DNA of 57,447 nt from a virus. This document shows, in pieces, positions 1-57,447 of the stretch. The notes under the pieces were generated by a model. That model made no database searches and had not been told where the DNA came from. It was given only the letters and a program-made list of their open reading frames with translations. The position numbers and the translations under genes are program-made. The stretch's first letter is position 1. Each line of letters begins with the position of its first letter. The DNA lies in the IMG/VR virus record IMGVR_UViG_3300031566_000035, positions 1 to 57,447 of that record, one strand, 5' to 3'.

Positions 1-132
1 AGAGGAAGGATTGAAACCTATTGATGATTGGACTGTTGTTGAATATTACTTTCTCACTAACAGAAGGGGCAGGGGCAGGGGGGGCGTTGTTGCTGGTTAT
101 GCTCCAATGGTAAAAATTCCAGTAAATACTTA
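1..132. repeat. Terminal overlap copy 1 (contig circularises)
   Basis: Bases 1-132 match 57316-57447 with a single mismatch (A at 6, T at 57321), and the last 126 bases are identical. The tail gene entering at the left edge is in frame with the gene leaving at the right edge. This is what a circular or circularly permuted genome gives after assembly, so it is read as assembly overlap, not as a biological terminal repeat. Confidence 0.9.
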
Positions 133-2299
133 TGTAGTTATGAATTATCTTTCTGGGTTTTTTGACGGTAACGCACCTAAAAGACAGCTTTTCGCAGTTC
201 CACCGACAAAATTTCAAGATCAAGAAGGTTTTTACCTTGCCGACAGGGAACAGATACTCGGAGAGGATTTTTCGGATATAGATTTAAGCGGTGACGAATA
301 TGTTTGGTTAAGCACAAAAACTTATGGAATTGCAATTATAGAAAAATCACTTGACAATATAGTATGGTACAGAAGTGTTCCAACAAATCCATTCAAAGCT
401 TATAAATCAATAAAGTTCGGGAATCTAAATAAACAACCAGACATAAATCCTGAATGGTGGGAGGAGTTTGATAAGGGTGAGATATTCCCATCAAAAGGTG
501 ATTACGAACTGAGTGAACTTACCGTTTGGGACGGGGGTATTATTTATAGCGGTGGACTTAAGGAACAATTGTACTGTACGACCAAGTTCAGTAGGGAGGA
601 ATTCAGGAAAATAGATGTTGTTTCCGAATCTGATCCGTCTGGCTATGAGCCACCGCAAGGTGAGGGATGGCATTTAAGGTCAAAAGTGAAGGTAGGCGGA
701 CAGAACGGGCATCTTTGGACAAGAAAACCTTTTAACGGTGCTTTTTCCGATAATTGGTCTTTGCAGGATGAAGAAGAAAACACGGATGGTCAATCGGATC
801 ATTTTGAATGGTGGAGAAAAAGGACGACAAGGATAAATTACGATAAGAATATATCAACAGGGGATTGTACGACAACGATAACATCAAGGGGGTTCTTGGA
901 ATATGCATTAAGGAATACAAGCAGTGTCTTTGAGGGGAAAAACGTGTATTCGACATTTTTCTTTAATGATTTTGAGGATGAACTTCCTATATTGGAAGAT
1001 AGGATAGGGCAGGGGTACAATTATGTAACACTTGCAAAAAATTACCTGAACAACACATCATTTATACTGACGAGGGATTTGATACCAGATATAGACCTTT
1101 CGGACAAATCAACCTTCCCGGACATATCGTTGAAAGAAATAATCGAGGATTTTAACAATCTTTTTGCAGGAAACCTGTACTGTTTTCTGGATGATGATTT
1201 TAATTTAAGGATAGAACACGTAAAATACATAGACCTTACAAAGACCGTTACCGATCTTAGGGGGCGCGAGGAACTTTCTGAGACGTTGGTTTGGAAATAT
1301 GATAAAAGTTTGATGTTCAACAAAGTTGAACTAAGGCAGGTAAATGCAAAAGGAAGGGATTTTACAGAAAACCTGATAGTATTCGACAAAATAGTCTCCA
1401 ATAAAAGGACAAAAGACATAAAACAGGAGTTCGAGACATCTATATTCTCGACAGACATAAGGTATGCCATAGAAAATTCAGGAGACCTTGAAGACGGTGT
1501 GTTCTTCCTTGCGACAGAACCGAACAATATACTTGTTGAAAATCCGCAGATAGATGAAATAGAAGTAAGTGGAAGCACTGGAAGTGCCGGAGTAACCGCA
1601 GGTGGTTTGACTAGGACAATAAACGCAAGCTATTTGGGGGCTGTATTTTCGGTAATAAGTTTTATAAGTGCGTATTCTGATGATTATAGCAGTATAGGGA
1701 TTTCGTTGACAAGAAACTTAGATAAATTGATATTTACAAAAAATGGCCGGTTCCAAAATGCTTCAATATTGAACATTTCTGGAAATATGAACGGTGTCGC
1801 ATCACAAGTACGAGCGTATAGCGTAACAGGGACTTCTACAAAACAAACCGTAAGGTCTAAGATCGGATTTTTAAGCGGTGTGGAAGAAGCAAACGGATTC
1901 CTTGCATTATCTAACATTATAAACGACTTTGGGAGATATGAAGGTGTTTGGGAAAAAGGAATTGTTAATGGAATAGAAAAAGATTTTACAACAACGTCAA
2001 GAACAAAAAAAGGCGATGAAATACTTTTAAAAGGGATAAGTACATCTCTTTTTTATATAACGGATATAGGGATAGGGATAGTAGATGATGAAACGATTGA
2101 TTTTGAAGAAGAAAATACAAAATTAAATATATCTTACAGATATGATTCAAATCCGTATTCAGATAGGTTTGTTCTTGTTGCACAGAAAGAGAACGACTTT
2201 ATTGGGGCTGAAAACATTTGGTTGGACATTGCAAGTTATACAACATGGCAAATTATACAACATGAGCGGAATAATAACACAACAAAGGATACAACATGA
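1..2299 (+). CDS. Phage tail/baseplate protein, 3' part (gene crosses the contig ends)
   Basis: This is the continuation of the gene starting at 56897. Joined across the overlap the protein is about 905 residues, and the TTG at 11 is an internal codon, not a start. It lies between the distal tail gene and the fibre gene, fitting a large baseplate or hub protein that links tail tip and fibres. No catalytic motif was recognised. The overlap mismatch changes one codon, GAA here versus GTA at 57320-57322. The stop overlaps the next start as ATGA. Confidence 0.75.
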   Translation, partial: EEGLKPIDDWTVVEYYFLTNRRGRGRGGVVAGYAPMVKIPVNTYVVMNYLSGFFDGNAPKRQLFAVPPTKFQDQEGFYLADREQILGEDFSDIDLSGDEYVWLSTKTYGIAIIEKSLDNIVWYRSVPTNPFKAYKSIKFGNLNKQPDINPEWWEEFDKGEIFPSKGDYELSELTVWDGGIIYSGGLKEQLYCTTKFSREEFRKIDVVSESDPSGYEPPQGEGWHLRSKVKVGGQNGHLWTRKPFNGAFSDNWSLQDEEENTDGQSDHFEWWRKRTTRINYDKNISTGDCTTTITSRGFLEYALRNTSSVFEGKNVYSTFFFNDFEDELPILEDRIGQGYNYVTLAKNYLNNTSFILTRDLIPDIDLSDKSTFPDISLKEIIEDFNNLFAGNLYCFLDDDFNLRIEHVKYIDLTKTVTDLRGREELSETLVWKYDKSLMFNKVELRQVNAKGRDFTENLIVFDKIVSNKRTKDIKQEFETSIFSTDIRYAIENSGDLEDGVFFLATEPNNILVENPQIDEIEVSGSTGSAGVTAGGLTRTINASYLGAVFSVISFISAYSDDYSSIGISLTRNLDKLIFTKNGRFQNASILNISGNMNGVASQVRAYSVTGTSTKQTVRSKIGFLSGVEEANGFLALSNIINDFGRYEGVWEKGIVNGIEKDFTTTSRTKKGDEILLKGISTSLFYITDIGIGIVDDETIDFEEENTKLNISYRYDSNPYSDRFVLVAQKENDFIGAENIWLDIASYTTWQIIQHERNNNTTKDTT

Positions 2300-2324
2300 G
2301 CGGAATAATAACACAACAAAGGAT
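2257..2324 (+). repeat. 34-bp tandem duplication at a gene junction
   Basis: A 34-bp unit beginning ACAACATGAGCGG occurs at 2257-2290 and again at 2291-2324. The second copy supplies the real start of the next gene (2296). The first copy contains the same start and N-terminal codons but its frame soon ends. The upstream gene reads through copy one in another frame and stops at the TGA overlapping the second ATG. It looks like a recent slippage duplication. Confidence 0.9.
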
Positions 2325-3132
2325 ACACGAACTCGGTACATATACACAGGTATCGCCCGGTGATGTAGGCTACAAAGACCCTTCGACTATTTATTTGCCT
2401 GTTGATAAGAATGGGTTTACAAGACCTTTAAAGATGGCATTATCAGATTTTCTTTCCTCGCAACACATAGAAACGGCTGCGATAACCGCAACTTCGGTAA
2501 ATGTTGATGTTACTTACAGTAAACAGTTTCTTGATAGCAGTTATTTTTTTATGAAGCCTTATGTTTATAAATTGGTTACTTTGCCAAGCGGGGGCGTGAT
2601 AAGGCAAAACGTTCCGCACGATAACATAACGCCAACTTTAACAGGGTTTACGTTAAGATTGATTGAATTTCCTCCAGAGCCTGTTGTAATTACTTATTTC
2701 GCATCAGAACCAGTAATAGCTACATCGTTTACAAAGGACTATATACAAATAACGGCGGCCGACCCTACCATTAACATCCCTGGAAGTTCAAGGATACAGG
2801 TAATAGGGCTTTCAAGTATAGAGAATTCTGGATTGACTTTGGCATCAAATGAAATAACGGTATCAAAAACATCAAAATATCTTGTTTTTATAAGTTTTGC
2901 ATCGAGCAATGGGAGCGGTGGTTCTTTATTGCTTGATTTAATGAACGAAACACCTATAAGTTACGGGACTACCAGAAGGTTCGACCATTTAACGAATTAT
3001 TCAAATACGATCTTGCAATTTGAAAAAAGTTTTTCGGCCAACGAAAAGATAAGGCTTTATATAGAAAACATTATCGGGTCGGCAGGATCGTTCGATTTAT
3101 TAGATTTATCAATTACAATACAGGAAATATGA
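2296..3132 (+). CDS. Virion-associated protein, tail tip region, unknown function
   Basis: 278 residues, no recognised domain. The C-terminal half (about 150-278) is rich in short beta-prone stretches, like many accessory tail or fibre-adaptor proteins. It is translationally coupled to both neighbours: its ATG overlaps the previous stop and its own stop overlaps the ATG of the fibre gene. The start at 2296 is preferred because the ATG in the first duplicated copy (2262) leads into a short closed frame. Confidence 0.6.
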   Translation: MSGIITQQRIHELGTYTQVSPGDVGYKDPSTIYLPVDKNGFTRPLKMALSDFLSSQHIETAAITATSVNVDVTYSKQFLDSSYFFMKPYVYKLVTLPSGGVIRQNVPHDNITPTLTGFTLRLIEFPPEPVVITYFASEPVIATSFTKDYIQITAADPTINIPGSSRIQVIGLSSIENSGLTLASNEITVSKTSKYLVFISFASSNGSGGSLLLDLMNETPISYGTTRRFDHLTNYSNTILQFEKSFSANEKIRLYIENIIGSAGSFDLLDLSITIQEI

Positions 3133-6100
3133 AAAAATTAATTTTATTTTTAATGATGTTGCCTTTATTTTCTTTTGGGCAAATAGACGATTACACTATA
3201 AGGGCTAGGTATGAATTAAAAACCGACAGTATATTTGTTATAGGAAAAGACACTTTTAAACTCGCAAATCCATTACAGGACAATCAAATAATGCAAAGGG
3301 TCAATGGTACTTGGGTAAATACATTTATTACAGGAATACAGGCATCCGATGTATCATATAATATAGCTGGCACAATTTACGATAGTACAACCGTACAGGG
3401 AGCTATAACACAGATCGGAAATCTTTTTGATGATAGTTATGGCGGATTTGAGCATACTATATTTATTAAAAACGAAGGATCGACACCTATACAAGATGCC
3501 GTAGATTTATTATCGGTATCGGATACCGTATTATTGCAATTGGATGCGGGCATATACAATGAAACAGTTACAATAACGAACAAAAACATCTCCATAACAG
3601 GGGCAGGTCATTTATCCACCGCTGTGAACGGAATAATAATAACGCAAAATACGCCCGGGATATTTCAGGAACAAAAAATATCAAATTTAACAATAACCGA
3701 GACAGTTACACTTACACAAGGAAGCGTTGCGGATTTTAAGTTCATAAGAATGGAAGATGTAACAACAGTTGGGACAATGACCGTTACGGGAGCAAGCAAC
3801 GAAAATCATTTAATAGCTATAAAAAACGGGTTTAACAATTCGGCAACGACCATTTCCAATTGTTTCTTTTCATCCGAACACAATGGATGGGGGCTTGGAT
3901 GGACATTGGCAAACAATGCTATATTCCAACACAATGCAGCAGAGATAAACGGAACTTGCACATTGGTAAGCGGAACAGAAGCATATCTTAGTGGCGCAAG
4001 GGTTTTGGCGAAGCCGAACGATCCCGGTGTTTCTGCTATTTATATAGCCCCGGAAGGGTCTATCTTGAACACGGACGGCAACACTTATTCAACAGCAAAT
4101 GTGGATGCTGTCGATCTTTCTGCTCTTGAACTCCAAGATGCCAATTCCTCAGGTTCGATTTCACCAAAATTTATTATAACCGAAAATGTGGACGGAACTA
4201 TTGATATAAGCAATTTCCCGATCAACCTTTACAACAATATAAACCATTTTGGAAAACCGAGACGATATAATATAACAGGAGTAGATGACCAAGTTTTAAC
4301 AAACAATTCATCGAATTTTATTTCTGTCGATTTTAATTCGGGAAACCCTATCCTCCGATTCGATACGTTCGACCCATCAAACGAGAGCAATATTGTCCTT
4401 ATTGCACAAAGGAACAGGAGGAACACGGAACTTCATGGATATGACCTCAATACAGAAGGGGAGGGAAAGGCTGATAAAATCAATAAGCGTTTAAAAAAAG
4501 AAGCATTTTTTAAACGTGCAAATGGTTTGATATTAGGCGAATTGCCTACAAGATACGTAACGTCTACTGCCGGACTGTTGTACATAGGGGCTTCCCCGAT
4601 TTCATTGGGTGCAACGAATTCAAGTACTGGGATTCTTGATTTTTATGCCCATGTGGCAGGGGTATATACATTGAACCCCAATGGTATTACGACCCAGTAT
4701 AATAATTCTCAATATGATAATGGAACGAACCTTGTTACTATGGGGCCGAATAAATTCAAGAATAATTTTATTTATCGCGATATAGATAATCATGACCATA
4801 TTTTTTATGTCATTGGGAATGAATTCGGGACTGTTTCACTTGCACTCGCCGAACCTAAACCTACCAACCTACCACAGATAATAACTAATAATTCTACATA
4901 TCTTGGGCGTATAATTGTAGGTACAGGGCTTTCTACGGCAGCTCTTATAATAAGTGCTTTTGAGGAAAAAGAGGCTGCCTCCGGTGTAATAGACCATGAT
5001 AATACGGGGAATATCAAAATAGCGGGGACAGGTGTTACTTATGGTCATATCAATTCTATTGTTCAAAGCATATATGGCGCAAAAACTTTCAATTCACCGG
5101 TAACCGCACCAAATTTTATCTCCACTGTAGCCACTGGAACAGCTCCTTATGCGACTACTTCGACAACCTTGAACACAAATTTGAATGCAGATTTGTTGGA
5201 TGGGCAGCACGGAGCGTATTATAAGGCCGAGTTAGACCCTTTATATATCGCCGATACATCTAATATCGCTTTTTTGAATACAAAAAATACTTTCACAAAA
5301 AATCAAACAATATCTAAAATTATAGGAGGAACTTCAACAACTTCCGATTTATATCTTCAAACAACGAGCGGAATCGGTACAATAGGGGCTGATATGCACT
5401 TTCTCGTTGGGAATAATGGAGCAACAGAAGCGATGACGATATTGAACAATGCTAATGTCGGCATCGGGACGACGAGTCCGTCAAAGAAACTAGATGTTAA
5501 TGGAACTTCCATTTTTAATGGAGAGTCTATGTTTATAACAGATGATGGCGCTCAATCTGTTTACATTGCTCGTACTGCTGGGTCTGGAAGTGCCCAATCA
5601 ATGGAAATGTATGTTGAGGATAGAGATTTTTATTTTAATTCTATTCAAGATGAAAATACTGGCTACCATAGAGTTAATTTTAATATAAGTGGTCCTGCCC
5701 CAGAAAAATATTATTCTTTTATGAACGGCAACGTCGGCATCGGGACGACTGCCCCGACAGCTTATTTGCATATAAAAGCAGGGACAGCTTCATTTTCTCC
5801 TTTTAGGCTTTCAAGTGGAATATTGAAGACATCTCCCGATGCTGGGGATTTTGGATTTTTGAACGATAGGCTTTATTTTGCAATAACAACCGGCCCAGCA
5901 TGGAAAACATTTGCGTTCCTGACAGATATTTACCCATCTGCCGGGATTGCGCTTTCAACTGGATCGGCTTGGGGGAGTTCGATAACCGATAATTCTACTA
6001 ATTGGAACACGGCGTACACTGACAGGTTGAAATGGGACGGTGGGTCGACTGGACTTGTGGCTGCAACCGGGAGGACGTCCCTTGGTGCAAATACCATAGG

Positions 6101-7373
6101 TTCTAACATCTTTACATTGCCAAATCCCGATGCAATAACATTTATGAGCGCAAATGCAAACAATACGGTATCCATGCTGAATGCTGCTGATTTCAGGACT
6201 GCCATTGGGGTACTTTCGATAAGCGGTTCTGGCACGACAGGCAGATTCCCTTATTTTTCTGCCCCCGCAACACTTTCCGATTCCCCATTGGAATGGGAAA
6301 ACGATTCTACTATATTTGTTAAATTTTCCGTTATCGGCGATACGATAAACAGGAGCAACACCGCGGGCGTAGATTGGATTTTATCTTTGAGCAATGAATA
6401 TCAAACAGTAAGTTCTAAGAATTATTATGGGAAATATGGGTTCAGGATTGATTCTGACAATAATTTACATCTTGACAGAAGGAACATTTCCATTAAAACG
6501 CTTCCATCTCCATCGTACTCAAATTTGGAAATAGACCTTTCATCGGGAAATTGGACATTGGAAGCAAACTTAACAGCGGCTACATATGGCTCGGACGGTT
6601 CTGTTTCCGATACAGAACTGAAATATATAAACACTTTATCGAGCAATGCACAAACACAACTTAGCGATAAAATAAACGGTTCTGGTACTGCGAATATAGG
6701 AACAATGTTTACGGCGAACAAAACAATAGGTAACGCACCGATTCTTTATTCATCCGGGAATGCTATTTTTTCCGGAAAAATAAATACGGACAATGCAACG
6801 GATGCAACAACGACAACAGACGGGTCTTTGCAGACAGATGGCGGACTGAGTGTCGTTAAGTCTGCTGTAATCGGTGCAAATATAGCAGCATCGACTTATG
6901 GTTCTGATGGATCGGTAAGCAATACTGAATTACTTTACATCAATACCTTATCGAGCAATGCACAAGATCAAATAGATGCAATTACAGCTGGATCAGCTGT
7001 ACTTTATCAGTTAGTAACGCTAGATGCAACTGCGGTCAGTAATTCCGGGAGCGCGCAAACAATATTGGCAGCCCCCGGCGCAGGGAAGGAATACATGATT
7101 GTAGCAATAAGATTAAAGCCAACAGTATCGACACCACTTGAAGTCGGAACGCAAACCCTACAAATAACCACTGGCGGGGGCGCAATATATAGTTTTACCA
7201 ATAATGAAATTGAAGCTAACAGCAGTGTACGAACGTACAATCCTACGCAATTACCTGTCGCTTGGACACTTGAAAATACTGCCGTTACAGCACGCCTTTC
7301 ATCTGGTACAAACCCAACAAGTGGGGATGCTACGTGGGCATTTAGGATTATATATAAAATAATAGATCTTTAA
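3129..7373 (+). CDS. Tail fibre / receptor-binding protein with N-terminal signal-like sequence
   Basis: 1414 residues. After a hydrophobic start (MKKLILFLMMLPLFSFGQ) come a pectate-lyase-like beta-helix region (about 100-330), fibre-like repeats with the NVGIGTT motif typical of fibre C-terminal regions (two copies), and two copies of a TYGSDGSVS...YINTLSSNAQ segment near 1150 and 1255. Size, position at the end of the structural operon and repeat content fit an adhesin that contacts the host surface. The Sec-type leader, ending FGQ as in Bacteroidota exported proteins, is unexpected on a virion protein. No C-terminal peptidase domain was recognised. Confidence 0.75.
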   Translation: MKKLILFLMMLPLFSFGQIDDYTIRARYELKTDSIFVIGKDTFKLANPLQDNQIMQRVNGTWVNTFITGIQASDVSYNIAGTIYDSTTVQGAITQIGNLFDDSYGGFEHTIFIKNEGSTPIQDAVDLLSVSDTVLLQLDAGIYNETVTITNKNISITGAGHLSTAVNGIIITQNTPGIFQEQKISNLTITETVTLTQGSVADFKFIRMEDVTTVGTMTVTGASNENHLIAIKNGFNNSATTISNCFFSSEHNGWGLGWTLANNAIFQHNAAEINGTCTLVSGTEAYLSGARVLAKPNDPGVSAIYIAPEGSILNTDGNTYSTANVDAVDLSALELQDANSSGSISPKFIITENVDGTIDISNFPINLYNNINHFGKPRRYNITGVDDQVLTNNSSNFISVDFNSGNPILRFDTFDPSNESNIVLIAQRNRRNTELHGYDLNTEGEGKADKINKRLKKEAFFKRANGLILGELPTRYVTSTAGLLYIGASPISLGATNSSTGILDFYAHVAGVYTLNPNGITTQYNNSQYDNGTNLVTMGPNKFKNNFIYRDIDNHDHIFYVIGNEFGTVSLALAEPKPTNLPQIITNNSTYLGRIIVGTGLSTAALIISAFEEKEAASGVIDHDNTGNIKIAGTGVTYGHINSIVQSIYGAKTFNSPVTAPNFISTVATGTAPYATTSTTLNTNLNADLLDGQHGAYYKAELDPLYIADTSNIAFLNTKNTFTKNQTISKIIGGTSTTSDLYLQTTSGIGTIGADMHFLVGNNGATEAMTILNNANVGIGTTSPSKKLDVNGTSIFNGESMFITDDGAQSVYIARTAGSGSAQSMEMYVEDRDFYFNSIQDENTGYHRVNFNISGPAPEKYYSFMNGNVGIGTTAPTAYLHIKAGTASFSPFRLSSGILKTSPDAGDFGFLNDRLYFAITTGPAWKTFAFLTDIYPSAGIALSTGSAWGSSITDNSTNWNTAYTDRLKWDGGSTGLVAATGRTSLGANTIGSNIFTLPNPDAITFMSANANNTVSMLNAADFRTAIGVLSISGSGTTGRFPYFSAPATLSDSPLEWENDSTIFVKFSVIGDTINRSNTAGVDWILSLSNEYQTVSSKNYYGKYGFRIDSDNNLHLDRRNISIKTLPSPSYSNLEIDLSSGNWTLEANLTAATYGSDGSVSDTELKYINTLSSNAQTQLSDKINGSGTANIGTMFTANKTIGNAPILYSSGNAIFSGKINTDNATDATTTTDGSLQTDGGLSVVKSAVIGANIAASTYGSDGSVSNTELLYINTLSSNAQDQIDAITAGSAVLYQLVTLDATAVSNSGSAQTILAAPGAGKEYMIVAIRLKPTVSTPLEVGTQTLQITTGGGAIYSFTNNEIEANSSVRTYNPTQLPVAWTLENTAVTARLSSGTNPTSGDATWAFRIIYKIIDL

Positions 7374-7404
7374 TTAAAAAACGAAAATTTAAAAAAATAA
7401 AACC

Positions 7405-7617
7405 ATGGCAAAAACAGCAGTAAAGATTGATGAAAAAAACATTATGGTATCATGGACGGATACCGTAAACGATGAAGAAAAACCAAAAAATGTACCTTAT
7501 AATTTGGATTTCCTTAAAGACCAAAAGGCCCTAATAATCGCACAAAGGGAAAAGGAGATCGCAGAAATAGATATGTTATTGGGAATGTTTGAAAATGTAG
7601 GTATTTCTACGAAATGA
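7405..7617 (+). CDS. Small protein, possible fibre chaperone
   Basis: 70 residues, hydrophilic, with a coiled-coil-prone C-terminal half (about 40-65, rich in E, K and I). It directly follows the fibre gene, where small fibre-assembly factors are often found, but nothing in the sequence proves that role. The stop overlaps the start of the next tiny gene (ATGA). Confidence 0.55.
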   Translation: MAKTAVKIDEKNIMVSWTDTVNDEEKPKNVPYNLDFLKDQKALIIAQREKEIAEIDMLLGMFENVGISTK

Positions 7618-7700
7618 AATTATCATTAAAAATATTCGAGATAGTCCTATGGTCTGCGATTGCCATAAGGATCATAATGCTTTTCATTATAATGGATTAA
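7614..7700 (+). CDS. Tiny membrane protein (28 aa)
   Basis: The ORF overlaps the preceding stop by four bases and encodes 28 residues, mostly one hydrophobic helix (IVLWSAIAIRIIMLFIIM). Tight coupling and the membrane segment support a real small gene at the edge of the lysis block. It could help lysis or be a membrane anchor. Confidence 0.45.
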   Translation: MKLSLKIFEIVLWSAIAIRIIMLFIIMD

Positions 7701-7705
7701 AATAT

Positions 7706-7727
7706 GTAACTTTAGGGTTACTTTTAT
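7706..7727 (+). terminator. Weak possible terminator
   Basis: GTAAC and GTTAC form a 5-bp stem around a short loop, followed by CTTTTAT. It lies between the fibre-associated genes and the next small gene. The stem is short, so termination would be partial at best. Confidence 0.3.
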
Positions 7728-7758
7728 AAATAAGTATTAATTAATAATAAAAATTATC

Positions 7759-7911
7759 ATGGAAAATTCAACAACTGAAAAATTCAAAGAAATTGATAAA
7801 TCTATATACTGCTTGGAATTGCAGATATGGCATTTAAGAAAGAAATTAGACCCAGAAATGAAGGACGAGCCACCAATACCACCTCCTCCTGATCCACCAG
7901 GCAATCCATAA
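7759..7911 (+). CDS. Small proline-tailed protein (50 aa)
   Basis: 50 residues: a helical N-terminal part (about 1-35) then a proline run (PPIPPPPDPPGNP). The next ATG begins five bases after its stop. Family not recognised. Its place before membrane genes suggests a lysis or membrane-associated role only by context. Confidence 0.5.
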   Translation: MENSTTEKFKEIDKSIYCLELQIWHLRKKLDPEMKDEPPIPPPPDPPGNP

Positions 7912-7915
7912 GGAC

Positions 7916-8368
7916 ATGAAAAACAAGGACGTTCTAATAGTGATATGCATATCGTTGTACATTTATTTCCAATATATTGTTTATGATATTTTTGGTAAAA
8001 ACAACAATGTTTTATGGGTATTATATCATTGGTTCGTCCCTGTTTTTTTTATAACATTGGCCTTGGTTTGTGTTATTTTTGCTAAAAAAACAAACGCCAT
8101 TCCAAAATTTAAAAATCCTATATTTTATTTAAAAATATATTCATGTATCACAATATTTGTTACGTGGTATCATTATTTAAGGATTTGTTTTAAATATCCT
8201 ATCACAAAAGGGTATCTTGATTTTTTTAATGAAATAAAAGAATCTATCATTGTATATAACAGCACCATTATATGGCTATACCTTTCATTTTTATTGTTGG
8301 TATGGATAAAGTGGGAATTTATTAAAGAATTTATAAAAAAATGGACAAAAAAGAGAAATTTCAATTAA
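7916..8368 (+). CDS. Integral membrane protein with about four helices
   Basis: 150 residues with four hydrophobic segments (about 5-25, 40-60, 75-100 and 115-135) and a basic C-terminus. The gene overlaps the next start by 28 bases. It sits in the block leading to the holin-like and endolysin-like genes, so it may act in lysis or superinfection exclusion, but the family is not recognised. Confidence 0.6.
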   Translation: MKNKDVLIVICISLYIYFQYIVYDIFGKNNNVLWVLYHWFVPVFFITLALVCVIFAKKTNAIPKFKNPIFYLKIYSCITIFVTWYHYLRICFKYPITKGYLDFFNEIKESIIVYNSTIIWLYLSFLLLVWIKWEFIKEFIKKWTKKRNFN

Positions 8369-8694
8369 TAGCTATCCATGCTGTTATTACGACCATTATA
8401 GTCTTGGCCATAACAGGTATTTTTGGGTATTTTGGGAATACATTTGAAAAAGCTGAAAATGCCGCAAGTATTGATTATGTAAATAAAGCAAACGAAAAAC
8501 AAGATGCAGCCCTAATGAAGATTGTTGAAAGTTTAAATGTTTCAATAAATTTAAAAGCCGATAAAACATATGTGGACGATGAAAACAAGAGGATGTATGA
8601 GCTCTTATTAATAATTGATGGCAGGGTTTATGACTTATGGGCAAAAGCAAACGGTTATAACAATAGAGGTGAAGAAAGCACAAAACGAAATTAA
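8341..8694 (+). CDS. Membrane-anchored coiled-coil protein
   Basis: 117 residues: one N-terminal membrane helix (about 10-32) followed by a heptad-like helical region (about 35-100). The topology resembles small lysis accessory proteins, but no family is identified. It is translationally coupled to the gene before it. Confidence 0.55.
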   Translation: MDKKEKFQLIAIHAVITTIIVLAITGIFGYFGNTFEKAENAASIDYVNKANEKQDAALMKIVESLNVSINLKADKTYVDDENKRMYELLLIIDGRVYDLWAKANGYNNRGEESTKRN

Positions 8695-8779
8695 TTTATT
8701 ATCTTTGTTTTACAAAAATAGAATTATTAATTAAAAATTTAAAAACAAAAACGATAATGGATTCAAGAATTTTCGATCT

Positions 8780-8980
8780 ATGGAAAGAGCGAAAATAACA
8801 ATAAATCAAACAATGAAAATCATTATATTTGTATTTGAATTTATATGGATGCTGATATGTTTTACAATATCAATATATCTATTTATTTTTTTAATATATG
8901 GTAATATGTTTTTCCCAAACAAGAATTGGTTTTGGCCCATCGACCAAGGATTCAAGATAACCTTTAAATATAATTTATAA
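8780..8980 (+). CDS. Small membrane protein (66 aa)
   Basis: 66 residues with a long hydrophobic stretch (about 11-42) followed by a short polar tail. It lies just upstream of the holin-like gene and may be a second holin or antiholin. That is inference from position and topology only. Confidence 0.45.
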   Translation: MERAKITINQTMKIIIFVFEFIWMLICFTISIYLFIFLIYGNMFFPNKNWFWPIDQGFKITFKYNL

Positions 8981-8998
8981 ACAAAAAAAACTAAAATT

Positions 8999-9214
8999 AT
9001 GAAAGCAAAAGAAATTTTTATGTACGCACTCGGCGCAATAGTATTGATCGGATTTTTTATTACACTTTTCTTTTTAGTAAAAGAAGGTATATATGAAAGC
9101 ACGATTAATTTGGCAATCGGTGCATTGATTGCCGCATTTGCAACCGTAGTAGGATATTTTTATGGGTCCTCAAAAGGAAGTACCGATAAAAATGAAATGA
9201 TAAACAATAAGTAG
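8999..9214 (+). CDS. Putative holin
   Basis: 71 residues with two membrane helices (about 7-27 and 35-55), a short glycine/serine segment (GYFYGSSKGS) and a charged C-terminus, a layout common in small phage holins of Bacteroidota. It is followed seven bases later by the endolysin-like gene, the usual holin-lysin order. The holin would permeabilise the inner membrane to time lysis. Confidence 0.6.
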   Translation: MKAKEIFMYALGAIVLIGFFITLFFLVKEGIYESTINLAIGALIAAFATVVGYFYGSSKGSTDKNEMINNK

Positions 9215-9220
9215 AAAAAA

Positions 9221-9676
9221 ATGTACACAAAAGCAGAACTTAAAAAACTCATTGATGAAGTATTGAAAGGTATCGGGAAACATTCGCCCGATGCCTCCAA
9301 TTTAATCCAAGGGATAATAGCCCAAGAATCCAGAATGGGAAAATATAGAAGGCAGCTTGGTGGCGGTCCGGCATTGGGAATTTGCCAAATCGAGCCGAAT
9401 ACTTTTAACGATTTGATAAATTATATAAAAAAAGATATACAATTATATTTTAAAATATTGAAAACCTGCAAAATATCGTCATTCGATCCCATTGATCTGA
9501 TAAGCAACGATAAACTTTCGATATGTATGTGCAGGGTTTTCTTTTTAAGGTTCAAAGAAAAATTGCCATCTACGATAGGAGGTTATGCAAAGGAATGGAA
9601 GGTAAGGTACAACACAAAGTACGGAAAGGGTACGGTAGAGGAGTTTATCAAAAACTATAAAAAATACATTTTATGA
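9221..9676 (+). CDS. Putative endolysin, transglycosylase-like
   Basis: 151 residues. The segment at about 33-67 (AQESRMG ... GGGPALGICQIEPNTF) has the order expected of lytic transglycosylase folds: a catalytic-type Glu followed by a glycine-rich G-x-CQIEP-x-T motif. It should cut the glycan of host peptidoglycan. No signal peptide, so it probably depends on the holin. The stop overlaps the next start. The exact family is uncertain. Confidence 0.6.
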   Translation: MYTKAELKKLIDEVLKGIGKHSPDASNLIQGIIAQESRMGKYRRQLGGGPALGICQIEPNTFNDLINYIKKDIQLYFKILKTCKISSFDPIDLISNDKLSICMCRVFFLRFKEKLPSTIGGYAKEWKVRYNTKYGKGTVEEFIKNYKKYIL

Positions 9677-10383
9677 AAATAACCAAAACGGCAAAAATAG
9701 CGGTAACGACATTCATAATTTTTATCCTTGTAATTTCCGCTTGGCAATTTTATAAACTTTTCGACAAAAACAAAACCTACGAAACGCAATTACAATTTTC
9801 CAATGCGAAAATAAGCCTATACAGCGATACGGTAACCGTTTTGAAGCAGGATACCGCAAAGTTGTTAAGGCGCATCGACAGCTTCGCTAAAGCGGCACAC
9901 GAGACATTTTTGTTGCACGAAGCGGAAATACAAAAAAGGTTGGCTTTGGAAAAAGAAAAAGAAGCCGCAAAAGAAGGGATAAAAAACTCCTCAGAGCCGG
10001 AACAGGTCAAATTTTTTATCTCTTATACCGGGGAAAATTACGAACCAGAAATCTTCAAGGATAAATATCTTATAAGTTTCCCCAGTATAAGTTATTTCAA
10101 CAATATTGCAATAGACTATGATTTTTGCATCAGGAACAATCTGTCGTTAATAACCGATCTTGAAATCCGTAACAAAGAAATTTTAAATAAAAACGGTGAA
10201 TTGAAATCTTTTTATACGTATAGGGAAAAAACAGATAAAATGCTTATTATGAAAAATTCGATAATAGCAGAAAGCAATACAAAATTTTATTTGCAAAACG
10301 GCGAAATAAAAAAATACAAAAAACAAAGGAATGTATCTTATGGCCTTACAATAGCCCTTATTTTAATAAAATCCATATTCTAA
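9673..10383 (+). CDS. Spanin-like protein: N-terminal membrane helix plus coiled coil
   Basis: 236 residues with one N-terminal transmembrane helix (about 8-27), a long helical region rich in K, E and A (about 35-110), and a second helical/basic part with a hydrophobic end. Position right after the endolysin and the topology fit an i-spanin or Rz-like protein that disrupts the outer membrane. It is longer than most Rz proteins and no partner lipoprotein is evident next to it, although 10871-11137 looks lipoprotein-like. Confidence 0.5.
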   Translation: MKITKTAKIAVTTFIIFILVISAWQFYKLFDKNKTYETQLQFSNAKISLYSDTVTVLKQDTAKLLRRIDSFAKAAHETFLLHEAEIQKRLALEKEKEAAKEGIKNSSEPEQVKFFISYTGENYEPEIFKDKYLISFPSISYFNNIAIDYDFCIRNNLSLITDLEIRNKEILNKNGELKSFYTYREKTDKMLIMKNSIIAESNTKFYLQNGEIKKYKKQRNVSYGLTIALILIKSIF

Positions 10384-10426
10384 TTATATGTAAATCAGTT
10401 ATTTAATTAGACATCTTTATGGTTTA

Positions 10427-10456
10427 AGGGAATCAAATATAGGTTCTCTTTTTTTT
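10427..10456 (+). terminator. Terminator closing the late/lysis operon
   Basis: AGGGAAT pairs with GTTCTCT (two G-U pairs) around a short AT loop and is followed by a run of seven or more T. It lies 40 bp after the last lysis gene and just before the early promoter. Confidence 0.5.
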
Positions 10457-10500
10457 AAATATTTATTCTTATTTATACTAAATATAAACAACGAAAAAAC

Positions 10501-10531
10501 TTGACTTCTTGTTTGTTTATTTATATATTTG
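10501..10531 (+). promoter_or_regulatory. Early promoter, Bacteroidota type
   Basis: TTG at 10501-10503 and TATATTTG at 10524-10531 are separated by 20 bases, matching the Bacteroidota sigma-factor consensus (TTG ... TAnnTTTG). It faces the whole early region, starting about 45 bp upstream of the first early gene. Confidence 0.75.
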
Positions 10532-10575
10532 AAATATGAAACAATCAAATAAACAATTAATCTAAATTAAAAACC

Positions 10576-10887
10576 ATGAAAAAGCACACGATCGAGAAAA
10601 TAGATTTATGGGACTCAAAAAGACAAGGTGAATCATTCGACATTTCAACTCCTGATTCTTTTGCGGAAAAGAGATGTTCAGAATTGAACTTGATGGGAGA
10701 AGAATATAAGCATAATTATGTTTACATTATCAATCCGGAAAATAAAGACGGCTTTCCATTCGAGTTATATGAGACCGATTATTCATCGAGGGCACATGTA
10801 ACTCCGGTTGTAATTGGAATTTACAGGAAGCCTTTAAAATCGAAAAAAATGAAAACATCGATAAAAGAAGATGAAAAAATTATTTAA
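10576..10887 (+). CDS. First early gene, unknown function
   Basis: 103 residues, acidic/basic mixed, with no membrane segment or known motif. It follows the strong promoter at 10501, so it is probably expressed immediately after infection. The 3' end overlaps the next gene by 17 bases. Confidence 0.6.
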   Translation: MKKHTIEKIDLWDSKRQGESFDISTPDSFAEKRCSELNLMGEEYKHNYVYIINPENKDGFPFELYETDYSSRAHVTPVVIGIYRKPLKSKKMKTSIKEDEKII

Positions 10888-11137
10888 AATAATACATTTT
10901 ATTTTTATTTTTATTTTTATTTTGTTTGTTGTATTTACATGTGATTTAAAAGAACAAAAGTTGAGACGAGAAATGTTAAGGGTTTCTGATTTGCAAGATA
11001 AATACATTGAAAAATATTTAAAGCTGCCATTTAAAGGATCGTATGAATTGAAAAAAATATATAATGATTCGATACAATTATACCGTGATAGCGTGCATTA
11101 CTTTTATATCGAAATATATCCAAAAAATATACATTAA
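10871..11137 (+). CDS. Membrane or lipoprotein-like protein
   Basis: 88 residues starting with a very hydrophobic stretch (about 4-25) ending FVVFTC, which could be a degenerate lipobox followed by a charged C-terminal part. An immediate-early membrane protein may act in superinfection exclusion. That is inference. The overlap with the previous gene implies coupled translation. Confidence 0.5.
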   Translation: MKKLFKIIHFIFIFIFILFVVFTCDLKEQKLRREMLRVSDLQDKYIEKYLKLPFKGSYELKKIYNDSIQLYRDSVHYFYIEIYPKNIH

Positions 11138-11159
11138 TAACAAAATCATAAAAGAAAGT

Positions 11160-11348
11160 ATGGAAAAAAAAGACATATGCCCTATTTTGAAGAAAATGGA
11201 GAAAGGCGAAAAGGAAGAGTATCCATCAGATCGGTATTCGACATTGAGAACATCCATTCACAGGATACAAACAGAAACCGGGAAAAGATTCTCATTGAGA
11301 AGATCGGCGAAACCATTAAATTCGCTTATTATCGAAAGGGTAAAATAA
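11160..11348 (+). CDS. Small basic protein (62 aa)
   Basis: 62 residues. The C-terminal half (RTSIHRIQTETGKRFSLRR ... IIERVK) resembles small basic proteins common in Bacteroidota phages and mobile elements, probably nucleic-acid associated, though their role is unknown to me. The start at 11160 is chosen over one at 11064 because the earlier one overlaps the previous gene and encodes an unconvincing N-terminus. Confidence 0.5.
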   Translation: MEKKDICPILKKMEKGEKEEYPSDRYSTLRTSIHRIQTETGKRFSLRRSAKPLNSLIIERVK

Positions 11349-11353
11349 AAATT

Positions 11354-11905
11354 ATGAAAATGGCAAGATTAGATTTGAATAGTGAAAAGAAACTCCGTAA
11401 AATTCCAATACTTATTACAAAGTGGAATGATGAAAATGTGGGATGGCGTGTTGAAATAGCAGACAATTATGAAGACTATAAACCTGTAAAACCGAATGAG
11501 GTAAATTTTGAGGACTTATCATTTCTTTTTGAGCACAATGTAGATACCCATGAAGATGACCGCCTACTATTTTATAGAAAAAAGGATGCGGTGGCATGTG
11601 CCGAATATATAAATAAAACTTACTTGAACAATAAATGTAAAGTGTGGCTTTACGGGGAATCGCGCCTGATAAATTCATGCCATCCAGTGCATGACAGTGC
11701 GCAGGCTATTGAAGATAAATTAGAACATTTAAAATTAAACGAGAAAGAATCGGAATTAGTAAGAATACTTTTAAGGATCGAATTTGATCGTGAAAAATCT
11801 GCTTATATTTATTCCAAAGAATATTACGAAAGAATAATTTCCATTTCAGAAAAGTTAGGACTTGAAAAGGAATTTATCCAAGACCTTAAAAAAGACATGA
11901 AATGA
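11354..11905 (+). CDS. Hypothetical early protein (183 aa)
   Basis: The ATG at 11354 gives 183 residues. A longer frame from 11177 overlaps the preceding small gene and is rejected. Charged, with a helical C-terminal half (about 110-183). Function not recognised. It ends four bases inside the next gene. Confidence 0.55.
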   Translation: MKMARLDLNSEKKLRKIPILITKWNDENVGWRVEIADNYEDYKPVKPNEVNFEDLSFLFEHNVDTHEDDRLLFYRKKDAVACAEYINKTYLNNKCKVWLYGESRLINSCHPVHDSAQAIEDKLEHLKLNEKESELVRILLRIEFDREKSAYIYSKEYYERIISISEKLGLEKEFIQDLKKDMK

Positions 11906-12324
11906 AAAAAATAACAATAAAAAAAGATAAATCGCTTATTAAATTAGCGACACTTCTTGGCAGGTCCCCCGATTTGCTAATTGAACAAATGTTATCGGCG
12001 GCACAAAGAGAAGGATTGACGGACGATGTTTGCAATGTGCAGATGTTATTGGTCGATATTTTTGTGTTGCACGGGGATTTATATACAAACTCCGGGGCCT
12101 GCCTACTGTGTACGGGAAGCCATGATTCGAGGATAATAGAATTGTTCGAGAAACTTATTATTCGGGGCGTCGGTGATTGCCCTGAGTGCGGGTGCGAATC
12201 CGAAGAAAGCCCAAAAAACAGGTACACTCCATTAGGGCCGCACCCTTGCCTTGACCAACCAGAGATTATCGGCGATGAGCTAATGGTTTGCATGAAATGC
12301 AAAAATGAATTTTATAAAAAATAA
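11902..12324 (+). CDS. Zinc-ribbon protein (140 aa)
   Basis: 140 residues. Cysteine pairs CLLC (about 69-72), CPECGC (about 94-99) and a late CMKC (about 132-135) suggest a zinc ribbon or treble-clef fold. Probably nucleic-acid or protein binding. The start overlaps the previous stop (ATGA). Confidence 0.55.
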   Translation: MKKITIKKDKSLIKLATLLGRSPDLLIEQMLSAAQREGLTDDVCNVQMLLVDIFVLHGDLYTNSGACLLCTGSHDSRIIELFEKLIIRGVGDCPECGCESEESPKNRYTPLGPHPCLDQPEIIGDELMVCMKCKNEFYKK

Positions 12325-12331
12325 ATTTATT

Positions 12332-12658
12332 ATGAGTGAAAATATAAATACAATGACAACAGAACAAATTTATGAATTATTGATTGAGGCTTCAAAAGTT
12401 GAAACCTCTGGATTTAGAAAAAACAAAATACAATGCTTGTTAGGTGAGCAATCCGCTGGGTTTAATGGTGAATATTACGAAATTGAAGGATGTGTGGCTG
12501 GAATAAAGCCAATCCTCGATAAACTGTACTTAGATACGCTGGATAATAATCCAAAACTGTTACCTTCTCTATTGCCAGTTTTTGCAATAATATCGGGTGA
12601 ACGAGAAAAGGAACATATAGTTGCCGATGCTGATTGGAATTTCATTAATAGGCTATAA
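12332..12658 (+). CDS. Hypothetical protein (108 aa)
   Basis: 108 residues from the ATG at 12332; a start at 12305 would lie inside the previous gene. Small, soluble and mostly helical. No family recognised. Part of a tightly packed early operon leading to the recombination genes. Confidence 0.5.
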   Translation: MSENINTMTTEQIYELLIEASKVETSGFRKNKIQCLLGEQSAGFNGEYYEIEGCVAGIKPILDKLYLDTLDNNPKLLPSLLPVFAIISGEREKEHIVADADWNFINRL

Positions 12659-12680
12659 AGGCGGTTTTAAAACTAAAAAT

Positions 12681-12851
12681 ATGAAAACAGTAGACGATTA
12701 TTTGATTGCTCTTGAAAAAAAGGGCAATGATAAAAACGACCAACTCTTAACAAAGTTGCACGCTTTTTTGATGAACCAAAAAGCAAACGGAAAAGGGAAT
12801 ATGTCCGTAACGAATGTTGAAATGTTGAACTTGATAAATAAATATTTATGA
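12681..12851 (+). CDS. Small helical protein (56 aa)
   Basis: 56 residues, predicted all-helical, ending four bases inside the following nuclease gene. Translational coupling suggests a partner or accessory of the nuclease, but no motif proves it. Confidence 0.5.
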   Translation: MKTVDDYLIALEKKGNDKNDQLLTKLHAFLMNQKANGKGNMSVTNVEMLNLINKYL

Positions 12852-13669
12852 AGGCATTTTTTGTAAATCTGAACACAAAACAAATCCATGTACCAAATTC
12901 GAGGTGGTACGAGATCGGCGATTACACAAAGACAAAAATAGCATATCCCGGAGTAACCTCGATTTTACAAGTAAAGGCAAAGCAAGGATTGATGAACTGG
13001 CAGATCCAAATAACTAAATTAGGCATAGACCCAAAGGAACTTGGACGGAAGATGATGGACGAGGGCAGCAAGGTACATAATGCAGCAGAAAAATTAACGA
13101 ACGGTGAAACGTTGACGTATTCTGATGAATATGATTTTTATGGGGAATGGCTACCGATCTGTAGGTTCAAATCCGCGTTCGAGGAACTTGAAATAAAGCC
13201 TATCCTCATAGAACAAACCGTGTGGTCGAATAGGATGAAGTGTGCCGGGACATTGGATCAGTTATCATTCATCACATTGAAAGGACTTAAAAATCCGGTC
13301 TTGGCATTGATCGACCTGAAAAGGAGCGCAAACGCATACATAGATTACCAATGGCAAATATCAGCTTATAAGGAATGCTTGGTCGAAATGATCGAAAAAC
13401 AAGATAGCATGAGCAAATTCCTTGTATCTTATTTGTGCGATAAAATGAAAATGAGATCAAACGAGATACTCGATGAACTTAAAAAGACAAGGTGTTTTTT
13501 GCTCCTTTTGAACACGCCGACAAAAAAAGGGTGGAGATTGGCGGAGGTTGAAAATATCGAAACCAAACTTGCGGGATTCGAGGCTTGCAATACATTGTTC
13601 AAAGTGGAATACCCGAACTTGGAATATATACGTGAACTTTATCCAACTGAATTAACTTTAAATTTATAA
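12848..13669 (+). CDS. PD-(D/E)XK exonuclease, RecB/Cas4-like
   Basis: 273 residues. Nuclease signature residues are visible in order: EGSKVHN (about 75), GTLDQL (about 134), the LIDLKR strand carrying D-x-K (about 153-158), and a QWQISAYKE helix (about 168-176). This is the layout of PDDEXK family exonucleases used in phage recombination or end resection. The next gene, four bases downstream, encodes an SSB-like protein, making a likely recombination pair. Confidence 0.75.
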   Translation: MKAFFVNLNTKQIHVPNSRWYEIGDYTKTKIAYPGVTSILQVKAKQGLMNWQIQITKLGIDPKELGRKMMDEGSKVHNAAEKLTNGETLTYSDEYDFYGEWLPICRFKSAFEELEIKPILIEQTVWSNRMKCAGTLDQLSFITLKGLKNPVLALIDLKRSANAYIDYQWQISAYKECLVEMIEKQDSMSKFLVSYLCDKMKMRSNEILDELKKTRCFLLLLNTPTKKGWRLAEVENIETKLAGFEACNTLFKVEYPNLEYIRELYPTELTLNL

Positions 13670-13672
13670 AAA

Positions 13673-14437
13673 ATGAATTACAGAGACAAATTAAAAGAAT
13701 CGCAAGGGGACAACCAGTCATTCCCAAAATTAATACCCGATTTATTTATCGAGGTAAAGGACAACAACGGAGTACCATCATTTTCTTTTTGGGATAAGGA
13801 TTTGGAGAAACGCAAATACAATCCAAAACCTATTGTTGGAGTATTGATAGGCAAATGTATTGCCGCATCTATCTATGACGACCAGCTTGGCCCAAAAGGC
13901 GGAACTTATAAGAGTTCATATTATCTTAACAATAACAATCAAATTGTGCTATTTGGCAATGGGGGAAAAATTGAGGTTAAGGGAACTATTGAAGATTTGG
14001 AACGGTTCGCAAATGGATGTACCGGAAATTTATCTAAAAAACAAGTATTATTGGTTCTTACAGATAATGGCTTGATGGCCGTTTCAACAAATCTAACCCT
14101 GTCTATCGGGCAGCTATCTTCTATTGGAACCGATGTTTTTTTAGATAAAAATATCATTCTTACTCCAACTCTTTACAATCCCGATGACATAGAAATTTCT
14201 TCTAAAACTAAAAAATATCTTGGCAAATTCGCAGCTACAAACAAACCTAAATACGCGTCCATTTCAATTGGAGGGAATATTGACGATACCATGCAAGGAT
14301 TAAGCGAGGCTGCCGATATGTTTATTGAATGGCGGAATCATATAAATAAAGGCGGTGATGTTATTGTAGAAATAAACGAAGATATACATGAACATTCCAT
14401 TGATGACATTCCGCCAGAAGATGATTTGCCTTTTTGA
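13673..14437 (+). CDS. Putative single-stranded DNA-binding protein with acidic tail
   Basis: 254 residues. The body is beta-rich and lacks an obvious known fold, but the last residues form an acidic tail ending PPEDDLPF, very like the DDDIPF tip that bacterial SSB uses to recruit partners. Placement directly after a PD-(D/E)XK nuclease and before NinB supports a role coating ssDNA in recombination or replication. It does not look like classical SSB in its N-terminal part, so it may be a divergent OB-fold or a different annealing protein. Confidence 0.55.
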   Translation: MNYRDKLKESQGDNQSFPKLIPDLFIEVKDNNGVPSFSFWDKDLEKRKYNPKPIVGVLIGKCIAASIYDDQLGPKGGTYKSSYYLNNNNQIVLFGNGGKIEVKGTIEDLERFANGCTGNLSKKQVLLVLTDNGLMAVSTNLTLSIGQLSSIGTDVFLDKNIILTPTLYNPDDIEISSKTKKYLGKFAATNKPKYASISIGGNIDDTMQGLSEAADMFIEWRNHINKGGDVIVEINEDIHEHSIDDIPPEDDLPF

Positions 14438-14479
14438 TTTAATAAGATACCCATATTTGTGCTTTGGTTAATAATGGAT

Positions 14480-14527
14480 TCCGGCAATTTAATTGGGATA
14501 GCAGGTTCGATTCCTGCTGCCGGATCA
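14480..14527 (+). other. tRNA-like minihelix (acceptor plus T arm only)
   Basis: TCCGGCA (14480-14486) pairs perfectly with TGCCGGA (14518-14524) as a 7-bp acceptor stem. Immediately inside the 3' strand is a canonical T arm: GCAGG, loop TTCGATT, CCTGC (14501-14517). Only 14 bases, with a D-loop-like AATTGGGA, separate the 5' acceptor strand from the T arm, so there is no anticodon arm. It is a deleted tRNA gene or a tRNA mimic. Confidence 0.65.
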
Positions 14528-14575
14528 AAAAATTAAACATAAAAAACACAAAAAAATATAAAAATCAGAAAAATT

Positions 14576-14845
14576 ATGAAAATAGAACTTTCTTACAAAC
14601 ATTCAAAACTTGACAAAACACAACAATTCGGATTGGTTATAAATGGAATTAATGAAGATTACGCACGATGGGTGTTTTTTTATTTGGGGAAATATCTGGG
14701 TGTAAAAGAACCGTCAATTTTCCCGTATAAAATTGGAGAAATTTTATATGATTATAAACATCTCAACGATGCGGAACGACAAGGATTGCTGATAGCCAAT
14801 AAAATCGTTAAAAAATTAAAAAAATCAGAACCGATTGTATTTTAG
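14576..14845 (+). CDS. Hypothetical protein (89 aa)
   Basis: 89 residues, basic, mixed alpha/beta character. No recognised motif. It sits between the tRNA-like element and a helix-turn-helix gene, preceded by an A-rich leader. Confidence 0.5.
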   Translation: MKIELSYKHSKLDKTQQFGLVINGINEDYARWVFFYLGKYLGVKEPSIFPYKIGEILYDYKHLNDAERQGLLIANKIVKKLKKSEPIVF

Positions 14846-14885
14846 ATGGGCCAATTAATTATTTTATAGATTATAAATAAATATC

Positions 14886-15113
14886 ATGAAAAAAACGCAA
14901 TTACAAAAAGTCAAAGACCATTTAGAACTTTATGGAAGTATAACTACAATGTGCGCATTCAATCGTTATGGGATAACAAGATTGAGCGAACACATAAGAA
15001 AATTGAGGAACGAATATTATTGGAGCATCCCGGACGAATGGATTTGTCCATTCAAAGGTAATAGATATAAAGTTTATAAATTTAAAAACAATGCTGAAAA
15101 TAAAGAAGTTTAA
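14886..15113 (+). CDS. Helix-turn-helix protein
   Basis: 75 residues. The segment KVKDHLELYGSIT ... NRYGITRLSEHIRKLR (about 8-42) matches the small HTH domain often found next to NinB/NinG in Bacteroidota phages. A basic C-terminus follows. Likely DNA binding, perhaps in recombination or regulation. Confidence 0.65.
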   Translation: MKKTQLQKVKDHLELYGSITTMCAFNRYGITRLSEHIRKLRNEYYWSIPDEWICPFKGNRYKVYKFKNNAENKEV

Positions 15114-15154
15114 AATATTGAAGCGGATAAAAATCAGGTAACGAAACATAAAAA

Positions 15155-15601
15155 ATGAGGGAAATTTCTACGTATGGAAATATTGAAAGCGGGAAATTAA
15201 AAATCTATAAGAAAAGAGAATTCTTGGAAAGTATAGAAATCCTTGGTGGGAATAAAAAAGTCCGTGTTGAAATAATAATAAAAAAACTTTATAAAAAACG
15301 CAGCAATGAACAAAACAGGTATTATTGGGGATATATAATAATGGAATTTTGCAGGGGGTTCAAAGAAACAACAGGTGAAATAATATCAAAGGAACAAGCT
15401 CATGAATTTCTTAAAAGTAAATTCCTTTATATTGAATTCGTAAATGAAGAACATGGAACAATAGAGCGCATTCCAAGACAGTCATCAAAATTGACAACTG
15501 TTGAGTGGATCGAATTCAATGATGAATGCGGGAAATTTATAACCGAATGGTTCGGGATAACAATACTTGAACCTAATCAACAATCTGAATTAATATTTTA
15601 A
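15155..15601 (+). CDS. ninB: NinB-family recombination protein
   Basis: 148 residues. The central motif KKRSNEQNRYYWGYI (about 48-62) is the hallmark of the NinB/Orf family, which in lambda helps load recombinases on SSB-coated ssDNA. Neighbours (nuclease, SSB-like protein, HTH protein, and NinG further on) make a coherent recombination set. Confidence 0.75.
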   Translation: MREISTYGNIESGKLKIYKKREFLESIEILGGNKKVRVEIIIKKLYKKRSNEQNRYYWGYIIMEFCRGFKETTGEIISKEQAHEFLKSKFLYIEFVNEEHGTIERIPRQSSKLTTVEWIEFNDECGKFITEWFGITILEPNQQSELIF

Positions 15602-15605
15602 GACA

Positions 15606-15704
15606 ATGGAATTATTCTGGGTTCAAACAATACGATTGATAATAATATGCTTGATTTGCTTTGCTGTTCTCGTGATCGGATACAAAAATGCAAGAAGAAA
15701 TTAA
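15606..15704 (+). CDS. Tiny membrane protein (32 aa)
   Basis: 32 residues: one hydrophobic helix (LIIICLICFAVLVIGY) with a basic end (KNARRN). It begins five bases after the NinB stop. Small phage membrane peptides are common, but the function is unknown. Confidence 0.4.
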   Translation: MELFWVQTIRLIIICLICFAVLVIGYKNARRN

Positions 15705-15724
15705 TAACTAAAAAGATAAAAATC

Positions 15725-15937
15725 ATGATAGGAACACAAATAAAAAATGGCTTTATAGACTTTGCAAAAACAGACTTTAGCTGTCCAAATTGCGGGAAAG
15801 AATACAACGATACAGATGATAAGTTTTTAAAAAGATGCCAAAGAAATAAAAGTGGAACAACTAAAATAAAATGCGAATGCAGGAAGCCGTTTTTCATGAC
15901 TTATAATTATAAGTCAGATGCTGTGTCATTTTTATAA
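15725..15937 (+). CDS. Zinc-ribbon protein (70 aa)
   Basis: 70 residues from ATG 15725. CPNC (about 20-23) and CEC (about 51-53) pairs suggest a zinc ribbon. The last gene before the first attC-like site. Confidence 0.5.
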   Translation: MIGTQIKNGFIDFAKTDFSCPNCGKEYNDTDDKFLKRCQRNKSGTTKIKCECRKPFFMTYNYKSDAVSFL

Positions 15938-15938
15938 T

Positions 15939-16041
15939 ATAACCAACGATAGATAAATTTTCAAATTATAACAAAATGAAAAACGAAGCAAAAAAGATTG
16001 ATAACAAACAAGGCAATGGAGTTTTACCGTGTGTTAGCGGT
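15939..16041 (+). repeat. attC-like site 1
   Basis: Left half TAACCAACGATAGATAAA (from 15940); the right half ends at GTTAGCGG (16033-16040), whose complement reads CTAACACACGGTAAA. First site of the first cluster. The right half is inside ORF 15976-16257 and is read as VLPCVSGS. The following cassette also holds a second GTTG-type right end at 16200 and the HNH gene. Confidence 0.6.
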
Positions 16042-16257
16042 TCGTTTTCATGGAAAAAACTTCTACACAACTTTTGTTATTGGACAAATCCATTTTATAT
16101 GCTATCAACTGATTTAAAGAATAGTCCAAAAGCGCAGGCATTTATTGTAGAGCATTTCGGACATATACTTGAGCCAATAGTAATTTGGTTATCTAAAATG
16201 TTGTATTGCGCCATTAAGGCTTGTGCGCATAGCATCCGTTACGCTAAGAAAGGCTAA
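15976..16257 (+). CDS. Cassette ORF reading through a right half (93 aa)
   Basis: 93 residues. Residues about 16-24 (VLPCVSGSF) are encoded by the right half of site 1, with the recombination GTT as an in-frame Val codon. Downstream lies a basic/hydrophobic segment without known motif. The 3' end is made by the 51-bp repeat at 16200-16250. It looks like a composite ORF built by cassette insertion. Confidence 0.5.
   Translation: MKNEAKKIDNKQGNGVLPCVSGSFSWKKLLHNFCYWTNPFYMLSTDLKNSPKAQAFIVEHFGHILEPIVIWLSKMLYCAIKACAHSIRYAKKG
16200..16250 (+). repeat. 51-bp repeat, copy 1 (cassette head)
   Basis: Starts GTTGTATTGCGCC and ends CGTTACGCTAAGAA; identical to 22885-22935 except one G/A difference. In both places it starts at a GTTG right-half end, so it is the head of a duplicated or independently acquired cassette. 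Confidence 0.85.
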
Positions 16258-16284
16258 TTGAGTGATTTAAAAAGTTTTGAAATT

Positions 16285-16785
16285 ATGACTCATAAAGAAG
16301 AAAGAGAATTTATTCGACTAAAGTTTAATGGTAGATGTGCGTATTGCGGAAACCCATTGCCTAATAAGTGGCACGTAGACCATAAAATTCCAGTTGTTAG
16401 AAATAAAGAGTTTAATTATGAAAAAAACAAATGGGTTTCCGCAGGCTTTGAGAATCCAGAGAATGACAATATTGAAAACAAAATACCATCTTGTCCAAGT
16501 TGTAACATTAATAAACACTCATTGAGCGTAGATCAATTTCGTAGTTTGATTTCTGGATTTATAAAATCATTAAATAGAGACTCTGTGCAATATAAGGTAT
16601 CTAAAAGATATGGGTTGATACAAGAAATTGATAGGGATGTAGAATTTTATTTTGAAAAATTTCAAAACGAAAATCACGTCCCGTCGGTTTGCAAGTGTAT
16701 AAACTGGCATCCTTCAATTAAAGCAGATATGGGTAAAAAAGCAAGATGTTCGCATTGTGGTAAATTACGGCAAACTTATTGCTAA
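16285..16785 (+). CDS. HNH endonuclease with C-terminal zinc motif
   Basis: 166 residues from ATG 16285. CAYCG (about 17-21), HVDHKIPV (about 29-36, the HNH DH pair) and CPSCNINKH (about 73-81) form a classical HNH domain. A second cysteine cluster lies at the C-terminus (about 139-166, ending CSHCG...YC). Stop codon TAA is the TAA of site 2's left half. Probably a DNA nickase or homing-type nuclease carried as a cassette. Confidence 0.75.
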   Translation: MTHKEEREFIRLKFNGRCAYCGNPLPNKWHVDHKIPVVRNKEFNYEKNKWVSAGFENPENDNIENKIPSCPSCNINKHSLSVDQFRSLISGFIKSLNRDSVQYKVSKRYGLIQEIDRDVEFYFEKFQNENHVPSVCKCINWHPSIKADMGKKARCSHCGKLRQTYC

Positions 16786-16905
16786 CGGTGGTGTATGACA
16801 CGTTTGAATTAAACAGACATTAATTAAAAATACTATACAGTTATGAAAAACACTAAATATACAAATACAGACTACGTGCAAATGTGTTATGACACGTTGT
16901 TAGCA
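16780..16905 (+). repeat. attC-like site 2
   Basis: Left half GCTAACGGTGGTGTATGACA (16781-16800); right half GTGTTATGACACGTTGTTAG (16884-16903). Arms are imperfect reverse complements. The next cassette starts TTAGCACCC and ends GGGTGCTAAC, a perfect match to the self-complementarity rule. Confidence 0.8.
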
Positions 16906-17085
16906 CCCGTTGTTTGGGGCGTTAATAAATTCGGACAAGAAGTAAAAGAACATGATAAGCTAAGTTGTGGCAATGGACACGATACTTGGTTTACTCACGT
17001 AATGTTTGACACACAAAGAAACTGTTGGCACAGGGAGCAAGACTATTACCACAGCCGAGTGGTTGGTTTTTACAATGGGTGCTAA
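16843..17085 (+). CDS. Cassette ORF through right half of site 2 (80 aa)
   Basis: 80 residues. The N-terminus is encoded in the loop of site 2, and the right half is read as YDTLLAP (Leu-Leu at the GTTA). A later ATG at 16882 also lies in the right half. The C-terminal part (NGHDTWFTHVMFD ... HREQDYYHSR) has many His and aromatic residues but no known family. Its TAA stop lies in the next left half. Confidence 0.5.
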   Translation: MKNTKYTNTDYVQMCYDTLLAPVVWGVNKFGQEVKEHDKLSCGNGHDTWFTHVMFDTQRNCWHREQDYYHSRVVGFYNGC

Positions 17086-17361
17086 CGGTTTGTGTTTGTG
17101 TAGTGCGTGAAATATGCACAAAATTTGATACGAGATGAAAAAAACAATTTTATTTAACGACTTCTGTGCTAATAAAAAATGTGAAGAATATATTGCATGG
17201 AATTATGATGTCGAAGGTTGTCCAGTAGACTGTGAAAGTTGTAAACTGGTAGGACAAAGCCATGACATTACGGAATATCCTAAAAATTGTTTGTTTTTGA
17301 ATGACATACAAAAGTTTGAACGAGGCAGAAAGTAAGCATGGAATTTACGCATTGTTAGCGT
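17081..17361 (+). repeat. attC-like site 3 (gene in loop)
   Basis: Left TAACGG at 17083 with inner arm TGCGTGAAAT; right half AATTTACGCATTGTTAGCG (17342-17360). The pairing is less regular, with about ten extra bases in the left arm. Gene 17135-17335 lies between the halves. Confidence 0.55.
17135..17335 (+). CDS. Cysteine-rich small protein (66 aa)
   Basis: 66 residues with seven cysteines, including CEEY...GCPVDCESC (about 16-37), suggesting zinc binding. It lies in the loop between the halves of site 3 rather than in a conventional cassette position. Function unknown. Confidence 0.5.
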   Translation: MKKTILFNDFCANKKCEEYIAWNYDVEGCPVDCESCKLVGQSHDITEYPKNCLFLNDIQKFERGRK

Positions 17362-17431
17362 TATTGTGTTTTGCGAAACTATTTTGCTTCAACTTAGATT
17401 AAACTTTGTTGAGCAAAATATTAACGCTAAC
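17355..17431 (+). other. Non-coding cassette with internal hairpin
   Basis: Begins TTAGCGTT and ends AACGCTAAC (self-complementary ends) but holds no ORF. Its middle can fold: ATTTTGCTTCAAC pairs with GTTGAGCAAAAT. It may supply an RNA, a promoter or simply be a decayed cassette. Confidence 0.6.
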
Positions 17432-17629
17432 GGTTTAGGTATGGCATGTAATTTTACGAATTAAAAGAACGAAATAATGGAAACAAAAGTATTAGAAATT
17501 ATTAAAGATGAAAGTGAAAAAGCAGATGTTAGAAAATACACCTGCATTAACGGATTTGGATATTCGCAGTTTGAACGCAATATAGCAGATAGGGTAGTAA
17601 AATTATTTGCTATACCACGTGTTACAAAC
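17424..17629 (+). repeat. attC-like site 4
   Basis: Left half GCTAACGGTTTAGGTATGGC (17427-17446); right half GCTATACCACGTGTTAC (17609-17625). The right half is inside ORF 17477-17719. The cassette head TTACAAAC matches its tail GTTTGTAAC. Confidence 0.7.
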
Positions 17630-17719
17630 TGGCGTTTTTGGTATGACAACCGAAACAACAGGATTGTAGGATTTATAGTTGGATTGATTACAGGCATGGC
17701 TATTTACGCTTGTTTGTAA
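17477..17719 (+). CDS. Cassette ORF through right half of site 4 (80 aa)
   Basis: 80 residues: a charged N-terminal part encoded in the site loop, IPRVTNW at the right half (GTT as Val), then a C-terminal membrane helix (about 60-79). TAA stop lies in the left half of site 5. N- and C-terminal parts look unlike each other, as in a composite gene. Function unknown. Confidence 0.5.
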   Translation: METKVLEIIKDESEKADVRKYTCINGFGYSQFERNIADRVVKLFAIPRVTNWRFWYDNRNNRIVGFIVGLITGMAIYACL

Positions 17720-17846
17720 CGTTGACGCTATGAAAAGTAGCGGAAATCGAAGCACTTAACTATCAAATTACGATGAATTTAAATAAAATTATAAACCACC
17801 AAACAGCACCGACACCGCTATTTTTTATAGCATGTGTTATGCGCTG
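17714..17846 (+). repeat. attC-like site 5 (well formed)
   Basis: Left half TAACGTTGACGCTATGAAAA (17717-17736), then GTAGCGG; right half CCGCTATTTTTTATAGCATG then TGTTATGCGC. About 25 paired positions. The head of the following cassette, TTATGCGC, is the exact complement of its tail GCGCATAAC at 18122. Confidence 0.85.
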
Positions 17847-17868
17847 GGCGGTATAATAACAAATAATT

Positions 17869-18117
17869 ATGAAAAGTAATGATAAACCCGTAAACCCAAC
17901 TCCAATAGCTGGAGGTGATGAATCAGTAGTAAATATTCATTCAATGGCTAATAGTACAGGAATGACAGAAGGAATTACATTGCGTGAACATTTTGCATCA
18001 ATGGCTATGCAAGGATTATTAAGTCAACATAATCTAAAACAGCCTACTGACCAACAAATAATATGTCAACTTAGCGTTGAATTAGCCGATACGTTGCTTG
18101 ATGAACTCGCAAAGTAG
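17869..18117 (+). CDS. Cassette protein, unknown (82 aa)
   Basis: 82 residues: polar, Thr/Ser-rich N-terminus, then a helical segment with REHFASMAMQGLLSQ (about 38-52). The second half (REHFA to LADTLLDEL) is reminiscent of small phage proteins found in Bacteroidota islands, but no function is known. It fills a classical cassette between sites 5 and 6. Confidence 0.6.
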   Translation: MKSNDKPVNPTPIAGGDESVVNIHSMANSTGMTEGITLREHFASMAMQGLLSQHNLKQPTDQQIICQLSVELADTLLDELAK

Positions 18118-18121
18118 CCTT

Positions 18122-18226
18122 GCGCATAACGGTTTGGCTATGTTTTGAAGCCTAACCACAACCACAAATGATTGAATTTAGTATAAACTTGACAAAGGCT
18201 TTTAAATATAGCTTTTGTTATAAACT
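18122..18226 (+). repeat. attC-like site 6
   Basis: Left half CATAACGGTTTGGCTATGTT (18125-18144) continuing TTGAAGCC; right half GGCTTTTAAATATAGC then TTTTGTTATAAAC. The loop is about 45 bases and non-coding. Cassette head TTATAAAC matches tail GTTTATAAC. Confidence 0.85.
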
Positions 18227-18238
18227 GAAAAAAAAATT

Positions 18239-18388
18239 ATGGCAACAACTATTTGGTTGATACTATCCTTGATTGAAAAAGAGCCGATACCTAACTTTTT
18301 GCAAAGCAATGGCAGTTGGGTTAGTTCGTGGATACCTGCATTATTGCTTGATTTATTCGTTATTTACATAATTTTTTATTGTTTATAA
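18239..18388 (+). CDS. Small membrane cassette protein (49 aa)
   Basis: 49 residues with hydrophobic segments near 4-12 and 32-48 (ALLLDLFVIYIIFYCL). It fills the shortest coding cassette: the ATG is 22 bases after the recombination point and the TAA stop is part of the next left half. Confidence 0.55.
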   Translation: MATTIWLILSLIEKEPIPNFLQSNGSWVSSWIPALLLDLFVIYIIFYCL

Positions 18389-18668
18389 CGAAAAAGTATA
18401 TGAACTGAAATTAAAATTTTTTGAGCGATGGCAAGAACTAAAGGAAGCGGTTGGGGTGGTGGAACTATCCTATACCAAAAATGCCCTAAATGCGGCAAAA
18501 AGAAAGTAATGTATGATGGTGGTAGCGGAATAAGAGATTTAACCTCAATTCCGTTTAAATGCACCTCATGTAAGCATAGGTTTAATGACTCTGATTTGAT
18601 TAGAGAGCAATACGCAGCAAAAGCGGGTAGGCAATTTTAATTTTTGTTTATATACAGTGTTGTATTGA
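18382..18668 (+). repeat. attC-like site 7 (gene in loop)
   Basis: Left half ATAACGAAAAAGTATATGAA (18385-18404); right half GTTTATATACAGTGTTGTAT (18646-18665). The complete gene 18428-18640 sits between the halves. Confidence 0.7.
18428..18640 (+). CDS. Zinc-ribbon protein in a site loop (70 aa)
   Basis: 70 residues. CPKCGKK (about 19-25) and CTSCKHR (about 45-51) form a zinc ribbon. Glycine-rich, basic N-terminus (GSGWGGG). Lies wholly between the left and right halves of site 7. Possibly nucleic-acid binding. Confidence 0.6.
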   Translation: MARTKGSGWGGGTILYQKCPKCGKKKVMYDGGSGIRDLTSIPFKCTSCKHRFNDSDLIREQYAAKAGRQF

Positions 18669-18696
18669 GCGCAGCGGCGTTTTAATGCAATACAAC
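18660..18696 (+). other. Minimal non-coding cassette (about 35 bp)
   Basis: Head TTGTATTG and tail CAATACAAC are complementary, enclosing only GAGCGCAGCGGCGTTTTAATG. It obeys the cassette rule but carries no gene: either a relic of a deleted cassette or a bare recombination unit. Confidence 0.6.
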
Positions 18697-18790
18697 GTAT
18701 GGTAATATGAAAAGTTGGCTTTGTAGTCACTTTCAGTTTACCATCGCAGCTTGATAGCCAATTTTTTATATTACGTGTTATCGGCTGCCT
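18691..18790 (+). repeat. attC-like site 8 (well formed)
   Basis: Left half ACAACGTATGGTAATATGAA (18692-18711), then AAGTTGGCT; right half AGCCAATTTTTTATATTACG then TGTTATCGGC. Loop of about 40 non-coding bases. Cassette head TTATCGGC matches tail GCCGATAAC. Confidence 0.85.
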
Positions 18791-18820
18791 TTTATTGTTA
18801 AATTATTAAATATCAAATAA

Positions 18821-19204
18821 ATGAAAAGAGAAATATTATTTAAAGGAAAATCGGTTAATACTGGCGAATGGGTTGAAAGTATGACTATTGCAAAAGGAAC
18901 TATTAAACGCAAAAAAGATGATGTGTTTATGGAGATTGGCGAAAATAAATGGATAGGTATTGAACCTAAATCATTAAGCCAATTTATAAACCAAAAGGAT
19001 AAAAACGGCAAAAAGATTTTTGAAGGCGATTATGATGCCGATGGTAATTGTGTTGTTTGGTGTGAAAACTGTAATGGTTTTGAATTTGCTGCTATAGATG
19101 TACCAACTAAAGATATTTGCATACCATGCCATAGATGCGATGGAAATTTCTTCTTTGGCGACCAAATAAACGACTTTGAGATTGTCGGAAATATTGCGGA
19201 CTAA
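18821..19204 (+). CDS. YopX-like protein (cassette)
   Basis: 127 residues. MKREILFKGKS...GEWVES at the start and the ...FINQKDKNGKKIFEGD... core (about 47-66) are characteristic of the YopX family of phage proteins (function unknown). A late cysteine set (CENC, CHRC) adds a zinc-like motif. A second YopX-like gene is at 22429. Confidence 0.7.
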   Translation: MKREILFKGKSVNTGEWVESMTIAKGTIKRKKDDVFMEIGENKWIGIEPKSLSQFINQKDKNGKKIFEGDYDADGNCVVWCENCNGFEFAAIDVPTKDICIPCHRCDGNFFFGDQINDFEIVGNIAD

Positions 19205-19209
19205 GGTTG

Positions 19210-19268
19210 CCGATAACGAATAGTGGTAAGCGGTCGTTTTAATGCCGTTTACCACGTGTTACCGGCTG
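19210..19268 (+). repeat. attC-like site 9 (shortest, compact)
   Basis: Left half GATAACGAATAGTGGTAAGC (19212-19231); right half GCCGTTTACCACGTGTTACC (19244-19263). Only about 55 bp end to end, the size of a classical attC. Cassette head TTACCGGC pairs with tail GCTGGTAAC (one G-T). Confidence 0.85.
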
Positions 19269-19299
19269 ACACGGATTATTAACCACTAAAGATTATTAA

Positions 19300-20139
19300 A
19301 TGAACGAATGTAGCAATAACAGTTTTTTGAGCGTTGGCAAAAACGGCTTTGCCGAACTTACACACGGCTCACTTTTTAGTGGCGTTGGCGGGTTTGAAGA
19401 AGGCTCTGAGCTGGCAGGAATAAAGACTATTTGGAATTGTGAACTTGAAAATTACCAAAGTAAAATATTAAAGCAAAATTACAATGAAAGCAAACAATAT
19501 AGAGATATTACAGAAGCCGAAATCAAAGAGCGAGTTAGCATCATTAGTGGAGGTTTTCCGTGCCAAGACATTAGCGTTGCGGGAAAAATGGAAGGTATCA
19601 CAGGTAAACGCTCTGGGCTTTGGAGTGAGATGTTTAGAATTATTAGGGACATTAGACCTTACTACGTCATCATTGAAAACTCGCCAGCTTTGCTTATTCG
19701 AGGATTTGAACAAGTCTTATGCGACCTTTCCAAAATCGGGTATAATGCAGAATGGCAAAGTATTTCAAACATCGCTTTTGGATACCCACACAAGAGAGAA
19801 AGATTATACGCTATTGCCTACGCCAACGAAATCGGATTACAAAGCGACATTTGCACAGGTGACGGCTTTAACTCGATATTTAGAAAGTGGACACCAAATC
19901 AGAATGATGGATATTCTTTGTCAAAAAGGATTCACGAAATCGGAGCGTGTGAAGATATTAGAAATGGTGATGGGTTTCAATCCTGGACACACAGAGTTGG
20001 AAGCATAGGAAATGCAGTAAACCCAACAGTTGCCTACTATTTATTTGAATGTATTAAGCATCATTTTTTAAAAAGGAGGGGAGAAAAAACTGTTATTGCG
20101 GACTTACAGCAGATAACTCGATTAAATGTATCGGCGTAG
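19300..20139 (+). CDS. DNA (cytosine-5) methyltransferase (cassette)
   Basis: 279 residues. C5-MTase motifs in order: I LFSGVGGFEEG (about 25-35), IV GGFPCQDIS with catalytic Cys (about 85-93), VI VIIENSP (ENS instead of the common ENV), VIII GYPHKRERLYAIAY (about 162-175), X GSIGNAVNP. The target-recognition region is short (about 180-235), so specificity cannot be read. It probably methylates phage DNA to evade restriction. Unusually, a 174-codon ORF is nested in another frame (19484-20008). Confidence 0.85.
   Translation: MNECSNNSFLSVGKNGFAELTHGSLFSGVGGFEEGSELAGIKTIWNCELENYQSKILKQNYNESKQYRDITEAEIKERVSIISGGFPCQDISVAGKMEGITGKRSGLWSEMFRIIRDIRPYYVIIENSPALLIRGFEQVLCDLSKIGYNAEWQSISNIAFGYPHKRERLYAIAYANEIGLQSDICTGDGFNSIFRKWTPNQNDGYSLSKRIHEIGACEDIRNGDGFQSWTHRVGSIGNAVNPTVAYYLFECIKHHFLKRRGEKTVIADLQQITRLNVSA
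19484..20008 (+). CDS. Nested ORF inside the methyltransferase gene, +1 frame (174 aa)
   Basis: An uninterrupted 174-codon frame lies wholly within the methyltransferase gene. Its translation is not random-looking: LCLFEDLNKSYATFPKSGIM, YTLLPTPTKSDYKATF and VMGFNPGHTELE resemble a phage protein family often annotated near C5-MTases (PTP-x-SD and MGFP-x-xW/HT segments). No separate promoter is evident; the start could be ATG 19484 or internal. Whether it is translated is unknown. Confidence 0.45.
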   Translation: MKANNIEILQKPKSKSELASLVEVFRAKTLALREKWKVSQVNALGFGVRCLELLGTLDLTTSSLKTRQLCLFEDLNKSYATFPKSGIMQNGKVFQTSLLDTHTREKDYTLLPTPTKSDYKATFAQVTALTRYLESGHQIRMMDILCQKGFTKSERVKILEMVMGFNPGHTELEA

Positions 20140-20145
20140 TGTTTG

Positions 20146-20212
20146 CTGGTAACGGTTTGGCTATGCACCGTATGAGGAACGAATATGGGGTATAGGTGTT
20201 GTTACCCACCTG
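20146..20212 (+). repeat. attC-like site 10 (compact)
   Basis: Left half GGTAACGGTTTGGCTATGCA (20148-20167); right half GGGGTATAGGTGTTGTTACC (20187-20206). Cassette head TTACCCAC is the exact complement of its tail GTGGGTAAC at 20685. Confidence 0.8.
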
Positions 20213-20245
20213 TACCGATTTAATAACGAAAAACTTTAATTGAAA

Positions 20246-20692
20246 ATGAAAACTTTTGTCTTGACTGTTTCAAAGCAGTTTCCAAAAACACACGAAAAGG
20301 CTGGAAAATCAACTGGCTTTGTAGAAAATATCTCCCGACTATTTACTAATGATAGTGAGAAGATACATACTATTCGCTCAAATTATGACCTATGGCACAA
20401 ACGAGCAAAAGAAATAAACGAAGGAAAGGCTGTGTTGTCGATTAGATACTGGTTTGAAATGCCTTACCGTTCAAAGCAAGTTGAAATTTGCAGACTTGAA
20501 AGAGTTGGTGTTGAAAAACTTGAACAGCCTGACAACTTCGTATTTGCTCCAATTGAAGGGAAGCCGATTGATTGGGAATTAGTGGCAAAGAATGACGGTT
20601 TAAGTTTTGAGGACTTTTGCGAGTGGTTTAAGTCAAGACAAAAAGAACCTATGGCTGTTCTTCATTTTACCGACTTTAGGTATGGTGGGTAA
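20246..20692 (+). CDS. ASCH/PUA-like protein (cassette)
   Basis: 148 residues from ATG 20246. FVLTVSKQFPKTH, KIHTIRSNYDLW (about 41-52) and LSIRYWFEMPYRSKQVEI (about 69-86) resemble a phage family with an ASCH-like RNA-binding fold. The stop TAA is in the left half of site 11. Its molecular role is not established. Confidence 0.6.
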   Translation: MKTFVLTVSKQFPKTHEKAGKSTGFVENISRLFTNDSEKIHTIRSNYDLWHKRAKEINEGKAVLSIRYWFEMPYRSKQVEICRLERVGVEKLEQPDNFVFAPIEGKPIDWELVAKNDGLSFEDFCEWFKSRQKEPMAVLHFTDFRYGG

Positions 20693-20819
20693 CGGTGGCA
20701 ATAAGAAACGAAAGGGATTGCGAGCCACGAACCTATCAAACCGTGAAAATTTGGCACGGATTACTGAACTTGATTAACCGATTAAACCCTTTTGTTTTTT
20801 ATTGCGTGTTATAAGCCGT
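20684..20819 (+). repeat. attC-like site 11 (well formed)
   Basis: Left half GGTAACGGTGGCAATAAGAA (20688-20707), then ACGAAAGGG; right half CCCTTTTGTTTTTTATTGCG then TGTTATAAGCC. About 26 paired positions, loop about 65 bases, non-coding. Cassette head TTATAAGCC equals the complement of tail GGCTTATAA. Confidence 0.85.
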
Positions 20820-20871
20820 ATTTGTTTTATTATCAACCGAAAGTAAAATAATTTAAAAATAAATCACTTTT

Positions 20872-20912
20872 TACTTGTATATATGATATATATTATATAT
20901 CTTTACTTCATA
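20872..20912 (+). promoter_or_regulatory. Possible promoter inside a cassette
   Basis: TTG in TTTTACTTGTATATATG, followed about 20-25 bases later by TATATCTTTA, resembles the Bacteroidota promoter. It lies in the 130-bp leader before the two small genes of this cassette, which would make the cassette self-expressing. Confidence 0.45.
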
Positions 20913-20938
20913 ATTAATAACAAATAAAACATACAATT

Positions 20939-21103
20939 ATGAGTACAACAGAAGTAAGAGAACAATTAAAAGCAGAAGGAATTTCTGCAATTGTTAAATT
21001 GGTAGATAATAGATTTGAAATAAAAGTAAAAATGCAGGAAAACTTTACAAAAGTAGTAAGAATGTTTCCTTTGGCAAATGTAAGCCATACAACGATTAGA
21101 TAA
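20939..21103 (+). CDS. Small cassette protein, gene 1 of a pair (54 aa)
   Basis: 54 residues (MSTTEVREQLKAEG start), helical then beta-prone. Its stop abuts the next start (TAAATG), so the two genes are co-translated. The pair, with its own promoter-like leader, resembles a toxin-antitoxin or regulator arrangement, but no known toxin motif was seen. Confidence 0.5.
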   Translation: MSTTEVREQLKAEGISAIVKLVDNRFEIKVKMQENFTKVVRMFPLANVSHTTIR

Positions 21104-21244
21104 ATGAAAAAGATTATTGATATACCTGACGAAATAGTTAAAGACTTAAAGAAGTTAGCTATTGACCAAAATAAAGACCTAAAAAACTTTATTCAAGACG
21201 AACTAAAAAAACTTGTCGAGAACCCTCAATCGAAGCCGTCTTAA
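21104..21244 (+). CDS. Small helical protein, gene 2 of a pair (46 aa)
   Basis: 46 residues: KKIIDIPDEIVKDLKKLAID then an amphipathic helix. The pattern (short strand then two helices) resembles ribbon-helix-helix antitoxins or repressors. Could regulate the cassette's own promoter. Inference only. Confidence 0.5.
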   Translation: MKKIIDIPDEIVKDLKKLAIDQNKDLKNFIQDELKKLVENPQSKPS

Positions 21245-21248
21245 TATG

Positions 21249-21384
21249 GCTTATAACGTTGAGTATAAGAAACGTAGCGTTTTAAAACACTTAACTACAA
21301 TAACTTACAAAAGTGAAATTGAAATAGAAAATTTAATATTAACCACTGGTGCAGCTATGTTTTTTATACATTGTTACCACCAGT
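21249..21384 (+). repeat. attC-like site 12
   Basis: Left half TATAACGTTGAGTATAAGAA (21252-21271), then ACGTAGCG; right half GCTATGTTTTTTATACATTG then TTACCACC. Loop about 75 bases. Cassette head TTACCACC matches tail GGTGGTAAC. Confidence 0.85.
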
Positions 21385-21399
21385 ACATTAATTAACAGC

Positions 21400-21645
21400 A
21401 TGAAGAAATTTAATATAAACCACTATATGTACATTCAGATAACCGATACTGGATGGCAACACCTAAAGCAAACTGTGGGTGAAGATTACATTAAACATTG
21501 TATTGAACCTTATAAAACTGATGTAGATGGCAAAACTTGGTATAGATTACAAGCCCACAGTGTATTTGAACTACTGCCAATAAATTTCGGTGGACAAGTA
21601 GCCTACAACCCTAATGTAATGTTTGACGATAAAGACCTTACTTAG
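21400..21645 (+). CDS. Cassette protein, unknown (81 aa)
   Basis: 81 residues from ATG 21400. YMYIQITDTGWQHLKQ at about 9-24 resembles a phage protein family of unknown role in which a winged-helix-like fold has been suspected. ATG 21349 is rejected because it lies in the right half of site 12. Confidence 0.6.
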   Translation: MKKFNINHYMYIQITDTGWQHLKQTVGEDYIKHCIEPYKTDVDGKTWYRLQAHSVFELLPINFGGQVAYNPNVMFDDKDLT

Positions 21646-21649
21646 TATT

Positions 21650-21858
21650 GGTGGTAACGTTGAGTGTATGGTTTGATTTTTAACGATTTAAAAGAACGAA
21701 ATATGAAAGATTTAGAACACTTACAAAGAATTATAAAAGAATTGCAAAATGATAAAGATAACGGAAAACTTGGTGATTACGCACAAGGTAGATTAGCTGC
21801 ATTTAAGATGTCAGAAAAATTAGTTAAAAATTTAACTATACATATTGTTAGCAATTCG
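21650..21858 (+). repeat. attC-like site 13
   Basis: Left half GGTAACGTTGAGTGTATGGT (21653-21672); right half AACTATACATATTGTTAGC (21834-21852), which is inside ORF 21703-21954. Cassette head TTAGCAAT matches tail ATTGCTAA. Confidence 0.75.
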
Positions 21859-21954
21859 GTTTGCTGCGATAACTGCCAACACCAAACACCAAGACATAGT
21901 ATTATGTGCAGTAGTTGCTTAGGGTTTAATCACTTTCAGCAAACTGATTGCTAA
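21703..21954 (+). CDS. Composite cassette ORF (83 aa)
   Basis: 83 residues. The N-terminal 45, encoded in the loop of site 13, form a charged helix (LQRIIKELQNDKDNG). The right half is read as IHIVSNSV (GTT as Val). The C-terminal part is a CDNCQH ... CSSC zinc motif supplied by the next cassette. Looks like a fusion created at the recombination point. Confidence 0.55.
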   Translation: MKDLEHLQRIIKELQNDKDNGKLGDYAQGRLAAFKMSEKLVKNLTIHIVSNSVCCDNCQHQTPRHSIMCSSCLGFNHFQQTDC

Positions 21955-22043
21955 TGTTTCGACTGTATGGCGTGAGCCTTGTACTTCACAAGGCGGAAAG
22001 CCATTCAATAGATGCTTACGCTATACAGTATGTTATGAGTAGT
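21947..22043 (+). repeat. attC-like site 14 (well formed)
   Basis: Left half CTAATGTTTCGACTGTATGG (21951-21970), then CGTGAGC; right half GCTTACGCTATACAGTATG then TTATGAGTAG. It has TAAT instead of TAAC. Cassette head TTATGAGTA matches tail TACTCATAAC. Confidence 0.8.
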
Positions 22044-22076
22044 GACACAAGTTTTAACCTTAAAATAATTATAGAA

Positions 22077-22343
22077 ATGGAAAATGTAAAAGAATTAATT
22101 GAATTAAAAGCTATGATGATATTGGCTTGTAAACTAAATAAAGAGCAACTTATAATTGAACTTACAGACCTTGTAAATTCAATTAATTCAGCATCTATCG
22201 AAAGTCGAAACATTATGAGTAATGAGGCTCAAAAAGAGCTATTAATTGATGTGCTTAATGTTATTGAGCGTTACTATGATGTAGAATTTGGTAACATTGA
22301 TAATGCAGTAAGCTATATATTAGCTAAAATTAATAGTGATTGA
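22077..22343 (+). CDS. Cassette protein, helical, unknown (88 aa)
   Basis: 88 residues, almost entirely helical (LIELKAMMILACKLNKEQLI ...), acidic. No known family. A longer frame from 21948 is rejected because it starts in site 14. Confidence 0.55.
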   Translation: MENVKELIELKAMMILACKLNKEQLIIELTDLVNSINSASIESRNIMSNEAQKELLIDVLNVIERYYDVEFGNIDNAVSYILAKINSD

Positions 22344-22362
22344 GCCGTCCACTTGTGGCATT

Positions 22363-22896
22363 ACTCATAACGGTTTGGCTATGTTTTGAAAATATATTTT
22401 ACTAATTTTTAACTAAAATAAAAAGATAATGAAAAGAGAAATTAAATTTAGAGTTTGGGAACAAAATAAAAAGAAAATGGTATATCCGATTGACACTTTA
22501 AAGGTGAGTAACGAGGAAGGATATTCACATTTAGAGCAATTTTTAGATCGTGGAGATTTAGTAATGGCAGACGATTATGATATTAAGCATTATAAAAAGT
22601 TACCATGTATTATGATGCAATACACTGGAATAAAAGATGTTGACGGCAAAGAAATTTACGAAGATGACATAATTAACGGTATGACCGTAACATACTGCGG
22701 AGATCAAAATGGCGGGCTTGGAATGGCTTGTGGTTGGTATTTACAGCAAGATGATTTTGAAAGATGGATAGAGTTAGAATCTAAATGTAATGCAAATGGA
22801 GATAACCATAAAATTGATGGGAATGTACATGAGAACCCTGAACTACTAAAAAGCTAAAAATATATTTATAAAATATTAGCTGTTGTTGTATTGCGC
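22363..22896 (+). repeat. attC-like site 15 (gene in loop)
   Basis: Left half ATAACGGTTTGGCTATGTTT (22367-22386), then TGAAAATATATTTT; right half AAAATATATTTATAAAATAT then TAGCTGTTGTTGTATTG. A long, clear complementarity although the complete YopX-like gene (22429-22857) lies between the arms. Confidence 0.75.
22429..22857 (+). CDS. YopX-like protein (in a site loop)
   Basis: 142 residues. MKREIKFRVWEQNKKKMVYP at the start and MQYTGIKDVDGKEIYEDDII (about 63-82) are YopX-family hallmarks. A second YopX-like gene at 18821 lies in a normal cassette, whereas this one lies between the two halves of site 15. Function of the family is unknown; it is common in phage early regions. Confidence 0.75.
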   Translation: MKREIKFRVWEQNKKKMVYPIDTLKVSNEEGYSHLEQFLDRGDLVMADDYDIKHYKKLPCIMMQYTGIKDVDGKEIYEDDIINGMTVTYCGDQNGGLGMACGWYLQQDDFERWIELESKCNANGDNHKIDGNVHENPELLKS

Positions 22897-22935
22897 CATT
22901 AAGGCTTGTGCACATAGCATCCGTTACGCTAAGAA
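22885..22935 (+). repeat. 51-bp repeat, copy 2 (cassette head)
   Basis: Same sequence as 16200-16250 with one difference, again starting at a GTTG right-half end. Here the rest of the cassette (to 23021) is non-coding and its tail GGAATACAATGG complements the head TTGTATT. Confidence 0.85.
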
Positions 22936-23012
22936 CTGATTATTAATATGCAGATTATCAGCTTTAAACTGATACAGAGACTATGAAACATAAAAAACAT
23001 TATAGCGTAATG

Positions 23013-23504
23013 GAATACAATGGATGGCAATAAGAATAGTTGGCTCTCGAAATTTAGTACAGACTTTAATTTGAAATACAAATAAAAACAAAAAAGAGAT
23101 GGAAAAACATGATTTAAGAACACAAATTTGCATAGAAGTAGATGCAAAAAATATTGATGGTAAAACAGCGAGCAGATTACTACAAGCTATTAATAATACC
23201 GAAAATAAGCAAATAAGCAAATTACAACATTTCAAGGACACAACTGTTGGGCTATATGCTTTTGATTGTAACCCAGAAGATTTAATTATAAAATTTGTAA
23301 ATAGCCAAAGCGATGCTTGTAGTTTATTTACAGAAGATGTTGATAGACTTACTGAAGATTGGAAAACATTTTGTAATGATAAAAATATTGTAAAAAGTCC
23401 ATTTTTCAGAATTAGTGGGTAGGCTTTTGTTTTTATTCCACACAAACCTACTGCACTTGATTGAAAAACAAGCCAATTATTTTTATTGCGTGTTATAAAC
23501 TGTA
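23013..23504 (+). repeat. attC-like site 16 (gene in loop)
   Basis: Left half ACAATGGATGGCAATAAGAA (23017-23036), then TAGTTGGCT; right half AGCCAATTATTTTTATTGCG then TGTTATAAAC. About 25 paired positions around gene 23099-23422. Confidence 0.8.
23099..23422 (+). CDS. Protein in a site loop, unknown (107 aa)
   Basis: 107 residues, acidic, alpha/beta, no recognised motif. Its 3' end (GTGGGTAGGCTTTT) is shared with the end of gene 25190-25483, also a loop gene, and resembles a mutated left half (GTGGGTAAC to GTGGGTAGG). Confidence 0.55.
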   Translation: MEKHDLRTQICIEVDAKNIDGKTASRLLQAINNTENKQISKLQHFKDTTVGLYAFDCNPEDLIIKFVNSQSDACSLFTEDVDRLTEDWKTFCNDKNIVKSPFFRISG

Positions 23505-23510
23505 AAAATT

Positions 23511-23702
23511 ATGAGCATATTATTAGACAAATTACTAAAAGAAGCAGACACCTCAACAACCACACAAGCAAAAGATTTGAAGTGGTATATCGCAAAACCA
23601 TTACCGTTTTATTCGTTGAAAACAAAACTTAAAAGGATAAAAGATGGATTAAGAGTTATGAACGGAAAATCTTTTGCGGTACATTATAAACAAGATGAAT
23701 AA
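23511..23702 (+). CDS. Small basic cassette protein (63 aa)
   Basis: 63 residues, basic C-terminal half (KTKLKRIKDGLRVMNGK), possible nucleic-acid binding. Cassette head TTATAAAC and tail GTTTATAAC are complementary. Function not recognised. Confidence 0.55.
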   Translation: MSILLDKLLKEADTSTTTQAKDLKWYIAKPLPFYSLKTKLKRIKDGLRVMNGKSFAVHYKQDE

Positions 23703-23710
23703 TTTTTATT

Positions 23711-23818
23711 GTTTATAACGGCTGGCGGTATGGTTTAGTAAAGGCTGACCACTACCGACCAATCGAAGAACAAAACTTAATTCAGCCTTTATTAACTATA
23801 CCGCTTGTTAGGCTTTCG
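23711..23818 (+). repeat. attC-like site 17 (well formed)
   Basis: Left half ATAACGGCTGGCGGTATGGT (23715-23734), then TTAGTAAAGGCTG; right half CAGCCTTTATTAACTATACC then GCTTGTTAGGC. About 29 paired positions. Cassette head TTAGGCTT equals the complement of tail AAGCCTAA. Confidence 0.88.
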
Positions 23819-23846
23819 TGCTTTGCGGGCGGGAAACACAAAGATT

Positions 23847-24074
23847 ATGAGAAACTATACAACATTAGATTTAGTGAGGTTTAACAGGCTTGCAAATGAA
23901 AACAAAGACCTAAAGCCAATTGAGTTGATTAAATTATATAATGAAAAGTACCCTGAGAAAACAGCAAAAGAAAAACTGATAATTTTATCAAAGGCTTTAG
24001 GAATTAATAACCTACACAAAGCCTTAACTGGTAATGATATTCCAGAGGACGAGCGTTGGGAGCATGAAGCCTAA
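23847..24074 (+). CDS. Cassette protein, helical (75 aa)
   Basis: 75 residues from ATG 23847, all-helical, mixed charge (DLVRFNRLANENKDLKPIE). The TAA stop is the TAA of site 18's left half. No family recognised. Confidence 0.55.
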   Translation: MRNYTTLDLVRFNRLANENKDLKPIELIKLYNEKYPEKTAKEKLIILSKALGINNLHKALTGNDIPEDERWEHEA

Positions 24075-24352
24075 CGGCAAATTGTAAGTTGTCGGGTGCT
24101 GTTGAAATACGCACAGAATTAAATTGAAAAATAAATGTTGAATAACTTAAATAGTGAACGGATGAAATTTACAGACAAACAAATTAAGGCAGCAAAGGAA
24201 GTGAAAGAAGAAGTAATACACGGTACTTTGTATGATTGGAGACATATTTACATGGCTGGTGAAATTTGCATGTGGGACGAATTACAGCAAAAGAAAGTGA
24301 ACGGTGTTGAACAAAGCGAAAGCACCTGCAATTTACAAAATGTTATAGATAG
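24069..24352 (+). repeat. attC-like site 18
   Basis: Left half CCTAACGGCAAATTGTAAGT (24070-24089), then TGTCGGGTGCT; right half AGCACCTGCAATTTACAAAA then TGTTATAGA, inside ORF 24135-24470. Cassette head TTATAGA matches tail TCTATAAC. Confidence 0.8.
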
Positions 24353-24470
24353 GTTTTGTGCGTTGGAAGATGCGATGAAACTTACTCTTACAAAAAACAT
24401 TGGTAAAGTTAGTTTAATAAATAGATTTGAAGAACTTGGTAAAGCGCTGGGGAGGGAAACTTCTCTATAA
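24135..24470 (+). CDS. Composite cassette ORF (111 aa)
   Basis: 111 residues. About 68 residues are encoded in the loop of site 18, the right half is read as NLQNVIDRF (GTT as Val), and the C-terminal part comes from the next cassette. The N-terminal part ends near a WRHIYMAGEICMWDE stretch. No family identified. TAA stop lies in site 19. Confidence 0.5.
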   Translation: MLNNLNSERMKFTDKQIKAAKEVKEEVIHGTLYDWRHIYMAGEICMWDELQQKKVNGVEQSESTCNLQNVIDRFCALEDAMKLTLTKNIGKVSLINRFEELGKALGRETSL

Positions 24471-24601
24471 CGTTGAGCGTATGCGCCTGTTGGCGTGTTG
24501 ATTAGAATTACATAACTTTAAAAACAGATATAAGATGAAAAAAGAAAACACAGTTAAAAATACCACTAAGCCAATGGCGTATGACGCATTGTTAGGTGTT
24601 G
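24464..24601 (+). repeat. attC-like site 19 (well formed)
   Basis: Left half TATAACGTTGAGCGTATGCG (24466-24485), then CC; right half GGCGTATGACGCATTGTTAG (24576-24595), inside ORF 24535-24762. Cassette head TTAGGTGT equals the complement of tail ACACCTAA. Confidence 0.85.
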
Positions 24602-24762
24602 TTGCTGCCGAGCTAACCCAAGCAGCCGAAATAATACAACACTTAAAGGCTTATGGAATGATACACCCAGTTACAGGAGTTAAATACCCAGAAGGAACGC
24701 ACCAAGATTTTATTAGAAAAGCTGATGAATGGCTATGGCGTTTCCGAGGCAATAACACCTAA
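24535..24762 (+). CDS. Composite cassette ORF, helical (75 aa)
   Basis: 75 residues. The right half is read as MAYDALLGVV (Leu-Leu at GTTA). The cassette part (AAELTQAAEIIQHLKAYGMI ... DEWLWRFRGNN) has the look of small phage helical proteins with unknown role. TAA stop lies in site 20. Confidence 0.55.
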   Translation: MKKENTVKNTTKPMAYDALLGVVAAELTQAAEIIQHLKAYGMIHPVTGVKYPEGTHQDFIRKADEWLWRFRGNNT

Positions 24763-24968
24763 CGGTAAATTGTATGGGTTGATTTTGCCCGATTTAAAAT
24801 AACAAATGATATGAAAAAAGACTTAATTAAAACGCTATGTATTTTCCAATACTGGCTACACGACAATTACAAAACAATAAGCACCAGCTCTATTGATATG
24901 ACAAATAGAGCTTCTGAATTTGTACAAAGCAAAGGGCAAAATTTACCTGTACAAATTGTTAGCGATAG
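24756..24968 (+). repeat. attC-like site 20 (well formed)
   Basis: Left half CCTAACGGTAAATTGTATGG (24758-24777), then GTTGATTTTGCCC; right half GGGCAAAATTTACCTGTACA then AATTGTTAGC, inside ORF 24811-25104. Cassette head TTAGCGATA matches tail TATCGCTAA. Confidence 0.85.
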
Positions 24969-25104
24969 TACGTTAACTAAACATAGAAGCCTTGGATGGG
25001 TTCGAGAAGTAAAGCAGTATAAATGTCCTCACTGCTTAAGAAATCAAGTGCCTGAACTGGCTTCATTTTGCCCAGATTGCGGTGCTAAATTTGATTGGGA
25101 TTAG
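24811..25104 (+). CDS. Composite cassette ORF with zinc ribbon (97 aa)
   Basis: 97 residues. N-terminal helical part encoded in the loop, right half read as NLPVQIVSDS (GTT as Val), C-terminal CPHCLRN ... CPDCGAKF zinc ribbon (about 72-94) supplied by the cassette. Confidence 0.55.
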   Translation: MKKDLIKTLCIFQYWLHDNYKTISTSSIDMTNRASEFVQSKGQNLPVQIVSDSTLTKHRSLGWVREVKQYKCPHCLRNQVPELASFCPDCGAKFDWD

Positions 25105-25108
25105 TATT

Positions 25109-25572
25109 ATCGCTAACGAAAAGCAATAAGAAACGTGCGAAATAACGCACAAAACTAAATACGAGTACTGATTTTAAATAAAAAAAGCGATGGAAGAAAA
25201 CACAGTATTATTGAGCCTTGAAAAATATGATAGGCTAGTTGAAGCTCATAAAAAAGTAAATGAGCCAAGGAAAAAAACAGTATTAATTGAAAGCGCAATG
25301 TTTAGCCGTTATGAGTGTAAAACAGATGACGAAGCGACTGCGAAATTGGCGAATGATTTAAAAGAGGTTAAGGCTGAACTGGCAGAAGCTAAGGCGAAGT
25401 TAGACAAACTGCCAAAAGAAATAACGCTTGATGACATTAAACAAATGAGCTGGCGTGAGTTTAAGAAGTGGAAGCGTGGGTAGGCTTTTTATTTAAAATT
25501 GCCCCAATAACCCACTAAAGCTAATACGAGGCACAGACCTAAGCATGTTTTTTATTGCATGTTGTACGCTGT
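25109..25572 (+). repeat. attC-like site 21 (gene in loop)
   Basis: Left half GCTAACGAAAAGCAATAAGA (25112-25131), then AACGTGCG; right half AAGCATGTTTTTTATTGCAT then GTTGTACGC. Gene 25190-25483 is between the halves. Cassette head TTGTACGC equals the complement of tail GCGTACAA. Confidence 0.8.
25190..25483 (+). CDS. Coiled-coil protein in a site loop (97 aa)
   Basis: 97 residues with a heptad-like helix (LANDLKEVKAELAEAKAKLD, about 57-76) and a C-terminal KQMSWREFKKWKRG. Resembles small phage coiled-coil proteins with no assigned function. Lies between the halves of site 21. Confidence 0.55.
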   Translation: MEENTVLLSLEKYDRLVEAHKKVNEPRKKTVLIESAMFSRYECKTDDEATAKLANDLKEVKAELAEAKAKLDKLPKEITLDDIKQMSWREFKKWKRG

Positions 25573-25645
25573 GCCTTGTTTAAAAGCAAACTGAACTACC
25601 AATTACGCACCAACCTAATTAAAGATTTTAGGCATTGCGTACAAC
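25562..25645 (+). other. Non-coding cassette (about 85 bp)
   Basis: Head TTGTACGC, tail GCGTACAAC, no ORF. One of at least four cassettes that keep complementary ends but carry no gene. Confidence 0.6.
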
Positions 25646-25773
25646 GGTAGTAGGTAAGTTGCGTTGCGTGAATTTAGTAAAAACTTAAAAAATATAACAA
25701 ATGTTAAAATTTATAAAAAACTTATTTAAAGGTAAAAAGCAGCAATGCAATTTACCTGTTGTTAGCGGTAGTG
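25637..25773 (+). repeat. attC-like site 22 (well formed)
   Basis: Left half TACAACGGTAGTAGGTAAGT (25640-25659), then TGCGTTGC; right half GCAATGCAATTTACCTGTTG then TTAGCGGTA, inside ORF 25701-25913. Cassette head TTAGCGGTA equals the complement of tail TACCGCTAA. Confidence 0.85.
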
Positions 25774-25913
25774 CTTGGGATTTGCCTGATGGCGTTTACC
25801 AAGTTGGAGTTGATAAAGCAGCTAAAGGAAGTAAAGACTATAGCTGCCGTGTATGGATGAAAAAGGGAATAAGTGGAGAAATGATAATTGTAGCGGAGGA
25901 GCATTACCGCTAA
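25701..25913 (+). CDS. Composite cassette ORF (70 aa)
   Basis: 70 residues. A basic N-terminus (KFIKNLFKGKKQQ) comes from the site loop, the right half gives NLPVVSGSAW (GTT as Val), and the C-terminal part (LPDGVYQVGVDKAAKGSKDY) is brought by the cassette. The cassette part has no recognised function. TAA stop lies in the next left half. Confidence 0.55.
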   Translation: MLKFIKNLFKGKKQQCNLPVVSGSAWDLPDGVYQVGVDKAAKGSKDYSCRVWMKKGISGEMIIVAEEHYR

Positions 25914-25965
25914 CTATGTTATATAGTTACTTAATTGTTATTAATTTAAAAATCAAATAATTATG
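25909..25965 (+). repeat. 57-bp array-end repeat, copy 1 (half site)
   Basis: GCTAACTATGTTATATAGTT and the next 37 bases, up to and including the ATG at 25963, are identical to 29002-29058. It starts as a left half (TAAC), but no right half was found downstream. It marks the boundary between a cassette cluster and ordinary phage genes. Confidence 0.85.
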
Positions 25966-26187
25966 ATTGAATATATTTCAAATACTGAAAAATTTATGAG
26001 TAGTTATAATTTATTATTGCAGAAAGTGAAAGAAAGGTGGGTCCGGGCCGATTGCAAAAGAACAGGGATTAATGAAACGAAAGTTAGTAGAATAAAAAAC
26101 GGGCAATTTGATATTTTAACATTAATAGAAATGGCTTCTGTGTGTAATCTTGAAATGGATTGCGATATTAAAGAAATTTGGCATTAA
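25963..26187 (+). CDS. Cro/CI-like helix-turn-helix regulator
   Basis: 74 residues. The stretch LLLQKVKERWVRADCKRTGI ... ETKVSRIKNGQFDILTLIEM (about 17-57) fits a compact XRE-type HTH domain. First ordinary gene after cluster 1; its start codon is part of the 57-bp repeat also found before the replication gene at 29056. Likely a repressor-like DNA-binding protein. Confidence 0.55.
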   Translation: MIEYISNTEKFMSSYNLLLQKVKERWVRADCKRTGINETKVSRIKNGQFDILTLIEMASVCNLEMDCDIKEIWH

Positions 26188-26219
26188 AGAAAAATAGAAG
26201 AAATAACAAAAATTTATAT

Positions 26220-26315
26220 ATGAAAAGGATACAAAGAAAAAGGACAAAAGGTTGGAGGATGCCAGATAATACTATTTTTGTTGGCAGACCTACAAAATGG
26301 GGAAATCCGAAATGA
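26220..26315 (+). pseudogene. Truncated DUF4326-like fragment (31 aa)
   Basis: The 31 residues RIQRKRTKGWRMPDNTIFVG plus RPTKWGNP match the N-terminal signature of DUF4326 proteins, which normally continue for about 60-100 more residues. Here a stop follows WGNPK at once, and the continuation is not found in the other frames. Either a relic or a gene broken by deletion. Confidence 0.55.
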
Positions 26316-26458
26316 GAAAAAAGGGACGTATTTATATTGGAATTTTCGAGAATTGCATAAATTATGAAAATGGATATTGCAAAGAAAAAGGCATTGTTTT
26401 GATAAGAAAAGACAAGGTTTGCCATACTTGCAGGGATTTTAAGAAGATTAAAAAATAA
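26312..26458 (+). CDS. Small Cys-containing protein (48 aa)
   Basis: 48 residues with cysteines at CINYENGYC (about 15-23) and CHTC (about 37-40), a likely zinc-binding knuckle. Its ATG overlaps the stop of the DUF4326 fragment. Confidence 0.45.
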   Translation: MRKKGRIYIGIFENCINYENGYCKEKGIVLIRKDKVCHTCRDFKKIKK

Positions 26459-26461
26459 TAG

Positions 26462-26641
26462 ATGAAAAAGAAAGTAATATTAACGTTTAAAGCAGAATAT
26501 ATTTTAGAAGCCAAAGATGAGGATTCTATGAATATTCTTGATGAATGGGTAGAAGAGCTTGATATGACAACAAGTAAAATTAGTAATGTAACAGGCTCAA
26601 TAAATAGAATCCGAGTTGATAAGAAAATTTTAAAGAAATGA
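26462..26641 (+). CDS. Small acidic protein (59 aa)
   Basis: 59 residues (MKKKVILTFKAEYILEAKDE start), a beta-alpha pattern without known family. Close spacing to neighbours supports it as a real gene. Confidence 0.45.
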   Translation: MKKKVILTFKAEYILEAKDEDSMNILDEWVEELDMTTSKISNVTGSINRIRVDKKILKK

Positions 26642-26674
26642 TAGTAGATGAATTACCATAAAATTTAAGATAAA

Positions 26675-26935
26675 ATGGAAAAAACAACAAAATTTAAAAT
26701 CAGGGAAGGTATTAAACTACCTAAAAAAGAATCTTATCGCAAATACCCATTTTCAGATATGGAAATCGGAGATTCGTTTATTGTTGGCAAGTATTCAAGA
26801 TATTTGATGACCAACTGTTTAAATGCAGCCAGAAATTGGGCAAAACAATCTGATAGAAATTGGGAATTTGCAGCCAGAAAAATAGAATATGAAAAATCAG
26901 GGACTTACACAATTGGGATTTGGAGGGTTTCTTAA
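26675..26935 (+). CDS. Small conserved-type phage protein (86 aa)
   Basis: 86 residues. KYPFSDMEIGDSFIV (about 23-37) and a WEFAARK...TYTIGIWRV end are typical of a small early-phage family of unknown function. Confidence 0.55.
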   Translation: MEKTTKFKIREGIKLPKKESYRKYPFSDMEIGDSFIVGKYSRYLMTNCLNAARNWAKQSDRNWEFAARKIEYEKSGTYTIGIWRVS

Positions 26936-26961
26936 TGAAAAACTATTTAATGTAATGGATT

Positions 26962-27366
26962 ATGGATTCTAAAACAATCAAAAAATATTCAAAAAAAACC
27001 GTCCCGCAATTAATAAAAATTGCAACACTGCATTTTAATAAATTTATCAGGGAAAGGGACAAGGATTTTGGATGTGTCTCATGTCAATCAAAAGTAAATC
27101 AGGCTGGACATTTTTATTCCGGTGGTCATTATTCAGCCCTTAGATTCAATCAGAACAATGTACATGGACAATGTACAAGATGCAATCTGTACCTTTCTGG
27201 AAACCTTAACGAATACCGAAAAAATATTGTTAAAAGGATAGGTGAAAACGGACTTGTTAAACTTGATGAACTCGCTGCATATTATAAAAGGAACGGGTTT
27301 AAATGGGATAGATTTACACTTATAAAGATCATAGAGGAACATAAATTATTAAACAAAAAAAAATGA
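26962..27366 (+). CDS. ninG: NinG/Rap-family recombination endonuclease
   Basis: 134 residues. CVSCQ (about 38-42), QAGHFYSGGHYSALRF (about 47-62) and GQCTRCN..LSGN (about 69-80) are the cysteine/histidine hallmarks of NinG (lambda Rap), a structure-specific nuclease for recombination intermediates. Works with NinB (15155) and the nuclease/SSB pair. Confidence 0.8.
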   Translation: MDSKTIKKYSKKTVPQLIKIATLHFNKFIRERDKDFGCVSCQSKVNQAGHFYSGGHYSALRFNQNNVHGQCTRCNLYLSGNLNEYRKNIVKRIGENGLVKLDELAAYYKRNGFKWDRFTLIKIIEEHKLLNKKK

Positions 27367-27497
27367 CAAACGAAAAAATATTGGAATTATTGTGGGAGCT
27401 AAAAACGGAAGATAAATTTTATTTTATTTCTTACGGGATTGATCTCTTTAGTGGTGGATCACGTGAATTAAGTCGAAGAAATCGAAAAATTACTTGA
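27363..27497 (+). CDS. Small protein (44 aa)
   Basis: 44 residues overlapping the ninG stop (ATGA). No motif. Its end coincides with the -33 element of the promoter at 27494. Confidence 0.4.
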   Translation: MTNEKILELLWELKTEDKFYFISYGIDLFSGGSRELSRRNRKIT

Positions 27498-27523
27498 TAT
27501 TAACTAAATAATTACTATCTTTA
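27494..27523 (+). promoter_or_regulatory. Promoter before structured RNA and DUF5131 gene
   Basis: TTG at 27494-27496, 19 bases, then TATCTTTA at 27516-27523 (consensus TAnnTTTG). Transcription should begin just at the pseudoknot-forming sequence at 27528. Confidence 0.55.
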
Positions 27524-27527
27524 TGGT

Positions 27528-27630
27528 GCAGTTCGGTCATGAAAAAAATAAATCCCATATCGTTAACATCGCCTAATCCGAATATTTCGGGACCGGACTG
27601 CCTTTGTTCTCGGTATGGGTATTTTATTAT
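27528..27630 (+). ncRNA. Predicted pseudoknotted leader RNA
   Basis: GCAGTTCGGTC (27528-27538) pairs with GACCGGACTGC (27591-27601). CCCATATCG (27554-27562) pairs with CGGTATGGG (27611-27619), crossing the first helix. CCGAA/TTCGG (27578-27590) forms an inner hairpin. The last helix is followed by TATTTTATTAT, so it could act as a conditional terminator or leader control for the DUF5131 gene 34 bp downstream. No known class recognised. Confidence 0.55.
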
Positions 27631-27663
27631 GAAAGAAATTTGAAAATATAAAATTTAATCAAA

Positions 27664-28332
27664 ATGGGACTAAATAAATCAAAAGGTAATATGTATGGGT
27701 TTATCACCCACACTTGGAACACTGTTAAAGGTGCTTGTTTTCACGATTGCAGTTATTGTTATATGAAAAGATGGGGTAAACAAAACCCTATTAGATTTGA
27801 TGAAAAGGAATTAAAAACAGATTTAGGAATTGGAAATTTTATATTTGTTGGAAGTAGTTGTGATATGTGGGCTAAAAATATTCCTGATGAATGGATAATT
27901 AAGACATTGAAAAAATGCGAAATTTCTGATAATAAATACCTTTTCCAAACCAAAAACCCAGATAGAATACTTCATTTTATGGACGCATGTATTATTAGTG
28001 ATAAATCTATTGCATGTACTACAATTGAAAGTGATAAATTTTATCCTGAAATAATGAAAAATTCACCACATCCAGTACTTAGAAGTTTATCAATGGAAGA
28101 AATAAGCGGTGCGATTAAAACATTTGTAACAATCGAACCGATAATGGATTTTAATTTAAAAAATTTAATACAAATAATAAAACGATGTAATCCAGAACAG
28201 GTAAATATCGGTGCTGATTCTGGAAATAACAATCTACCAGAACCACCAAAAGAAAAAGTTTTAGAACTTATTTCTGAACTTCAAAAATTCACAATTGTAC
28301 ACAAAAAATCTAATTTGAACAGGCTTTTTTAA
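27664..28332 (+). CDS. DUF5131 (phage Gp37/Gp68) radical-SAM-like protein
   Basis: 222 residues. The N-terminal signature ITHTWNTVKGACFHDCSYCY (about 14-33) contains the C-x3-C-x2-C pattern for an iron-sulphur cluster, as in the DUF5131/Gp37-Gp68 family. Later segments QTKNPDRIL and TFVTIEPIMDF are also typical. Presumed SAM radical enzyme; substrate unknown. Its leader contains the structured RNA at 27528. Confidence 0.8.
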   Translation: MGLNKSKGNMYGFITHTWNTVKGACFHDCSYCYMKRWGKQNPIRFDEKELKTDLGIGNFIFVGSSCDMWAKNIPDEWIIKTLKKCEISDNKYLFQTKNPDRILHFMDACIISDKSIACTTIESDKFYPEIMKNSPHPVLRSLSMEEISGAIKTFVTIEPIMDFNLKNLIQIIKRCNPEQVNIGADSGNNNLPEPPKEKVLELISELQKFTIVHKKSNLNRLF

Positions 28333-28354
28333 TTTACAATATACAGTAGAACAA

Positions 28355-28576
28355 ATGCAGGAATTAGACCATATTCCAACCGATGAAATTGTTCAGGATA
28401 TAAAAGATACTGAGCGTGAGGTAAAGGATTACAATGATGAACTTGAAATATTAATGAGAAATCCACCTCAAAATAAATTGCGTATTTATATGATAGAAGG
28501 TCATATTTTACAACACAAAGAACTGATAGAAAAACTCAATAAAATAATAAGGTTCCGTGAAGGCGTGCGGGAATAA
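28355..28576 (+). CDS. Coiled-coil small protein (73 aa)
   Basis: 73 residues, acidic, almost entirely helical with heptad-like spacing. Last gene before cluster 2; its stop is followed directly by the left half of site 24. Function unknown. Confidence 0.5.
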   Translation: MQELDHIPTDEIVQDIKDTEREVKDYNDELEILMRNPPQNKLRIYMIEGHILQHKELIEKLNKIIRFREGVRE

Positions 28577-28584
28577 TTTTATTT

Positions 28585-28891
28585 GTTTATAACGTCTTGA
28601 TGTATGAACTGATTTTTTAACGATTAAATAAACTAAAATGAAAAATATAAAGATAAATTTTGAAGGTAGAAACGAAGGTTGTGCTTTTTTTGCTTTGTAC
28701 GCAGGACTTAGAATGTACAACGAATATAAGCACGAACAACACAAGGGTAAAGATTCATTCAGTACCGCAGGAGCAGAAGCCTATGGCATCATGGAAGACC
28801 TTAGATATAGCCACCCTAAAGAATATGAAGAAGCAAAAAAAGAGTACGATAGTGAGTTGAAAAATTTGATTATACATCTTGTTAGCCAACA
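28585..28891 (+). repeat. attC-like site 24 (start of cluster 2)
   Basis: Left half TATAACGTCTTGATGTATGA (28588-28607), then ACTGATTTTTT; right half AAAAATTTGATTATACATCT then TGTTAGCC, inside ORF 28638-29006. Cassette head TTAGCCA matches tail TGGCTAA. Confidence 0.8.
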
Positions 28892-29006
28892 AAGCGAACA
28901 GTTAATTAATTTTTTAACATGGCATGATTCGGAGAACTTAGGTTGCTTACCTGACGGAATTGAAGGCAGAGTGGATGAATATCTAAAATTAATTAATTGT
29001 GGCTAA
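28638..29006 (+). CDS. Composite ORF across site 24 (122 aa)
   Basis: 122 residues. The first 80 (charged, helical) lie in the site loop, the right half is read as LIIHLVSQQS (GTT as Val), and the rest (LINFLTWHDSENLGCLPDG) comes from the one cassette of cluster 2. TAA stop is in the 57-bp repeat. Confidence 0.55.
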   Translation: MKNIKINFEGRNEGCAFFALYAGLRMYNEYKHEQHKGKDSFSTAGAEAYGIMEDLRYSHPKEYEEAKKEYDSELKNLIIHLVSQQSEQLINFLTWHDSENLGCLPDGIEGRVDEYLKLINCG

Positions 29007-29058
29007 CTATGTTATATAGTTACTTAATTGTTATTAATTTAAAAATCAAATAATTATG
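29002..29058 (+). repeat. 57-bp array-end repeat, copy 2 (half site)
   Basis: Identical to 25909-25965, again ending with the ATG of the following ordinary gene. Two cassette clusters thus close on the same 57-bp leader. Confidence 0.85.
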
Positions 29059-29778
29059 GCAAAAAGATTTACTGATACAAATAAATACAAAAAACCCTTT
29101 ATAAGGGGCTTACAAGGGGCTTATAAGGTGCTTTGGGATTATATTTGCCTTGATTGCGACCATGCTGGAATTTGGATTGTCGATTTTGATGTAGCACAAA
29201 TATATGTAGGCAAAGAACCGTATATGAAAGTTAATAAATTAGATGCATTAAAATTTTTTAATACAGGAGAAATAAGAATTATAGAAATTAATGATGGATC
29301 AAAATGGTTTATACCTTCATTTATAGAATTTCAATATGGATTTTTAAATGAACAAAATCGAGCGCATAATTCTGTTATTAAAATTTTATATAAATATGGA
29401 TTTTATAAAAATAAGGGGCTTGCAAGCCCCTTACAAGGACGTAAAGATAAAGATAAAGATAAAGATAAAGATAAAGATAAAGATAAGAAGGAGAAATTTG
29501 AATTATTTTGGGAACAGTATCATATGATGACTAAACTTTTGAAATCAGATAAATCACCTACTGAAAAACACTGGATGAAACTTTCTTACGATGAAATGGA
29601 TAAGGCAATTAGTAATATTCAGCCTTATTACAATTCCTTAAGGCTTATAAATAATAAAAAACCAGTTAAAAAGGCGAGGACTTATTTATCCGATAAAAAT
29701 TTCAACGATGAATTTATTGAACCAATTAAAAAATCAAATCCACAAATATTCGAGATCGACCCAAAATTTTCACAATGA
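29056..29778 (+). CDS. Replication initiator / replisome organiser-like protein
   Basis: 240 residues. N-terminal winged-helix-like domain (about 1-125: FIRGLQGAYKVLWDYICLDC, FIEFQYG), a flexible linker with seven Lys-Asp repeats (about 130-145), and a C-terminal domain with EKHWMKLSYDEMDKAI (about 172-187). This layout matches Bacteroidota phage replisome organisers that recruit the helicase encoded two genes downstream. A 20-bp perfect palindrome and a hexanucleotide repeat lie inside the gene. Confidence 0.65.
   Translation: MAKRFTDTNKYKKPFIRGLQGAYKVLWDYICLDCDHAGIWIVDFDVAQIYVGKEPYMKVNKLDALKFFNTGEIRIIEINDGSKWFIPSFIEFQYGFLNEQNRAHNSVIKILYKYGFYKNKGLASPLQGRKDKDKDKDKDKDKDKKEKFELFWEQYHMMTKLLKSDKSPTEKHWMKLSYDEMDKAISNIQPYYNSLRLINNKKPVKKARTYLSDKNFNDEFIEPIKKSNPQIFEIDPKFSQ
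29414..29433. repeat. 20-bp perfect palindrome in the initiator gene
   Basis: AAGGGGCTTGCAAGCCCCTT reads the same on both strands. It encodes part of the linker and lies ten bases before the hexanucleotide repeat. AAGGGGCTTA also occurs twice near 29103-29123. Candidate binding site for the initiator, as origins inside initiator genes are known (lambda O). Confidence 0.7.
29443..29484 (+). repeat. AAAGAT hexanucleotide repeat (7 units)
   Basis: Seven AAAGAT units encode Lys-Asp repeats in the linker. Copy-number changes keep the frame, so they would tune linker length rather than switch the gene off. AT-rich and next to the palindrome, it could also serve as an unwinding element. Confidence 0.85.
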
Positions 29779-30095
29779 ACTCTATAATTTCAGAACGGGG
29801 AAAAGAATTGGCGGAAAGCCAATTGTTATTTAAAAAAAGGATAAGAAATGAAGCAAGGAGTGGATTGTCTGAAAATTTTATTAAATTTTTGATAGGTTAC
29901 CATGATTTTACTGAAAAATATATTTCAGAAGTTGAAATGGAAAATTTAAGATTACATTTAAAGGTAAATAAACTTAATAAAAAATCAGAGGCAGGTGTAG
30001 ATGCTGTTTCATGGCTTCAGTCAATTTTAATAAAACAACTGAAAAAATTCAACAATGAACTTAGAGCAATTAAAGAAAGAAAGACAAAAGGTTAA
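29775..30095 (+). CDS. Hypothetical protein between initiator and helicase (106 aa)
   Basis: 106 residues, basic, helical. Overlaps the initiator stop by four bases and the helicase start by about 40. The position suggests a helicase loader or accessory, but no ATPase motif is present. Confidence 0.55.
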   Translation: MNSIISERGKELAESQLLFKKRIRNEARSGLSENFIKFLIGYHDFTEKYISEVEMENLRLHLKVNKLNKKSEAGVDAVSWLQSILIKQLKKFNNELRAIKERKTKG

Positions 30096-31014
30096 AGACG
30101 CCATCTATCTTGAAGACTGCAAAAAGTCAATGATGGATGGTTTCCGCAATGGATATGAAATAGGGAAAACAACACATTTTTATGAAATCGACCGTCATTT
30201 CAGGTGGCTGAAACAGAATGTCATAATATTCGGCGGTTATGGAAATCACGGTAAATCAACTTTTTTATATCAATTATTGCTTTTACGGGCATTGAACAAT
30301 GGAGAAAAATTTGCAATATTTTCACCGGAAAATATGCCTGCGGACTTTTTTTACAACGATCTTATTCATACATTGATCGGAAAATCGACCATACTTCAAC
30401 ACTCAAACAGGATGACGCAGTTGGAATATGAAAAAGCAATGGAATTTATCAATGAACATTTCTTTTTGATTTACCCTGAAAACGATGAACCAAGTCCTGT
30501 ATATGTAAACGAAAGGTTCAAAGAAGCAATCGAAAAGCATAAAATTGACGGGTGCATAACAGACCCTTTCAATCAGCTTGACAGGGACTGGGAAAAATCC
30601 GGTAGGGACGATAGGTATATAAGCGATTATTTGAACAAAGAAAAGAGATTTTCACAATCTAACAATGTTTATAAAATAACGGTCGTCCATTGCCATTCGA
30701 GGGTTTCGTTCGATGAATCAGGTATGTTAAAAGAACCGAATGTTTATAGTATTTCAGGTGGCTCAATGTGGAGCAATAAAGCAGACGATATTTTATTTAT
30801 TCACAGGCCTTACAAGCATTCAGACCCAATGAACACCTCAACAACTTTCATCTCGGACAAAATAAAAAAACAAAGGATTTGCGGATTTCCGGGAAGCGTA
30901 ATATTGGATTTTAATATTTTAGAAAATAGATATTATGTAAACGGGAACAGCCCATTTTCAAAATTTGATAATTTTATGAATGATAAAATTGAAAAGTTTC
31001 AAAGAAAAATATAA
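30055..31014 (+). CDS. DnaB-like replicative helicase ATPase
   Basis: 319 residues. Walker A GGYGNHGKST (about 60-69), FSPENMPADFF after the next strand, Walker-B-like IDGCITDPFNQLD (about 163-175) and HCHSR (about 206-210) match the RecA-fold domain of DnaB/Twinkle helicases. No primase domain, so host primase or another protein is needed. Downstream of the initiator, forming the replication module. Confidence 0.75.
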   Translation: MNLEQLKKERQKVKDAIYLEDCKKSMMDGFRNGYEIGKTTHFYEIDRHFRWLKQNVIIFGGYGNHGKSTFLYQLLLLRALNNGEKFAIFSPENMPADFFYNDLIHTLIGKSTILQHSNRMTQLEYEKAMEFINEHFFLIYPENDEPSPVYVNERFKEAIEKHKIDGCITDPFNQLDRDWEKSGRDDRYISDYLNKEKRFSQSNNVYKITVVHCHSRVSFDESGMLKEPNVYSISGGSMWSNKADDILFIHRPYKHSDPMNTSTTFISDKIKKQRICGFPGSVILDFNILENRYYVNGNSPFSKFDNFMNDKIEKFQRKI

Positions 31015-31018
31015 CAAT

Positions 31019-31216
31019 ATGAAAATTACTAAAAAAATGAAAAGAGAATTACTTCAAGATTACGTGAAAAAATATGAAGCTCTTGAGAATATATCCTTTA
31101 AACTTTATAGGCTTGGATATGAGGATTTATGTAAAGGCATTATCGAAGAAATGGCTGGATTGAAATTATTAATAGAATGCTGTGAAAATATTAATGAGGA
31201 CGAAAAAAACAAATAA
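31019..31216 (+). CDS. Small helical protein (65 aa)
   Basis: 65 residues from ATG 31019, helical, basic N-terminus (KITKKMKRELL) and acidic end. It overlaps the next gene. Unknown function. Confidence 0.5.
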   Translation: MKITKKMKRELLQDYVKKYEALENISFKLYRLGYEDLCKGIIEEMAGLKLLIECCENINEDEKNK

Positions 31217-31622
31217 ACCAACATTGGACATAGGCTTTTTCAAAGAAATCCCATTATATCCGACAAGATTTTCAGTCGATATTTGGGTTTGTAATAATCA
31301 AGATAATCTTGCAAAATATTTCAAAAAAAGATATGGTGCAAGCGTTGAATATTACAAAGAAGAAGTAGCCCCAAATCAAGTTGCAAATTTACATTCGACC
31401 ATTGAATCAGAATTAAATGGGGAGGTAAGAATAGTAATGAATGTCATTGATTGGGATTTAAATGTAATTGGACATGAATTGATTCATATAATTTATCATT
31501 TAGATAAAATTTGTAATTTAGGCATAGATTTCCATTGTCAAGAATGGGTAAGTTATTTGTTCGAATATTTATTCGAACGTTGTAAAAATGATGGCAGTTT
31601 TAAATCGTGCGATTCAATATAA
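31194..31622 (+). CDS. HExxH metalloprotease-like protein
   Basis: 142 residues from ATG 31194 (GTG 31182 possible). GHELIHIIYHLD (about 97-108) contains HELIH, the zinc-binding HExxH motif, and a downstream Glu-containing helix (CQEWVSYLFEYL) could supply the third ligand. Similar small predicted zinc peptidases occur in Bacteroidota phages; substrates are unknown. Confidence 0.6.
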   Translation: MRTKKTNKPTLDIGFFKEIPLYPTRFSVDIWVCNNQDNLAKYFKKRYGASVEYYKEEVAPNQVANLHSTIESELNGEVRIVMNVIDWDLNVIGHELIHIIYHLDKICNLGIDFHCQEWVSYLFEYLFERCKNDGSFKSCDSI

Positions 31623-31635
31623 AAACAACAATAAT

Positions 31636-31965
31636 ATGAACGAAGCATTGAGAACACGAATAGACGAACATTGTCAAATGGTAAAATGTGGCGTAAAGCC
31701 ATTAAGTTTATTGACATATCAAGCAAGGTATCACGAAGAAGTAATAAATATCATAAAAGATTACGATCTTTATTATTCATCTGAACCAAATGGCAAAGGA
31801 TGGCTGACAATTTATATTTATAAAAACAAAGCAATTGGATTCCTGATCCCGGAATTGCCAAAAACCCCTAAAAAACCAATCGAACATGCTTTAGTTGGAT
31901 TGTTTTTGGGATATGGCATAGATTCGATTTGTGAATTTATATTTAAAAAATATAATTTATTTTGA
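31636..31965 (+). CDS. Hypothetical protein (109 aa)
   Basis: 109 residues from ATG 31636. Mixed alpha/beta with a hydrophobic stretch near the end (EHALVGLFLGYGIDSI). Family not recognised. Confidence 0.5.
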   Translation: MNEALRTRIDEHCQMVKCGVKPLSLLTYQARYHEEVINIIKDYDLYYSSEPNGKGWLTIYIYKNKAIGFLIPELPKTPKKPIEHALVGLFLGYGIDSICEFIFKKYNLF

Positions 31966-31993
31966 ACGGCATATAAAATACTGGCAAGAAACG

Positions 31994-32374
31994 ATGGATG
32001 AAATTTATATAGCTCAAATGGATTACGGATATGGCAAGAGTGATAAAAGTTGGTTGCCTTGCACTAAAGATGATGAATTTATTTACTTTAAGAGAGACGA
32101 AAATGGCGTACACGCTTGGCACTGTAATAAAGTATCATTAAGTGACCATAGATTACTTGATTTGAAACCACAAGCTTTTAAAATTATGTGGGAATATGCG
32201 ATAATACCAATTAGCTTTAAAGATTACAATGAGTATGTTGATTGTTTAAATGATTATGGAAAAGAGGGGTGGATATTTGGAGCAATGATACGGACTTACG
32301 AAGATTCACCAATGATAGGAATTACGACACACGACTATGTATGCAGACGTGCGAATAATTTTTATTGTTTATAA
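31994..32374 (+). CDS. Hypothetical protein before cluster 3 (126 aa)
   Basis: 126 residues from ATG 31994; the frame open from 31931 overlaps the previous gene. Rich in Asp, Tyr and Trp. TAA stop is the first part of the left half of site 26 (TAATC). Confidence 0.5.
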   Translation: MDEIYIAQMDYGYGKSDKSWLPCTKDDEFIYFKRDENGVHAWHCNKVSLSDHRLLDLKPQAFKIMWEYAIIPISFKDYNEYVDCLNDYGKEGWIFGAMIRTYEDSPMIGITTHDYVCRRANNFYCL

Positions 32375-32393
32375 TCTTCGATGCGTATGTTGA

Positions 32394-32432
32394 GTGAACC
32401 CGATGTCGCATTTTAGCGACCCGTGAGTTCAC
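32394..32432 (+). other. Stable hairpin in the loop of site 26
   Basis: GTGAACCCG/GTGAGTTCAC and GTCGC/GCGAC pair around ATTTTA. No T-run follows, so it is not an ordinary terminator. It may help bring the distant halves of the site together. Confidence 0.55.
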
Positions 32433-32465
32433 GAAGAAACATCCATAACGTAAAAATACAGAAAA

Positions 32466-32795
32466 ATGAAAACAGAAAAAGAAAAATTAATTGATGCTCA
32501 AAAAGAGTATATTAAATTTTTAGATAAATACATAAGTGGAGTTTCAATGTATTTACATGTTCACGGACAAATTCAAAATGATAAAGATGTTAAGAAAGGA
32601 AAACTTATGAGGGATAAAATATCAGAATTAGAAAAATCAATTAATCCTCAGAATGAACCCGCTGGGCATCGAAGATTAGAGGATAATAAGGTTCAAAAAA
32701 AGCCTTGTCCTCATCCGGGAATCATGTGTTTTGACACAATGAAACCTGTTAAATGTTGGAAATGTGATAAATTATTAAGTAAAAAAGGCGATTGA
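32466..32795 (+). CDS. Protein in a site loop with C-terminal zinc motif (109 aa)
   Basis: 109 residues: helical N-terminal part, then CPHPGIMCF ... CWKCDKLL (about 81-104), a probable zinc knuckle. Lies between the halves of site 26. Function unknown. Confidence 0.55.
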   Translation: MKTEKEKLIDAQKEYIKFLDKYISGVSMYLHVHGQIQNDKDVKKGKLMRDKISELEKSINPQNEPAGHRRLEDNKVQKKPCPHPGIMCFDTMKPVKCWKCDKLLSKKGD

Positions 32796-32876
32796 ACCGT
32801 TCGTTTTTACGATATTAACCATACCGCTTGTTAGCGTTTCGTTTTTGAGCGTTGGCGGTAGAAAACTTAAAATATC

Positions 32877-33215
32877 ATGGGAGAAACAGCAGACATGATA
32901 CTTGATGGTATCTTAGATGAACAAACAGGTGAATATATCGGTGAGGCGGTAGGATATCCACGGACAATGCAGAAAGGATGTTATAACTCAATTAAAAAAC
33001 GAAAGCCTAAACGAAACATTAAATATGCGATGAAAGGCGAAAGTTTAGGAGGGTTGCATTTAGTGGGAAAGAACGCTATAATCGAAAATGTAGGTGAATG
33101 TGAAATTGTGGACTATATAGGGAAAAGAGGTCGTAAAAGATATGTTTTGATTGATAATGAAGGTAAAGAACATAGAGTTGAATTTAGCAGTATGACGCTG
33201 TGCGTTGGCAAATGA
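32877..33215 (+). CDS. Cassette protein (112 aa)
   Basis: 112 residues. The C-terminal half (VDYIGKRGRKRYVLIDNEGK) looks like a small beta-barrel or SH3-like fold; basic middle (KKRKPKRNIK). Cassette ends TTAGCGTT/AACGCTAA are complementary. Possibly nucleic-acid binding. Confidence 0.55.
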   Translation: MGETADMILDGILDEQTGEYIGEAVGYPRTMQKGCYNSIKKRKPKRNIKYAMKGESLGGLHLVGKNAIIENVGECEIVDYIGKRGRKRYVLIDNEGKEHRVEFSSMTLCVGK

Positions 33216-33500
33216 ACGCTAACGGTAAAGCTATGTTGCGTGCGAGAATACAGAAAAATAATTATACGTTAAATAAAAAAAATAGAAATTATGAGTGCAA
33301 AGGATTTTAAAAGAAAAAAAGCAATTGCATTTTTAGGGTTAATTGGAGTTAAAACAGACACTAAAATAAACCTAGAACATGGAAAAGATTGTGGTGCTAC
33401 AATGAAATTAATAGATATTATGGTTGCGTTTTATGATGATATGTGCGATACACAAAAAAACACCGTATGCAATTGCACAAAAAGCTAGCGGTGTTGACTT
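33215..33500 (+). repeat. attC-like site 27 (decayed right half)
   Basis: Left half GCTAACGGTAAAGCTATGTT (33218-33237), then GCGTGCG is clear. The best right half is CCGTATGCAATTGCACAAAA then AGCTAGCGG (to 33491), where GTTA has become GCTA. Probably an inactivated site. Confidence 0.4.
33291..33488 (+). CDS. Protein in the loop of site 27 (65 aa)
   Basis: 65 residues, helical, with four Cys near the end (CDTQKNTVCNC). No family. The 3' end runs into the decayed right half. Confidence 0.5.
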   Translation: MSAKDFKRKKAIAFLGLIGVKTDTKINLEHGKDCGATMKLIDIMVAFYDDMCDTQKNTVCNCTKS

Positions 33501-33545
33501 GGTGTTTACGTGTACTTGCGGCGAAAAAATAAACTTATAATATGG

Positions 33546-33606
33546 TTGCTAATGTTAGTATAAGTGGCGTTTTTTCTATGCCATTTATACATTGTTACCT
33601 GACTGG
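33546..33606 (+). repeat. attC-like site 28 (compact)
   Basis: Left half GCTAATGTTAGTATAAGTGG (33548-33567), then CG; right half ATGCCATTTATACATTGTTA (33578-33597). About 60 bp. Cassette head TTACCTG; the tail is CAGGTACG at 34325, one base short of CAGGTAACG. Confidence 0.8.
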
Positions 33607-33734
33607 TACGATTTATAAGCCTAAAACTTTGATTTAAGCACACAATAAGTAACTATTTATTTTTTAGCGTTGGCAAATTAATGAGGCACGAATTAAAATA
33701 TTTACAAAATAATTAAAATAATTTGCTTTTATAG

Positions 33735-33764
33735 TTGATAATTACAAAATAAGTTATATATTTG
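33735..33764 (+). promoter_or_regulatory. Promoter inside a cassette
   Basis: TTG (33735-33737), 19 bases, TATATTTG (33757-33764), a perfect Bacteroidota promoter, 29 bases before the ATG of 33793. It lies within the cassette between sites 28 and 29, making that cassette self-expressing. Confidence 0.75.
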
Positions 33765-33792
33765 TAGTGTAAGAAACAAACAAATAGAAATT

Positions 33793-34080
33793 ATGAAAAG
33801 AAATGTGTGGATACCAAAAATGACAAAAGGAAGATTAGAAAGATTATTAGCCAAATCAAAGTTAACTAATGATGAAAAAGAAGATTTGTTAGACTACAAG
33901 TATTTTTTACTTAATCAAAAAGTTTGTGCTTATGAGAAAAAATTAATGGATGCTGTAAGTGTTAATCAAGCAGAAGAGTTTTGCGATATTAGAGGTTGTA
34001 TTTTAGTTCCTAAAAATATGTTTTGGTTAACTAACATAAATCATTTAACTAACGGATTTAAAAGCGAATACTATTTATAA
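33793..34080 (+). CDS. Cassette protein with own promoter (95 aa)
   Basis: 95 residues, basic N-terminus (WIPKMTKGRLERLLAKSKLT), helical. Preceded by the promoter at 33735 and coupled to the next gene (TAATGG). Function not recognised. Confidence 0.6.
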   Translation: MKRNVWIPKMTKGRLERLLAKSKLTNDEKEDLLDYKYFLLNQKVCAYEKKLMDAVSVNQAEEFCDIRGCILVPKNMFWLTNINHLTNGFKSEYYL

Positions 34081-34268
34081 TGGCATACATATACTACAAT
34101 AAAGAATTAAACCAATACAGATTGTTTGGAAGCCTTCCTGTAATGTGTAAGACTTGCGAATTAGATTACACGCATTTACAATACGCATTTAGAAATAATA
34201 AAACGGAATACGAAAACGACACTTTAAAGATTATTAAGGTTACGCTTGAAAGGGGTGGAAAAAAATAA
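34080..34268 (+). CDS. Second gene of the promoter-bearing cassette (62 aa)
   Basis: 62 residues starting at the last base of the previous stop. CKTCELDYTHL (about 22-32) suggests a zinc-binding or redox pair. The two-gene, self-expressed arrangement is reminiscent of toxin-antitoxin cassettes in chromosomal integrons, but no toxin family is recognised. Confidence 0.5.
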   Translation: MAYIYYNKELNQYRLFGSLPVMCKTCELDYTHLQYAFRNNKTEYENDTLKIIKVTLERGGKK

Positions 34269-34322
34269 ATAGTTACGTGTAGATAAAAACAGGTTTTAGA
34301 ATTAAGCACGAACCTAAGTACT

Positions 34323-34457
34323 TGCAGGTACGAAAAAGTATATGATTTCGAGCCGATAAATGGCACGAAACTACAATAACAGAATAAAGTAAATTAATAT
34401 TATAAACTAAGAAGATAGCACCAACACGGCTTGAATTATATACGGTGTTGTGCATCT
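34323..34457 (+). repeat. attC-like site 29 (well formed)
   Basis: Left half GGTACGAAAAAGTATATGAT (34327-34346), then TTCGAGCCG; right half CGGCTTGAATTATATACGGT then GTTGTGCA. Left arm nearly identical to that of site 7. Cassette head TTGTGCA equals the complement of tail TGCACAA. Confidence 0.8.
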
Positions 34458-34474
34458 TTTAAAAATGCGGAATT

Positions 34475-34789
34475 ATGCAAGGAAAATACCTTATAAACAC
34501 AGATGAATGGTTTGTTGCACCAAATGGTAATAGCTACAAAGCAGCGTGGGGAAATGTTGAAATAATAGAAGACACTTCTTTAGGACTAAAAACTAACAGA
34601 AATAGTACAAATTGGTATGCTAGAGTGGGGAGCGAGGACAACCACATAATAATAGCAGGTTGCCAAATACACTACGCTGTTAGATGCGAGAATAAACCTA
34701 ATACAGAACCGAGCGAAGAATGGCAAGCAGATGCAGCCAATGGGCTAAAAGAATATAAAGCACCTGCCCGAATATATATAGCTGAGTAG
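34475..34789 (+). CDS. Cassette protein (104 aa)
   Basis: 104 residues, tryptophan- and Asn-rich, beta-prone (YLINTDEWFVAPNGNSYKAA). No family recognised. Fills the cassette between sites 29 and 30. Confidence 0.55.
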   Translation: MQGKYLINTDEWFVAPNGNSYKAAWGNVEIIEDTSLGLKTNRNSTNWYARVGSEDNHIIIAGCQIHYAVRCENKPNTEPSEEWQADAANGLKEYKAPARIYIAE

Positions 34790-34801
34790 CATTTTTTATT
34801 G

Positions 34802-34862
34802 TGCACAACAACGCTAAGCTGAAATTCGTTTCAATGAATTTTAGCGACCGTTATCAATCGTA
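34802..34862 (+). repeat. attC-like site 30 (compact, end of cluster 3)
   Basis: Left half CAACGCTAAGCTGAAATTCG (34809-34828); right half TGAATTTTAGCGACCGTTAT (34834-34853). About 55 bp. No complementary tail was found for the head TTATCAATC, so this site closes the cluster. Confidence 0.7.
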
Positions 34863-34956
34863 TGACGGAGGCTGAGCTTGTCGAAGCCGAGTAATATGAT
34901 TGACAGGACAGACAAAAAGTTTTTAAATGCAGATTTTTATATAAATTTAAAAAAAA

Positions 34957-35142
34957 ATGAAAATAAACATAACTTGTTCATGTGGAAGGGTATTCGATGT
35001 TATAGGTAATGGGATCAGGTTCATTCATCATGGAAAAGAAAACAAAATAATGTTAAAAGATGAAATAATACGTTGCAAATGCGGATCGGATAACCTTAAT
35101 TTTACGAGTAATTTAAAAATAAAAAAATCGGATTACCCATAA
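34957..35142 (+). CDS. Zinc-ribbon protein (61 aa)
   Basis: 61 residues. CSCG (about 7-10) and CKCG (about 45-48) frame a small zinc ribbon. Ordinary phage-type leader, outside the cassette clusters. Confidence 0.55.
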   Translation: MKINITCSCGRVFDVIGNGIRFIHHGKENKIMLKDEIIRCKCGSDNLNFTSNLKIKKSDYP

Positions 35143-35161
35143 GTAAAGAGCTTTATTTATT

Positions 35162-35191
35162 TTGATTTTGATTAAATATTTATTATATTTG
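35162..35191 (+). promoter_or_regulatory. Promoter of a short RNA
   Basis: TTG (35162-35164), 19 bases, TATATTTG (35184-35191). A terminator lies about 60 bases further on with no ORF in between. Confidence 0.7.
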
Positions 35192-35197
35192 TATCTT

Positions 35198-35277
35198 GTT
35201 TCATGTTTATATATTTAGATTAGATGTTTGGTTAGTAAATTGGTTAAAAAGGGCTATTTCTCGATAGCCTTTTTTTA
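35198..35277 (+). ncRNA. Predicted small RNA of about 80 nt
   Basis: Bounded by a consensus promoter upstream and a strong hairpin-T-run at the end, with no significant ORF. The 5' part is AU-rich and unstructured, ending in the terminator stem. Could act as an antisense or regulatory RNA; its target is unknown. Confidence 0.55.
35246..35276 (+). terminator. Rho-independent terminator
   Basis: AAAAAGGGCTAT, loop TTCTCG, ATAGCCTTTTTTT: a 7-bp core stem extended by A-T pairs, then seven T. One of the clearest terminators in the window. Confidence 0.8.
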
Positions 35278-35317
35278 TTATACAAAACCCGATCCTGATC
35301 TTATAAGAAAATAAATT

Positions 35318-35572
35318 ATGGTTATATCACACATACCGCTAAAGCTAATATTAGTTGAAGACCCAAAGGTTGGAGGTTACACATCTTTTTTTGCGCAATT
35401 CCCAGAAATTTTGGCTCAGGGTGAAACAGAAGATGAGGCAACTGAAAATTTGTTTAAAACGGTTAGTATTGTTTTTAAACACAAGGGTGGTATTGGACAT
35501 GGTGTTAAGAAGAGTGAATATAATGTTATAGAAAAAGACATAAATCTTGACACCTGTGAATGTCGGAAATAA
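35318..35572 (+). CDS. HicB-like protein without HicA
   Basis: 84 residues. KVGGYTSFFAQFPEILAQGE then TEDEATENLF (about 16-45) matches the HicB partial RNase-H fold. No hicA-like RNA-binding toxin gene is adjacent, so this is a solitary antitoxin-like protein, perhaps countering host HicA. Confidence 0.6.
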   Translation: MVISHIPLKLILVEDPKVGGYTSFFAQFPEILAQGETEDEATENLFKTVSIVFKHKGGIGHGVKKSEYNVIEKDINLDTCECRK

Positions 35573-35768
35573 TCCTTTAATTACAAGTCATGGTTTACAC
35601 GAATGGATTTTAAATGCGTTAATATCGACTTTATTTACCTAAAACAAAATAGAACGAATATAAACAATATACATAAATACCTGAAATAAAATATAATAAA
35701 AGGAATAAAAATAAAAAATAAAATATTTAGAATATTTTTATTATCTTAGCATTATAAAATCTCCGAAC

Positions 35769-36251
35769 ATGATAAAAATATTAAAAAACGAAAAAACAGA
35801 AAATGGTAATTTTTTTATATTTTTCAATACCGAAACAAAGGAAAAGGCAAGGATAAAAACAGACAATACATCTGTATTGGCGTTATGCGAACTAATAAAC
35901 GGGGAGCGGATAAATTTAAAACAGGCAGAATGCTTTAATCTTTTGGATTATAAAAGCATCTTATTAGAGAAAAAAGAGACACGTGTACAGTCGGACGTAA
36001 TGGACATATCATATTTATTGGTGAGTATAAACGGGAAAGATTACCTTAAAATCTTCCATAAAGGACAGGATATGCTTTCTTTCAGCTCCGCACCGATCAA
36101 AAACATAAAATCCTTTATGGCTTATACGGAAAAAAAACTACAAGATGTCGAATGGGGCTTGATTGATGAGCGATCCGCTATTATAGAATCATCGGAATCC
36201 ATCCTTTCTGGAATAAGAAAAGCCAATGGTTTTTATTCAATAAAAAAATAA
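35769..36251 (+). CDS. Hypothetical protein before the iteron region (160 aa)
   Basis: 160 residues, alpha/beta, no known motif. Preceded by an AT-rich stretch with TATCTTAGC that could be a promoter, and followed immediately by 23-bp iterons. By position it might bind them, but this is inference. Confidence 0.5.
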   Translation: MIKILKNEKTENGNFFIFFNTETKEKARIKTDNTSVLALCELINGERINLKQAECFNLLDYKSILLEKKETRVQSDVMDISYLLVSINGKDYLKIFHKGQDMLSFSSAPIKNIKSFMAYTEKKLQDVEWGLIDERSAIIESSESILSGIRKANGFYSIKK

Positions 36252-36252
36252 T

Positions 36253-36363
36253 TTATTTATATCCGTATTTATTATTTATAACTGCATTTACCTTTTATTT
36301 ATAGTGCCATTTATGCTTTATTTATGGCGCCATTTATCGTTTATTTATGGTTGCATTTATATA
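36253..36363. repeat. 23-bp iterons (four units plus a partial)
   Basis: Units start at 36272, 36295, 36318 and 36341, exactly 23 bp apart, each TTATTTAT followed by a variable GC-containing core and CATTTA. A partial unit is at 36253. The 353-bp gap between genes 35769-36251 and 36605-36910 also holds an extremely AT-rich block (36380-36540). The layout resembles iteron-type replication origins. Confidence 0.65.
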
Positions 36364-36604
36364 TGGCGCATTAGCCCAATATAGATATATAGACACAGCG
36401 CATATGTATTAATATATATAAGAACCTTTAATTGCTATAAATAATGTACATATGTTATAATGCTTCAACTATTTGTAATTAATATAAACAACATATATAA
36501 AATATTGATAATGAAATAATTTGAAATGAAGCTTAAAAAAACGCTTGACAAATTTCTTAATTTGCTGTAGATTAGCAGAAAATTATTAACCAAAAACTTG
36601 CAAA

Positions 36605-36910
36605 ATGAAAACGATTAAATCAAACAAATTAAATTTAAAAACCATGAAAAACTTGAAAAATGCAATTACAGACAATCTAATTAATTATTATGCGAATTCA
36701 ATTAATTTATTCGATTTTGTCGAAAATAATATTTCGCCATTCATTGAAATTTCTGAAGAATCAAAAGAAACAATACGATTGATAATATCGCAAAGCCAAA
36801 GAGGGTGGTATGCAATTGAATGCGATGAGGAAGGGCCCACAAAAGAACAGGACGAAGAAATGGACGCCTATATAGAATCGGTAACGGCCGAAATTTTAAA
36901 TTCACTATAA
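36605..36910 (+). CDS. Hypothetical acidic protein (101 aa)
   Basis: 101 residues (a start at 36644 would give 88). Acidic, helical. Its leader AAAAACTTGCAAAATGAAAA is the same as that of gene 37487. Confidence 0.5.
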   Translation: MKTIKSNKLNLKTMKNLKNAITDNLINYYANSINLFDFVENNISPFIEISEESKETIRLIISQSQRGWYAIECDEEGPTKEQDEEMDAYIESVTAEILNSL

Positions 36911-36921
36911 AAAATAAAACC

Positions 36922-37173
36922 ATGAAATTCACAAAAGATCACTACAAGTTAATCAAGGACAGGTTTATAAATCTTGGAATTGATGCAATTATAGAACACC
37001 AAGCATATTGCTTGCTCAATAATTATTCAAAAACAAGATTTGTGTGGGGGGTTTATTGGGAAGCCGAGGATGAAAATTCAAGGTTGGATACATCCAATTA
37101 TTCGGACATACACATCGAAACGGCCATAACAACGGCAATAAAAGAACTATTAAAAGATAAATACCTTTATTAA
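36922..37173 (+). CDS. Hypothetical protein (83 aa)
   Basis: 83 residues, with a TRFVWGVYWEAEDENSRL segment in the middle. No family. Close behind the previous gene. Confidence 0.5.
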   Translation: MKFTKDHYKLIKDRFINLGIDAIIEHQAYCLLNNYSKTRFVWGVYWEAEDENSRLDTSNYSDIHIETAITTAIKELLKDKYLY

Positions 37174-37189
37174 ATCGCTTTAACACCCC

Positions 37190-37214
37190 TGCCCCACGGG
37201 CAGTATTTCAAACA
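37190..37214 (+). terminator. GC-rich hairpin, possible attenuator
   Basis: CTGCCC, loop CAC, GGGCAG is a strong short stem between two early genes, but only ATTT follows, so it is more likely a pause or processing site than a full terminator. Confidence 0.35.
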
Positions 37215-37241
37215 AAAATCAATTAAAATAAACATAACATC

Positions 37242-37466
37242 ATGAAAACATCGATAAAAGAAGTATTTGAAAGCGGAAGTTGGATGATCCAACGAATCCA
37301 TCAAGGAACAAGCAACAAGACAAGGCGCATTGATGCAAAGCGAAGATTCCCAGAAGCTGATGGAAAGAATTCATTTTCAGAATGGTGCAGCACTGCATAC
37401 GCCGATAGGTTGGCGAGAGAACATTATGGGAAAAATACCAATGATTTTATGTGTTTTTGCTATTAA
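37242..37466 (+). CDS. Basic small protein (74 aa)
   Basis: 74 residues with an Arg/Lys-rich region (NKTRRIDAKRRFPEADGK). No known domain. Nucleic-acid binding possible. Confidence 0.5.
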   Translation: MKTSIKEVFESGSWMIQRIHQGTSNKTRRIDAKRRFPEADGKNSFSEWCSTAYADRLAREHYGKNTNDFMCFCY

Positions 37467-37486
37467 ATAATTTAAAAACTTGCAAA

Positions 37487-37693
37487 ATGAAAAAACTAAC
37501 AAAAAAAGAATTAGCGGAATGGTATGTTAGCGCTCATTCCGACTGCGGACACGTATTATATTTTTCAGGGGATCCCCGTTCAGCGGTAACCGAAGATTAT
37601 TTTTTTAAACACCTGATGAAAAAAAGGAGAGGGGAATTGGTCGAATTGATCTATAACCATTCAGACGAGGGTAGGGCGTTTTTAAACAAATAA
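37487..37693 (+). CDS. Hypothetical protein (68 aa)
   Basis: 68 residues from ATG 37487, with a His/Cys pair near SAHSDCGHVLYFSGDP (about 14-29). Function unknown. Shares its leader with gene 36605. Confidence 0.5.
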   Translation: MKKLTKKELAEWYVSAHSDCGHVLYFSGDPRSAVTEDYFFKHLMKKRRGELVELIYNHSDEGRAFLNK

Positions 37694-37761
37694 TCAAAAA
37701 AAATGAAAGAAATTTCAACAAATAATTAGGATTTTAAACAAATATTAAATAACTTAGCATT

Positions 37762-38541
37762 ATGGAAACCAAAGTATTACATAATAAATTCAAATATATA
37801 TTGGAAGGATTGGCCCCTGCCGGAAAGGAAGAGGAAGGGCATCTGTACATTGAAGTTGACGGGCTTACATATGACGTTACAGCGAAGCCCGACATATACC
37901 ATGTAATGGCGTACGATAGGCCAAGGAATACAATAACGGTGGATACATGGCTGCCCGTGTTCCCCGGGTTTTACGGGACTATTTTCGATCACGGCGAAGC
38001 CATCGACATTGAACGCGAAAACATTGAACAGGACAGAAAGGATAAAGGGTTATCACCACCGCTCACACAAAAAGAAATCGAAAGCATTGACTTCGATATA
38101 AATTCAAGGATGAATGACATTGCAGCGAAATGTTGTGGAATAATGGAAATGGAACTATCAGGCTTCGTACACTCAATAGAATTCCAGGGAGTCCATAGCC
38201 CACGCTCCTACAACTTCACGAACGATCAGATCAATTGCCGTATCACGTTCGACATGCAGGCGGCCAGGAAATACATAACGGATGACATTGAAGCATTCAA
38301 GGCCCACCTAAAGGAACGGTACACATCAAGGGATGGGTTTATCCCATTGCAATCAAGCGACGCAAAAGATTGGCAATTCTACGATGTGCTAAGGGACGAA
38401 CACAAAGCGGGCGAAGTACTCCAGTTTATCTGCAACCAACAGGGCATAACAGATGAAGACCTGCAAGAGGCCTCAATGATGTACATCAGCGCCAATAACT
38501 ACGATTACGAGAAGCACGAGATAATCATTAACAACAAGTGA
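37762..38541 (+). CDS. Bacteroidota mobile-element type protein, higher GC
   Basis: 259 residues. GC content is visibly higher than in flanking genes. DTWLPVFPGFYGTIFD (about 61-76) and NFTNDQINCRITFDMQAARK (about 150-169) are recurrent features of large Bacteroidota plasmid/conjugative-element proteins of unknown role. Probably a recent acquisition. A strong terminator follows. Confidence 0.55.
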   Translation: METKVLHNKFKYILEGLAPAGKEEEGHLYIEVDGLTYDVTAKPDIYHVMAYDRPRNTITVDTWLPVFPGFYGTIFDHGEAIDIERENIEQDRKDKGLSPPLTQKEIESIDFDINSRMNDIAAKCCGIMEMELSGFVHSIEFQGVHSPRSYNFTNDQINCRITFDMQAARKYITDDIEAFKAHLKERYTSRDGFIPLQSSDAKDWQFYDVLRDEHKAGEVLQFICNQQGITDEDLQEASMMYISANNYDYEKHEIIINNK

Positions 38542-38561
38542 ATATGTAAGCTAAACAATTT

Positions 38562-38597
38562 AAAACCCCTCTCAATAACAACAGAGGGGTTTTTTTA
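38562..38597 (+). terminator. Strong terminator
   Basis: AAAACCCCTCT pairs with AGAGGGGTTTT around an AT-rich loop, followed by seven T. It ends the early transcript before a long non-coding stretch. Confidence 0.8.
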
Positions 38598-38599
38598 TG

Positions 38600-39275
38600 C
38601 AATAACACACCAAACCAATACAAAAGAAGCATACTTACAGTAAAGCCCTGTCTATACTATCCGGATCAAAACAAACCAAACTATCCAAAGGCTAAAACAA
38701 ACCCAAAGAAGATCAAAGCAAACCCCATAACTTGTGGAATAAAGGGTTAATGGGCAATTGTCTTTTTTAAATCCTTTTCATGTGCGCAAGAATAACGCCC
38801 TGTAATGAACGATAACACACTTATAGTATCCATACATAGGATAATATTAAAGACCTGTTAGGTGCGCTTATATGAAGCTATATGGGTAGATTATCAGGGG
38901 GGCTGTTGAATGGTTAAAGGCAGACTTATTACTATCATTATAACTTATTGATTAATAGTGCATTAACACCTACTTAACATAATGGTAATTATAGGACAAA
39001 TAAATAAATATAATATACTGACACAGTGATGGTTATAAATACGTCATAAATCTTTAACATCTTTTTTGCGTTTTCGTTTTGCCCGATAGGGCCTTTTCCC
39101 TCCTATAATTACCAAACACAAAACCTAAAATAACTTTTTGGATTCGTTATAAATTACGGATATAGTTGTATATGTTACAAAAATGTAGTATTATTGCCGA
39201 TAGAACACAACAAAGATGTAGTATTGATAATTTTAAGGGGTCATTCCGCCTTGATGATGACATTAATTTTTATTG
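38600..39275. other. Long non-coding region
   Basis: No ORF of usable length in about 680 bp. It contains a 13-bp inverted repeat (GGTAATTATAGGA at 38984-38996, complement at 39101-39113), a short hairpin GCCCGATAGGGC (39081-39092) followed by CTTTT, and two copies of ATGTAGTATT (39183 and 39215). Could hold a second origin, a packaging or attachment site, or regulatory sequence; nothing decisive is visible. Confidence 0.5.
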
Positions 39276-39406
39276 TTGGTAATGGAAAAGAATATGAATA
39301 ATAAGGGAGTAAGGCACGGGTAAGAGTCCCGTAGAAATAGGTGAAGTGTCGATAGGGCAATCAGCCAACTGCAATCCTACCCTTATTATTTATTGTTGTA
39401 TGTCTT
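39276..39406 (+). repeat. attC-like site 31 (structured loop; start of cluster 4)
   Basis: Left half GGTAATGGAAAAGAATATGA (39278-39297), then ATAATAAGGG; right half CCCTTATTATTTATTGTTGT (39380-39399). The loop (39309-39379) is non-coding but structured, with ACGGG/CCCGT. Head TTGTATGTC has only a partial matching tail (GATACAATG). Confidence 0.6.
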
Positions 39407-39446
39407 TTTAAATTGTAGATAACGCACCGTGCGCGGAGTGAAACGG

Positions 39447-39815
39447 GATACAATGCGGACTGTTGATTAAAATTACAAAAGGCGATGGACAAGGAAAGTA
39501 GATACGAATTACAAAAAATTGACTGCAACTGTAACGATTGCTTTTTTATGGTTAGGGATTTTGATACTTATAAAAAATGGGGATCATTTCACATGGATTT
39601 GCAATTAAAAGAATTTGAACATAAAAAAGAGAACGGAGAAATAAGACCTAATGCGCAATTTCAATTTGATAAAAGCACTTTACTTCAATATGGGAAATGC
39701 TCAAAATTAGGCAAAGGCATTTCGTTTATACCTAACGTATGTCAAATTGAGACTCAAGAGTGCTTCAAACATAGGCGAGTGCGTTTTAATGCATTTTAAA
39801 CATTGTTGTAAATCT
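39447..39815 (+). repeat. attC-like site 32 (gene in loop)
   Basis: Left half ACAATGCGGACTGTTGATTA (39450-39469); right half GCATTTTAAACATTGTTGTA (39791-39810). Weaker pairing than most. Gene 39485-39799 lies between. Cassette head TTGTAAA matches tail TTTACAA. Confidence 0.55.
39485..39799 (+). CDS. Cys-rich protein in a site loop (104 aa)
   Basis: 104 residues. CNCNDCFF (about 14-21) plus later single Cys residues suggest zinc or metal binding. Its 3' end is part of the right half of site 32. Unknown function. Confidence 0.55.
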   Translation: MDKESRYELQKIDCNCNDCFFMVRDFDTYKKWGSFHMDLQLKEFEHKKENGEIRPNAQFQFDKSTLLQYGKCSKLGKGISFIPNVCQIETQECFKHRRVRFNAF

Positions 39816-39829
39816 TTTAAATACGGAAT

Positions 39830-40066
39830 ATGGAACACGAACTTAAAATACTCCCACAATACTTCGAGGAAGTGTGGAGCGAAAACAAAACCTTTGAACT
39901 AAGAGAGGATGACAGAGATTATAAAATAGGTGATACTTTGAGACTACTTGAATTTGACTACGGAACTTATACAGGTAGAGAATGCAACCGAACAATATTA
40001 TACATACTTAGAGATGCTGACCAATACGGACTGAAAGAAGGTTTTGTGATACTAGCAATGAAGTAG
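39830..40066 (+). CDS. DUF3850 / ASCH-like protein (cassette)
   Basis: 78 residues. HELKILPQYFEEVWSENKTF then ELREDDRDYKIGDTLRL (about 3-39) is the DUF3850 signature, a small ASCH/PUA-like fold thought to bind RNA. Carried as a cassette. Confidence 0.75.
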   Translation: MEHELKILPQYFEEVWSENKTFELREDDRDYKIGDTLRLLEFDYGTYTGRECNRTILYILRDADQYGLKEGFVILAMK

Positions 40067-40076
40067 TATTTTATTG

Positions 40077-40212
40077 TTTACAACGTTGAATGCAAGGTGT
40101 CGTGGCTGCCTGATAAAAGCTACATAGTTATAAATTTAAACAAATATTGATATGAAAAACGAAACTTTAAAACCCCAACAGCCATGCACTATATAACATA
40201 GTTATGGGTAGT
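40077..40212 (+). repeat. attC-like site 33
   Basis: Left half ACAACGTTGAATGCAAGGTG (40080-40099), then TCGTGGCTG; right half CAGCCATGCACTATATAACA then TAGTTATGGG. Cassette head TTATGGGTA matches tail TACCCATAA. The right end GTTATGG provides the start codon of the next gene. Confidence 0.75.
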
Positions 40213-40485
40213 ACTTATAGAATGCCAGAAAGTTTCTCTGAATATGAAGGCGAAGAGATTATGTCAAACTTTGACGGGCGTGTAGTAGAAGAAAGTGCAA
40301 AAGCAATTAAAGGTAAGGAATTATTTAGTAGGTATGCTGGTTGGAACTTTAACGGAAAAGTTTGGTGGCAGAATGATAAATGGTTATGTGAAGTGTGGTG
40401 TTATAGAAGCTGGAGAGAAACTTTCGTTTGTGAAACGCCAAAAGAATTAATGGAAGAGATAAGCTCTGAATATGGGTACGAATAG
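40204..40485 (+). CDS. Cassette protein starting inside the recombination site (93 aa)
   Basis: 93 residues. The start codon is the ATG within the right-half end GTTATGGG, so it would travel with the cassette. Trp-rich (AGWNFNGKVWWQNDKWLCEV). No known family. Confidence 0.6.
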   Translation: MGSTYRMPESFSEYEGEEIMSNFDGRVVEESAKAIKGKELFSRYAGWNFNGKVWWQNDKWLCEVWCYRSWRETFVCETPKELMEEISSEYGYE

Positions 40486-40489
40486 TATT

Positions 40490-40783
40490 ACCCATAACGG
40501 ACAGCGGTATGATTCGTTTGCTCCTCGAATCACCACGAAATTAGGAGCGTAGTATTAACTTAACAATTTACGAGCGATGGATTTTGGATATGCTATACAG
40601 ATTTTAAGAGAAAAATTAGTTGATGATAGTTATGAACTTACATTAGCTGTTGAACAAAAAGATGAAGAAGTGCAGGAACGGCAAAAAGAACGCTTAGCTA
40701 TATTGCAGGATGCGATGAATGCGTTGGCTAAACCTTCGAGCATACCACAAGCAAATGAATTATTACCGCATGTTAGCGGTAGT
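40490..40783 (+). repeat. attC-like site 34 (well formed)
   Basis: Left half CATAACGGACAGCGGTATGA (40493-40512), then TTCGTTTGC; right half GCAAATGAATTATTACCGCA then TGTTAGCGG, inside ORF 40577-40924. Cassette head TTAGCGGTA equals the complement of tail TACCGCTAA. Confidence 0.85.
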
Positions 40784-40924
40784 AATAATTTTAAGAAGAT
40801 ACTTAAAAAAGCTAACAGTGAAATATGGCACCTAACTAATGATGAAATAAGAAGTTGGGAAAAAGATGGAAGTATAGAACGTGGTGATATTTTGTACAAA
40901 GTTGTAACAGATACACTGTACTAA
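40577..40924 (+). CDS. Composite ORF across site 34 (115 aa)
   Basis: 115 residues. The N-terminal 58 (helical: IQILREKLVDDSYELTLAVE ...) are in the site loop, the right half is read as ELLPHVSGSN (GTT as Val), and the C-terminal part (IWHLTNDEIRSWEKDG) comes from the cassette. Confidence 0.55.
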   Translation: MDFGYAIQILREKLVDDSYELTLAVEQKDEEVQERQKERLAILQDAMNALAKPSSIPQANELLPHVSGSNNFKKILKKANSEIWHLTNDEIRSWEKDGSIERGDILYKVVTDTLY

Positions 40925-40929
40925 TTATT

Positions 40930-41307
40930 ACCGCTAACGGTTTGTGTATGAAAAGTACGGGATTAACCCTAAAAATTATAAACGAGTACAAATAAAATTT
41001 ACGATTATGAAAACAACAAATGAATTAAGAGACGAATTAGCAATGAAAATGCCAAAAGAAGCATTGCCAACGCTTAACGCACAAGAAACTATGGAGAAAG
41101 TTGCAAAAGAATTTGATATTGATGTTGACTTTAATGATGAGATAAGCCTTATTGAATTTAGCCTAAAATACCAAGCTGCAATAAGGTATAAGTATGCTGA
41201 TGCAATGATTGAAGCAAGAGCTAAGTAAATTTTATTGCTTCAATTACGCAGCAAAGTAGATACGAGAGATACAGTAGTATTTTTTATACACTTTGTTACC
41301 GTGTCGT
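40930..41307 (+). repeat. attC-like site 35 (gene in loop)
   Basis: Left half GCTAACGGTTTGTGTATGAA (40933-40952), then AAGTACGGG; right half AGTAGTATTTTTTATACACT then TTGTTACCG. Gene 41007-41228 lies between. Cassette head TTACCGTG equals the complement of tail CACGGTAA. Confidence 0.8.
41007..41228 (+). CDS. Protein in a site loop (73 aa)
   Basis: 73 residues from ATG 41007, acidic helical protein (ELRDELAMKMPKEALPTLNA). No family recognised. Lies between the halves of site 35. Confidence 0.55.
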   Translation: MKTTNELRDELAMKMPKEALPTLNAQETMEKVAKEFDIDVDFNDEISLIEFSLKYQAAIRYKYADAMIEARAK

Positions 41308-41375
41308 TGCTTCTCCTTAAAAGATGTGACGCTCAAAGATTGCTACTAATTAATTTTAGAGCAATGCACGGTAAC
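41296..41375 (+). other. Non-coding cassette (about 80 bp)
   Basis: Head TTACCGTG, tail CACGGTAAC, no ORF. The last cassette with clear self-complementary ends before the terminase block. Confidence 0.6.
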
Positions 41376-41499
41376 TATGTTATATAGTTCACTTTTATTG
41401 CAATAAAATGAAGATATACACTAATAGACAGGTGATTATGATTTCAGGCGAACAAGCAAAAAGTAGCAATGGATTATATACATTGTTACCCACAGTGCC
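41366..41499 (+). repeat. attC-like site 36
   Basis: Left half GGTAACTATGTTATATAGTT (41370-41389), the same arm as in the 57-bp repeats; right half GGATTATATACATTGTTACC (41471-41490), inside ORF 41408-41623. A near-palindrome TTCACTTTTATTGCAATAAA lies at 41388-41407. Confidence 0.7.
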
Positions 41500-41623
41500 G
41501 ATGTTTGATTACATAAAATGCCCTTTGAATAAATGGACTTTTAAAGTGAGAAATATAAGGGAATGGGTGGAGAAAAATTGCGAAGGAAAAACATTGTTAC
41601 CAACCGTTAATTTATTGATATGA
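41408..41623 (+). CDS. Composite ORF across site 36 (71 aa)
   Basis: 71 residues. Right half read as LYTLLPTVP (Leu-Leu at GTTA). A second ACATTGTTACC at 41592 is read as KTLLPTV near the end, giving an internal repeat and hinting at a further decayed site. Function unknown. Confidence 0.45.
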   Translation: MKIYTNRQVIMISGEQAKSSNGLYTLLPTVPMFDYIKCPLNKWTFKVRNIREWVEKNCEGKTLLPTVNLLI

Positions 41624-41826
41624 AAAACTGTAAAGATTGCAAAAGTTGGGACAAAATGACACACCGAGAAGGATATGGATTTTGCCAAAGTGAAAAATGG
41701 AATAGACACCCAAACTACTATGAAAATAGCGACAAGGTAACAGAACTTGATATGGTTGAAATAACTTACAGCCCAATTACGGGCAAAGACTTTGGATGCG
41801 TTCATCATAATGGTGGGTTTGAATAA
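41620..41826 (+). CDS. Zinc-knuckle-like protein (68 aa)
   Basis: 68 residues. CKDCKSWD (about 4-11), CQSEKW (about 22-27) and CVHH (about 61-64) suggest a zinc-binding fold. Ends in GTGGGTTTGAATAAGAATAG, which resembles a mutated left half (compare site 16). Confidence 0.55.
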   Translation: MKNCKDCKSWDKMTHREGYGFCQSEKWNRHPNYYENSDKVTELDMVEITYSPITGKDFGCVHHNGGFE

Positions 41827-41907
41827 GAATAGTAGGCAAAACAAAACCCAGGTACAGGATAAAGGAGTATTTGGGATTTTATTACATCGAAAAGCATGTT
41901 TACCATG

Positions 41908-41925
41908 AAGTATCACTTTAAGTAA
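41908..41925. promoter_or_regulatory. Shared 18-bp operator-like motif, copy 1
   Basis: AAGTATCACTTTAAGTAA lies just upstream of the HTH gene at 41941. Its exact reverse complement is at 44041-44058, between the late promoter and the portal gene, and a variant is at 43920-43939. Candidate operator, perhaps for the HTH protein itself. Confidence 0.55.
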
Positions 41926-41940
41926 TCTTTGTAAACTATT

Positions 41941-42105
41941 ATGATGCAAGTTGTTGCGATAAAAGAAGGTAAATTTTTCCATGGCAATGCCGTCGAGGTC
42001 GCTTCCGTTATTGGGAGAAACCCGGAGACCGTTCGCAGGTGGTGGCGTTCAGGCAAGAACATGCACGTCAACGGCTGGGACGTTTATGTCAGGAAAGCAA
42101 CGTGA
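41941..42105 (+). CDS. Small HTH-like protein, possible late-gene regulator (54 aa)
   Basis: 54 residues, higher GC than the neighbouring cassettes. EVASVIGRNPETVRRWWRSG (about 19-38) fits a helix-turn-helix with a recognition helix rich in Arg/Trp. It faces the terminase genes and has the operator-like motif in its leader, so it may control itself and the divergent late promoters. Confidence 0.55.
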   Translation: MMQVVAIKEGKFFHGNAVEVASVIGRNPETVRRWWRSGKNMHVNGWDVYVRKAT

Positions 42106-42168
42106 TTTATTGATTTTAAAATTATAGGCATGAACAATTGTGATTGGATTCGATAATCTCCCATAATA

Positions 42169-43467
42169 TTACCACAGCCTCCCTTTCATCCATATAGAAT
42201 ATTTCCCTGCATCTATTGCGTGATCGTGTTCTTTGATCGGATCGGGGAGTATTGTCCCGTTCTTATCTATCGCCCTTACATAGTTCTCGAATTCGTTCTT
42301 TATGTTTTCCGAACTTGATGTAAGTATATGGTTGAACGAAAGGAGCATGTTTATACCGTCTATTATTTTTGGTTTGTCCGATGCGAATACGTTGAACCCT
42401 GAGTTCCTGAGTTCCATTATGCTATCGTTCCTCGAAGAATCGGCAACTATCAAATGATCTTTGTCGAAATCCAGTTCTTCGAGCTTGTTCTGAATGCTGT
42501 GAGGGAGCATTGAATCGCTTTGCACGGCGGTAAGCCCTGTTTGGTAGAATATTTCGTCCCATACTATCGTGTGGTCTCCGAGCAGGTAAAGGTCTATCAG
42601 TGTTGCGGGATGTGGGCTGAACCCGAAGTCGAGACCAGATGGTATTCTCCTTAAATGTTCGCCATCTATAAAAGGCTCTCCGCCCCTCCATTCTATTTCG
42701 CCACCTACGGACCAGTTTTTCATTATGCACCTGTCGGATATTTCACCATATTCTCCGTCCAAAAAACGTTTTCTTTCTTCTTCCGGCAAACGGTTCAGTT
42801 CTTCTATAAAATCACCTTCAAGGTTTTCTGCATTTCCCGATGGGTGCATCATCATCGAGGAATAAAGGCTTTTGTCGAGCAATGTTTTTGTTTTTATCAA
42901 AGGATTGCTGACAGGTTCTATCCCAAGCTCGAATATCTTGTATGTCCAATGAGTTTTCAATGGTGGGTTGCAATCGTAATAAAATTTGTTCTTGAGACCT
43001 GAGTTTTCTGCAAGCCTCGTTCTTGCTATCAATATTGATTTATAGGAAATTTGTGAGCATTCATTGAAATATATGGTTGAATACTCGGTCCCGAGTATCT
43101 TCTCTGTCCTTTCTTTGTCGTCCAGTCCTCCGACCCATATTTCGCTTCCGTTAGGCAATTGTATGTACCAATGTGATTTGTTCCCGTAATAAGGAAGGTT
43201 CGGGAAGCATATGTCCATAACCTTTGGTAATGTTTGATGCCATATCGAGGTGATCGCATGCGAAAACGTCGCCCTCAATATGACGTGCTTTGATACTTTC
43301 TTTAATGCCCTTAGTATTATGGAATAAACGAGTATAAAGGTTTTTCCAGACCTTGATCCCCCATATAGCATAACGTGCTTTGCGGCCCCACCCAAGAGTT
43401 TAACGGCTTTTTTCTGGTCTTCCGTTTTTTTGAACTTTCCAACAGGTGCGTTAGAGTCCTTCATCAT
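42169..43467 (-). CDS. terL: Terminase large subunit
   Basis: 432 residues. Walker A GGSRSGKT (about 36-43), Walker B STIYFNECSQ (about 130-139), and nuclease-domain acidic motifs SGLDFGFSPHPATL, VADSSRNDS and HDHAIDAGKYSIW near the C-terminus identify a Terminase_3-type packaging ATPase/nuclease. It pumps DNA into proheads at the portal. Minus strand, overlapping terS by 17 bases, divergent from the portal operon. Confidence 0.9.
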   Translation of the reverse strand: MMKDSNAPVGKFKKTEDQKKAVKLLGGAAKHVMLYGGSRSGKTFILVYSIILRALKKVSKHVILRATFSHAITSIWHQTLPKVMDICFPNLPYYGNKSHWYIQLPNGSEIWVGGLDDKERTEKILGTEYSTIYFNECSQISYKSILIARTRLAENSGLKNKFYYDCNPPLKTHWTYKIFELGIEPVSNPLIKTKTLLDKSLYSSMMMHPSGNAENLEGDFIEELNRLPEEERKRFLDGEYGEISDRCIMKNWSVGGEIEWRGGEPFIDGEHLRRIPSGLDFGFSPHPATLIDLYLLGDHTIVWDEIFYQTGLTAVQSDSMLPHSIQNKLEELDFDKDHLIVADSSRNDSIMELRNSGFNVFASDKPKIIDGINMLLSFNHILTSSSENIKNEFENYVRAIDKNGTILPDPIKEHDHAIDAGKYSIWMKGRLW

Positions 43468-43906
43468 CTTTGTCGAATATAAGGCTTATTTTCCCTCCAA
43501 GTTCTTTTTTGTCTTTCAATCCCTGTTTGGCCATTATTATCCTTTCGTTATAATTCCCTATAACGGCATGTTGGATCTGATGGTCGTCTATATACTCTTT
43601 TATTTTATTGTAAGTGTCGTGGAATTCTGAACGGTCTTCCATCGTCCCGTAATTATATAGCGTGATCTTTGTGTAGCCTACGAACAAAGCAAACCCATCC
43701 ATTGTCATTATGTGAGGCATCTCTACGGGGAATGTTTTTCCTGCGTTCTGCCCGGACTTTATCATTTCGTTTCTGGACAACGGGGTTTCCTCACAATGTT
43801 CTTTGTATTCAAAAAACAAGGATTCAAGTTCTTCTGGTGATTTGAATACTTTTTGCCTGTGGAATTTTTTCCCGACCTCCTGATGAGTCATTTTCTTCTT
43901 TTTCAT
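43451..43906 (-). CDS. terS: Terminase small subunit
   Basis: 151 residues. FKSPEELESLFFEYKEHCEE (about 20-39) and the MDGFALFVGYTKITLYNYG helix-turn-helix (about 68-86) are typical of Bacteroidota phage small terminases, which recognise the packaging site. First gene of the minus-strand operon, from the promoter at 43948-43978. Confidence 0.8.
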   Translation of the reverse strand: MKKKKMTHQEVGKKFHRQKVFKSPEELESLFFEYKEHCEETPLSRNEMIKSGQNAGKTFPVEMPHIMTMDGFALFVGYTKITLYNYGTMEDRSEFHDTYNKIKEYIDDHQIQHAVIGNYNERIIMAKQGLKDKKELGGKISLIFDKDDEGL

Positions 43907-43919
43907 AGAGTTGAAAAGT

Positions 43920-43939
43920 TTACTTAAAGCATTACTTTA
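43920..43939. promoter_or_regulatory. Shared operator-like motif, variant copy
   Basis: TTACTTAAAGCATTACTTTA differs at three positions from the copy at 44041. It lies between the minus-strand -7 element and the terS start. Confidence 0.45.
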
Positions 43940-43947
43940 GCTATGTG

Positions 43948-43978
43948 CAAATATAATAAAACAAGGAGTTTAAAACAA
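43948..43978 (-). promoter_or_regulatory. Late promoter for terS-terL
   Basis: On the minus strand TTG (43978-43976), 20 bases, TATATTTG (43955-43948). Perfect Bacteroidota consensus. Confidence 0.8.
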
Positions 43979-43993
43979 ATTTATTTTTTAATT

Positions 43994-44024
43994 TTGTTTT
44001 TTGTATTTGTAAGTTGTATATTTG
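43994..44024 (+). promoter_or_regulatory. Late promoter for the virion operon
   Basis: TTG (43994-43996), 20 bases, TATATTTG (44017-44024). Divergent from the terminase promoter, with the -33 elements about 16 bp apart. Confidence 0.8.
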
Positions 44025-44040
44025 TAGTTATTTATAATAT

Positions 44041-44058
44041 TTACTTAAAGTGATACTT
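44041..44058. promoter_or_regulatory. Shared 18-bp operator-like motif, copy 2
   Basis: TTACTTAAAGTGATACTT is the exact reverse complement of 41908-41925. It contains TACTT twice, 12 bp apart. It lies just after the late promoter start point, a good place for a repressor. Confidence 0.55.
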
Positions 44059-44071
44059 TAAATTAAAAGAT

Positions 44072-45430
44072 TTGATTTATTTGCAAAATAAATTCCCTTT
44101 TTTCAGGAGGGGGTCGTTTTTTTCGAGCATGTACGGCAATTATAATGCTAATTGGATGGATTTTGCAGACCTTTCCTTGTTGTATAACAAAGTTTCTGCC
44201 ATAAGGATCGTAATGGATATAAAAGCAAACGCAAAAGCGAACATGAAACTTACGCCTGTCGATCTCAACGGTGAGCTTATTACCACCGAGAACGCAAGCA
44301 GGGACCAGAAAAGAATAATCAAACTGATAGAACGCCCGAACCCGATACAGGGAACATGGGAATTCCTCCGTTTGGTTGGGCTTTACAAGGAAATATGGGG
44401 AAGGAGTTTTGTATATGCCAATGTTCCGGCAGGTTTTGATATAAACGGAACAAATATAGCAACGCTGATGCCGTTGCCATCTCAATATATGCGACCTATA
44501 TATACGGGAAGGCTATTCGACCAAAACAATAGGTCTGATATTATAAAAAGGTACGAATTGCGGTATAACGGCATGAACGCAAAGACATTTGAACCAAATA
44601 CAATATTGGACAGGTCGGATTCGGATGTTTCGTTCTTTGACGATATTTACGGTTCGCTTGGTATTTCAGATTTGTACGGGAACTATAATGTTAATTCCAA
44701 ATCCAAGCTGTTGAGCGTAAAAAAGGAGATAACAAATTACATCCTCTCTTTAGAGGGAAGGAACATAACGACAAAAAAATTGGGTGCAAGGGGAATTTTA
44801 ACTTCTGGCAAAAAAGACGGCATGGGTTCTTATCCGTTGACCGACAAAGAGAGGGAATCCGCACAGGCAAGGCTTGATAATTATGGTGCAATGGAAGACC
44901 AAAAACAATATATAGTAGCATCAGAGCCGTTGCTGTACCAAAATATAGCGTTTTCGCCAAAAGACCTTATGTTGCACGAGGAAACATACCAAACGATGAT
45001 AACCATTGCCCAAGTAACGCAAGTACCGGAAGGGCTGGTCAGGCTGTACATGAGCGGTTCTGGAAAAGAAGCTGAAAAAGAACTTTTGAAAAGGCTTTAT
45101 ACACAAACGATAATCCCCGAAAGCAAAGATACGGCAGATGATTTGAACGAATTTTTGAAAACGGAAAAGTTTGGGATGAGGTTCAAGGCGAGCTTCGACC
45201 ATTTGGACTTTTTGCAAGAGGACAAAAAAGATGAGTCCATTAAGAACAGGAACATAAACATAGCTTATAGGGACATGTTCAAATCTGGGACGATAACTTA
45301 TAATCAATGGCTCGAAGCAATGGGGCTTCCTTCCGATCCAGAATTTGGCGACAAAAGGATTTGGGATTTGTCCACAGAACAACAAGCTATAATAACAGGG
45401 AATATCATACAGGATGTACCAAAAAAATAA
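44072..45430 (+). CDS. Portal protein
   Basis: 452 residues if TTG 44072 is used, or 433 from ATG 44129; the latter start is more ordinary, but the residues between (LQNKFPFFRRGSF) look real. ERPNPIQGTWEFLRLVGLYK (about 88-107) and GSGKEAEKELLKRLYTQTII (about 329-348) fit HK97-type portals. It forms the ring through which DNA enters and the head joins the neck. Confidence 0.8.
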   Translation: MIYLQNKFPFFRRGSFFSSMYGNYNANWMDFADLSLLYNKVSAIRIVMDIKANAKANMKLTPVDLNGELITTENASRDQKRIIKLIERPNPIQGTWEFLRLVGLYKEIWGRSFVYANVPAGFDINGTNIATLMPLPSQYMRPIYTGRLFDQNNRSDIIKRYELRYNGMNAKTFEPNTILDRSDSDVSFFDDIYGSLGISDLYGNYNVNSKSKLLSVKKEITNYILSLEGRNITTKKLGARGILTSGKKDGMGSYPLTDKERESAQARLDNYGAMEDQKQYIVASEPLLYQNIAFSPKDLMLHEETYQTMITIAQVTQVPEGLVRLYMSGSGKEAEKELLKRLYTQTIIPESKDTADDLNEFLKTEKFGMRFKASFDHLDFLQEDKKDESIKNRNINIAYRDMFKSGTITYNQWLEAMGLPSDPEFGDKRIWDLSTEQQAIITGNIIQDVPKK

Positions 45431-45434
45431 AACA

Positions 45435-45542
45435 ATGAAAAACAAAGTCGACAAAAAAGCCTTGGAAAAAGCAATAGAAAAGAAAAAAAAGATTTTGAAA
45501 GAAAACAAAATAATTTATAAAAATGGCACAGAAAAGAATTGA
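45435..45542 (+). CDS. Small lysine-rich protein (35 aa)
   Basis: 35 residues, basic helix (KKALEKAIEKKKKILKENK), overlapping the start of the protease gene. Tight coupling suggests it is translated; it may be a small head-assembly factor. Function unknown. Confidence 0.45.
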   Translation: MKNKVDKKALEKAIEKKKKILKENKIIYKNGTEKN

Positions 45543-46344
45543 AATACCTGAATTTGAAACACGAAAGGAATTATTTGATTTCCTTGAAACAGAAAAAGAT
45601 ATGTTGATAGCGCAGAAAAAAGCTATTGCAAAGGAATCTGATGGCGTTTTTTATGTTTCGTCAATTAATGATAAAAAAGAAGTGGAGGTGAAGGCGAATG
45701 AACCTATTGATGTATCTGGATTGGACGAGATCAAGGTAAGGGTAGTTATCAATACCACTAATTTAATGGACAGCCATGATGACGTACACATTCCTAACTT
45801 GTGGAATAAGAGCCTAAAAGAAAATAAGATGATTATGTTTTTACAGGAGCATATAATGAAATTCGATAAAATAATAGCGGATTCAGAAGACCTTAATGCT
45901 TTTGTTAAAACTTTTACATGGAAATCGCTTGGATTTGATTTGGATGGCAGCACACAAGCCCTTGTTTTTGATGCGACCATAAAAAGGAGCAGGAACGAAT
46001 TTATGTTTGAACAATATGCTAAAGGATTTATAAAGAACCATTCGGTAGGTATGAGGTATGTAAAAATTGGATTGGCGGTAAATGACGAAGATCGTGTTAG
46101 CGCTTTTGCTCTTTGGGAAAAATACATTGATGAAATCGCGAATAAAGACCTTGCTATCGAAAAAGGATATTTCTGGGCTGTTACGGAAGCGAAAATTATA
46201 GAGGGGAGCGCAGTCCCGTTAGGGAGCAATTTTGCTACGCCTACCCTTGAAAACAATAAAGAGCCGCTGGAAAGCACTCAAAAAGAGCCGTCTAACGACA
46301 CTCAACAAAAGGAGTTTTATTTTAATTACTTAAAAAAACAATGA
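45523..46344 (+). CDS. Prohead protease (HK97 family)
   Basis: 273 residues. TTNLMDSHDDVHIPNLW (His near about 86-90), FIKNHSVGMRYVK (about 170-182) with the catalytic-type Ser, and EGSAVPLGSNFATP (about 227-240) match the S78 prohead protease layout. It should cleave capsid N-terminal domains during maturation. Confidence 0.8.
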   Translation: MAQKRIEIPEFETRKELFDFLETEKDMLIAQKKAIAKESDGVFYVSSINDKKEVEVKANEPIDVSGLDEIKVRVVINTTNLMDSHDDVHIPNLWNKSLKENKMIMFLQEHIMKFDKIIADSEDLNAFVKTFTWKSLGFDLDGSTQALVFDATIKRSRNEFMFEQYAKGFIKNHSVGMRYVKIGLAVNDEDRVSAFALWEKYIDEIANKDLAIEKGYFWAVTEAKIIEGSAVPLGSNFATPTLENNKEPLESTQKEPSNDTQQKEFYFNYLKKQ

Positions 46345-46345
46345 A

Positions 46346-48088
46346 ATGGAAAAAATTTGGATCAAGGACGGTAAATTTGCGGAACTCACAGACGAGCAAA
46401 TAAAAGGCTTGGATGTGGATCAACTTGCCGCATACACCGCAGAAACAAACAAATCCCAAACAAATAAACTGATTGAGGATTTTGAAAAGAAAATGGATGA
46501 AAAAACCAAGGATTTTTTAACACAAGCAGAAATTGACAAAATCAAAACTGATTTTGCAGATAGTGTTAAAGGATTGGACAAAGAGGCACTTTCAAAGTAC
46601 ACGGAAACGATTGACGGATTGAAAAAAGAAGTCAAGGACGTTACCGAACTTGCTGATGAAATCAAAGAAATTGCCAGGGAACAAGGAATTACAATTAAGT
46701 CTATGGGTGAAAACAAAATCCCTGATGTAAGGCGCAAAGCGACAAGGGAGGATCAATTAAAAGCGTTAATAACAAATGCTTTATATTCCACCGAATTTAA
46801 AAATTTTGAAAATCGTGGGTTCACTGGCAACTCCTCCAAGATGTTCTTAGATCAACTTGATGGGAGGGTTCAACTTAAAAAGCTTGGGTCTCAAAAAGGA
46901 GAGGATGCAGGGAATGTTGAGAAAGCTACTGTTGACACATCGAGCCATACAGGTACGGTTATGATTAGTGAGGTCTCGGATATGGTTAGGGATGATGCTC
47001 CAACACGCAGGTCTCATGTAAGGGACATTATTAACGTTGGGATGACAAATCAAGCTCAAATAGTTGCTGGTCAGGTTTATGACTTTACCGATGCCCTTAC
47101 CCTCGGTGCTGTTATGCTTGCTGAAAATGGCGAAGCTCCTGAAAGTGTATTCAAATCAAAAGAGAATACATGGACGATCAAACGTATTGCGAATTCGATG
47201 AGGATTTCAAAACGTGAAATAAAAGTCAATGGATTAAAATTTGTATTAGATAAAGTTCTTTCTAAACTTCCTGATTCAACCCTATTCGTAGAGGATGTTC
47301 AATTACTATTTGGTGACGGTGCAGGAAATAATGTAAAAGGACTTGCTAATGATGCCCGGGCGTTCAATTTAATCCCAAATACATATGCTGCCGCAGCTTT
47401 TTTAAGTGTTGCAACTTATAATAGCGGAACACAGGCGCTTATTACGTTCAATGCTGCACATGGAATGAAAAACGGGGACAACCTAACAATTGCAAATGCT
47501 ACCGAAGCCACGTATAACGATACACATACCTCGGCTGAGGTCATCAACGCTACTCAGGTAATTATCGACCTTGCTTATGTTGCAGAAACTTTAGGGAACG
47601 TTGCAAATTGGACTGGTTCTTCTTCTTCTCCTTTCTATCTTGAGATAGAAGCTGCACAAGAATATGATGTACTGGCTGTCGCAGATGCAAATCTTGAGGC
47701 TGGGGAATACATGAACAGTGGGTATGTTATACACCCAAGCCAATCAACCCAAATGGGACTACTTAAAGCAACTGACAGCAATTACCTAAATATCACGAAA
47801 GATGCGAGCGGTAAAATTGCAAGCGTAAACGGGAAGCCGGTTGTTACAACTACAGCAATGCCTTATGGCAAGTGGATTTGCGGTGATTTTTCAAGAAATG
47901 GCCTTGAATTAAAAGAGTTTACACCTTTGAACATCCAATTTGTTGAAGATGTTGAGTCTGTTAAGAAAAATGAAATCGTTGTGGTCATAGAAGAAGAAAT
48001 AATTTTCCCAATCTATAATCCTTATTGGTTCATATTCGGAAAGTTCAGCACTGCAAAAGCACAATTACTTAAACCTGATGCAATTTAA
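46346..48088 (+). CDS. Major capsid protein with N-terminal scaffold domain
   Basis: 580 residues: a long coiled-coil N-terminal region (about 20-135) that probably serves as scaffold and is removed, then an HK97-fold shell domain (about 180-580) with VSDMVRDDAPTRRSHVRDII near its start. A Thr/Ala-rich insert (about 350-440: FNAAHGMKNGDNLTIANATE) may be a surface Ig-like or insertion domain. Confidence 0.85.
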   Translation: MEKIWIKDGKFAELTDEQIKGLDVDQLAAYTAETNKSQTNKLIEDFEKKMDEKTKDFLTQAEIDKIKTDFADSVKGLDKEALSKYTETIDGLKKEVKDVTELADEIKEIAREQGITIKSMGENKIPDVRRKATREDQLKALITNALYSTEFKNFENRGFTGNSSKMFLDQLDGRVQLKKLGSQKGEDAGNVEKATVDTSSHTGTVMISEVSDMVRDDAPTRRSHVRDIINVGMTNQAQIVAGQVYDFTDALTLGAVMLAENGEAPESVFKSKENTWTIKRIANSMRISKREIKVNGLKFVLDKVLSKLPDSTLFVEDVQLLFGDGAGNNVKGLANDARAFNLIPNTYAAAAFLSVATYNSGTQALITFNAAHGMKNGDNLTIANATEATYNDTHTSAEVINATQVIIDLAYVAETLGNVANWTGSSSSPFYLEIEAAQEYDVLAVADANLEAGEYMNSGYVIHPSQSTQMGLLKATDSNYLNITKDASGKIASVNGKPVVTTTAMPYGKWICGDFSRNGLELKEFTPLNIQFVEDVESVKKNEIVVVIEEEIIFPIYNPYWFIFGKFSTAKAQLLKPDAI

Positions 48089-48100
48089 AAATTAGAAGTT

Positions 48101-48520
48101 ATGAAAAAAATATTGATTTTATTATTCGTTATATTATTATTTTCTTTTGGTGCAACAGCCCAATCGACAAATAGTTATGTTTCTTTTGCTGCCGATTCAA
48201 CATTGGACGCAGAAACGGTTTACCTTGTCTTGGATTCACCAGACCCCATAACAAGGAACCATGCCGTTACATTGACGCTCGTCCCGGTAAACAATACCGG
48301 AACAGCAACTGTATTGGCAACACCTCAAGGGAGTCTTGACGGTACTGTTTATTTTGACCTTCAAACTGCCGCTGATACCGTAAACAACGCAGGAACTATC
48401 GCCGTAAAGACATATACGTATGCAGATGCGTATTGGAGATATTATAGGCAAAAATTAGTTAGTTCGGGAACGGGAGTGACGGATTTTACGGGCGAACTTG
48501 GTATGAAAAGAAAGTATTAA
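48101..48520 (+). CDS. Virion-operon protein with signal peptide
   Basis: 139 residues starting with a classical Sec leader (KKILILLFVILLFSFGATAQ) with an A-x-A-like cleavage site, then a beta-rich body. Located directly after the capsid gene, where head decoration proteins are often found, but a leader peptide would send it to the periplasm. Either an unusual decoration/anti-receptor protein or an exported phage protein. Confidence 0.6.
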   Translation: MKKILILLFVILLFSFGATAQSTNSYVSFAADSTLDAETVYLVLDSPDPITRNHAVTLTLVPVNNTGTATVLATPQGSLDGTVYFDLQTAADTVNNAGTIAVKTYTYADAYWRYYRQKLVSSGTGVTDFTGELGMKRKY

Positions 48521-48521
48521 T

Positions 48522-48824
48522 ATGGCGAAACTGATAATTACCGGAAGTATAAATCAGTTGAAGCTGATAGTACGGGAAAATAGGATACGGGCGAGCAGAT
48601 CGGGGATTTCTTTTTCTTTAGTGGAAGACGATATTTCCGTAACCGAAAAAACTTGTATCTCTAATTTTCCAAATCAGGAATCGGATCACGAATTTTCTGT
48701 AAGGAAGATAATCCCGATGATAGAAGCTTGTGCCTCTATTTATGAACTTAAAAAGTTCGATGGCGATGACAGAAAGACCGTCATTGCAGCTTATTTAAAA
48801 AAGTTGAAATCTTTTGAGGCATGA
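48522..48824 (+). CDS. Structural-region protein (100 aa)
   Basis: 100 residues, basic start (RENRIRASRSG). Overlaps the next start by four bases. Probably a neck or head-completion component by position; no family recognised. Confidence 0.5.
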   Translation: MAKLIITGSINQLKLIVRENRIRASRSGISFSLVEDDISVTEKTCISNFPNQESDHEFSVRKIIPMIEACASIYELKKFDGDDRKTVIAAYLKKLKSFEA

Positions 48825-49414
48825 GCATAGATAAATCATATTTTATCAGGGAAATAGCGATCCCGAACCTTAACCAAGCACCTGTTATCGCAGAACTTGA
48901 TGTGGATATACTTTTTTATGAAAAGGAAATCCTCACAGACCTTTTGGGTTACGAACTTTATGCCGCATATATTACAGGTATAGCAGGAGAAACCCCGGAA
49001 GCGAAATGGACGGATTTAAGGGATGGGGCTGATTTTTCTTTTGAATTTTGCGGCCGTACCGTAAACACAAGATGGAACGGCTTTGAAAATTCGGAAAAAG
49101 ATTCGCTAATAGCTTATTATGTTTATGCAAACTGGGTAAGTAAAAGGATGCAGACGTTGACAAGTATAGGTGTCGGAGCGGCAAGTTCGGAAAACTCAAG
49201 TGCGGTTACGGGAGAAAGGAAAATGGTTGGCGCATGGAGGCGTTTTTTAGAGCTTTATGGAAAAGCACCTGACTGGGTTTGCGATTATGCCCATGAACCT
49301 ACCATGCATTTTAACGAAAAGCCATCGGCGTACAATTTTTTGTTGGCCAACTTTGATAATTATGATAATTGGATATTCACTAAAAGGGAGGATGTTGTAA
49401 TTGGAGGTTTCTAG
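48821..49414 (+). CDS. Head-tail connector-like protein (DUF6712 type)
   Basis: 197 residues. LDVDILFYEKEILTDLLGYE (about 24-43) and ENSEKDSLIAYYVYANWV (about 89-106) match the common Bacteroidota phage connector family. It likely forms the adaptor below the portal. Confidence 0.65.
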   Translation: MSIDKSYFIREIAIPNLNQAPVIAELDVDILFYEKEILTDLLGYELYAAYITGIAGETPEAKWTDLRDGADFSFEFCGRTVNTRWNGFENSEKDSLIAYYVYANWVSKRMQTLTSIGVGAASSENSSAVTGERKMVGAWRRFLELYGKAPDWVCDYAHEPTMHFNEKPSAYNFLLANFDNYDNWIFTKREDVVIGGF

Positions 49415-50099
49415 CACTATATTGACAAATGTTTTCGATGAACTCGTGGCTAGCATGAGGGAAACTGGAGTTATTGGTTCCGTAGTGGAAACTGACGGTA
49501 TTTCGGTTATGCAAAGCGTAAACGCTTTATCTGAAAACGAAGTCGTGGTCATCAACGGTGCTGATTATACTGTTTTTAATGTCAGCACTATTGGTTTTTC
49601 AGTGGAAGGCACAGGGCTTTCTGGTTCTTGGGTTTCACAAAGCCCTTATTATGATTATGGGCATTTAAAGGAAATATCGAACAAACTGATAAAAATGGAC
49701 ACGGAAACCGCACCTTACAGTTATAAGAAATACCCATTGATAGCACTTGTCACGGATATTGAAATAGACGAGGGCGATCCGATCGTAGAAGGTATCGTGA
49801 GAAATCTTTTTTTGGTGATAATAAACAATACCCAGGAAGAATACTCATCAAAAGAAAGGTACGAAAATAACATTATACCCATTCTATATCCTCTATTCGA
49901 GGAATTAAAGAAAAAAATAAAGAGTTCTAAATATTTTATCGGTGTCTATCCGAAAATCAACCTAAAACGCAAAGAAATGCCGTTTTGGGGAAGCACTTCA
50001 AAATACGGGAATATCAAAAACATCACAAATGACCCGTTGGACGCCATACAGATACGGATAACAGAACTCAAAATAGATTCAAAAAAATGTATAATTTAA
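49401..50099 (+). CDS. Head-tail joining / tail completion-like protein
   Basis: 232 residues from TTG 49401 (overlap 14 bases with the previous gene); an ATG at 49455 is possible. Alpha/beta, C-terminal helices. Between connector and tail tube genes, so a neck or tail-terminator role is likely. Confidence 0.55.
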   Translation: MEVSSTILTNVFDELVASMRETGVIGSVVETDGISVMQSVNALSENEVVVINGADYTVFNVSTIGFSVEGTGLSGSWVSQSPYYDYGHLKEISNKLIKMDTETAPYSYKKYPLIALVTDIEIDEGDPIVEGIVRNLFLVIINNTQEEYSSKERYENNIIPILYPLFEELKKKIKSSKYFIGVYPKINLKRKEMPFWGSTSKYGNIKNITNDPLDAIQIRITELKIDSKKCII

Positions 50100-50111
50100 A
50101 AAAATAAAACT

Positions 50112-50978
50112 ATGGATTGTTTATTAACAGGGAATACCGGAAGTAAATATTGCACTACAAAGGCAATTTTTGGTGATCCGGAAGGTATCATCTTGGCAAA
50201 GGACGGCTTCTCTATGAGCGCAGCCGACTTTTTGGACAAAGATAAATGGTACGAAGCTATAAATGCAGGGAATATATTCCCTATAATGGATTTAAAGGCA
50301 TTTTTAGTTAATCCTACAGAGGTTAAATACCAAGAATACGATAACGATAAACGCTCGTTCATCAAACATGGAGTATATCGTTTTTCTGTGGAATTCAACA
50401 AAAACCAAGAACAAAAGAAGCAATTGCAATCATTTATGGGATTTACGCAAAAGTTTTTCTTTGTATATGCAAATGACGTTATCAGGGGTCGCTCCATTGA
50501 CGGTGGAACAAATGTAGAAGGGATAAGGATTTCGGAACTTGTCGTTGACAAGGAGAGACTTAGCACTACTAGTGAATCTTCTATGATCCCTATCCACGTT
50601 GACGTAAAAAACTATAAAGACCTTAACGGGTTCGATTATGCGATGGAAGTCGATTGGGACGTTACGGAACTTGACGGTCTTACAGAGGTCGATCTCGAAC
50701 AAGTCGGAACTGCTTCTGCAACTGAGTTGACGATAAGCATATATGGAACCGTGTACGGTAAAAGTTATCCGATAACCGGGACTGTACTTGATGATTTTTC
50801 AATTACAGGGACAGGTACTTTGGATAGTGTCGTGGATAATGGAGATGGAACTTATACTTTTGCCACTACTGGTCTTATTACTACTGATATTGTCGATTTA
50901 GATGCACCAGCTGACATGACGACACAAAATTTGCTTATAAAATCAAGTGGCGCTGTTACTGTAACTGTAACTCCATGA
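50112..50978 (+). CDS. Major tail tube-like protein
   Basis: 288 residues. The first 200 are beta-rich (FLVNPTEVKYQEYDNDKRSF ...), as in tail tube proteins, followed by an Ig-like C-terminal domain with TGTVLDDFSITGTGTLDSVV (about 218-237) often found on siphovirus tubes. Confidence 0.65.
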   Translation: MDCLLTGNTGSKYCTTKAIFGDPEGIILAKDGFSMSAADFLDKDKWYEAINAGNIFPIMDLKAFLVNPTEVKYQEYDNDKRSFIKHGVYRFSVEFNKNQEQKKQLQSFMGFTQKFFFVYANDVIRGRSIDGGTNVEGIRISELVVDKERLSTTSESSMIPIHVDVKNYKDLNGFDYAMEVDWDVTELDGLTEVDLEQVGTASATELTISIYGTVYGKSYPITGTVLDDFSITGTGTLDSVVDNGDGTYTFATTGLITTDIVDLDAPADMTTQNLLIKSSGAVTVTVTP

Positions 50979-51427
50979 TAGAAACGCTGATAGCACGGGC
51001 GAGGTCGATTGATATTGACATGATATTGGACAATACAATAAACCAAAGGATCGAATTTTTACTCGATCTTGTCCGTTCTCAGCTTTTGTCAGGGGAAAGG
51101 TCGGACGGTACGCCGATAGGCACGTACTCAAAAAGTGAAATCGGGAAGTATTATGTCGACCTAAAATTCGACATGGGGCTTTTCAAAGGTGGGAGTGATC
51201 CAAACTACGACCTATATTTTGACGGTACGTACCATAAAAGCCTAACGGCAAAAGTAACATCCGATAGCATAGAAATATGGTCGACAGATCCGAAAGAACC
51301 TGAAATAGAGATGAACACAGGAAGTCTGGACAACGCATTGGTGCTGAACGAAGAAAATTTGCAATTATTTATAGATGAGTTAATACCATTGATAAAAAAT
51401 GATATATATGGAAAACTTGGGATATAG
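50975..51427 (+). CDS. Minor tail protein (150 aa)
   Basis: 150 residues, alpha/beta, with RSQLLSGERSDGTPIGTYSK (about 34-53), a motif common in Bacteroidota phage tail genes located between tube and tape measure. Exact role unknown. Confidence 0.55.
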   Translation: MIETLIARARSIDIDMILDNTINQRIEFLLDLVRSQLLSGERSDGTPIGTYSKSEIGKYYVDLKFDMGLFKGGSDPNYDLYFDGTYHKSLTAKVTSDSIEIWSTDPKEPEIEMNTGSLDNALVLNEENLQLFIDELIPLIKNDIYGKLGI

Positions 51428-51626
51428 ATATGTTATGTATGTAACAGAACTAAAAAAAGGCTATCCAAAAGGATGGTTGTTCAGGCCTTTGATATGGCTG
51501 TTTTTCAAAAGGTACAGGTCTAAATTAAAAAAGAGGCTTGCTTTACTAGAGGAACAGCATAATAACGGGCTTGTCAAGAAAGAAGTTTATACAATATGGA
51601 AAAAAATGATAAAAGAAGTATTATGA
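51408..51626 (+). CDS. Small basic tail-region protein (72 aa)
   Basis: 72 residues from ATG 51408 (an ATG nine bases earlier is possible). Basic, with one hydrophobic stretch (LFRPLIWLFFKRYRS). Overlaps both neighbours. Confidence 0.45.
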   Translation: MENLGYRYVMYVTELKKGYPKGWLFRPLIWLFFKRYRSKLKKRLALLEEQHNNGLVKKEVYTIWKKMIKEVL

Positions 51627-52358
51627 AACCAATCGTAACGAACAAAAAAAAGCAAAAGGACATTGATTATATAACGAGGCTTGCACAGAATTATGCAAAT
51701 AACGAAAAAAAAGATGTATATGTTTTCAAAATTGAAAAACAAGGTATCGGGGTTTGTTTTGATTTTTCGGAAGAAAAACACCCAAAAACAGTCGTTACTG
51801 TACGATTCGATAGAAGACCTGCTCGTAAAACCGTTCTTCAAGATAATGGAGACAGGGAACTTGAACCTATTGAAAAAAAAGAACGTAAGGGTAAGCGCGA
51901 AAAAACTGGAAGAAACTTGGGAGAACTTAAAAGAGCAGTACTGGAAGGAGAAGGACAAACAGAAATACAAGGCGTTCCTAAAGAAACAAAAGAGGATAAG
52001 GCTACTTGAGATCGAGATAAGCGCATGCAAGATGTGTATCGCTTATTACGAAATGACTGGACAAATACATGAAAGTTTCAAGGATTTCGGTTATGAGGTA
52101 AGGGACGGCAAGGACGTAGAAAAGGTAAGGCAGCACATAGGCGTGAAAATGACGAAGTTTTCCAGGATTCTGATAGAAAACGAAATATTGAATGAAGCGG
52201 AAAGTACCTCTTTTTGGGAAATATTGACAGATTTTGAGGCGATGTTAAACGAATGGGGAGTAATAAAAGGACAGCTCGACATCGAAAATACAACTGTTTC
52301 AAGATGGATAGCCTACGAAAAAACATTGAAAAAAAGGCAAATGGCGCAAAAAAAATAA
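51596..52358 (+). CDS. Tail assembly chaperone-like gene in two frames (frameshift)
   Basis: Two long overlapping frames: 51596-52009 and 51681-52358 (+1 relative). Protein-like sequence runs in the first frame up to about 51775 (YITRLAQNYANNEKKDVYVF ... GVCFDF) and continues in the second (SLLYDSIEDLLVKPFFKI ... KKRQMAQKK). The switch is near GAAGAAAAACACCC. Directly upstream of the tape measure, where tail chaperones are often made by programmed frameshift; a sequencing indel is the alternative. Confidence 0.55.
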
Positions 52359-52361
52359 GAT

Positions 52362-55300
52362 ATGTCAAAAGGAAAGATAGGAAAAGATACGTTTTTTGAT
52401 TCTGATGGCATTAGATCAGGTGTAGACCAACTTATAAAGCAGTTGCAGAGAATACCATTGGAACTTGCCAATATCTCCAAGGATATAAAATCGTCAGGTG
52501 GCTTAAAAGAACTCAACGAACTTTCAAAAAAAGGTGCTTTATTGAACGAAAGTTACAATGCTTCAATAAAAAAGCTCACCACCAGTATAGATAGCCATAC
52601 AAAATCCATGACGAAATCAGGGAGTGCCGGAAAGAAAAACAACAAAACCGCATCAGAGGGCGCAAGGATAAGGGAAAGGCTTAGAAAAGTCATTGAACAG
52701 AATAGGCTCGCGCAAAAAGGAATGACATCAGAGCTTGTAAAACAACAGGTCAAAAGGCAGCAATTAAATAAAACATTAAGGGATCAGGCACGTGCAGAAC
52801 TCGGAATAGCAAAAAGTTCAGGTGGTCTTAGAAATGGTTTTAAGCTCATGGCCGCACAGCTCAGAAACCTTGCGGTGGCATATTTAGGCGTACAGACTGT
52901 TATACGTGGGTTTCAAGATATATTCAAGGTAACAAAGACTTTGGATGCCATAGGGTTTGCACAAAAGAGGGTCATTCAGAGCCAAGTGGAATTTGCACAA
53001 ACACAGGAATTCCTGTCGCGGATAATCGTTGACTATGGGCTTGACCTTGTCGCTGTAACGGAAAGGTATACAAAATTCAGGGCTGCCACGAATTCAAGTA
53101 ATTTAACCGCTATCCAAACACAGAAGATATTCGATAGCGTTTCAAAGGCGTCTGCCGTTTTAGGCTTAAAGACAGATGAACTAAGGGGCGTGTACCTTGC
53201 CTTGGAGCAGATGATCTCAAAAGGGACCGTGACGACCGAAGAGCTCAGGAGACAGCTAGGAGAACGTTTGCCGGGTGCGTTTCAGATCATGGCAAAAGCT
53301 TTGGGAACGAACACCAGGGGACTTAATAAAATGCTCCGTGCAGGGGAGGTGCTCGCAGAAGAAGCATTGCCTAAATTCATAATAGCCTTAGAAGAAGCAT
53401 ATGGACTTGATAGCGTAAAGACCGTTGACACTTTGATAGCTGCACAGAATAGGCTAAGAACCGCATGGATCGAATTCATAAAACTAATGGACGGTGCTGA
53501 TTTTTTTAAGGGAGTACTTAACCAGTTATCTGGATTTGTTAGGTGGATTGGTGAAAATATAAACTTATTGGTAAAACTCGGAAAGGTCGTTATAAATCTG
53601 ACTATTATTTATACGGCATACAGGATAGGATTAAAGCTAACCACAAACGCATCTATACGCTATATCGCTGTTACAAGAGGAATTACTGTTGCACAGGCCG
53701 TGCTGACAATTGCTACGACAAAAGTAAAGAATGCGTTTATTGCACTAAGGGCTGCATTTATGACAAGTGGGATAGGGACTATTATAACGCTTATAGGTGT
53801 TGCTGTATCTGTATTATTACCGTTTATTATTAAAACAAAGGAAGCAAAAGAAGAATTAAAATCGTTTGACAACCAAGTAAGTGAAAGCCAAAAAAAGTTA
53901 GATTTAATATTTGCATCTTTAAAAAACGCAGCAAAAGGGACAAATGAATGGAAATTGGCAAAACAGGAATTTAATAAAACGTATGCAAAGTATCTTGGTT
54001 ATATTATTGACGAGAAGACAAACATCGAGGATATTCTTAAATTAGAAAAAGAATTAAAAGAAGAAGAAGAAGGAAAGATAAGGAGGATGCAGTATGAAGT
54101 TGAGATCAGTGAAGCAAATAGAAGTCAAAGGGATAGGGAGGCTGTTGCTATATCTGAGTTAAGGGATCGTTTTGAAGAATATAACGAAGAAAGGAAAAAA
54201 GAAGGAAAGGTCGGACTTACGCCTTTTGATATAGAGAAAAAAATTGCAAAATTTAAAGATTTATCAAGACAATATGCAGATGGGAAAATATCTGCAACTG
54301 GTTTTATTGCAGGTCTTGTTGACACTGAATTAAATATGATTAAGGTCGATAGATCAACCTTCGAACTTGCAAATTCATATAAAGACTTAGATGATGAAAC
54401 AAAAAGAATAACAACAAGTCTTTTTGCTTGGATCAAAGCAAATGAAACGTCTAAGGGCTTTGATTTAGATAAGTTTAAAAATAATTTAAAAGGAGCGGAA
54501 AAAATATTTACCAAGTTTACATCACTTACATCAGGAGACCTAAAAAAATGGGTATCCGATAATGAAAAAATCACAATAGAGGGTATAAAGAAAAGTTTCA
54601 CGGCTGCCGACTTCGGTACTTATGAAAAATTCCTTAAAGAACTCCGAAAGAAATACAAAGACCCACAAGCAAGGATAGAAATTGAGCTTGAACTTTCAAG
54701 GGTAAGGGACAAAAAAGGCGGAGATGCTATATCTATACAAAGAGAAATAAACAAACAATTGCTTTCAGAAGAAAAAGCGATGCAAGAACTTGATTTGAAG
54801 TTCAGTATAGAAAAACTACAAAAAAAAGGAGCATCAGAGGAATTCATGAACAATTTCATACAAGATCAGCGAAGGGAGAACAATATCGCACTATTGGAAC
54901 TTGAAATAGGACTCAGCAAAAAACTTTTAAAACTATCAAAAGATGATGCAAGCGCACAGGCGAAGATAAGGACAGATATTGCAAAACTTTATGAAGGTAT
55001 CGCAAAAGAACAATCTGAGCAAGAAATAGACGAAGCCAAAAGAACATCGGAAGAAAAAAAAAGGATTTTGAAAAAAGAGGCTTCCGATATAGAAACCGAA
55101 GGAATGGATCGTGTACTTTCTGTAGAAAAAACGGCATCAAATCTTATAAACAGCGAACTCCAAAGATTTAAAGATAGAGAGATAACACATAAAGAGTTCA
55201 CAAAGAACATAGAAGAAATAGAACAGAATTTACAGGATGAGATACTTAAAATACAAATTGATTCGCTAAAGAAAAAGCAATTGCTTTACGATCAAGATTC

Positions 55301-56138
55301 AGATGAATACGCAAAAATTTCGCAGCAGATACTTAACCTTGAATCACAAAAAAACAAAAACATCGTAGAGGACGACAAAAAGACCGCTGAAAAGATAGCC
55401 GAAGAAAGGAAATTACTGTCCGAAAAATCAAAGGAATTCATAAACGAACTGTTCAATGCGGTCATAGCATCGTTCGAGAACCAACTCGCCGCCGCAGAAC
55501 AGGCAAAGAATTTTGAGGTTGCGCTTGCAGGGTCGAATACGGAACAAAGGATAAAGGCTGAAAGGAAATTTGAAAAGAAAAGTGCGGATATAAAAAGAAG
55601 GCAAGCAAACGCACAGAAGGCACAGTCTGCATTTAATATCATAACAAACACGGCTCAAGCGATAATAGGGTTCTTGGCTAACCCGAGCGGTTTTCCAGGT
55701 CTTGCGCTTTCGATACTTGCAGGTTCTATAGGTGCCATACAACTCGCAACGGTACTAAGCACGCCAGTGCCTACATTTGCGGAAGGCGGTATTACGGATA
55801 AAGATGGAGGTATAATCGTAGGTGATAAGAAAGGCGATAAAACGCTTACGAAAAAAGGTGGAAGTGAACTCGCTGTACTTCCAAGTGGCAAGTCTTTCTT
55901 GACAAGTGCATACCCGACAATGATGGACGTTCCAAAAGGTACTGAGATAATACCGCACGACATGACCCAAAAAATGCTTGCAGTGGAGGCTAAAAAATCG
56001 GCATACGAAAGACATGACATGTTAAAATCAGAAAGATATTTAAGGGAGATAAGGGACAAGGATGATATAACGTACCGTGATGGATACAAAATAGTAACGA
56101 GGAAAAATTTCAGGGGGGTATATGCTTCAAGGATATAA
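52362..56138 (+). CDS. Tape measure protein
   Basis: 1258 residues. The segment around 230-345 (VTERYTKFRAATNSSNLTAI ... TTEELRRQLGERLPGAFQIM) is the conserved tape-measure N-terminal domain. Hydrophobic helices occur near 400-425, 460-490 and 1100-1140, with long coiled coils between. It sets tail length and probably passes into the host envelope during DNA injection. Confidence 0.88.
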   Translation: MSKGKIGKDTFFDSDGIRSGVDQLIKQLQRIPLELANISKDIKSSGGLKELNELSKKGALLNESYNASIKKLTTSIDSHTKSMTKSGSAGKKNNKTASEGARIRERLRKVIEQNRLAQKGMTSELVKQQVKRQQLNKTLRDQARAELGIAKSSGGLRNGFKLMAAQLRNLAVAYLGVQTVIRGFQDIFKVTKTLDAIGFAQKRVIQSQVEFAQTQEFLSRIIVDYGLDLVAVTERYTKFRAATNSSNLTAIQTQKIFDSVSKASAVLGLKTDELRGVYLALEQMISKGTVTTEELRRQLGERLPGAFQIMAKALGTNTRGLNKMLRAGEVLAEEALPKFIIALEEAYGLDSVKTVDTLIAAQNRLRTAWIEFIKLMDGADFFKGVLNQLSGFVRWIGENINLLVKLGKVVINLTIIYTAYRIGLKLTTNASIRYIAVTRGITVAQAVLTIATTKVKNAFIALRAAFMTSGIGTIITLIGVAVSVLLPFIIKTKEAKEELKSFDNQVSESQKKLDLIFASLKNAAKGTNEWKLAKQEFNKTYAKYLGYIIDEKTNIEDILKLEKELKEEEEGKIRRMQYEVEISEANRSQRDREAVAISELRDRFEEYNEERKKEGKVGLTPFDIEKKIAKFKDLSRQYADGKISATGFIAGLVDTELNMIKVDRSTFELANSYKDLDDETKRITTSLFAWIKANETSKGFDLDKFKNNLKGAEKIFTKFTSLTSGDLKKWVSDNEKITIEGIKKSFTAADFGTYEKFLKELRKKYKDPQARIEIELELSRVRDKKGGDAISIQREINKQLLSEEKAMQELDLKFSIEKLQKKGASEEFMNNFIQDQRRENNIALLELEIGLSKKLLKLSKDDASAQAKIRTDIAKLYEGIAKEQSEQEIDEAKRTSEEKKRILKKEASDIETEGMDRVLSVEKTASNLINSELQRFKDREITHKEFTKNIEEIEQNLQDEILKIQIDSLKKKQLLYDQDSDEYAKISQQILNLESQKNKNIVEDDKKTAEKIAEERKLLSEKSKEFINELFNAVIASFENQLAAAEQAKNFEVALAGSNTEQRIKAERKFEKKSADIKRRQANAQKAQSAFNIITNTAQAIIGFLANPSGFPGLALSILAGSIGAIQLATVLSTPVPTFAEGGITDKDGGIIVGDKKGDKTLTKKGGSELAVLPSGKSFLTSAYPTMMDVPKGTEIIPHDMTQKMLAVEAKKSAYERHDMLKSERYLREIRDKDDITYRDGYKIVTRKNFRGVYASRI

Positions 56139-56895
56139 TACGTTGCAATATTACGAGAGCAAAAGCCTTCAAAGATGGGAAAGGCTCGACAATATGATAT
56201 TTGTTTATTTTAAGACAGATATATTACCTTCATTTATATTGATCTCCGATACCAGTGCTTCATCTGCAACCGCACAAGTGTATAATGCAATAGACGATAC
56301 ACCGTTCGGTGCAACTTTTCCTGTTGTCGTTTCCGTTTCCGGTTCTAAAAAGATTTTAAAGATAGAAAACAAACAAACGGTCGGTGGCGAAGATGGTTGT
56401 TATTACACAAAGATAATTGCAGGGGGCGATATTTTTTATTCCGAGGTTTACAAATGGGTCGATGACACATTGGTTAACAGGAAAGAAATAGGGCTATTGG
56501 AAATAACCGCTGTCAGCCAAGCGATCACTATTGGTTCAACATATGAAGTGGATGCATTCACGTATTCCTGCCTTTTGAAAACAAACAACCCCGTTGTGAA
56601 CGAAAGTATAAAAGAAACAGGGAAGGAAAGGACCTATGGTGATTTGTCTGTATTTACAACAAGGGTCATTAAGCAAAAATACGAAATGCTCGGCGGAGTG
56701 GATGCATTCAAGTTCCTTACAGGGTTAAGGGTATTGGATACAAACGGCACTGTTACTTTTATTTATGACGGGATTTCTTACATAGGGATAGATATAAATT
56801 TTGAAAAAACGGACAGCATTTCTTTTGACGATGGGATCTCCATGACAATAGAATTCACCGAACAAGACTATATAAGCACAAGGAATGAGACATAA
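56122..56895 (+). CDS. Distal tail / baseplate protein
   Basis: 257 residues, beta-rich, directly after the tape measure with a 17-base overlap. Size and place match the Dit-like protein at the tail tip of Bacteroidota siphophages. Beta-sandwich-like stretches throughout; no enzymatic motif. Confidence 0.6.
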   Translation: MLQGYNTLQYYESKSLQRWERLDNMIFVYFKTDILPSFILISDTSASSATAQVYNAIDDTPFGATFPVVVSVSGSKKILKIENKQTVGGEDGCYYTKIIAGGDIFYSEVYKWVDDTLVNRKEIGLLEITAVSQAITIGSTYEVDAFTYSCLLKTNNPVVNESIKETGKERTYGDLSVFTTRVIKQKYEMLGGVDAFKFLTGLRVLDTNGTVTFIYDGISYIGIDINFEKTDSISFDDGISMTIEFTEQDYISTRNET

Positions 56896-56896
56896 G

Positions 56897-57447
56897 ATGT
56901 ACATAGATATAGGCGATGGGTACAATGAATTTTACCCGGATAAGATAGAACCGTTCCGTAGGGGCGGGGATGCTTCCGGTATAACGAGATATATCTTTCG
57001 GTATTCATGGGGAAAGCTCTCTGTATCCAATGACACACAAATGTACGAATCCACTGGTGATGACGTGTACAGGCTTTATGATATTGTAAATTCTTATAAG
57101 CCAACCTTTGAGGTCAAAGTAAAGTTAGTATCGGATTCATTGGAAATAGAAGGATATTTTGGTATAAATGACTGTGAATTTGATGATGATAAAAAGATAT
57201 TCGATGTAAAACCAACTATATTAGATATATACACGCCATTATTCGAGAACTGGGAGACAAAGATTGATTTTTCAGGCGTTGATTTCGATGCGCTTCCTAC
57301 GGAATTAAACGTAAAAGAGGTAGGATTGAAACCTATTGATGATTGGACTGTTGTTGAATATTACTTTCTCACTAACAGAAGGGGCAGGGGCAGGGGGGGC
57401 GTTGTTGCTGGTTATGCTCCAATGGTAAAAATTCCAGTAAATACTTA
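56897..57447 (+). CDS. Phage tail/baseplate protein, 5' part
   Basis: Starts at ATG 56897, one base after the previous stop, and runs off the right edge in frame with the gene at 1-2299. N-terminal part begins MYIDIGDGYNEFYPDK. See the entry at 1-2299 for the whole protein. Confidence 0.75.
   Translation, partial: MYIDIGDGYNEFYPDKIEPFRRGGDASGITRYIFRYSWGKLSVSNDTQMYESTGDDVYRLYDIVNSYKPTFEVKVKLVSDSLEIEGYFGINDCEFDDDKKIFDVKPTILDIYTPLFENWETKIDFSGVDFDALPTELNVKEVGLKPIDDWTVVEYYFLTNRRGRGRGGVVAGYAPMVKIPVNT
57316..57447. repeat. Terminal overlap copy 2
   Basis: Same 132 bases as 1-132 with T instead of A at the sixth position. Confidence 0.9.

Follow-up and report, generated by a model that had tools for sequence, protein, structure and literature searches.

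We examined the leader that precedes a DUF5131-like gene in a virus record of 57,447 bases (this whole stretch of DNA is called the window here) and found that it encodes a real, conserved pseudoknotted RNA, which confirms an observation made in an earlier note from the letters of the window. The RNA consists of two crossing helices, A and B, and a hairpin, P3, and occupies positions 27528-27619, directly after a Bacteroidota-type promoter. Twelve homologous leaders keep this fold with different sequences. Three features went beyond the earlier note: helix A lies at the predicted transcription start, an ATG follows its 5' strand, and the upstream open reading frame (uORF) that begins there is open.

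Locus and fold of the leader

The leader sits between a ninG-like gene (26962-27366; NinG, 95 bits) and the DUF5131-like gene (27664-28332), in a record whose promoters are of the Bacteroidota type. The label of a radical-SAM-like DUF5131 gene given to the downstream gene held as a weak match, but both Pfam scores were below their cutoffs (DUF5131, 28.3 bits against 28.9; Radical_SAM, 23.9 bits against 29.5). Gene names apart from Pfam matches rest on our reading of the sequences. In flavobacteria a TAnnTTTG box occupies -12 to -5 (PMC9723704), and the +1 is therefore predicted at 27528. The promoter box ended 4 nt upstream of helix A in all 13 leaders of the set described below, so the start of helix A is the predicted first transcribed base. 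The features of the window leader were as follows.

27494-27523, + strand: Bacteroidota-type sigma-A promoter; TTG at 27494-27496, 19 nt, and the -7 box TATCTTTA at 27516-27523
27528-27538, + strand: helix A, 5' strand, GCAGTTCGGTC; its first base is the predicted transcription start, and the strand is the predicted 5' UTR of the uORF
27539-27643, + strand: uORF of 34 codons, MKKINPISLTSPNPNISGPDCLCSRYGYFIMKEI; ATG directly after the helix A 5' strand, stop 20 nt before the DUF5131 start
27554-27562, + strand: helix B, outer 5' strand, CCCATATCG; the outer helix is also found in the homologues
27564-27568, + strand: helix B, inner 5' strand, TAACA, of which AACA (27565-27568) pairs with TGTT
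27569-27573, + strand: junction TCGCC (consensus TTGCC), near-invariant in the 13-leader alignment; the uORFs read through it in three frames
27578-27590, + strand: hairpin P3, CCGAA-TAT-TTCGG, 5 bp (27578-27582 with 27586-27590)
27591-27601, + strand: helix A, 3' strand, GACCGGACTGC; 11 bp with the 5' strand, one of them G-U
27602-27604, + strand: junction CTT, conserved in the alignment
27605-27608, + strand: helix B, inner 3' strand, TGTT; 4 bp with AACA
27611-27619, + strand: helix B, outer 3' strand, CGGTATGGG; 9 bp with the 5' strand, one of them G-U
27620-27628, + strand: U-rich tract TATTTTATT following helix B, a possible intrinsic termination site
27664-28332, + strand: DUF5131/radical-SAM-like gene, which opens a gene group that includes a DnaB-like gene at 30055

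The strands follow one another in the order A5'-B5'-A3'-B3', that is, helices A and B cross. A promoter followed directly by crossing helices of 11 and 9 bp and an inner hairpin had been described, and all of these elements were present; the U-rich stretch said to lie 30-40 bases before the DUF5131 gene was located at 27620-27628, with the gene starting at 27664. Only CTT separates the 3' strand of helix A from inner helix B, and P3 abuts helix A; the likely three-dimensional arrangement is a P3-A-B rod with the UUGCC strand running along helix A. A scan for consensus terminators did not flag helix B and the U-rich tract of the window. A U-rich tract follows helix B in most homologues as well, stronger than that of the window in some of them and weak in others. 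By inspection, the region holds a single structure and no tandem copies. Type III toxin-antitoxin ToxI pseudoknots are similar in that a pseudoknotted RNA precedes a gene, with a terminator between the two. The leader differs from them in being present in single copy without tandem repeats, in carrying an open uORF, and in having no such toxin downstream (the gene matches DUF5131 and Radical_SAM weakly).

The earlier judgment that two long crossing helices are unlikely by chance stood in part: the score of the weaker helix was reached by 4 of 2000 dinucleotide shuffles of the local region, but helices A and B were only narrowly the best crossing pair in the window (21.5 versus 20.5 for the next). 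On their own the sequence statistics are therefore suggestive, and it is the homologues that decide whether the fold is real. Nested folding of the region was mildly better than that of shuffles (z of -1.8), as expected if one crossing helix is left out of such a calculation.

A search of Rfam 15 at the gathering score returned no matches in the window or in 15 loci with related leaders, which bears out the view that the RNA belongs to no known class; the best sub-threshold matches to the region were at chance level. HDV-like ribozymes are marked by a short P1-P2 junction, a P1.1 and a catalytic C in J4/2. The strand order of the leader is the same as theirs (P1 5', P2 5', P3, P1 3', P2 3', with P1 and P2 crossing), as is the phage context: gut phages carry minimal HDV-like 'theta' ribozymes (PMC10879173). 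However, the junction lengths of the leader differ, with 15 nt between the 5' strands of helices A and B (P1 and P2) and a CTT between A3' and B that is too short for P1.1 plus J4/2, neither of which was seen. No ribozyme family in Rfam matched, and with the predicted transcription start at the first base of helix A, cleavage would release no upstream RNA. A self-cleaving ribozyme is thus highly improbable, and we rejected it on the junction lengths and the position of helix A.

Homologous leaders and covariation

The set comprised 13 distinct leaders, namely the window and 12 from other viral contigs (L250 lies on the same contig as L149). All were viral contigs, nearly all metagenomic, with hosts inferred from promoter type. 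At the syntenic place in L055, which carries a relative of the ninG gene (69% identity), we found a crossing-helix leader of different sequence, downstream of ninG and upstream of a Lin1244-like replication gene. Scanning loci for crossing helices right after a promoter identified L008, whose RNA aligned with that of the window and had compensatory changes in helix A. A pattern built from the window and L008 identified four further kinds in IMG/VR (L147, L148, L149 and L151), and a match in L152 was rejected as chance. Two of the three matches to a narrow sequence pattern were likewise chance, L008 being the only true one, and a promoter-anchored conserved-block pattern gave no new true homologues beyond the IMG/VR pattern hits, its remaining matches being chance. 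The set was completed to 13 through relatives of two downstream replication genes and a conserved-block-anchored search; L310 and L294 were added by eye from a listing of the regions upstream of replication-gene relatives. Helix A complementarity was required in the post-promoter crossing scan and in the conserved-block-anchored search. It was not required for finding L147, L148, L149, L151 and L248, all of which show helix A anyway.

The 13-sequence alignment had changes on both sides at 9 of 10 pairs of helix A and at 3 of 5 pairs of inner helix B, so the compensatory changes that had been named as the check on the fold were abundant. Paired cells amounted to 95.4% as compared to 68.8% in shuffles, a percentage raised for the members found by searches in which helix A complementarity was a criterion. 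None of 500 shuffles reached the observed pairing percentage, the both-side counts or the covariation score. When the partners were slid by one column, pairing fell to 35-42%, and the score collapsed for slides of 1-3 columns. A six-sequence version of the alignment also supported the fold by covariation. Helix A began with a G that pairs with a C in all 13 leaders, and P3 was in each case a hairpin of 4-6 bp that ended 0-2 nt before the A 3' strand, its sequences differing. The sequence of outer helix B differed among the homologues. The junctions CATTGC and CTTTG were near-invariant in the 13 homologues, the conservation of the junctions and of parts of helix B being partly due to how the members were selected, since part of the set was gathered with a pattern that contained them.

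To assess the fold independently of the window, a covariance model was made from the 12 other leaders, with inner helix B as its only structure and helix A left out. This leave-one-out model recovered the window at E=8e-10. When run on ~2 Mb of other loci, it turned up a single new kind under the E=0.001 mark, L248 (E=9e-4). In L248 an ATG comes after a 16-bp helix A, although helix A is absent from the structure of the model. In host genomes, model R1 found nothing in 395 Bacteroidota genomes, and model R2 gave weak matches only (E 0.01-0.09), none of the 10 inspected resembling the leader. Distant blastn searches with the leader and the gene against annotated phages returned none.

The leader RNA is not specific to DUF5131 genes. 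The genes behind pseudoknot leaders were replication genes (L147, L250, L307 and others), GIY-YIG-like genes (L008, L148 and L151) and, in the window, the DUF5131-like gene. Conversely, most leaders of other DUF5131 genes lacked this RNA, and several had attC-like hairpins instead. In L001, L002, L005, L006, L017, L032, L034 and L035, long imperfect hairpins with the ends TAACG...GTGTTATGC lie upstream of the DUF5131 relatives; they resemble the attC sites of integrons, which would fit a gene that moves as a cassette. The DUF5131 genes of L020 and L053 lie behind sigma-70-like promoters with a strong terminator hairpin just upstream, in a different sequence context, and the loop of that hairpin can pair with upstream leader sequence. 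Strong crossing A-B-A'-B' helices were also seen in other contigs, at L040:926, L043:5417 (- strand) and L048:5209 (- strand); one of them directly follows an apparent tRNA 3' end and another directly precedes a stretch that resembles a tRNA.

The uORF and a proposed translation-coupled attenuator

The ATG of the uORF lay 0 to +4 nt past the helix A 5' strand in 13 of 13 leaders, and its frame was open through the structure (to 25 nt beyond the A 3' strand) in 11 of 13, the exceptions being L151 and L177, whose uORFs do not reach the end of the structure. Neither the ATG nor the open frame had been used as a search criterion. In dinucleotide shuffles of the same leaders an open frame averaged 3.5 of 13 and none of 2000 reached 11; the other two frames of the leaders were open in 2 and 3 of 13. 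In seven leaders the uORF stop overlapped the gene ATG: the overlap was 1 nt long in L303 and L307, 4 nt in L148, L250 and L254, and 8 nt in L147 and L294. Four others had a gap between the stop and the gene start, of 2 nt (L310), 17 nt (L151), 20 nt (the window) and 33 nt (L177). The remaining two, L008 and L056, had a uORF in frame with the downstream gene that ran on into it. These two leaders fit a reading in which the uORF start is the true or an alternative start of the downstream gene, giving an N-terminal extension, and the structure controls translation only, without termination; the uORF ended at, before or just after the downstream start in the 11 others, and we regard that reading as very unlikely.

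The CATTGCC block was read in all three frames among the 13 uORFs, and by inspection the peptides were dissimilar. Reading of the block in every frame indicates selection on the RNA and on an open frame rather than on the peptide; judging from these sequences, translation of the block seems to matter while the peptide does not. A fixed start codon and an open frame through the knot, combined with freely varying helices, point to a leader that is coupled to the ribosome rather than one that binds a ligand.

On this basis we propose, with somewhat better than even confidence, that the leader acts as a translation-coupled attenuator of early phage operons that depends on prompt loading of a ribosome. 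Transcription would start at the first nucleotide of helix A, such that the A 5' strand would make up the whole 5' UTR of the uORF and the uORF coding sequence would hold the rest of the pseudoknot. By one route, a ribosome would load on the nascent RNA while the A 3' strand (whose first base is ~50 nt past the start codon) is still to be transcribed, hold helix A open and translate through B and P3. This would stop helix B and the U-rich tract from acting as a terminator, and the ribosome would arrive at the real gene's start codon or close to it, and translation would go on there by coupling. By the other route, without a timely ribosome, helix A would close over the start region of the uORF and helix B would close the knot, after which the RNA would be terminated, the gene start would stay masked, or both. 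In most homologues the gene ATG lies within about 8-15 nt after helix B, and since the tract and the ATG follow helix B, its closure should terminate transcription, mask the start, or do both. Bacteroidota lack Shine-Dalgarno sequences, and their initiation is adjusted by the folding of the mRNA near the start codon (PMC6847099); given this sensitivity, closure of helix A would block initiation at the uORF. We infer these dynamics, the division between termination and masked translation, and any phage or host signal that may tune the choice; the structure, its covariation, the fixed start codon, the open frame and the stop/start overlap are what we observed. Genes under the leader head early operons or encode DNA-acting enzymes, and a plausible purpose would be to keep early replication enzymes and other enzymes acting on DNA scarce.

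In the window the coupling looks looser than in most homologues because 20 nt lie between the uORF stop and the DUF5131 start. Positions 27629-27643 hold an in-frame ATG, the residues MKEI and a stop, at the position where homologues begin their gene. The DUF5131 start follows after a further 20 nt, and insertion of this gene downstream of a pre-existing leader is a possible explanation.

The proposed attenuator resembles the ribosome-mediated attenuators of the trp/his type, also proposed in flavobacteria as leader-peptide attenuation (PMC9723704), in that translation of a short 5' ORF would decide the fate of a downstream terminator-like hairpin. As in those systems, a leader ORF extends over the regulatory helices. 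Unlike them, the leader has no mutually exclusive antiterminator, since A and B use separate bases and can form together; its peptide is not conserved and is read in any frame, which leaves no codon-specific sensing; and helix A covers the initiation region of the uORF itself. Enrichment of regulatory codons was not found in the leader peptides of the 13 leaders. In RNA phages, the maturation and replicase genes are translated while the RNA is still nascent or by translational coupling. The likeness there is that a long-range pairing masks a start and ribosomes act before or through the fold, whereas here the phages are DNA phages and the element is a promoter-proximal, 5'-terminal pseudoknot with a dedicated uORF and a U-rich tract past the distal helix.

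The earlier suggestion of a riboswitch-like or protein-binding leader survived as far as the pseudoknotted leader itself, but a binding role is unsupported so far and the helices vary freely. Were the leader riboswitch-like, or a site at which a phage protein regulates its own synthesis, the conserved UUGCC and CUU junctions between A, B and P3 would form the pocket and the uORF would serve solely as the route of expression when the knot is open. The near-invariant junctions, which could bind a protein or a small molecule, the compact three-helix fold, and the occurrence of the same leader type before genes of similar kind (replication, GIY-YIG) agree with it. Against a gene-specific ligand, genes of diverse kinds lie downstream, and in two replication-gene families some members have this leader while others have an unrelated kissing-loop one. 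Moreover, a ligand by itself does not predict the fixed ATG and open frame, and we consider such a binding leader possible but rather unlikely.

Kissing-loop leaders and the wider class

In many leaders found at the same genomic position the layout was different, with a 5' hairpin whose loop makes a kissing contact with the apical loop of a terminator-like hairpin. In group I of these, the terminator-like hairpin carried a GAGTA/GAAA internal loop resembling the loop-E motif. Kissing-loop leaders of the GAGTA/GAAA class were seen in L082, L088, L095, L103, L085, L113, L125, L071, L122 and L134; their kissing sequences vary between lineages yet stay complementary. Model R1, which ignores kissing, matched L145, a contig of a Vicingaceae bacterium (E=0.003), and at L145:1440-1590 the loop of the 5' hairpin (GGTACAG) and the apical loop (CTGTACC) are complementary. 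This leader in a bacterial assembly possibly belongs to a prophage. One replication gene occurred with both layouts, in L149 (pseudoknot) and L088 (kissing), the two being 58% identical, and another did so in L147 and L113 (49% identical). Of 41 distinct leaders that belong to these two replication-gene families and have a correctly spaced promoter, 39% had a crossing score of at least 42 as compared to 0.07% of shuffles, and 26 of the 41 individually reached p<=0.05. Kissing-loop leaders before the same gene families lack the uORF of the pseudoknot type, and the function shared by the two layouts may therefore not need translation.

An A 5' sequence (for example GTGCAG, GGGCAG or ATACGCAACCA) recurs just before the downstream start codon in three leader families, as at L096:142-260, L134:1605-1720, L095:1077-1190, L103 and L085, which would give the A 3' loop a choice of two partners. 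Such a second target for the A 3' loop would suit a stand-alone or processed small RNA of ~100 nt that ends at the U-tract and acts in trans, or a 5' stability element that protects the mRNA, with the 5' end locked in helix A and the 3' end in helix B; the predicted start exactly at helix A and the U-rich tract after helix B would suit it too. However, the structure directly precedes a start codon to which the uORF is coupled, and in the window a second target of the A 3' strand was no better than chance. We find either version doubtful, the translation-coupled attenuator being the reading that we prefer.

Taken with the kissing-loop leaders, the pseudoknot leaders may, at about even odds, belong to a large undescribed leader-RNA superfamily of Bacteroidota phages, in which the 5' end pairs with the loop side of a terminator-like hairpin before the gene and the pseudoknot and kissing classes are interchangeable. 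In the uORF class, passage of a ribosome through an arbitrary ORF would be the signal, serving as a kinetic checkpoint on early replication and endonuclease genes.

The element is a widespread, uncatalogued RNA of environmental and gut phages that stayed hidden from nested-structure searches because its helices cross and share almost no sequence. From its sequences, a knotted 5' fold around a tiny arbitrary ORF, placed in viruses of Bacteroidota-type bacteria before genes for early replication and DNA cutting, has the look of a switch not described before, one that would allow expression only when a ribosome loads early enough. The crossing-helix descriptor offers a direct route to many more members. 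If the proposed mechanism is true, the first hundred bases of the transcript would hold a sequence-independent ribosome sensor, which would explain how replication and endonuclease genes are metered in hosts without Shine-Dalgarno control.
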